Source: Ktedonobacteraceae bacterium (GTDB lineage: Bacteria > Chloroflexota > Ktedonobacteria > Ktedonobacterales > Ktedonobacteraceae). From it: a stretch of DNA of 25,167 nt. A program made the translations under genes and the position numbers. The notes under the pieces were generated by a model. The model ran no database searches and was not told where the DNA came from. It saw only the letters and a program-made list of their open reading frames with translations. The first letter of the stretch is position 1, and each line of letters opens with the position of its first letter. The DNA is taken from contig JADBKA010000051.1 of the NCBI GenBank assembly GCA_014896635.1, forward strand, positions 1-25,167, read 5' to 3'. Positions 1-25,167 of the stretch are shown one piece after another.

Positions 1-340
1 CTGTATCATGCAGGGATTTTTCGGCGGCCTTGCCGGAAGGCGCCATTACCGTCTCATGGTAATTCCACGAAAGCAGGTTCAGCACGATATCGGCAAATGA
101 AGGATGGGACGCGCGTAAAGCTGATTCAGAATTGCCGGCGCAATCCTGGAACTCCAGCCAGACTAGCGAGGGCCGGGTCGTCTGTTCGAGCGCACTCATA
201 ATGCGCCGGGTATAGCGAGGGGGCAGGGCCAGCGCACCTGCCATGAGAGAACAAAAACGTACAAAACTGCGGCGGGAAATATTCTGTCGCTCCAGAGCCG
301 CCCAGATACCATCTTTGAGAAGATCCTCTCGACGTTCCAT
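1..340 (-). CDS. [NiFe]-hydrogenase small subunit, N-terminal part (cut by window edge)
   Basis: The minus-strand frame from ATG at 340 stays open to position 1 and gives 113 residues; the rest lies outside the window. The start is supported by AAAGGAG about ten bases upstream. Residues 22-28 (SRRSFVR) are a twin-arginine export signal followed by a hydrophobic stretch (LMAGALALP). The mature part begins WLEFQDCAGNSES, followed by HETVMAPSG, both hallmarks of the [NiFe]-hydrogenase small subunit, which carries electrons from the active site through FeS clusters to the quinone pool. The family normally has CxxC here for the proximal cluster; this protein has C-A-G-N, so the second cysteine is missing. 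The exact hydrogenase subgroup cannot be set from this fragment. Lying next to cydABDC, it could feed H2 electrons to bd oxidase (inference). Confidence 0.85.
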   Translation of the reverse strand, partial: MERREDLLKDGIWAALERQNISRRSFVRFCSLMAGALALPPRYTRRIMSALEQTTRPSLVWLEFQDCAGNSESALRASHPSFADIVLNLLSWNYHETVMAPSGKAAEKSLHDT

Positions 341-676
341 CGTGATGTCACACTCCTTTTCTCTGGTTGCTAAGCCACTGCATCTACTAGCCTCAAAAAA
401 TATGTTGCGTGCTTTATCCAGCCTGCTCGCATCGCTAAAATGCTCCGGTCCTGGCAATGGTCCTCTTTGTTAAAAGCATGACTCCTTTCTTATATATTGC
501 TTGAAAAACATTGCATGCCTCTTACACTTTACAGAAAATGAAGACATGACAATGTATGATTAGCATAACTTCCTTACAATTTCCTTGCGAATCCAGCTAC
601 ATGCATCACAAACCTATCACAATCTGTTGCTCTCTGTGTTTGTGACATGTAAAGAAACAAAAAAGAGCATTGCCGA
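341..676. other. Intergenic region between cydC and the hydrogenase gene
   Basis: No gene is visible in these 336 bp. The region is AT-rich compared with its surroundings and should hold the minus-strand promoter of the hydrogenase gene, but I cannot fix a convincing -35/-10 pair. An inverted repeat TCACAAAC (606-613) / GTTTGTGA (638-645) lies just downstream of cydC. Its T-rich side precedes the stem in the cydC direction, so it does not look like a normal intrinsic terminator for that gene. Confidence 0.4.
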
Positions 677-2467
677 TCAATCTCTCGTTCCACCTATACT
701 CTGGCGCAGCATCTGATTCTGTGTGTGAGCCATTTTCCAGTACAGCCCTTCCAGTTGCATCAGTTCGTAATGTGTGCCTCGCTCTCGCACCCGGCCATCC
801 TGCAAAACGAGAATCTCGTCCGCCTTTTCCAGGCCCACTAGCCGGTGCGTAATGATCAGCGTGGTACGGCCCTGCATGAGTGTGTGCAGTGCCTGAAGGA
901 CTGCCTGTTCAGTCAGGGCATCCAGATTGGCAGTTGCCTCGTCCAGCAGCAAGATGGGCGCGTTCTTGAGCATGGCGCGCGCAATAGCGATGCGCTGGCG
1001 CTCGCCACCGGAGAGGAGCAGACCCTGTTCGCCGATCTGTGTATCGTAGCCCTGTGGCAGCGCCTGAATAAAATCGTGAATCTGCGCCAGCCGGGCGGCC
1101 CGGATCAGTTCTGCCTCGCTGGCATCCGGTTTCGCCAGCAGGATATTGTCACGAATCGACGTGTTAAAAAGATGCGTGTGCTGCGTGACCACGCTGATCA
1201 GGCGGTGAATGTCCTCCTGGTGATAATCGCGTAGTGCATGCCCGCCCAGGAGAATCTCTCCTTCCTGATAGTCCCAGAAACGCAAGAGCAGATTCGCCAG
1301 CGTCGATTTGCCGGCGCCACTCGGTCCAACGAGCGCCAGGCAGTGTCCCTGTGGCAGCGCAAAACTGATGTTATCTATTACATACGCTTCATTGGCCTGA
1401 TAGCGGAAACGCAGATTTTTGACAACCAGATCGCAGGACTGTGGTACCGGTGAAGGCGCATCGCTATCACGTACAGCCGGTTGCGCGTCAACGATCTCAA
1501 AGAGCCGCCGCGCCGCTGCCAGATTGCTGCCCAGTTGTTGAAAGGCCGAAGGGAGCGAGAGAACCGCTTCAAAACTGGCGATAGTCGCCAGCGCGAGCAC
1601 CGCCAGCAGTACCCCGTTGAGCTGGCCTGCGCGCACCAGAGGAATAGCTGCTATCAGCATCGCCAGTGCAGCAAGATTCATCAGCAGATTGCCCAGCGCA
1701 TCCTGCAAGCCGGCGATATGCGCCATGCGCGCCTGCAAGTTCACCAGTTCTTGATTGAGTTGCCGCATGCGTGCCAGCCGGTCCTGTTCGCGTCCATACG
1801 CCACCACATCGGCCATGCCCTGGATATCTTCCACCAGTTCGCGGTTCAGACGCGCCCTGACCGCTATCGCGCGCTCTCCCGTTTTCCGTCCGAGCAGGTA
1901 GGCCAGCAATGGCACACCAATAGCGGTGAGCAAAAAGAAGGCCAGCCAGAGCAGCGCGAAGAACACATGATACGCGCCCAGAAAGAGCCACATCCCCGCC
2001 GCTATGACGGCAGCCACCAGCGGCGGCGCAATCACGCGCACATACACGTTCTGCAACGTCTCGATATCGGATACCAGCCGGCTGAGCAGGTCGCCGCTGC
2101 TATGCATCTCAGCTTTGCCGCTGCTCAGTGCCAGCAGGCGGGCCGGTGCCAGCGGCTCCAATGCCTGGTAGAACCAGACGCGCAGTTGTGCCAGCAGGCG
2201 GAATGAGACGTTATGAGAGACGTAGCGTTCCAGGTAGCGAAAGACGCCGCGCGCGATACCGAAGAAACGCACGCCGACAATTGCTACCTGAAGAGCTGCC
2301 ACCGAGGGATGCAGCGCGGCAGCCGAAATGAGATAGGCCGAAGTTGCCATCAGACCAATGCCGCCGCCCACCGTTGCCACGCCGAGCAACGCCGCCAGCG
2401 CAATCCAGCCTTTGAGCGGCCATGCCAGGCGGAGCAGCCGCCAGAGCGTTCCTGTCTCGTGTGTCAT
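677..2467 (-). CDS. cydC: CydC, ABC exporter half-transporter for cytochrome bd assembly
   Basis: A 596-residue fused membrane-ATPase protein. The first about 320 residues are a six-helix ABC exporter domain; the N-terminal text with GLMATSAYLIS and FRYLERYVSH is typical of CydC. The ATPase domain has Walker A GPSGAGKST at 381-389, signature LSGGERQR from 485, Walker B ILLLDE at 505-510 and the H-loop histidine at 541, so it should be active. In known systems CydC pairs with CydD to export glutathione/cysteine (or handle haem) and is needed to assemble cytochrome bd. Its start overlaps the end of cydD by four bases (ATGA), which indicates translational coupling and a heterodimer made in step. 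Confidence 0.93.
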   Translation of the reverse strand: MTHETGTLWRLLRLAWPLKGWIALAALLGVATVGGGIGLMATSAYLISAAALHPSVAALQVAIVGVRFFGIARGVFRYLERYVSHNVSFRLLAQLRVWFYQALEPLAPARLLALSSGKAEMHSSGDLLSRLVSDIETLQNVYVRVIAPPLVAAVIAAGMWLFLGAYHVFFALLWLAFFLLTAIGVPLLAYLLGRKTGERAIAVRARLNRELVEDIQGMADVVAYGREQDRLARMRQLNQELVNLQARMAHIAGLQDALGNLLMNLAALAMLIAAIPLVRAGQLNGVLLAVLALATIASFEAVLSLPSAFQQLGSNLAAARRLFEIVDAQPAVRDSDAPSPVPQSCDLVVKNLRFRYQANEAYVIDNISFALPQGHCLALVGPSGAGKSTLANLLLRFWDYQEGEILLGGHALRDYHQEDIHRLISVVTQHTHLFNTSIRDNILLAKPDASEAELIRAARLAQIHDFIQALPQGYDTQIGEQGLLLSGGERQRIAIARAMLKNAPILLLDEATANLDALTEQAVLQALHTLMQGRTTLIITHRLVGLEKADEILVLQDGRVRERGTHYELMQLEGLYWKMAHTQNQMLRQSIGGTRD

Positions 2468-4194
2468 ACGCTGCCTCCATATGCCTCGACTAATTGCTGA
2501 TAGATGCCGGCGTGCTGCATCAGCGTCTGATGTGTTCCCACTGCCGTCACCAGCCCTTCGTTGAGCACAATAATCTGATTAGCTGCCCGTACTGTATTGA
2601 GACGATGAGCGATGATCAGCACTGTGCGTCCCTGCATCAGTCGCTGTGTGGCCTCGATGATCAACTCTTCCTGCTCAGGATCGAGATTTGACGTTGCCTC
2701 ATCCAGAATCAGCAGCGGAGCGTCTTTCAGAAATGCCCGCGCCAGGCTCAGGCGCTGTATCTGACCGCCGCTCAGGCGCGCACCCTGCTCGCCGATGATC
2801 GTATCATAGCCCTGCGGCAGTGCCTGGATAAACTCATGTGCGTATGCCTGCCGTGCCGCCGTGATGACCTCTTGCAGCGATGCTTCAGGCTTTGCGAGAC
2901 GGATATTTTCCGCCACCGTCGTGTTGAATAGGTAGGGATGTTGTGGCACCCAGGCCACCTGCTGGCGCCACTGCTGCGCTGGCAGAGCCGATAATGCGAC
3001 TGAGCCAATACTGATCTGACCGCCGCCCGGCTCGATAAAGCGCAGCAGCAGGTGCGCTATTGTGCTTTTGCCGGCTCCGCTTGGTCCGACCAGAGCCACT
3101 TTCTGTCCCGGCTCGATGGTGAAGGAAACGTCCTGCAAGGCCGGGCGCTGTCCATCATACGAATATTGCACTCTCTCAAAACGAATCTCATTGCTGGCAA
3201 GCGCCGGGAGCGCCGATTCTGCCGGCGCTGGCCGGGCCGGTACGGGCGTGTCGAGGATCTCGAAGATGCGCTGTGCCGCCGCCGAGCCGTTCATGCCGGC
3301 GTGAAAGCGTGTGCCGAGCATGCGCAGCGGCAGGTAAAATTCAGGTGCCAGCAGTAAAACAAAAAATGCTTGCTGGAAAGGAATCCAGCCATAGAGCAGG
3401 CGCAGACCGATTTCAACTGCCACAATCGCAGTGCTGATTGTTGCACCCATTTCCAGGACGAGCGAAGAAAGAAATGCCACGCGCAGCACGTTCATCGTCG
3501 TCTTGCGGAATTGCTCACTCACGCTGCGAATCGTTTTTTCCTGAGCCTTGCTACGGCCAAAAAGCTTCAGCGTGGTCAGGCCCTGTAACACATCCAGAAA
3601 ATGCGCGCTCATCAGGCTCAGCACCTTCCACTGCCGCTTCGTCAGCGCATCGGCCATCATGCCGATTAGCGCCATAAACACCGGCAGGACCGGCGCCGTG
3701 ACCAGCAGGACTACGCCGGAGAGGATATCAACCGAGAAGACAACGATGACAATAGCGAGAGGAACCAGTATCGTCAGAAACAATTGCGGCACATACTGGC
3801 TGAAGTAGGCGTCCAGCGCTTCCACACCCTCAACGAGAGTATTGGTCAGCTCTCCGCTGCGTTCGCCTCTGGTGTAGGCTGGCCCCAGTGCCAGCAGGTG
3901 AGCGAGGAGACGCTCACGCAGATCGGTCTTAACGCGCGCTGCCACACGATTCGCCGTCACACTGCTCCCCCACAGCAACGCCGAGCGTACGACGATGATC
4001 GCCGCCAGTCCACAGAGCAGCAGAAACACCTGCGACAGCGTTTGCCTTGCCAGGAAGACGCCGCTGACAACCGCGCTCATCGTGTATGCCTGCGCAATGA
4101 TCAGGATGCCGAGAAGCAGTCCGACCCCGACTGTCAGGAAGAGATAGCTCTTCCCGCCTTTGATGGAACGAAACAGTCTTTTATCTATCTTCAT
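2464..4194 (-). CDS. cydD: CydD, ABC exporter half-transporter for cytochrome bd assembly
   Basis: From ATG at 4194 the product is 576 residues; an in-frame TTG four codons upstream (4206) would give 580. Neither start has a good ribosome-binding site (GGCGG about 15 bases before the ATG), so the start is uncertain. In 580-residue numbering, the N-terminal half is an ABC exporter membrane domain and the ATPase has Walker A GPSGAGKST at 374-382, LSGGQIQR at 478-485, Walker B LLILDE at 498-503 and the H-loop histidine at 534. It is the partner of CydC, with a four-base gene overlap. The frame stays open upstream of both starts through the 18-bp repeats, but without any ATG, GTG or TTG before a stop at about 4303. 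Confidence 0.92.
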   Translation of the reverse strand: MKIDKRLFRSIKGGKSYLFLTVGVGLLLGILIIAQAYTMSAVVSGVFLARQTLSQVFLLLCGLAAIIVVRSALLWGSSVTANRVAARVKTDLRERLLAHLLALGPAYTRGERSGELTNTLVEGVEALDAYFSQYVPQLFLTILVPLAIVIVVFSVDILSGVVLLVTAPVLPVFMALIGMMADALTKRQWKVLSLMSAHFLDVLQGLTTLKLFGRSKAQEKTIRSVSEQFRKTTMNVLRVAFLSSLVLEMGATISTAIVAVEIGLRLLYGWIPFQQAFFVLLLAPEFYLPLRMLGTRFHAGMNGSAAAQRIFEILDTPVPARPAPAESALPALASNEIRFERVQYSYDGQRPALQDVSFTIEPGQKVALVGPSGAGKSTIAHLLLRFIEPGGGQISIGSVALSALPAQQWRQQVAWVPQHPYLFNTTVAENIRLAKPEASLQEVITAARQAYAHEFIQALPQGYDTIIGEQGARLSGGQIQRLSLARAFLKDAPLLILDEATSNLDPEQEELIIEATQRLMQGRTVLIIAHRLNTVRAANQIIVLNEGLVTAVGTHQTLMQHAGIYQQLVEAYGGSV

Positions 4195-4209
4195 GGTAGA
4201 AAACAATCT

Positions 4210-4299
4210 GCCGCCAGGGTTGCCAGGGTTGTCATAATTGCCAGAGATATCAGAGTTGGCAGTAATATCAAAGTTGCCGATGATATCAGAGTTACCAGA
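4210..4299. repeat. Tandem 18-bp degenerate repeat, about five copies
   Basis: Three clear copies (4246-4263, 4264-4281, 4282-4299) follow the pattern GATATCAGAGTTGCCAGA, and two more diverged copies extend back to 4228 and 4210. Because 18 is a multiple of three, the minus-strand frame leading into cydD reads as six-residue units such as SDISGN and FDITAN. No start codon precedes them, so they are probably untranslated leader. Confidence 0.7.
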
Positions 4300-4305
4300 G
4301 ATTCA

Positions 4306-4326
4306 GGGCGCCCGCGAGGGGCGCCC
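4306..4326. repeat. GC-rich palindrome, possible cydB terminator or dispersed repeat
   Basis: GGGCGCCC (4306-4313), a five-base loop GCGAG and GGGCGCCC (4319-4326) form a perfect 8-bp stem. It lies downstream of cydB on the minus strand and has no T run there. The sequence style (gcgaggggcgcccctac) resembles small dispersed intergenic repeats common in Chloroflexota and other genomes, so it may be a mobile palindromic unit rather than a dedicated terminator. Confidence 0.5.
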
Positions 4327-4386
4327 CTACTATAATCGACAGCGGTCTGGAAGATCTGTGAGATCTAAGGCAGAACCGTCTATGGT

Positions 4387-4410
4387 AGGGGCGAGGCTTG
4401 CTCTCGCCCT
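4387..4410. repeat. Second palindromic repeat (GGGGCGAG / CTCGCCC)
   Basis: AGGGGCGAG (4387-4395) pairs with CTCGCCCT (4403-4410) with one bulged G around a seven-base loop. Together with the palindrome at 4306-4326 and a direct repeat CCTGGTAGRCAAACG (4415-4429 and 4441-4455), it makes the 260-bp cydB-cydD spacer a cluster of short repeats. It may stop or attenuate transcription from cydAB into cydDC. Confidence 0.45.
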
Positions 4411-4465
4411 GGTCCCTGGTAGGCAAACGCCGTACAAAACCCTGGTAGACAAACGACACCCAAAG

Positions 4466-5485
4466 CTAGTAGTGAACCGCCGTCTGGCGTCCGATGCGCT
4501 TGCGAAAGATCCAGTAGTTCCACGCCTGATAAACCAGCACGAACGGCACAAAGATCAATGCAACCCAGCTCATGACTGTGAGCGTATAGGTACTCGAAGA
4601 AGCGTTATAGATCGTCAGGTTCCAGGCCGGATTCAGGCTGGAGATCATCACGTTGGGATACATGCCCGCGAAAATGGTTGCTGCTGACAGCAGGATGGTG
4701 GCCGCGAGCATGATGAAGGCCCAACCATGCCGTCGTGTGTGAATGAACCAGCCAGCAGCCAGCAGCGCGGCAGCAGCGCCCAACGGCCCCGTGCCGGGAT
4801 CAACGCCCAGGCGACTGAACACGCCGGTGAAGAGGTAGCCGCCAGTGACCACCAGGAAAATCAGGATGACCGTTGGCAACCAGAGCCTGCTGGCAGTGGT
4901 ATGCGCCTTCTCCATCATCGCATCCTCTGTCTTCAGGCTCAGAAAGACTGCACCGTGCAGTGTGAAGATGCTGACAAAGGCGAGACCGGTCAGGATTGCA
5001 TAAGGATTGAGCAGGCCCCAGAAGTCGCCTACATAGTTCATTTTCGCGTCAATCGGCACGCCCTGGATAATATTGCCGACTGCCACACCCCACAGCAGGC
5101 CGGGGATGAGGCTGCCCACAAACATCAGCCAGTCCCACGTGGAACGCCAGCGCGGACTCTCAACTTTGCTGCGGAACTCAATAGCTACACCACGTATGAT
5201 CAAGGCCGCCAGCATCAGCAGTAGCGCCAGGTAGAAGCCGCTGAACAGGGTCGCGTACCAGTTGGGGAAAGCGGCGAAAATCGCACCGCCAGCGGTCAGC
5301 AGCCAGACCTCATTGCCATCCCAGAACGGGCCGATAGTATTGAGAATCATGCGCCGCTCTGTGTCGCCCTTTCCCAGGAACGGCAGCAGGATACCTACGC
5401 CGTAATCAAAGCCTTCGAGGAAAAAGTAGCCGGTGAACAATATGCCGATCAGAGCAAACCAGAGCGTATTCAGGTCGAAGTTCAT
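4466..5485 (-). CDS. cydB: Cytochrome bd quinol oxidase subunit II (CydB)
   Basis: A 339-residue membrane protein with many hydrophobic segments. The start at 5485 has a strong SD (AGAAGGAGA). It opens with the CydB pattern GYFFLEGFDYGVG, followed by PFWDGNEVWLLTAGGA and the loop with IIRGVAIEFR, all conserved in the family. CydB forms the membrane heterodimer with CydA; the complex oxidises quinol and reduces O2 to water with high affinity. The gap to the cydA stop is only 18 bp, so the two are cotranscribed. Length is usual for the short CydB type. Confidence 0.95.
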   Translation of the reverse strand: MNFDLNTLWFALIGILFTGYFFLEGFDYGVGILLPFLGKGDTERRMILNTIGPFWDGNEVWLLTAGGAIFAAFPNWYATLFSGFYLALLLMLAALIIRGVAIEFRSKVESPRWRSTWDWLMFVGSLIPGLLWGVAVGNIIQGVPIDAKMNYVGDFWGLLNPYAILTGLAFVSIFTLHGAVFLSLKTEDAMMEKAHTTASRLWLPTVILIFLVVTGGYLFTGVFSRLGVDPGTGPLGAAAALLAAGWFIHTRRHGWAFIMLAATILLSAATIFAGMYPNVMISSLNPAWNLTIYNASSSTYTLTVMSWVALIFVPFVLVYQAWNYWIFRKRIGRQTAVHY

Positions 5486-5503
5486 GATACTCTTCTCCTT
5501 CTT

Positions 5504-6889
5504 TTAGTAAGTCTGTGCCAGAGAAGGCGCCTTTTCACCTTGCTCTCCATGCCCTGGTTCTGGTTCGCCTTTCGCGTATTTGACCAGCAGGTACACGTCA
5601 GCAACCATCAGCACACCGTAGAGCAGTGTGAACAGGATCAGCGATATCAGGACCGATGGGGCATTCACCGTAGGGGATACCGCATCCGCCGTTTTAAGCA
5701 AGCCAAAGACGATCCAGGGCTGGCGACCCATCTCGGTCATTATCCATCCCGTTGTGTTCGCCACATAAGGCAGGACAATGGCGAATGGCAGTAGCCATAG
5801 GAACCAGCGCACAGTCTCCAGTCGCTTCTTCAATGCCAGGTAGACGGCGATCAAGGCGAGCAGAATCATGAGCAGGCCCGCGCCCACCATTAAGCGGAAC
5901 GACCAGTAGGTGATAGCGATGGGCGGGACATAATTGCCGGGGCCGTACTGCTTCTCGTACTGAGCCTGAATCTGGTTGATGCCCTCCACTTTAGCCGTCG
6001 GGTCATTGTAGGAGAGGATGCTGAGCAGTGTAGGAATTTTAATCGAGAAGATGTCTTTGCGGCTATCCTCACTGCCGATGGTAAAGAGAGAGAAAGCTGC
6101 CGGCTGTTCGCTGTTCCACAACGCCTCTGTTGCTGCCATTTTCATCGGCTGAATACGCACCATGTACTGGGCCTGAGTGTGACCGTTCACTGCCACGAGG
6201 ATACTGGCGATCAATGCTGCGATAATGCCGATATTAGCGGAATGCTTGAAAAGCTCCTGTTCACCTCTTTTACGTAAAAGGTTGTAGGCGCTGATACCGA
6301 GAACGAAGAAGGCAGCGGTAGCAATGCCGCCCAGAATCACATGCGGAAATTGCACCCACAGGTTGCCGTTGGTCAGCAGTGCGAAGAAGTTGGTCATCTC
6401 AGCCCGGCTGCCACGCACAGCATAACCCACCGGCTGCTGCATAAACGAGTTGGCGATCAAGATCCAGAGTGCCGAAATGTTCGAGCCGAGCACCACCAGC
6501 CAGATTGACGCCAGGTGCGCCCATTTAGGCAGCCGATCCCAGCCGAAGAGCCAGATGCCCAGGAAGGTGGACTCCATAAAGAACGCCAGCAGGGCTTCAA
6601 TTGCCAGCGGCGCACCAAAAATGTCACCCACATAGCGCGAATAGTTGGACCAGTTCATGCCGAACTGGAACTCCTGCACGATTCCGGTGACGACGCCCAT
6701 AGCGAAATTGATCAGGAAGAGTTGTCCCCAGAAGCGAGCCATGCGCTTATAGATCTCGTTCCCGCTGCGGACATAGGCCGTCTCCATAATTGCTACCAGC
6801 AGTGACAGCCCGAGTGTTAGCGGGACAAAAAAGAAATGATAGATGGTCGTTATGCCGAATTGCCAACGAGCCAGCGTTAACGCATCCAT
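5504..6889 (-). CDS. cydA: Cytochrome bd quinol oxidase subunit I (CydA)
   Basis: A 461-residue catalytic subunit. Haem ligands can be placed: H18 (b595), H183 and M334 (b558, in FRLMVGAG). E98 and E106 match the conserved membrane glutamates of the oxygen-reaction site. K250 and E255 (QPMKMAATEA) match the quinol-loop residues of E. coli K252/E257. The GRQPW motif is at 388-392. It is shorter than the E. coli protein because it lacks the long C-terminal insert of the Q loop, so it is the short-Q-loop type. The start at 6889 has a near-perfect SD (TAAGGAGGC). It is first in a cydA-cydB run, with cydD-cydC following after a 260-bp gap. Confidence 0.96.
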   Translation of the reverse strand: MDALTLARWQFGITTIYHFFFVPLTLGLSLLVAIMETAYVRSGNEIYKRMARFWGQLFLINFAMGVVTGIVQEFQFGMNWSNYSRYVGDIFGAPLAIEALLAFFMESTFLGIWLFGWDRLPKWAHLASIWLVVLGSNISALWILIANSFMQQPVGYAVRGSRAEMTNFFALLTNGNLWVQFPHVILGGIATAAFFVLGISAYNLLRKRGEQELFKHSANIGIIAALIASILVAVNGHTQAQYMVRIQPMKMAATEALWNSEQPAAFSLFTIGSEDSRKDIFSIKIPTLLSILSYNDPTAKVEGINQIQAQYEKQYGPGNYVPPIAITYWSFRLMVGAGLLMILLALIAVYLALKKRLETVRWFLWLLPFAIVLPYVANTTGWIMTEMGRQPWIVFGLLKTADAVSPTVNAPSVLISLILFTLLYGVLMVADVYLLVKYAKGEPEPGHGEQGEKAPSLAQTY

Positions 6890-7247
6890 AAAGCCTCCTT
6901 AGATACCTACTGCTCTCTATGCCGATCCCTGGCAGTAGCGCGTAAGACAGATATGCTGCGGAGTTCGAGAGGCGGACCTCCCATCCTCATTGCTCCCCCG
7001 TCCTGTAGGCGCCGGTTTCTTGCCCGGACCGGGCATACCGACCATACCGGTCAATATAGACAGCCATGCGTCGGTTTTCACATAACGGAGTATAGGGCGC
7101 TCATATCACAGAATGATCTAAGTGCGTGGACTTTCTATCACAAAGTTCTCACAATGGATAGCCAGATGTCCTTACACGTTGCACAAGAGACTGTGCTAAG
7201 TGTGTAGCACACTTTCTGGCATGGATCTTGCATAACACAGAGATAGA
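6890..7247. promoter_or_regulatory. Divergent control region between cydA and the PTS genes
   Basis: No gene is seen. On the cydA side there is a perfect palindrome GCCCGG-A-CCGGGC (7022-7034), next to two direct CATACCG repeats (7034-7040 and 7043-7049). A weak minus-strand -10-like TATATT lies at 7053-7058, so these could be operators just downstream of a cydA promoter (inference). On the PTS side there is a 20-bp palindrome at 7192-7211. Several TCACA words (for example 7137-7142 and 7149-7154) are scattered between them. I could not fix either transcription start with confidence. Confidence 0.4.
7192..7214. promoter_or_regulatory. Operator-like palindrome upstream of the PTS unit
   Basis: TGTGCTA-N6-TAGCACA (7192-7211) is a perfect 7+7 inverted repeat, the usual shape of a site for a dimeric regulator. 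It overlaps a second perfect palindrome, AAGTGTG-TAG-CACACTT (7198-7214). As DNA it may be an operator for the PTS genes; as RNA the two stems would exclude each other. No regulator gene is adjacent. Confidence 0.45.
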
Positions 7248-7355
7248 CCCGGCAAACTCCAGGGAATGGCATAGTTTAATGAGTATTGCACGCTCTCCAG
7301 ATGAGGTTAGTGTGAGCGGTGAAGATCACACGGTAATGGTCTGGAGTTTGCGGGG
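7248..7355 (+). promoter_or_regulatory. Structured PTS leader: long-range stem covering the SD
   Basis: CCCGGCAAACTCCAG (7248-7262) pairs with CTGGAGTTTGCGGGG (7341-7355) at 14 of 15 positions, with one G-G mismatch at 7251/7352. The right arm contains the first Gs of the GGGGAGG ribosome-binding site (7352-7358) of the IIB gene at 7364. The 78-nt interior contains a smaller inverted repeat GTGTGA (7310-7315) / TCACAC (7326-7331). If transcribed, the leader would fold into a nested hairpin that hides the SD. Alternatively the two arms are paired operator sites. Confidence 0.55.
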
Positions 7356-7363
7356 AGGTTTTG

Positions 7364-7681
7364 ATGATACGAGTGTTGATTGTTTGTAGCTGGGGGATGT
7401 CTACGAGCCTGCTGGTAGAAAGCATGCTGGAGGCGGCGGAAGCACGTGGTTATGTGCTGGTAGTAGAGGCGCTGAGTGCGGGCGAATACGCGGCGAAGGT
7501 AGAAGAGTGTGATGTGGTGCTGATTGCGCCACAGATCCGGCACCTACGCAAGGGTATTGAGAAACTGGCGGCATCGGCGGGCAAACCTGTAGCGATGATC
7601 GAGCCATTTCATTATGCCACCATGAACGGCGGGGCGGTGCTGGCGCAGGTCATTGGCCTGCTGCCGGATGCACCGTTGTAA
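7364..7681 (+). CDS. PTS sugar transporter subunit IIB (lactose/cellobiose family)
   Basis: A 105-residue cytosolic phosphocarrier. The chosen start is ATG 7364, five bases after GGAGG; the in-frame TTG at 7361 is too close to the SD. The N-terminus MIRVLIVCSWGMSTSLLV is the IIB active-site loop: C8 would accept phosphate from IIA and pass it to the sugar. Most family members have CSAGMST; here the Ala is Trp, beside the reactive cysteine. DVVLIAPQIRHL and GKPVAMIEPFHYATMNG are also typical. The next gene encodes the matching IIC. No IIA, HPr or enzyme I gene is present in the window, so the phosphate donor must be encoded elsewhere, or the pair is an incomplete PTS. Confidence 0.88.
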   Translation: MIRVLIVCSWGMSTSLLVESMLEAAEARGYVLVVEALSAGEYAAKVEECDVVLIAPQIRHLRKGIEKLAASAGKPVAMIEPFHYATMNGGAVLAQVIGLLPDAPL

Positions 7682-7700
7682 GAGGGAGCAGATAACAAGG

Positions 7701-9071
7701 ATGAGCGATGTGAGCAAAGTGATTGAGCGAAGCGGCAAATGGTTTGAGCGTTATCTGGTGCCGCCGCTGGGCGCGCTGGCGGGCAGTATTTATCTGCAAG
7801 CGATACGCGATGCCTTCATTATATTTACCTTACCGTTCATCATCGCCGGGAGCGTCTTTCTGGTCATTGCGAATCCGCCGCCGCTGTTCGGGCTGGAAGC
7901 TCTGGTGAAGCCGTACCAGAGCGCGCTCCAGGTGCCATTCCAGTTGTCATTTGGCCTGATGGCGCTGATTCTAGCGTTTGGTGTGGCTCACAGTCTGGCG
8001 CAGTACCGGCGCACCGAAGCGGTTCAGCCGGGCGTGCTGGCGATAGTGCTCTTCCTGGTGGCCTCGGTGCCGGTCACTGACCTGAACCGGGTCTCTCTGG
8101 GCGAGTTGCTGCCGTATCTGGGCGGGCAGGGCCTGTTAGTAGCGATTCTTCTTGGTATCCTGACAACTGAAGTGATGTACCGTTTTCGCAATTCGCGCTT
8201 CACCATCAGGCTGCCGAAAACGGTGCCGCCTAACGTCAAACGCGCGTTTGAGGCGCTGGTCCCCACGCTGCTGCTGCTGACGGCGGTCTGGGCGCTGGAA
8301 TGGCTGGTCAGCTCGCAGATCTATCTGGGGAGCGATGGGAAGCTGCACCAGCTTACCATTCCTGTGCTGCTCATGCGTCTCTTTCAGCCACTTGTCGTCG
8401 TGCAGGACAGCTATCCGGCGGCTCTGCTGGAAATCATCCTGATGATGCTGCTCTGGTCAACGGGCATTCACGGCATGAACGTGGTGACGGCGATTGCCAC
8501 GCCTTTCTGGCTGGCAACATTGACCGGCAATGTCAACGGTGGACATGGCATTGTCACCGAGCCGTTCTACCATATTTTCGCGCATCTGGGTGGCTCCGGG
8601 GCCACCTGGCCGCTGGTTATCTATATGCTACGTTCTCGCTCGGCCCAGTTGCGCACGGTGGGCAAAGTGGCGCTGGGTCCGGCAGTTTTCAATATTAACG
8701 AACCGGTCACGTTTGGGGTGCCGATGATGCTCAACCCGATCATGATGATCCCTTTTGTCGGGGTACCGGCCATCATCGTCACGATCAATTATATTGTGTT
8801 CAGCCTGGGCTGGGTACATGTGCCGGTCGTGATGCAGCCATTTACGGTGCCAATCGGCATCAGCGGGTTCATTGCTTCTGGAGGAGATCTACGAGGTAGT
8901 ATCCTTCAGTTTTTCGATCTCGCTGTTTCTGCTGTGCTCTATTATCCATTTTTCAAAACCTGGGAGCGTATTCTTGTCGCGCGTGAAGAGGCCGAGGTAC
9001 AGAAGCAGAAGGACGGGACGGGTGTCCCGGCTTCGACCGGAACCGCACAGCAGATTGCGCGCGCAAAATAG
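7701..9071 (+). CDS. PTS sugar transporter subunit IIC (cellobiose/chitobiose family)
   Basis: A 456-residue integral membrane sugar permease. ATG 7701 is chosen because the text from MSDVSKVIERSGKWFERYLVP matches the family start; an earlier in-frame ATG at 7653 overlaps the IIB gene and lacks support. GAGGGAG lies 12 bases upstream. H257 (IHGMN) and E334 (NINEPVTFG) are at the positions that bind sugar in structurally known ChbC-type IIC proteins. GGSGAT and the terminal LYYPFFKTWE are also conserved. With the IIB partner 19 bp upstream it should take up and phosphorylate a beta-linked disaccharide; the actual sugar is not known, and no phospho-glycosidase is nearby. Confidence 0.9.
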   Translation: MSDVSKVIERSGKWFERYLVPPLGALAGSIYLQAIRDAFIIFTLPFIIAGSVFLVIANPPPLFGLEALVKPYQSALQVPFQLSFGLMALILAFGVAHSLAQYRRTEAVQPGVLAIVLFLVASVPVTDLNRVSLGELLPYLGGQGLLVAILLGILTTEVMYRFRNSRFTIRLPKTVPPNVKRAFEALVPTLLLLTAVWALEWLVSSQIYLGSDGKLHQLTIPVLLMRLFQPLVVVQDSYPAALLEIILMMLLWSTGIHGMNVVTAIATPFWLATLTGNVNGGHGIVTEPFYHIFAHLGGSGATWPLVIYMLRSRSAQLRTVGKVALGPAVFNINEPVTFGVPMMLNPIMMIPFVGVPAIIVTINYIVFSLGWVHVPVVMQPFTVPIGISGFIASGGDLRGSILQFFDLAVSAVLYYPFFKTWERILVAREEAEVQKQKDGTGVPASTGTAQQIARAK

Positions 9072-9072
9072 C

Positions 9073-9250
9073 CTTGCATGAGGAAACCGCTGCAAGAGCC
9101 TGAAAGGAGGTGGTTTTAGAACATCAGAAAAAGGTGTAATAATCGCATAGATACATTTAGAGAATAAGTTGCTTTTGACAAATTATCGTACGATTCAAGC
9201 CAGCAAGGATTTGTGACATACTGGAAGACATGGAAGGACAGGACTCAACG
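9073..9250 (+). promoter_or_regulatory. Spacer and probable promoter region of the sugar ABC operon
   Basis: This spacer holds a small inverted repeat CTTGCA/TGCAAG (9073-9078/9091-9096) after the IIC gene. Further on there is a consensus -35 hexamer TTGACA at 9175-9180, but no good -10 at 17 bp. It is followed at once by the perfect palindrome ATCGTACGAT (9185-9194), which could be an operator. A weaker CATACT (9217-9222) may be a -10. The promoter assignment is tentative. Confidence 0.35.
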
Positions 9251-10393
9251 ATGAAACTATTTAGTGGTGTACGCAAAACATTTAGCACGATGCTTGGTGT
9301 GATGCTTGTCTCGATGCTGATTGCTGCCTGCGGGAATCCCGGTGGTGGTGGCGGTACTCCTCCTGCCAGTGGTGGTGGCGCCCAGACCGGTGGAGGGAAA
9401 GGGTGTACCAAAGTTGGTGTGCTCTTGCCAGAAACGGCCTCGGCAGAACGCTGGGACAGGAATGATCGGCCCCTGCTGACACAGAAAATTGAGGCGATTC
9501 CCGGTGTAAAAGTTGACTACTATAATGCGCAGGACGATCCTGTCAAGCAGCAGACGCAGGCTGAAGCTGCGCTGACCAAAGGCGACTGCATCCTGGTGGT
9601 TGCGCCCAAAAATGCTGATACGGCTGATGCCATTGTGCAGAAAGCAAAGGCGCAGAACGTCCCGGTGATCTCTTACGACCGCTTGATTCACTCGAAGGAT
9701 CTCAACTACTACGTCTCCTTCGACAATGTCAAAGTCGGTGAACTCCAGGGGCAATACATCGTTGATAACTACCAGAAGTACACGTCGCCCGGCCATAACA
9801 ACCTGGCGATGATCAACGGTTCGCAGGACGACAACAACGCAATCCTCTTCCGCCAGGGCGCAATGAACAAACTCAAACCGTTGATCGATAGCGGCAAACT
9901 CAAGCTGGTCTATGACCAGTACACGCCTGGCTGGGTGAATGACAAGGCGCGCACAGAGATTGAAGGTGTGCTGACGGCGCAGAGCAACGATCTCCAGATT
10001 GCCTATGTGGCTAATGATGGCATGGCAAACAGCGTGATCGCGGCCCTCAAAGCGAAAAAGCTCAATGGGAAGGTCCTGGTCACAGGACAGGATGCCTCGG
10101 TTGCTGGTCTTCAGAATATTCTGACTGGCGACCAGATCATGACGGTCTTCAAGCCTTTTGAGCTGGAGGCCCAGGCGACCGCTGACCTGGTCAAGGCGCT
10201 GCATGATGGCACCGATCCCAACACGATCACGCAAGGTGTGACCACCGATTTCAACGGCGCCAAGATCCCGTCGGTGCTCAAGACGCCTATCGCCGTTGAC
10301 AAGACGAATGTCAAGGTGGTGATTGACAGCGGCCAGATTACGAAAGAGGCGCTTTGCCAGAACTTGCCCGCTGGCACTGGTGGCATCTGTTAG
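9251..10393 (+). CDS. Sugar ABC transporter substrate-binding lipoprotein (XylF-like)
   Basis: A 380-residue periplasmic-type binding protein of the xylose/ribose family. ATG 9251 is preferred (AGGA seven bases upstream) because it gives a clean lipoprotein signal: basic start, hydrophobic core and lipobox LIAAC with the lipidated cysteine at residue 27, followed by a Gly/Ser-rich linker. The track-like upstream ATG at 9230 would add seven polar residues. VISYDRLIHSKDLNYYVSFDN, VAGLQNILTGDQIMTVFKP and the paired domains with alternating beta-alpha units resemble D-xylose-binding XylF, so a pentose is the likely ligand, though this is not proven. It is the first gene of a binding protein-ATPase-permease cluster and is followed by a strong hairpin, which would let it be made in excess. 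Confidence 0.9.
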   Translation: MKLFSGVRKTFSTMLGVMLVSMLIAACGNPGGGGGTPPASGGGAQTGGGKGCTKVGVLLPETASAERWDRNDRPLLTQKIEAIPGVKVDYYNAQDDPVKQQTQAEAALTKGDCILVVAPKNADTADAIVQKAKAQNVPVISYDRLIHSKDLNYYVSFDNVKVGELQGQYIVDNYQKYTSPGHNNLAMINGSQDDNNAILFRQGAMNKLKPLIDSGKLKLVYDQYTPGWVNDKARTEIEGVLTAQSNDLQIAYVANDGMANSVIAALKAKKLNGKVLVTGQDASVAGLQNILTGDQIMTVFKPFELEAQATADLVKALHDGTDPNTITQGVTTDFNGAKIPSVLKTPIAVDKTNVKVVIDSGQITKEALCQNLPAGTGGIC

Positions 10394-10711
10394 CAGGCAG
10401 GTCCAGCTTTCCTGCAAGGATTGCTCTGATGCCTGGATGCCAGGTGGATGCCGGGACTCCTCGGTCCCGGCATCCTTCCTGTAAAAACTGTTTCAAGGAG
10501 ACGTGAGAGCGTGCGATGACAGCGGCAAATGAGAAGATGTAGCAAGGAGTAGCAGGCGTTAAACCAGGACAACTTTCCCCTGATTGATGTATGATGCAGT
10601 ACATAGCAGTGTTAGATCAGCAAAGGGAGCGTCTCCTATTTCATTGGTTGTGGAGCAAGCAACAGCTATTTTCCTGCTCGTTTGTGAGCTAAATTCAGCC
10701 AGGAGGATGTT
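10394..10711 (+). other. Spacer between binding-protein and ATPase genes
   Basis: These 318 bp hold two hairpins (10432-10444 and 10446-10475) and no convincing gene. Two AAGGAG words (10495-10500 and 10544-10549) have no good reading frame behind them. A separate promoter for the ATPase gene may exist near 10580-10660, but I see no clear -35/-10 pair. Confidence 0.4.
10446..10475 (+). terminator. Strong hairpin after the sugar-binding protein gene
   Basis: GGATGCCGGGAC (10446-10457), loop TCCTCG and GTCCCGGCATCC (10464-10475) form a perfect 12-bp stem; the following TTCCTG is only moderately T-rich. A smaller stem CCTGG-ATG-CCAGG (10432-10444) precedes it. In binding-protein operons such hairpins partly terminate transcription or protect the 3' end of the first message, lowering expression of ATPase and permease. 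Confidence 0.65.
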
Positions 10712-11566
10712 ATGGCCGATAGTATTACCCCTGTAGCGGGCGGGCAATCGGCAGCGGGACAGCCGGGGCAGAGCGTGCCGCGCCTGCTGATGCGGGGGAT
10801 CAGTAAGAGTTTTGGTGCGGTGCGCGCGCTGAACAAAGTAGATTTTGAGGTATATGCTGGCGAAGTTGTTGGCCTGGTTGGAGATAACGGCGCTGGCAAA
10901 TCGACGCTGATCAAGGTGATTGCAGGCGTCGGACCTGCTGATGAAGGTGAGATTTTCATTGAAGGTCGTCCGGTAAAGATCCCTTCGCCGCAGGTAGCTG
11001 CGCGACTTGGCATCGAGACGGTCTATCAGGATCTCGCTCTCTGCGATAATCTGGATGTGGTCTCAAACCTGTTTCTGGGCCGTGAGGAAGTCACGCCGTA
11101 TGGAGCGATGGATGAGATCGACATGGAACGCCGGACACTGGAAGTGCTGCGCTCTCTTGACGTGAAGATTCCCTCTGTCCGTGTCGCTGTCTCGGCACTC
11201 TCTGGCGGGCAGCGCCAATCTATCGCGGTTGCCAAGACGATTCTGCGCCGGGCCAGGATTATTCTGCTTGACGAGCCGACAGCCGCGCTTGGTGTGGCAC
11301 AGACGCGCCAGGTATTGCAATTGATCCGGCGCCTGCGTGAGCAAGGTCTGGCCGTAGTCGTCATCTCGCATAACCTGGCCGATGTGTTCGAGGTGGTTGA
11401 CCGAGTGATCGTCCTGCGGTTGGGACGGCGCGTCGGGACTTTCGATGTGAAAAACACCAGTCAGGAGCGAGTGGTTGCAGCCATTACAGGTGCAGAGTTC
11501 GGTGAATTGCTGCATGCCGGTGGTGATAGTACAAATGGTGCGAAAAGTGCTGAAGGAGGGAGATAA
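10712..11566 (+). CDS. Sugar ABC transporter ATPase, single-domain type
   Basis: A 284-residue ATPase; ATG 10712 follows GGAGG. Motifs: Walker A GDNGAGKS at 57-64, Q-loop YQD near 105, signature LSGGQ at 163-167, Walker B IILLDEP at 183-189 and H-loop H220. Sequence style (LNKVDFEVYAGEVVGLVGDNGAGKST) is that of the ribose/xylose/fructose importer ATPases. Most of those (XylG, RbsA) are about 500 residues with two ATPase domains; this has one, as in FrcA-type systems, so two copies must pair on the permease dimer. Four bases separate it from the permease gene. Confidence 0.92.
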   Translation: MADSITPVAGGQSAAGQPGQSVPRLLMRGISKSFGAVRALNKVDFEVYAGEVVGLVGDNGAGKSTLIKVIAGVGPADEGEIFIEGRPVKIPSPQVAARLGIETVYQDLALCDNLDVVSNLFLGREEVTPYGAMDEIDMERRTLEVLRSLDVKIPSVRVAVSALSGGQRQSIAVAKTILRRARIILLDEPTAALGVAQTRQVLQLIRRLREQGLAVVVISHNLADVFEVVDRVIVLRLGRRVGTFDVKNTSQERVVAAITGAEFGELLHAGGDSTNGAKSAEGGR

Positions 11567-11569
11567 CGA

Positions 11570-12844
11570 ATGAGCGAGAAGCTTGAACAAAAACCACCGG
11601 TTGAGAGCCAGTCACTGGTCGGTGCGGTCGAAGTTCCCACCTCTCTGCCGCGCCAGACGCTGGGCCAGTTGTTGCGCGGTGATCTTGGCTTCCTGCCGGT
11701 TCTTTTAACACTGATTGCCATTGTCCTCTATTTCGCCATCACGACGCAAGGGCTTTTTCTTAAACCGATTAACATTTCAAATCTCTTTCAGCAGATCGTG
11801 ACGATTGGTATTGATAGTCTTGGCGTGACGCTAGTCCTGCTGCTTGGCGAGGTGGATCTCTCTATCGCTGCTGTCGGCACGTTCAGCGCCGTTGTGATGG
11901 GTGTCACGCTGGAGCGTATGGGCTTCCCGGCAGCGACCGCGATCATCGCCGGCATCCTGACCGGGGCGCTGGCCGGAGCCATTAACGGCTTTTTTACTGC
12001 TGTCCTGCGTATCCCTTCGTTTATTGTTACGCTGGCGGCCTCGATTTTCTATACGGGGGCAGAACTGTACCTGCTTGGGGGTCAGGAGACGCTGATCATT
12101 CACAATCCAGCGGTGGTTTCCATTGCTGGTGGCCCTTATTCGTTTTTACCGGATGTGTACGGGGTTGGTATTCCTACGGTCATCCTGATCCTCTATGTCC
12201 TGGGGCTTTTGCTCGATTACCGCATGCGCCGCCAGAGAGGGTTGCGCACAAAATCGTTTCTCCAGCTTGGGGGTCAGATTGCGCTGGCTGTGGTGCTGGT
12301 CGAAGGTTCGATTCTGGTGCTGCAAAACACGCCAGGTCCCACGCCTGGTACGTTTCTGGGCGTTCCCAACAACGTAGCGATTTTCTTCGGTCTGCTCTTG
12401 ATAATCTGGCTTGTAGTGAAGAAAACAACGTTTGGACGCCATATCTATGCTGTGGGTGGCAATGCAGAAGCTGCTCGCCGTGCTGGCATCAATGTGGTGA
12501 TGATTCGTATTGTCGTGTTCACGCTCTGCTCGGCGCTGGCTGCTGTGGGTGGTATTCTTGCTTCCTCGCGTGCCACTGCGGTCGCCAGCCAGATCAACCC
12601 TGCGCTGACGCTGGAAGCGATAGCTGCCGCCGTGATTGGTGGTGTGAGCCTGTTTGGGGGTCGCGGCTCGGTCTGGTCGATTGTGCTGGGGGCGCTGATC
12701 ATCGGTAGCCTGGAGAATGGCCTCGACCTGCGCAGCCAGGGATCGGACATTAAACAGATGATCGAGGGTGGAGTGCTGGTGTTTGCTGTGACAGTCGATG
12801 CGCTGGTGCGCCGTGCGCAGGCTCGCAGTAGTAGTGGCCGTTAG
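11570..12844 (+). CDS. Sugar ABC transporter permease (XylH/RbsC-like)
   Basis: A 424-residue, mostly hydrophobic protein starting at ATG 11570 behind AGGAGGGAG. It has a polar N-terminal tail of about 40 residues and then roughly ten membrane segments. The stretches GEVDLSIAAVGTFSAVV, GFFTAVLRIPSFIVTLA, YAVGGNAEAARRAGINV and VIGGVSLFGGRGSVW are signatures of the xylose/ribose permease family. The middle loop (LLDYRMRRQRGLRTKSF) is longer than in RbsC and fits the XylH subtype. It is the membrane channel for the binding protein and ATPase encoded just upstream. Confidence 0.92.
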   Translation: MSEKLEQKPPVESQSLVGAVEVPTSLPRQTLGQLLRGDLGFLPVLLTLIAIVLYFAITTQGLFLKPINISNLFQQIVTIGIDSLGVTLVLLLGEVDLSIAAVGTFSAVVMGVTLERMGFPAATAIIAGILTGALAGAINGFFTAVLRIPSFIVTLAASIFYTGAELYLLGGQETLIIHNPAVVSIAGGPYSFLPDVYGVGIPTVILILYVLGLLLDYRMRRQRGLRTKSFLQLGGQIALAVVLVEGSILVLQNTPGPTPGTFLGVPNNVAIFFGLLLIIWLVVKKTTFGRHIYAVGGNAEAARRAGINVVMIRIVVFTLCSALAAVGGILASSRATAVASQINPALTLEAIAAAVIGGVSLFGGRGSVWSIVLGALIIGSLENGLDLRSQGSDIKQMIEGGVLVFAVTVDALVRRAQARSSSGR

Positions 12845-12879
12845 CGAGCAACTGGATAGCCGGGAGGACTTCTCCAGAG

Positions 12880-12918
12880 CGCCGGACAGGGATGAGCAGT
12901 CCTCTACCCTGCCCGGCG
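12880..12918. terminator. Bidirectional terminator between convergent genes
   Basis: CGCCGGACAGGG (12880-12891) pairs with CCCTGCCCGGCG (12907-12918) except for one A-C mismatch, around a 15-base loop. A T-rich stretch (12929-12942) follows on the plus strand. It sits between the permease gene (plus) and the MerR gene (minus) and probably ends both transcripts. Confidence 0.6.
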
Positions 12919-12940
12919 TTGCTGGAGTTGTTTCTATTTT

Positions 12941-13768
12941 TTATGCCTGGCTCTGTTGCTGTTGATAGTATTCCAGAATCTTCTGCAAGAATTCGACTTC
13001 TTCTTTGCTGTAGCCTGGCAGTGGTCTCTCTTCTGCTGGCAGTTCGTTGAGATTCTTCCACCATTGTTTCAGGCCGGCCTCGACATCCGCGTCGCCTCTG
13101 GTAAACTGCCTGATCAGGTCACTGTGTTGTTTTGCCAGCGCCTGGCCCTCCGCGCCGGTGGGATCTTTCCTCTCCGTGACCAGCCGCCACAGTTCCGCGT
13201 AAACGGCATCCCATTGCTGGCTCGCGCGTTTCTGATCCTCTTCGGTCCAGTGCTTTCCCCACTCCGCCAGCTTCTGTGCTGCTTCAGGGCTGTACGACTT
13301 CCTGGAGATCTCTGCCATCTTCTGCTGCTGTTCCGGGGTGAGATACTTGTTCACCCATTCTTTACCCTGTTCCACTTGCATCACCTGTAAAACGTAGATA
13401 ATAATAGATTCGAGGTTCCCCTGATTATTCTTCAGTAGCGCTTCAGCCTGTTCAATAGCTTGAAGTATTGAATCTATCTGGCGACGCTTCTCTCGCATCA
13501 TCGCTTTCTGGGTTGCCAGCGTCTCCTGGAGACGTTCTGGATTCTCCTGGAGGCAGACTTTGATCTCTTCCAGCGAGAGACCCAGAAATTTCAGCGCCAG
13601 AATCTGCTGCAAACTCCACAGATCCCTGTCCGAGTAGAGTCGATATCCTGCCTCTGTATACTCAGAAGGTGAGAGCAGGCCCACTTTGTCATAGAAGCGC
13701 AAGGTGCGTGTAGTTACTGCCGCCTTCTGTGCGATCTGGCTGGTTGTGTAATAGTGCCGGTGGTCCAG
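12941..13768 (-). CDS. MerR-family regulator with TipAS-like C-terminal domain (CTG start)
   Basis: Read from CTG at 13768 the protein has 275 residues. The start is forced: between the in-frame stop (TAG, just upstream) and the TTG at 13702 there is no ATG, GTG or TTG. Starting at 13702 would remove half of the helix-turn-helix (YYTTSQIAQKAAVTTRTLRFYDK). AGGAGG lies exactly six bases before the CTG. Residues 6-75 are the MerR DNA-binding domain, about 75-125 the coiled-coil dimer helix, and the rest (EWVNKYLTPEQQQKM, KDPTGAEGQALAKQH, FTRGD) resembles the TipAS domain that binds thiopeptide-like drugs. It is probably autoregulatory from its own MerR-type promoter. Confidence 0.88.
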   Translation of the reverse strand: MDHRHYYTTSQIAQKAAVTTRTLRFYDKVGLLSPSEYTEAGYRLYSDRDLWSLQQILALKFLGLSLEEIKVCLQENPERLQETLATQKAMMREKRRQIDSILQAIEQAEALLKNNQGNLESIIIYVLQVMQVEQGKEWVNKYLTPEQQQKMAEISRKSYSPEAAQKLAEWGKHWTEEDQKRASQQWDAVYAELWRLVTERKDPTGAEGQALAKQHSDLIRQFTRGDADVEAGLKQWWKNLNELPAEERPLPGYSKEEVEFLQKILEYYQQQQSQA

Positions 13769-13797
13769 GTGGTTCCTCCTTTCTTTTCTTAGAAACT

Positions 13798-13853
13798 ATG
13801 ACGCCGCGTCATGCTCAGGGAAAGTATAAACCATGACGTAGCGTCACCCTCAA
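13798..13853 (-). promoter_or_regulatory. MerR-type promoter with two operator palindromes
   Basis: Minus strand: -35 TTGAGG (13853-13848), a 19-bp spacer and -10 TATACT (13828-13823). The over-long 19-bp spacer is the hallmark of MerR-activated promoters. The spacer holds the palindrome TGACG-CTA-CGTCA (13834-13846); a second copy, TGACG-CGG-CGTCA (13799-13811, extended to ATGACGC/GCGTCAT), lies near the expected transcription start. Their centres are 35 bp apart. The promoter drives the MerR gene itself. Confidence 0.75.
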
Positions 13854-13909
13854 GGGTCTGGCGGATCAATCTGGCATTGACCCGCGAAATGATGTTATGC
13901 CAGGGCATG

Positions 13910-14332
13910 TCAGCGCAGTTCGGCGCGCACAATGCGAAATACGGGATGGCGTGGAGCCTCGGCGGCAAACTCGGCCAGGGGAGATTCGGGTGTAACGTTG
14001 AAGTGCGGGTGGACGGCTGTGGCGACGCTGAGATACTGTTTGAGCACAGGGGCTGCCGTTTCGGAGGAGACTTCTTCAACCCGGATCACGTGAGATGTAC
14101 GCCCGCTGGTCAGAATCGCCTGACCGCCAGCGGCGCGGATGTTGCGCACCCAGTTCACCTCTCCATAGGGAGCGACGAGCCAGCGCTGTCCATTGTGCTC
14201 GATCACCCGTACCTGCACGGTATAGGCTTTGCTGGTTTTACGTCCCACGACGGTGAGCGATGAAATCGGGTTGGGACGCAGCCCGGTACGCACTAAAAGA
14301 CGATTCACAGCAGCAAACAGGGCGTTCGCCAT
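13910..14332 (-). CDS. Nitroreductase-family deazaflavin-dependent (F420-type) oxidoreductase
   Basis: A 140-residue small protein of the DUF385/Ddn-like split beta-barrel family. ATG 14332 is chosen because GGAGGAA lies ten bases upstream, inside the longer frame that begins at 14356. The core RLLVRTGLRPNPISSLTVVGRKTSKAYTVQVRV and WLVAPYGEVNWVRNIRAAGG is characteristic; members bind F420 (some FMN or haem) and reduce or bind varied small molecules. It lies just upstream of, and parallel to, the MerR gene but with its own spacer, so cotranscription is possible but not required. The substrate is unknown. Confidence 0.82.
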   Translation of the reverse strand: MANALFAAVNRLLVRTGLRPNPISSLTVVGRKTSKAYTVQVRVIEHNGQRWLVAPYGEVNWVRNIRAAGGQAILTSGRTSHVIRVEEVSSETAAPVLKQYLSVATAVHPHFNVTPESPLAEFAAEAPRHPVFRIVRAELR

Positions 14333-14442
14333 GTAGAAAATTCCTCCAGAAAACATGTCATAAAAATATTCTTTTCCATTATGCCATCAAAGGGCTTTGC
14401 GGGCAATATGCCGTACAGCAGTGAGGCATGCGAACGCCGTTC

Positions 14443-14471
14443 TTGCACTTTTCTCTATGGTAGTGTATGGT
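14443..14471 (+). promoter_or_regulatory. Probable promoter of the alpha-2-macroglobulin-like gene
   Basis: TTGCAC (14443-14448), a 17-bp spacer and TATGGT (14466-14471) give a reasonable sigma-70-type promoter about 70 bp before the ATG. A direct repeat ATGGTAG (14457-14463 and 14467-14473) overlaps the -10. Confidence 0.45.
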
Positions 14472-14538
14472 AGCAGGGACGGAATGCTGTTCGCTGACTG
14501 ACGTTCTACAGTAGCAAGAGAAGGAGACGAGCACTATC

Positions 14539-16851
14539 ATGGCACGCAAATCCTTTCAAGACACCCCGACCGATCCTCGTATCTCCATTTTTGACTATAA
14601 TCTTGTTCAACAACTGGATGATGCCATTCTTGTTGGTCGATGGTTTGTTTTCTATAAGCCTTCGTGGCTGGAGCGTTCCGGCCTGGCTCAAACGCTGACA
14701 TCAGGCGGCATCGAGGAAGTGAAGGCGAAGCAGATCATTAATTTTCGCGGGAAAAAGTCGCTTCGACCGCCCGGCGCAAATATCGATCCCACACCGTTTC
14801 TGCGCCCGCAACTTGCTTCGCTCACCTGCGATAAGGCGCTTTACCGTGCCGACCGTGATACTGTGCGCCTGTTGATTGCCATGCCCCAACATGCCGGCAT
14901 CACCTGTAAGCTCCGGCTATTGCTGAACAGTAATCCCTACGCCGATTACAGTGTCACGCTCGATGAATATGGATTAGCTCTCTGGTCAATGCAGGGACTG
15001 CCGGAAGGCGAGTACGAGGCTCGCCTGGTATGGCAGGAGCAGCTCTCTTCAGAGACGACAACTCAGAGGGAATCGGATGTCTGCCGCTTTGAGGTGGCCG
15101 AATATCGCCTGGCTCCGCTCAATGCGGAACTGGTGGCTCAGACGCTCAATGGCAACCGGCTGTCGTACACACTGGCTGTCACGGCATTTGGTCAGCCCTA
15201 TAGCGGGCAGATCGAGGTCGAATTGCAGGAGCGCGGCAGGCGTATCGGCAAACGCCAGCGTCTCAGCGGTGACGACGAAGGCCGCTATAGTGGCACCGTC
15301 GAATTGAGTGGAGCCGGTCCCTACACGCTCAACGTTTTTGCTGGCGAGCGCACGGCAACCGTTGCGCTCAAGGGTTCTGAGCGAGAGCGACGAGAAACGC
15401 TCACGATCAGCGAACTGGGAGAAGTACAGGCGCTTAGCCTGCTGCCCCTGCCGGGGGCTGAGGAGTGCCGGGGCATGTATGTGAGCACTGGCGGGAGCAA
15501 CAACGCGCCGTTTCTGGTGCGGCGTGTCATTGGCGGTGAAGTGGAGATCACGCCGCGTGCTGGCATTGAGCAACTGCGTATCGTGATAGTTGATCCTGCG
15601 CGCGATAGTCACAGTGAAACGCTCTATGAGCAACTGGTATCTGGACAGGCGTTGCGGCTTCCTGTGCCTTCTCCATATGGTATCCTGCTGCTCGGAGCAT
15701 TTATTGATGGGGAAGCCTGGGAAGGCTGGTGTGCTGTCCTGCACCCATCAGAGCTGCAAGTCACCTGCGAGGCTCCACAGCAGGCCCGGCCCGGCTCATC
15801 CGTCACTGTAACAGTAAAAACGAATGTGCCAGATCGCGTAGTTCCGGTACAGCTCATCGTGAAGGATCAGCGGCTCATCGCGCCGAGTGACCCACAGGTC
15901 GAACTGGCCGCTGCGATGAAGAAGAATCTTGGCGAGTGGCGCGAGCAATCAGCCACCGGAACGGTGAAGCATCGCCTGGTGGATTATACTCAACATCTAT
16001 ATAGAGCTTACAGGCAGAGCGGGGGATTTGCGGGGATGGTAATAACGGCAGCTCCTCTACCACCGATGGCTTTCCCTGCTCCCCTTGCTCCCGGTCAGCC
16101 AGTGTTTGCTTCTGCTCAAGAATTTGCACCAATGGCGGCGCCTGGGTCTACTCTCAATTATGGAGCAGTTATGGAGCAGGAGCGCGGCGCGCCGGTAGCG
16201 ACAGCGCCTGCCGCTACAGCAACTCTTACGCGGGTACGGATGCAGTTCCCGGAGATCATCTACAACAACATTGTGAGAGTGCAGGGCGAGGCTCACATTG
16301 AGGTCAAGCTCGGCGACAGTATGACACGCTATAGCATCGAAGCTTTTGCACTTGATAGCGCGTCGCTCGACTGGCGGCGTGCTGAAACGTCGCTCGAAGC
16401 TGTGCAGCCGGTCTATGGCGAGCTGACCGTCTCGCCGTTCGCCATGCCCGGCGATCCGGTCATGGGGCGCCTGGACATTGGCGCGGCATCGGGGCAGGCT
16501 TATGTCGAAGTGCGGCTGGATGATGCGCCACTCCCCCTCTTTGATGAAAAAGGCGCTCCTCTGGCTACCGGCCAGCCGGTAGCGTCTGGCACTGTCGTGC
16601 GCTTTCCTGTGCGGCCCGGCGCGCTCACTGCTATCGTGCGCGATGCTGAGAGCGGCGAGAGCGATGTGAGCGAGCGCTACATCACCGAGCCGGGAAAGTT
16701 GCGCCATATTATGCGCCGCCTGCGCCTGCTCATCCCCGGCGACGAAGTGACTCTGGAACAGGAACACCTGCTGGAGATTCGCCCGCTGCCGGGCCTGGAG
16801 CGGCCTTTCCAGTTCTTTATTGAGGGGGCTGCTAAATATCCCTTTGGTTGA
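14539..16851 (+). CDS. Alpha-2-macroglobulin-like protein, N-terminal part up to in-frame TGA
   Basis: 770 residues to the TGA at 16849-16851; AGAAGGAGA precedes ATG 14539. It consists of serial beta-sandwich (macroglobulin) domains. Residues about 425-450 (VTVTVKTNVPDRVVPVQLIVKDQR) precede a Pro/Ala-rich flexible stretch at 500-562 that resembles a bait region. Residues 565-640 (RMQFPEIIYNN, then VQPVYGELTV) match the domain before the thioester domain. The last four residues, YPFG, are the beginning of the thioester motif YPYG-C-x-EQ. Codon 771 is TGA where the cysteine belongs, and the same frame continues into the C-terminal part. There is no signal peptide or lipobox, unlike typical bacterial A2M, which are exported lipoproteins that trap proteases. 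The product may be split, truncated or, by UGA decoding, 1195 residues long. Confidence 0.8.
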   Translation: MARKSFQDTPTDPRISIFDYNLVQQLDDAILVGRWFVFYKPSWLERSGLAQTLTSGGIEEVKAKQIINFRGKKSLRPPGANIDPTPFLRPQLASLTCDKALYRADRDTVRLLIAMPQHAGITCKLRLLLNSNPYADYSVTLDEYGLALWSMQGLPEGEYEARLVWQEQLSSETTTQRESDVCRFEVAEYRLAPLNAELVAQTLNGNRLSYTLAVTAFGQPYSGQIEVELQERGRRIGKRQRLSGDDEGRYSGTVELSGAGPYTLNVFAGERTATVALKGSERERRETLTISELGEVQALSLLPLPGAEECRGMYVSTGGSNNAPFLVRRVIGGEVEITPRAGIEQLRIVIVDPARDSHSETLYEQLVSGQALRLPVPSPYGILLLGAFIDGEAWEGWCAVLHPSELQVTCEAPQQARPGSSVTVTVKTNVPDRVVPVQLIVKDQRLIAPSDPQVELAAAMKKNLGEWREQSATGTVKHRLVDYTQHLYRAYRQSGGFAGMVITAAPLPPMAFPAPLAPGQPVFASAQEFAPMAAPGSTLNYGAVMEQERGAPVATAPAATATLTRVRMQFPEIIYNNIVRVQGEAHIEVKLGDSMTRYSIEAFALDSASLDWRRAETSLEAVQPVYGELTVSPFAMPGDPVMGRLDIGAASGQAYVEVRLDDAPLPLFDEKGAPLATGQPVASGTVVRFPVRPGALTAIVRDAESGESDVSERYITEPGKLRHIMRRLRLLIPGDEVTLEQEHLLEIRPLPGLERPFQFFIEGAAKYPFG

Positions 16852-16885
16852 ATACAGCAGACATCCGCTAAGGTCTTAGCGATGT
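16849..16885 (+). other. In-frame TGA at the thioester position plus SECIS-like hairpin
   Basis: TGA 16849-16851 separates YPFG from IQQTS in one frame. Twenty bases later is the loop GGTC (16872-16875) of a hairpin: lower stem ACAT (16861-16864) / ATGT (16882-16885), one bulged C (16865), upper stem CGCTAA (16866-16871) / TTAGCG (16876-16881). Bacterial SECIS elements are hairpins just after UGA with a conserved GU in the loop; the E. coli fdhF element, as I recall it, has loop AGGUCU and a one-base bulge in the stem. Here the bases at the loop also read AGGUCU. Against recoding: the next base is A, and UGAA is an efficient stop context. Confidence 0.55.
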
Positions 16886-18126
16886 ATACGGGCTATATTA
16901 CCAATCAGGAGCAGCCAGAACTGGCGCGCGACTATGAAGCGGCAATCCTCGTCTGGTATAAGCGGCTCAAGAGCATGTATCTGCCACAACGAGGCTTCTG
17001 CCTCTATCCCCCCGAAGAGGGTGGCGCCCGCGAGCCGGATACCTACTGTGCGCCTCTGGGCGTCCAGCACCTGCTGAATCTGCCGACCGGCGAGCGCTCA
17101 GGCATTCGGCAGCAGGCACTGCGCGATCTGCTTGACGATATTCATACAATGGTGAAGGATGCCGCTGCTTACTATAAAATTTCCTCTCCGCCGAAAAACA
17201 TCGAAGATTGCCATGCTGCTTACCAGGCGCTGGTTGACGACTCAACACCGGCGATGAAGCAGCGGGCGGCGGCTTTCGTGCGTTCACGTCTGAAGGATCA
17301 CAGTGGACAGGTTTATGTCGAAATCGCGCCGGACCAGCCATCCTATCGCCTCTGGGGCATGGCCGTCTCCACGCGCGAAGAAACCGCCTACGCTGCTGCT
17401 GCGCTCCTGGCAACGAAAGAGCCTGCCGATCTTCCTTTAGCCATTGCGGCGACCAACTACCTGACCGCCCAGTTGAACGAGGAAGGACGGTTGTACAGCA
17501 CCGTTGATACTGCCGCCTGCCTGGCACTGCTGCTTGAACTGCGCAACTCCGGTGTCGTTGTGAGTGGAGAGAAAGGGCGTGTCATGCTTAATGAGCAGGA
17601 GATGCCGCTTGCTGAGGCGCTAAACTATAGTGGCAAAGTCGAAAAGTTACGCTGCCTGGAAGGCGTCGTAGCGGCGCAGATGACGCAGGAAGTGATCGAG
17701 GATTGGCGTACCTTCCAGAGTAATCTGCCGGTTGAGGTGGCGCTCGAACGACGCGGACGGGTGCAGAAGCGTTTCAAAGTTGGGGATGATCTGGATCTGG
17801 TGATTCGTGTGCGGAAGTATGAGCCGGGGCTGATTGCGCATGTCTGTCTGCCTGATGCGCTGGCGCGCGTGGTGGGTGGCGCCCAGGTCAAACGGTTCAG
17901 CCTGGACTTTTGTGAGAAGAACGAGCTGCGCGTTCCGCTGGCCGCCGTTGGTCCGACCTTTTTAAGCAGTGGCGAGAGCGAAGGCATACTGAGCCGCTGG
18001 TTGAAGATAGGTCAGCAGCGTAATGCAGCGGAGCGCGTACAGCACTGGGCCGTCATTGCACGCAACATGTTTAAGGAAGAGCAGACGGGTAATCCCGGCT
18101 TGCTCGAAGTCGAAGTAGAGGGCTGA
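16882..18126 (+). CDS. Alpha-2-macroglobulin-like protein, C-terminal (thioester/complement-like) part
   Basis: The frame continues from the TGA at 16849 without a shift; 10 codons (IQQTSAKVLA) precede the ATG at 16882, and 414 residues follow. The first about 250 residues form helix-rich repeats as in the thioester (alpha/alpha toroid) domain: EAAILVWYKRLKSMYLPQRGFCLYP, ETAYAAAALLATKEP, and AIAATNYLTAQLNEEGRLYSTVDTAACLALLLEL. The remainder is beta-rich and matches the terminal receptor-like domain. If translated alone, its only start would be ATG 16882, with a weak AAGG eight bases upstream inside the hairpin, and the protein would lack the thioester motif. It is therefore best seen as the second part of one gene. 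The intact frame of 425 codons after the TGA argues against long-standing decay. Confidence 0.78.
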   Translation: MYTGYITNQEQPELARDYEAAILVWYKRLKSMYLPQRGFCLYPPEEGGAREPDTYCAPLGVQHLLNLPTGERSGIRQQALRDLLDDIHTMVKDAAAYYKISSPPKNIEDCHAAYQALVDDSTPAMKQRAAAFVRSRLKDHSGQVYVEIAPDQPSYRLWGMAVSTREETAYAAAALLATKEPADLPLAIAATNYLTAQLNEEGRLYSTVDTAACLALLLELRNSGVVVSGEKGRVMLNEQEMPLAEALNYSGKVEKLRCLEGVVAAQMTQEVIEDWRTFQSNLPVEVALERRGRVQKRFKVGDDLDLVIRVRKYEPGLIAHVCLPDALARVVGGAQVKRFSLDFCEKNELRVPLAAVGPTFLSSGESEGILSRWLKIGQQRNAAERVQHWAVIARNMFKEEQTGNPGLLEVEVEG

Positions 18127-18153
18127 TCGGGGCGCGCCCGGGAACACACGGGT

Positions 18154-18185
18154 CCCCGCGTTGCGGGGAGGCGTCCCCGCTTTTT
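18154..18185 (+). terminator. Intrinsic terminator of the alpha-2-macroglobulin-like gene
   Basis: GCGGGG (18163-18168), loop AGGCGT and CCCCGC (18175-18180) followed by TTTTT (18181-18185) make a good intrinsic terminator. A competing stem CCCCGC (18154-18159) / GCGGGG (18163-18168) uses the same left arm, so two folds exclude each other. Confidence 0.75.
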
Positions 18186-18205
18186 CCTCATTCCCTAAAA
18201 GGTGT

Positions 18206-19069
18206 GTTGAAAAAGCACTAGGAGCGCCGCTGGAAGAAGCCTGGGGAAGACCTGAGCCATTCGATGTGTGGTGGTATCCCAGACTTCAGGAGGGGGCATT
18301 CCCAATGATGACCTGGAGATGCAGCTCATCTGGCTCAAGGCGCTGGAGTAGGTTGGTCCCGGCCTCAAAGCGGCTAATCTGGCACTGTACTGGCTCACGC
18401 ATATCGGCTATAATTGGGATGAGTATGGTCTTTCCAGGACCAATCTGCGCCTGGGTTTATTGCCGCCTGTTTCCGGGGCATACAACAACTGGTTTAAACA
18501 TTGTATGGGCAGTCCGATCCGCTCGGAGATCTGGGCCTGTGTCGCGCCGGGGGTTCCTTCGCTTGCGGCGCGGTTCGCCTATGAAGATGCCATTTGCGAT
18601 CATGCAGGCAGCGAAGGGGTTTTTGGCTCATTGTTCAACGCGGCGGTGGAGTCGGCGGCGTTTGTCGTCGAGGAGCGAGACCAGTTACGCACTGGAGAAT
18701 GCACTGCCGCTGGGTGATCTGCTGGCAGGTGGCGGCGTCCTCTATGTGCAGACTTATCTCTGGTCGCCGGCAGCCTGCCAGGTCTGGATGGGCGTGGCGA
18801 CGACCTGTACGGTCAAACTCTAGCTCAATGGGGAGTTGCTCGCATCTGCCGGCGGGTATCGGCCACTGCGGCCCAACTATGGCGGCAAGGCGGAGACCGG
18901 CTTTGCCACCGGCTCGCTGCGCGAAGGCTGGAACGAGGTGCCGGTAAAGTTCGTGCGATCCGCCGGCGCACCTGCCTTTGAAGGGCATCTTTTGTGGAGC
19001 AGTGCTGACAAATTGCACAACGGGCTACCAGAGATTCGCTGGACACGCCTGCCCTGGGATGAAGAGTAG
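18206..19069 (+). pseudogene. Decayed ADP-ribosylglycohydrolase-like gene
   Basis: Recognisable protein text is spread over two frames. Frame one begins VEKALGAPLEEAWGRPEPF and runs to a run of five Gs at 18292-18296. There the matching text moves to another frame (GIPNDDLEMQLIWLKALE, YNWDEYGLSRTNLRLGLLPP, NNWFKHCMGSPIRSEIW, FAYEDAICDHAG, FNAAVESAAFVVEERD). After about 18690 it returns to the first frame (LPLGDLLAGGGVLYVQTYLW ... PEIRWTRLPWDEE). TAG stops interrupt at 18349-18351 and at 18821-18823, the latter probably once TGG. The N-terminus and a middle part are missing. The motifs resemble the ADP-ribosylglycohydrolase family of large Chloroflexota/actinobacterial proteins; the family call is moderate, the decay is clear. 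Confidence 0.7.
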
Positions 19070-19140
19070 CTCATCTGACGAGAATCGACGGGGTTCTCTC
19101 CCACCCAGAAGAAAGCTTTTTAACTGAAGAAAGGATAATT

Positions 19141-19980
19141 ATGGGAGATCAAAGACAGAATATCGAACAGGTGAAAACAACTATTTCATTTATGAGCGCA
19201 AATTATGTTGCCAGAGAGGTTGGCTACCATATGACGCGAGGCTGGGGAGAGGGCGATGCCGCTACCAATGCCTATTTCCAGCCCATCGAGACGTTTGAGC
19301 AGCGCTTTGATCAACTGCTCAATCAGATTCGGCGTCTGGGCTTTCACGCGCTCGATCTGTGGACGGCGCATCTCAACTGGCAGTGGGCAACCCCGGAGCA
19401 TCTTGCCAGAGCCACACAGCTCCTCAACAAATATCAGTTCACCGTCACCAGCCTGGCCGGTTTCTTCGGCAGCACCCGTCAGGAGTTCGAGGCGGCCTGC
19501 CGACTGGCAACAGCGCTCGGTACAACTATTCTGGGTGGTTCTGCCGCTCTGCCAGCCAGTGATCGTCCGACGGCTGTAGCGATCTTACAGCACTATGGCG
19601 TCAGGCTCGCTCTGGAAAATCATCCCCAGGAAAAAACCGCACAGGATATGCTGCGCCAGATTGGCGATGGAGCAGAAGGCAGTATCGGCACCGCCCTTGA
19701 TACAGGCTGGTATGCCACCAATGGCTATGACCCGGTTCGGGCTATCGAAGAGCTAGGGCCGTTTATTCTGCACGTCCATCTGAAAGATATTCTTGCGCCT
19801 GGCGCACACGAAACCTGTCGCTATGGGCAGGGCTGTGTCAATATCGAGGGCTGCGTCGCGGCGCTGAAGCGTCTGGGTTATCAGGGAGCCTACAGTATCG
19901 AGCACGAACCGGAAAATTTTGATCCTAGCGAGGATTGCCGCGCGATGCTTGGGATGCTCCAGCACTGGCTGGCTAACTAG
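19141..19980 (+). CDS. Sugar phosphate isomerase/epimerase-like TIM-barrel protein
   Basis: 279 residues; AAAGGA lies five bases before ATG 19141. The fold is that of xylose-isomerase-like TIM barrels. Predicted metal ligands are E159 (LALENHPQE), D187 (GTALDTGW), H213 (HVHLKD) and E254 (YSIEHEPE), the standard E-D-H-E set, so it should be a metal-dependent isomerase or epimerase. The substrate is unknown; relatives act on keto-sugars, inosose or hydroxypyruvate. The next gene starts 14 bp later and encodes a Gfo/Idh/MocA oxidoreductase, a common partner for inositol or rare-sugar breakdown. Confidence 0.85.
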   Translation: MGDQRQNIEQVKTTISFMSANYVAREVGYHMTRGWGEGDAATNAYFQPIETFEQRFDQLLNQIRRLGFHALDLWTAHLNWQWATPEHLARATQLLNKYQFTVTSLAGFFGSTRQEFEAACRLATALGTTILGGSAALPASDRPTAVAILQHYGVRLALENHPQEKTAQDMLRQIGDGAEGSIGTALDTGWYATNGYDPVRAIEELGPFILHVHLKDILAPGAHETCRYGQGCVNIEGCVAALKRLGYQGAYSIEHEPENFDPSEDCRAMLGMLQHWLAN

Positions 19981-19993
19981 AAGGAGAGGGGAT

Positions 19994-21079
19994 TTGGGAA
20001 ACAGAGACGACAAGCGCCCAGTGCATATCGCCATTGTCGGTTGTGGCATCATTGCCAATGCCTACGCGGAAACACTCAAACCTTCCCCACATCTCAGACT
20101 GGTCGGTGCGACCGATCTTGACCTGTCACGCGCTCAGAAATATGTCGATGCACATGGTGGACGTGTCTACTCCTCACTGGATGAGATACTGGCGGACGGT
20201 CAGGTAGATGTGGTGGTCAATCTGACTATTCAGCAGGCTCACTATAGCGTCTGCAAGCAGGCGATCCTGGCAGGAAAGCATGTGTTCAGCGAGAAGCCGC
20301 TGGCGCTTATACCGGAGGAAGCCCACGAACTGGTTGCACTGGCTGAAGAAAAAGGAGTACGACTCGGCTGCGCGCCGGTAACGGTGCTGGGCGAAGCGCA
20401 GCAAACGGCCTGGAAATGGATTCGTGAGCAGAAGCTCGGCGCGGTCCGTGTGGTCTACGCCGAGGTCAACTGGGGGAGGATCGAAACCTGGCATCCTGCC
20501 CCACAACCCTTCTACGCGGTTGGACCACTCTTTGATGTGGGAGTCTATCCCCTGACAATTCTCACGACGATCTTCGGACCAGCTCGCCGACTCATCGCTG
20601 CCGGGAAAGTGCTGCTGCCTGATCGTGTGACCAGGGATGGCACGCCCTTCCGCGTCGAGACGCCTGATTTCGTGACAGCCATCATCGAACTGGCCAGTGG
20701 CACCGTTGTTCGTCTTACCACTAGCTTCTATGTTGGACAGCATAGCAAACAGAGAGGACTCGAATTTCACGGTGATCATGGCTCACTCTATCTGGACGAC
20801 TGGGTAAACTGTGATGGTGGCCTCTGGTACGCTGATTCTGGCAAAGAGTATCAGCCTGTGGCCCCCGTCAAGGAGCCGTACAGAGGGATGGAATGGAGTC
20901 GCGGCCTTGTTGAGATGGCCGAGGCCATTGCAGAAGGTCGTTCGCAGCGCATCACAGGCGTGCAGGCGGCCCACATTGTGGATATTCTCTCTGCCGTCAA
21001 AACTTCCTATACAGAGGGCCGCCCCGTGACTATCAGCAGTGAATTTCCACAGCCGGCGCCGATGGACTGGGCGAAGTAA
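19994..21079 (+). CDS. Gfo/Idh/MocA-family NAD(P)-dependent oxidoreductase
   Basis: 361 residues from TTG 19994, chosen because AAGGAG ends seven bases upstream; the ATG at 19919 would lie inside the previous gene, and a GTG (VHIAIVGCG) is a later alternative. Residues 12-21 (IAIVGCGIIA) are the Rossmann dinucleotide-binding loop, and EKP at 100-102 is the family's conserved motif with its catalytic lysine. GPLFDVGVYPLTIL is the usual D-x-G-x-Y/H region, here with Tyr. It probably oxidises or reduces a sugar or polyol together with the isomerase-like protein encoded upstream. The substrate is not predictable. Confidence 0.88.
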   Translation: MGNRDDKRPVHIAIVGCGIIANAYAETLKPSPHLRLVGATDLDLSRAQKYVDAHGGRVYSSLDEILADGQVDVVVNLTIQQAHYSVCKQAILAGKHVFSEKPLALIPEEAHELVALAEEKGVRLGCAPVTVLGEAQQTAWKWIREQKLGAVRVVYAEVNWGRIETWHPAPQPFYAVGPLFDVGVYPLTILTTIFGPARRLIAAGKVLLPDRVTRDGTPFRVETPDFVTAIIELASGTVVRLTTSFYVGQHSKQRGLEFHGDHGSLYLDDWVNCDGGLWYADSGKEYQPVAPVKEPYRGMEWSRGLVEMAEAIAEGRSQRITGVQAAHIVDILSAVKTSYTEGRPVTISSEFPQPAPMDWAK

Positions 21080-21096
21080 TAACTATTCTCTTGCTT

Positions 21097-21113
21097 TCCT
21101 CCTCAGGGGAGGA
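21097..21113 (+). terminator. Small hairpin after the oxidoreductase gene
   Basis: TCCTCC (21097-21102), loop TCAGG and GGAGGA (21108-21113) form a 6-bp stem 17 bp after the stop codon. There is no T run, so termination is uncertain. Confidence 0.35.
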
Positions 21114-21130
21114 CAGGGATTCAAGTTTAT

Positions 21131-21165
21131 GCGGCGTTGACAATTCTCACGCCGCGTGCTATTCT
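21131..21165 (+). promoter_or_regulatory. rpsP operon promoter with palindrome over the -35
   Basis: TTGACA (21137-21142), a 17-bp spacer and TATTCT (21160-21165) form a near-consensus sigma-70-type promoter. A perfect inverted repeat GCGGCGT (21131-21137) / ACGCCGC (21149-21155) brackets the -35 hexamer, so a repressor could bind there; it could also be a terminator stem for the upstream gene. Downstream, a C-run/G-run hairpin (21259-21275) lies in the leader next to the rpsP ribosome-binding region. Confidence 0.65.
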
Positions 21166-21296
21166 AATCTGGCCGTAGTTCAGAGGTGCTCTCCAGTGCT
21201 GCTGGTATGTAACCTGTTGTGTCAATTTGCACATGGTGCTGCTGAAAATACAATACAACCCCCCTCTACCGGGGGAGAGGTGAGAAGAAAGAAAAC

Positions 21297-21596
21297 ATGG
21301 CTGTCAAGATTCGTCTGAAACGTACAGGTAAAACGAAAGCTCCTAGCTATCGCGTTGTGGTTGCTGAAGCGAGTTCGCCACGCGATGGCCGTATCATCGA
21401 AAATATCGGCTGGTACAATCCCCGCGTTGAGCCGAGTGCTATTGTGATCAATGAGGAGAAAGCTCTGCGCTGGCTGAAAAACGGCGCTCAGCCTACCGAC
21501 TCGGTTGAGTCCTTGCTCAAGCGTTCTGGCATTCTGGATCGCTGGGTACAGATCAAAGAATCTGAGAAAGCCGCGCGCAGAAACGGCGCGGGCTGA
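21297..21596 (+). CDS. rpsP: 30S ribosomal protein bS16
   Basis: 99 residues, the normal length plus a short tail. The start [32 protein letters not shown] and the text ENIGWYNP are diagnostic of bS16, which binds 16S rRNA early in 30S assembly. It is first in the conserved rpsP-khpA-rimM order. GAGAGGTGAG lies about 14 bases upstream of the ATG, in a leader that can form a CCCCCC/GGGGG hairpin, possibly affecting translation. Confidence 0.97.
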
Positions 21597-21655
21597 AACC
21601 GAGCAGTCCCGTTAAAACCTGCCATTATCACTATCTTTTCTGTCAGAGTTGAAAT

Positions 21656-21886
21656 ATGCGTAAGTTGATCGAATATATTGCCAGGTCTCTGGTAGATAAT
21701 CCTGCCGCCGTGCAGGTACGCGAGGTGCGCAACGACCGCCATGCGCTGGTGCTTGAGTTGCATGTGGCGCAGCAGGATTTTGGGAAGGTAATCGGACGGC
21801 AGGGACGTGTGGCGAAGGCGATGCGTACGCTGTTACGCGCGGGTGGAACGCGCGAGGGCCGCCACACTGCTCTGGAGATTGTCTGA
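21656..21886 (+). CDS. khpA: KhpA-like KH-domain RNA-binding protein
   Basis: 76 residues, typical of KhpA (YlqC). The KH loop GKVIGRQG is at 43-50, preceded by LVLELHVAQQDF and followed by VAKAMRTLLRA. KhpA usually pairs with KhpB to bind many RNAs. Its place between rpsP and rimM is the conserved arrangement in many Gram-positive and Chloroflexota genomes. Confidence 0.93.
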   Translation: MRKLIEYIARSLVDNPAAVQVREVRNDRHALVLELHVAQQDFGKVIGRQGRVAKAMRTLLRAGGTREGRHTALEIV

Positions 21887-21899
21887 CTTTTTACTGGCT

Positions 21900-22439
21900 A
21901 TGTCAATGCGGAGAGAGACAACAGAGTGGGCTGCTATCGGGAAGGTAGTGGCTCCTTTTGGTATACGAGGCGAGGTGAAGGTGATATCGTTCAGCGATAT
22001 CCCTGAGCGGTTTGTCACACTCAAATATGTGTATCTTGGTCCCGAGCACCGCCGTTATGTTCTTGAGCGGGTACGGCCCTTTAAAGGGACAATGTTCCTG
22101 TTGAAGTTCGCTGGTATCGACGATATGAACGCCGCCGAGCATTTGCGCAATCAAGATCTCTGTATCCCTCTGGCAGAACTGGCAAAGCTGCCCCCCGACT
22201 CGTACTATCAACATGATATTCTCGGCCTGCGTGTGGCCCGGCTCAATGATGAGACCGTTGGTATGATTACCGAGATTATCACAACAGGCAGCAACGATGT
22301 GTATGTGGTGAAAAATGCAGTCGGTAAACAGTTTCTTATTCCCGCTATTAAAGAGGTGATCAAACAAATTGATCTTGTACGCCGGGTAATGTATATCGAC
22401 CCGATGGAAGGGCTGCTGGATGAAGAGGTAGAGGAATAA
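21900..22439 (+). CDS. rimM: Ribosome maturation factor RimM
   Basis: 179 residues from ATG 21900, 13 bp after the khpA stop; ATG 21906 is an alternative, and there is no clear SD, so coupling to khpA translation is likely. The N-terminal RimM barrel has IGKVVAPFGIRGEVKV; the PRC-barrel domain has YYQHDILGLRV, GMITEIITTGSNDVYVV and the terminal IPAIKEVIKQIDL. RimM helps mature the 30S head and binds uS19. In many genomes trmD and rplS follow; here they do not. Confidence 0.96.
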   Translation: MSMRRETTEWAAIGKVVAPFGIRGEVKVISFSDIPERFVTLKYVYLGPEHRRYVLERVRPFKGTMFLLKFAGIDDMNAAEHLRNQDLCIPLAELAKLPPDSYYQHDILGLRVARLNDETVGMITEIITTGSNDVYVVKNAVGKQFLIPAIKEVIKQIDLVRRVMYIDPMEGLLDEEVEE

Positions 22440-22621
22440 ATGTTTGCACCGGCGGGCAAGAAGGACTATAATATGATGCGAGCATGGCAGGGCTATCAAC
22501 AGGATCTGTAGTGCTGCCTGCCGGTCTCTTGAAACACTTTTTCATGTGTTAAAGAAAGTGAATCCAGAAACGAACCACAGGCGCGCAATTCTGTTGCGTC
22601 CATTGTGAGGAAAGGTTATTT

Positions 22622-22876
22622 ATGGAGCCTATCGAGTCTGATTTTGAGTACGTTGAGCGTACACCGTATGAGGCTGATCCCCGCAAACGCTTCAACTGGC
22701 TGCTGATTGTGCCGATTCTCGGCAGTCTCTGGCTGCTCTATCTGCTGGTATCGGTGATCTTCCAGTTGCCCGTGACTCCTCTTGTGAACCCGGTCATGAG
22801 TTTTATGCTGCCTTTCTTCTTTATCGTGGCCGGTCTGCTCTTCTGGGCAATGGAGCCGAAAGCCAACCGTGAATAA
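22622..22876 (+). CDS. Small two-helix membrane protein, unknown function
   Basis: 84 residues starting at ATG 22622 behind GAGGAAAGG. The first 24 residues are acidic and polar (ESDFEYVERTPYEADPRK), then come two hydrophobic segments at about 26-47 and 55-76, ending in a short charged tail. I do not recognise a family. The spacing of 182 bp from rimM and its own SD suggest a separate or loosely linked transcript. Confidence 0.6.
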   Translation: MEPIESDFEYVERTPYEADPRKRFNWLLIVPILGSLWLLYLLVSVIFQLPVTPLVNPVMSFMLPFFFIVAGLLFWAMEPKANRE

Positions 22877-22878
22877 AG

Positions 22879-22926
22879 AACTGTGAGCGATGGTACGGTT
22901 CTTACTTATGCCATCGCTCATCAGTT
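22879..22926. terminator. Bidirectional terminator between convergent genes
   Basis: TGAGCGATGG (22884-22893) pairs perfectly with CCATCGCTCA (22911-22920); AACTG (22879-22883) and CAGTT (22922-22926) extend the stem to 15 bp with one bulged T. It lies between the small membrane protein gene (plus) and the BtuF-like gene (minus); the minus-strand exit is T-rich (TTCTTTATT). Confidence 0.75.
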
Positions 22927-22950
22927 TGCTCCATTAAGGTCTGGGGATGT

Positions 22951-23901
22951 CTATATGCGCCGCCAGGCTTGCTTGTCTACGGCGATGTCCAACCGGCTGT
23001 CCCAGATCACGCGCGCCAGCAACTCTGCTGATTCGACCAGGCGGGGACCTGAGCGGTTGAGGTAGAAGTTGCCGTCGATGGCGTAGACGCGCCCGTGCTG
23101 GACCGCTGTGAGCGTTTGCCAGAGTGGATGGCGTTGCAGCAGCGGAACGTCGAGCAGTGTGCGCTCAAGCGTAAAGCCGCAGGGACAGAGCACCAGTACA
23201 TCGGGGTCTGTGGCCTGGAGCATCTGCCAGGTGATACGTGGAGAATGGCTGCCCACTTCACCGAATAAGCTCTGGCTGCTCGTGTAATCGAGCAATTCAG
23301 GCGTCCAGTTGCCGGCGGCCATAAGCGGGTCGAGCCATTCCAGAACCGCCACACGCGGTTTCCCTTGTTGCCGTGCAGGTTCCTCAGTTTTTTGCTTCAG
23401 TTGGTCCAGGCGATTCTGGTAGCCGCGCACCAGTTCTCCGGCTTGCTCACGCCGTCCCAGGGCCTCTCCTACACGCAGCATATCTTCCCAGACATCACCG
23501 AGTCTATAAGGCGCCAGTGAGACGATGCGCGGGCGCAGTCCTGTGGTCTGCTCAAGCGCCTGTACTACATCGCGTTCGCTGACGGCGCACACCTCGCACT
23601 GCGTTTGTGTGAAGATAATATCCGGTTGTAATCGCCGCAGCAGATCAACGTCAATGCTATAGATACTGAGCGCCCGCAGAGCGTGCTCCTGCTCGGTATT
23701 CTGTGCCAGGCGCCTGATCTGGGCGTCGATTTCTGCGCTACTGGTGTCCACGTTGATGCGCACCGCACTAACCAAAGGCAGGCGCTGCACCTCTGGCGGA
23801 TAGTCGCACTCGTGCGAGCGTCCTACCAGTTGCTCCAGGCAGCCGAGCGCGGCAATCATCTCTGTTGCGCTTGCCAGCAAAGAAATGATGCGCAGAGACA
23901 T
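22951..23901 (-). CDS. Cytosolic cobalamin-binding (BtuF-like) protein
   Basis: 316 residues with AAAGGAG upstream of ATG 23901. It has the helical-backbone binding fold of BtuF/FepB proteins but no signal peptide or lipobox: MSLRIISLLASATEM starts straight in the first beta strand. CDYP at 32-35 and QCEVCAVS at 101-108 are typical of a widespread cytosolic subgroup annotated as cobalamin- or iron-binding. No permease or ATPase genes are next to it. Its ligand and its role without export are unclear. Confidence 0.82.
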   Translation of the reverse strand: MSLRIISLLASATEMIAALGCLEQLVGRSHECDYPPEVQRLPLVSAVRINVDTSSAEIDAQIRRLAQNTEQEHALRALSIYSIDVDLLRRLQPDIIFTQTQCEVCAVSERDVVQALEQTTGLRPRIVSLAPYRLGDVWEDMLRVGEALGRREQAGELVRGYQNRLDQLKQKTEEPARQQGKPRVAVLEWLDPLMAAGNWTPELLDYTSSQSLFGEVGSHSPRITWQMLQATDPDVLVLCPCGFTLERTLLDVPLLQRHPLWQTLTAVQHGRVYAIDGNFYLNRSGPRLVESAELLARVIWDSRLDIAVDKQAWRRI

Positions 23902-24220
23902 GGTGGTATACTCCTTTTACTCATCGGCTCATATTTCAGTCACACTCTCTCCACTATTGTATCATTGGTTCATTGCCTGGTGGCGCTCTCTCTGTCTGCT
24001 GTATCTGGCGGCTCCTCTTTGCGTCAGTTTTTTAACATTCCGTTAACAAAACTGCAAGAAAGCATTAACTAATCATCAAGGAATAGTTAACTTATCCTTA
24101 AAGCAAGGTTTATGTAGTGGTGTTACCGTAGGGATTGGAACGAGCCACAGGAAAAACTTTTCTGATGGTTATGAGAAAGCATTATTGCTACATTGCTCGT
24201 AGAAACGAGCGGGAGGTCTC
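23902..24220 (+). promoter_or_regulatory. Divergent BtuF-like/pstS intergenic region
   Basis: No gene is seen. The region holds a Pho-box-like array (24032-24103), then a weak -10-like TATGTA at 24111-24116, and a leader of about 100 nt ending in the hairpin GCTCGT-AGAA-ACGAGC (24195-24210), which abuts the pstS SD (GGGAGG, 24211-24216). Confidence 0.5.
24032..24103 (+). promoter_or_regulatory. Pho-box-like array of 11-bp-phased TTAACA repeats
   Basis: TTAACA at 24032 and 24043, TTAACT at 24065 and 24087 and TTAAAG at 24098 all fall on one 11-bp register; weaker words GCAAGA (24054) and TCAAGG (24076) fill the remaining slots. TTAACA-N5-TTAACA is the known binding pattern of Bacillus-type PhoP. 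Placed about 115-190 bp before pstS, it points to phosphate-starvation control. Confidence 0.75.
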
Positions 24221-25167
24221 ATGCGTAAGTCTTCGCGCCTGGCACTCCTTGTGGGAGTTGTTATGGTTTTTAGCCTGGTTCTTTCAGCTTGCGGAAGTAC
24301 ATCGTCGCCTGGTACCGGTGCGGGGTCTACACCGGCGGCAGGGCAGTGTCCTGCGGTAAAACAACTCACTGGAGCAGGCGCCACCTTTCCTTATCCTCTC
24401 CTTTCTAAAATGTTTGCGGAATATGCGAAAGTAGGCTGCCAGGTCCAGGTCAACTATCAATCGGTTGGCAGTGGAGCTGGCAAGACGCAGTTTTTGCAGC
24501 AGACAGTAGATTTTGGAGCATCCGATGCGCCAATGACCGATGATGAGATGGCGAAGAGCCAGAATGGCCCGGTGTTGCATATTCCAGAGACGCTAGGGTC
24601 TGAGGCGATCTCCTATAATCTCTCCGCTGTGCCGATGGATAAGCACATCAAGTTTACCGGCCCCTTGATTGCTGATATTTATCTTGGCAAAGTGAAGTTC
24701 TGGGATGATCCGGCGCTGACGAAACTGAACCCCGATCTCTCCTTGCCGCATCAACCCATTACGGTAGTGCATCGCTCGGATGGTAGCGGGACGACTGCCA
24801 TTTTTACGACGTACCTGAAAGCGGTCAGTCCTGAGTGGGCTTCTAAGGTAGGCGCCGGCACAACGGTGAACTGGCCTGTCGGCGTTGGTGGCAAAGGGAA
24901 TGAAGGGGTGGCGTCAGCCGTCAAAACAACGGCGGGGGCGATAGGCTATAACGAGCTGGCCTATGTGCTCTCAAATACCATTCAATATGGCATGGTACAG
25001 AGTAAAGATGGCGAGTTCCTGTTGCCCTCGCTAGAAACAGCAAAGGCGGACGCGCAGAACTTCACAGACATTCCGTCAGACCTGCGCTTCTATATTGTCA
25101 ATGCGCCTGGCAAGAACGCCTATCCGATCAGTGGATATACCTGGCTGCTGGTGTACCAGAATCAGCG
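24221..25167 (+). CDS. pstS: Phosphate ABC transporter substrate-binding lipoprotein PstS (3' end outside window)
   Basis: The frame from ATG 24221 is open to the window edge (315 residues). The N-terminus is a lipoprotein signal with lipobox LSAC, the lipidated cysteine being C24, and a Gly/Ser/Thr linker. GAGATFPYP at 51-59, GAGKTQFLQQTVDFGASDAPM and the phosphate-binding loop RSDGSGTT at 185-192 are diagnostic of PstS, which captures phosphate outside the membrane for the PstCAB importer. Those genes would be expected just beyond the window. GGGAGG is four bases from the start, directly after a 6-bp hairpin. Confidence 0.95.
   Translation, partial: MRKSSRLALLVGVVMVFSLVLSACGSTSSPGTGAGSTPAAGQCPAVKQLTGAGATFPYPLLSKMFAEYAKVGCQVQVNYQSVGSGAGKTQFLQQTVDFGASDAPMTDDEMAKSQNGPVLHIPETLGSEAISYNLSAVPMDKHIKFTGPLIADIYLGKVKFWDDPALTKLNPDLSLPHQPITVVHRSDGSGTTAIFTTYLKAVSPEWASKVGAGTTVNWPVGVGGKGNEGVASAVKTTAGAIGYNELAYVLSNTIQYGMVQSKDGEFLLPSLETAKADAQNFTDIPSDLRFYIVNAPGKNAYPISGYTWLLVYQNQ

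Follow-up and report, generated by a model that had tools for sequence, protein, structure and literature searches.

A candidate selenocysteine at the thioester position of an alpha-2-macroglobulin-like protein of Ktedonobacteria

The thioester of complement proteins and macroglobulins is textbook cysteine chemistry, and an in-frame stop codon placed exactly on its cysteine raises the question of whether the gene that carries it is broken, divided in two, or decoded through the stop. Such a codon, a TGA at 16849..16851, lies in the stretch of DNA analyzed here (the window, 25,167 nucleotides of a Ktedonobacteraceae contig), in a gene for a protein resembling alpha-2-macroglobulin (A2M). A preliminary description of this DNA had proposed that the codon specifies selenocysteine (Sec), a reading that now finds support in the sel genes of the class, in the existence of two kinds of homologue, and in a tree in which these are interleaved. 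On this sequence evidence we hold it very probable that the UGA encodes Sec in an A2M-like protein, and we conclude that the A2M-like family with a putative Sec at the thioester site constitutes a new selenoprotein family.

The gene, its predicted fold and the chemistry of the site

The two long frames said to share a single register are indeed parted only by the TGA: the first opens at the ATG at 14539 and runs for 770 codons (14539..16848; all features given here lie on the plus strand), and 424 codons follow the stop (16852..18123), or 414 when counted from the first ATG after it (16882..16884), where gene callers begin the C-terminal half. Read through the TGA, the whole gene (14539..18126) would encode a candidate selenoprotein of 1195 residues, set beside homologues of up to 1257 amino acids. 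In the predicted structural model, the first part forms macroglobulin-type beta domains, and the second, which in relatives also occurs as a stand-alone C-half, forms the remainder of a helical thioester domain and the C-terminal domains.

The residues around the stop, YPFG-[TGA]-IQQTS, had been placed on the thioester motif, and they match the Y-x-[F/Y/H]-G-C-[I/V]-[E/Q]-Q of the homologues; the frames, the homologue alignment and the ends of the N-halves all set the TGA, codon 771, on the thioester Cys. A search with residues 500–1100 listed homologues of 657–1257 amino acids that cover 84–100% of that region, and Cys occupies the TGA position in all 120 of them (the best 120 of 227). The Gln three residues further on, described as kept, is invariant in a 47-row alignment (Gln774, codon 16858..16860); in A2M/C3 proteins the equivalent residue makes the acyl bond. 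As was pointed out, the window has Gln in place of the Glu of CxEQ, but this need not be a sign of decay, because the Cys homologue P0007 also reads IQQ. It is alone in doing so among the 141 Cys proteins matching one fixed motif pattern, the other 140 of which have C-x-E-Q.

The model has a mean pLDDT of 83.2 and an A2M/C3-type fold, its best structural matches by Foldseek and VIA-align being CD109, A2M, A2ML1, C5, C3, and TEP1, with TM-scores of up to 0.45. It contains the macroglobulin domains and the helical thioester domain of the family, and the site falls where the helical domain begins, as it does in A2M. Searched against Pfam and NCBIfam, the window protein itself gave no match; among its homologues, Pfam A2M is over the cut-off in P0007 and TED in P0221. 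A disordered Ala/Pro-rich stretch (residues 492–568, 16012..16242, pLDDT <50) directly precedes the PF00207-type A2M domain, whose match in P0007 starts at residue 576, and may serve as a protease bait region. With UGA in place of the Cys and Gln in place of the Glu of CxEQ, we class the protein as A2M-like and not as a standard type I A2M. The N-terminus has no signal peptide evident by eye, and some relatives carry an N-terminal zinc ribbon (over the cut-off in P0280, just under it in P0256), which together suggest an intracellular site of action, in contrast to the bacterial A2Ms that have been described.

By analogy with A2M, a protease-trap function is most likely. In the mechanism that we propose, the UGA would be decoded by tRNA-Sec and SelB, guided by the hairpin at 16861..16885, to yield one protein of about 1195 residues in which Sec771 stands exactly at the CxEQ thioester Cys of relatives; a protease would cleave the disordered stretch and thereby change the shape of the protein; and a Sec771–Gln774 selenoester (a thioester in the Cys relatives) would acylate a nearby amine, leaving the protease trapped. 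We infer both the decoding of the UGA in the source organism and the function of the protein. An encoded intramolecular selenoester, with Sec771 acylated by Gln774, is a proposal that we regard as evenly poised, and it would make the protein a superactivated intracellular A2M, serving as a fast trap for proteases or as an amine tag, bearing the first natural selenoester warhead and representing the first selenoprotein family to employ Sec for acyl transfer and not for redox chemistry.

A variant of the same explanation, with which its probability overlaps, retains Sec771 as a redox residue that forms no selenoester with Gln774, and we consider it a serious possibility, if somewhat short of an even one. 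The invariance of Gln774, the A2M-like position of the site in the model, and the C-x-E-Q of nearly all motif-bearing Cys proteins argue for the acyl bond; a selenoester, however, is expected to hydrolyze faster than a thioester, and the window's Gln for Glu is likewise in favor of a redox Sec. The same can be said of the origin of bacterial selenoproteins, which a passage of PMC1794560 traces mainly to redox-active Cys proteins.

Stop and cysteine forms among the relatives

An alignment of homologues had been called for, and it reveals two kinds, namely Cys forms without the hairpin and forms that stop exactly at the Cys codon. With the N-half as query, 93 of the 120 listed proteins (the best 120 of 149) end exactly at YP[F/Y/H]G; among the matches listed, these comprise the N-half of the window and 92 further clusters at 90% identity, all known as protein sequences. 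Halves ending in YPFG or YPYG are 56–67% identical to the query over most of its length, and those ending in YPHG 52–55%, or 60–64% where about half is aligned, again among the matches listed. With the C-half as query, 88 of 116 newly listed proteins (from the best 120 of 148) begin at the Met nearest downstream of the site, equivalent to the ATG at 16882, which is a possible restart site. Among the matches listed, 18 pairs of N- and C-halves have the same longest contig, of up to 1,268,871 bases, and one pair carries the neighboring GenBank tags ACJ8CB_09130/09135. As judged from these sequences, the in-frame stop at the Cys position is not a private mutation of the window.

Further DNA of the stop form was sought in viral contigs, where a search with the C-half and a first pattern gave no match; two loci found with a second pattern (L114, L115) were rejected, their frames being broken by stops and their best tblastn match to the protein, at E 3.3, being no real match. 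Plasmids and phages likewise gave no match to the stop form. Among 47 genomes of the class, a homologue, full or cut by a contig end, occurs in four, all of them Cys forms; G005 retains remnants and G004 a fragment. The same four came up among 400 genomes sampled from the phylum. Tandem Peptidase_S8 genes, sedolisin-like by eye, lie beside the A2M gene in G003 and G018, and tandem genes also lie beside the remnant in G005, one of the two with a Pfam Peptidase_S8 match. An association with protease genes was considered as a clue to mechanism and dropped, since it is absent in G030 and none was seen in the window.

A FastTree tree of 202 N-parts (88 stop, 114 Cys), which omits stop halves shorter than 690 amino acids and Cys rows in which the part preceding the motif was too short, and which has some long branches, requires stop and Cys to have replaced one another at least 15 times, 12 of these changes being forced by well-supported branches. 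Two sister pairs at support 99 each join a Cys form to a stop form (P0007 with P0296, P0002 with P0239); P0007 is nested among stop forms, and its peptide IQQTSAKVLA, in the part that the hairpin encodes in the window, is identical to the window's. Such interleaving fits Sec/Cys exchange, as looked for in a bacterial selenoprotein gene, and not a single ancestral split.

It is here that a genuinely split gene has to be weighed, in which translation would stop at the TGA and restart at the ATG at 16882, so that an A2M without a thioester, with chemistry like that of type II, would be made as two subunits. Although this ATG lies 11 codons past the TGA with AAGG eight bases upstream of it, although the halves stand as separate entries in the protein collection, and although type II A2Ms function without CxEQ (according to a passage of PMC5764988), a split gene would be expected neither to have undergone at least 15 interleaved changes nor to share one stop codon position in all 93 listed halves. 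In the window, moreover, the 10 codons that separate the stop from the ATG still encode the family motif including Gln774, and genes for Sec decoding occur in the class, so we consider the split improbable.

The hairpin and the machinery for selenocysteine

The bulged hairpin reported at 16861..16885, within the reading frame, proved real on folding (ACAUC-C-GCUAA-GGUC-UUAGC-GAUGU, −9.6 kcal/mol), and its apical GGUC loop (16872..16875), flanked by A and U, starts 20 nt past the UGA. Bacterial SECIS hairpins are placed 16–37 nt after the UGA in one passage (PMC10778597), and a small apical loop that includes a G is ascribed to them in another (PMC1088965); the window hairpin has both this spacing and the loop G; its folding energy is ordinary (z −1.21, with 26 of 200 shuffles folding as well). 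Of 1,066,278 positions, 423 have a GGUC hairpin at a comparable distance, a count for which the loop criterion was picked after the site had been seen. Searched against Rfam at gathering thresholds, the window gave no match.

The GGUC loop is common to the Sec sites of formate dehydrogenase (FDH) genes: of 30 FDH-N loci, 28 have the Sec motif, and in the class it follows all 28 of the FDH-N UGAs read, starting 18 nt past the UGA (+22), which places the window's loop 2 nt farther away. A TGA also occurs in a further locus, L055, which is an FDH of a different type. None of the 20 selD Sec sites read in class genomes (of 26 with TGA) has GGUC at +20 to +28, and four of them have it at +16 or +36; a GGUC loop is thus not a class-wide requirement. 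The four Cys-form genes with readable DNA all lack the hairpin, yet GGUC is missing at that distance from the selD Sec sites too. The presence of Val at the codon under the loop, in Cys forms lying near stop forms, was also considered (4 versus 110 rows, p 0.014 with kinship ignored), and was left unused, the rows being too few.

A search for sel genes had been proposed, and among the 47 genomes of the class, relatives of the source organism, tRNA-Sec is over the curated cut-off in 40, SelB in 41, SelA in 41, and SelD in 40, against 3, 2, 1, and 2, respectively, of 14 controls. The tRNA-Sec anticodon is TCA in six of six loci tried; 33 of the 47 genomes have an in-frame TGA in FDH-N alpha, and 26 of 40 selD genes contain one.

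Transfer RNAs that read UGA as a standard residue exist in some bacteria, and if an unusual tRNA inserted Cys here, the product would equal that of the Cys relatives. Insertion of Cys or another standard residue is nevertheless very unlikely, given the tRNA-Sec and SelA, SelB, and SelD of the class, the hairpin resembling those of FDH genes that follows the site, and the use of UGA to terminate ordinary genes in the window, as recorded earlier. Least credible of all, to the point of being negligible, is a decaying gene with a nonsense mutation or a sequencing error, for although UGAA is a good stop context and the decayed neighbor reported downstream does exist as a directly adjoining broken ADP-ribosylglycohydrolase gene, the latter is separate from the A2M-like gene, the same codon ends at least 92 other clusters, which already contradicts the idea, and both halves are otherwise open across 1195 codons, the C-part being 72% identical to that of L001.

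Significance and comparison with known systems

A protease-trap-like protein of a soil bacterium thus apparently has Sec in place of the thioester Cys, a swap seemingly made in many relatives and one that would put selenium to a new use. If the reading is true, it adds a large selenoprotein family with recurrent Cys/Sec exchange, gives Sec a probable part in acyl transfer, and supplies natural Sec/Cys pairs for asking what benefit selenium gives; it also means that annotation apparently cuts such genes in two, at the codon where the N-halves of at least 92 clusters besides the window's end. The A2M-like protein of Ktedonobacteria is apparently intracellular. The word macroglobulin is absent, by term look-up, from the selenoproteome papers PMC13188914, PMC12013277, PMC1088965, PMC9312934, and PMC2398784, and a Sec-containing A2M was not found in print in open-access full text.

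The type I bacterial A2Ms (Escherichia coli YfhM and Salmonella A2M; PDB 4ziq, 5a42, 4u48) share the fold over most of the chain and, before the A2M domain, a bait-like disordered stretch; the YPYGCLEQT of Salmonella A2M aligns on the YPFGCIEQT of the family, at an E of 0.25 that puts the kinship at the detection limit. The window protein differs from them in being about 420–450 residues shorter, in having UGA for Cys, and in showing no signal or lipoprotein peptide by eye; a pbpC neighbor was not evident among the ORFs of the window. The type II A2M MagD of Pseudomonas aeruginosa, like the window, has no codon for a thioester Cys, but the window, unlike MagD, keeps the Gln and the motif, with a putative Sec codon for the Cys. 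The best Foldseek and VIA-align matches to the model, complement C3 and C5, TEP1, CD109, and human A2M, are animal proteins that are secreted or membrane-bound, unlike the apparently intracellular window protein; most of them have a Cys thioester, and C5 has none. With known bacterial selenoproteins such as FDH-N alpha and SelD, the window gene shares the in-frame UGA followed by a hairpin, the Sec machinery of its lineage, Cys homologues, and Sec/Cys exchange, yet known selenoprotein families are mostly redox enzymes, whereas the Sec of the window protein would replace a Cys that forms an acyl bond.

The stop codon at the thioester site

As the preliminary description had held, the A2M-like gene (14539-18126, + strand) is divided by a single TGA into two long frames, 14539-16848 and 16852-18123, which lie in one register, and the read-through product of both is one protein of 1195 residues. 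The TGA (16849-16851, residue 771) does fall exactly on the codon of the thioester cysteine: among the matches listed for residues 500-1100 of this product, all 120 homologues carry Cys at the position, within the motif Y-x-[FYH]-G-C-[IV]-[EQ]-Q. Because gene callers end genes at TGA, a full-length homology search alone is biased toward Cys, and the two halves were therefore searched separately, in a design in which protein length rules out full-length matches. With a 600-residue N-part query, 93 of the 120 best matches listed terminate precisely at YPFG (41), YPYG (35) or YPHG (17), these being the window's own N-half and 92 other 90%-identity clusters; with the C-part query, 88 of 116 newly listed proteins begin at a Met 11 codons after the site, and of the others 18 carry the Cys motif and 10 begin elsewhere. 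Between the N-half and C-half listings, 18 pairs could be matched by longest contigs of equal size (47057, 34302, 1268871, 13067, 6281, 5828, 6596, 6975, 12911, 4927, 3725, 45397, 36738, 54521, 10219, 12052, 4143 and 5958), one pair bearing the adjacent tags ACJ8CB_09130 and ACJ8CB_09135. Taken together, the N-halves, C-halves and pairs show that members of the family commonly have a stop precisely at the thioester codon. Records that name an organism place those homologues in Ktedonobacteraceae, Ktedonobacterales, Ktedonobacter or Ktedonosporobacter, and sequence identity suggests that the window belongs to this group too. The gene is patchy, being present in 4 of the 47 genomes of the class Ktedonobacteria searched, with fragments in 2 more; the protein collection, by contrast, holds well over a hundred A2M-like clusters.

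Exchange between stop and Cys forms

The phylogeny built with FastTree from 202 N-parts (88 stop-ending, 114 Cys) requires at least 15 changes between the stop and Cys states, 12 of them forced by starred branches; a few of its branches are flagged by the software as long. Within it, the Cys protein P0007 groups with the stop form P0296 and the Cys protein P0002 with the stop form P0239, each with support 99, and the starred set that includes the window has six rows, of which four are Cys forms and two are stop forms. A single inherited split of the gene does not produce these repeated changes; Sec/Cys exchange does, and passages of PMC1794560 describe such exchange in bacteria. P0007 is the sole IQQ protein among 141 motif-bearing Cys proteins, and the 10 residues after its Cys, IQQTSAKVLA, are identical to the peptide encoded by the window's hairpin region, despite which the two proteins belong to different clades. 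This one protein we read as a probable recent Sec-to-Cys change in which the Sec-form peptide is still present.

The hairpin and the Sec machinery

The proposed SECIS-like hairpin with a GGUC loop was recovered by RNA folding at 16861-16885 (+ strand; ACAUC-C-GCUAA-GGUC-UUAGC-GAUGU, -9.6 kcal/mol, z -1.21), and its spacing of 20 nt from the UGA lies inside the bacterial range of 16-37 nt that an excerpt of PMC10778597 gives. The same GGUC occurs at +22 in all 28 of the Sec motifs located in 30 loci of FDH-N, a known selenoprotein family, whereas that of the window stands at +24 and in a different register of the coding frame. Five-pair GGUC hairpins at +20 to +28 occupy 423 of 1,066,278 positions of the loci examined, as counted on both strands, with G-U pairs allowed and FDH loci included, by a criterion chosen after the site was seen. 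In the comparison with homologues that the preliminary description had suggested, the four Cys-form genes with readable DNA use TGT, TGC, TGT and TGC and all four lack a window-type hairpin (folds there of 0 to -6.3 kcal/mol). GGUC at +20 to +28 is found at none of 20 selD Sec sites examined in the class, which counts against the hairpin argument. These selD sites (L126-L145) precede hairpins with loops unlike the GGUC of FDH, and the SelB of the class may therefore accept several loops.

The sel genes, also put forward as a check, are widespread in the 47 class genomes searched, which were reached via contig L001 (a Ktedonobacteraceae MAG) and form a set outside which the window's own genome lies: tRNA-Sec is over the cut-off in 40 (controls 3 of 14), SelB in 41 (2 of 14), SelA in 41 (1 of 14) and SelD in 40 (2 of 14). 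ARAGORN gave the anticodon TCA in six of six tRNA-Sec loci tried, and one in-frame TGA is present in the FDH-N alpha gene of 33 of the 47 genomes (count from a table), as is an in-frame TGA in 26 of 40 selD genes.

Predicted function and relation to known systems

The analysis shows where the stop codon stands and that it recurs, the fold of the model, the Sec machinery of the lineage and a SECIS-like hairpin. In the mechanism that we propose, the UGA would be decoded as Sec771, a step that we infer strongly and regard as highly probable; Sec771 and Gln774 would then form a selenoester, to which we give roughly an even chance, and the A2M-like protein would trap a protease. A selenoester should acylate faster than a thioester, with lower stability as the price. 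Action inside the cell is likely, because visual inspection reveals no signal peptide in the window's protein and an N-terminal zinc ribbon in some relatives suggests it; of the two stop-form N-halves re-examined for this ribbon, P0280 is over the cut-off and P0256 just under. Precomputed annotation places the ribbon (PF13240 or PF13248) in the stop-form N-halves P0249, P0256, P0259, P0270, P0271, P0274, P0278 and P0280.

Directly downstream lies a broken ADP-ribosylglycohydrolase gene with shifted frames (18161-18950), in which the frame 18460-18714 matches PF03747 (E 1.3e-8) and two other frames tried gave no match. Elsewhere, two S8/sedolisin-like protease genes stand in tandem at L122 10933-13648, L123 2632-5274 and L125 2452-5141, and the N-termini of their products look lipoprotein-like by eye. 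The pair is the divergent neighbour of A2M in two genomes and of an A2M remnant in a third, where one of the two proteases has no Pfam match. In this remnant (L125 5317-5750; G005:C21:69316-69749), stretches that match the start and the end of the family profile adjoin each other, and the middle is missing. The pair was not found beside A2M in genome G030 and none was seen in the window; a partnership of protease and A2M is possible.

Neither full-text searching of the literature nor searching selenoproteome papers by term yielded a macroglobulin or thioester protein bearing Sec or a selenoester. Compared with type I A2M, the window's protein departs from the Cys-containing CxEQ feature. We file the candidate as a union of two known kinds, a selenoprotein and an A2M-like protein, in a Sec form new to the literature searched.
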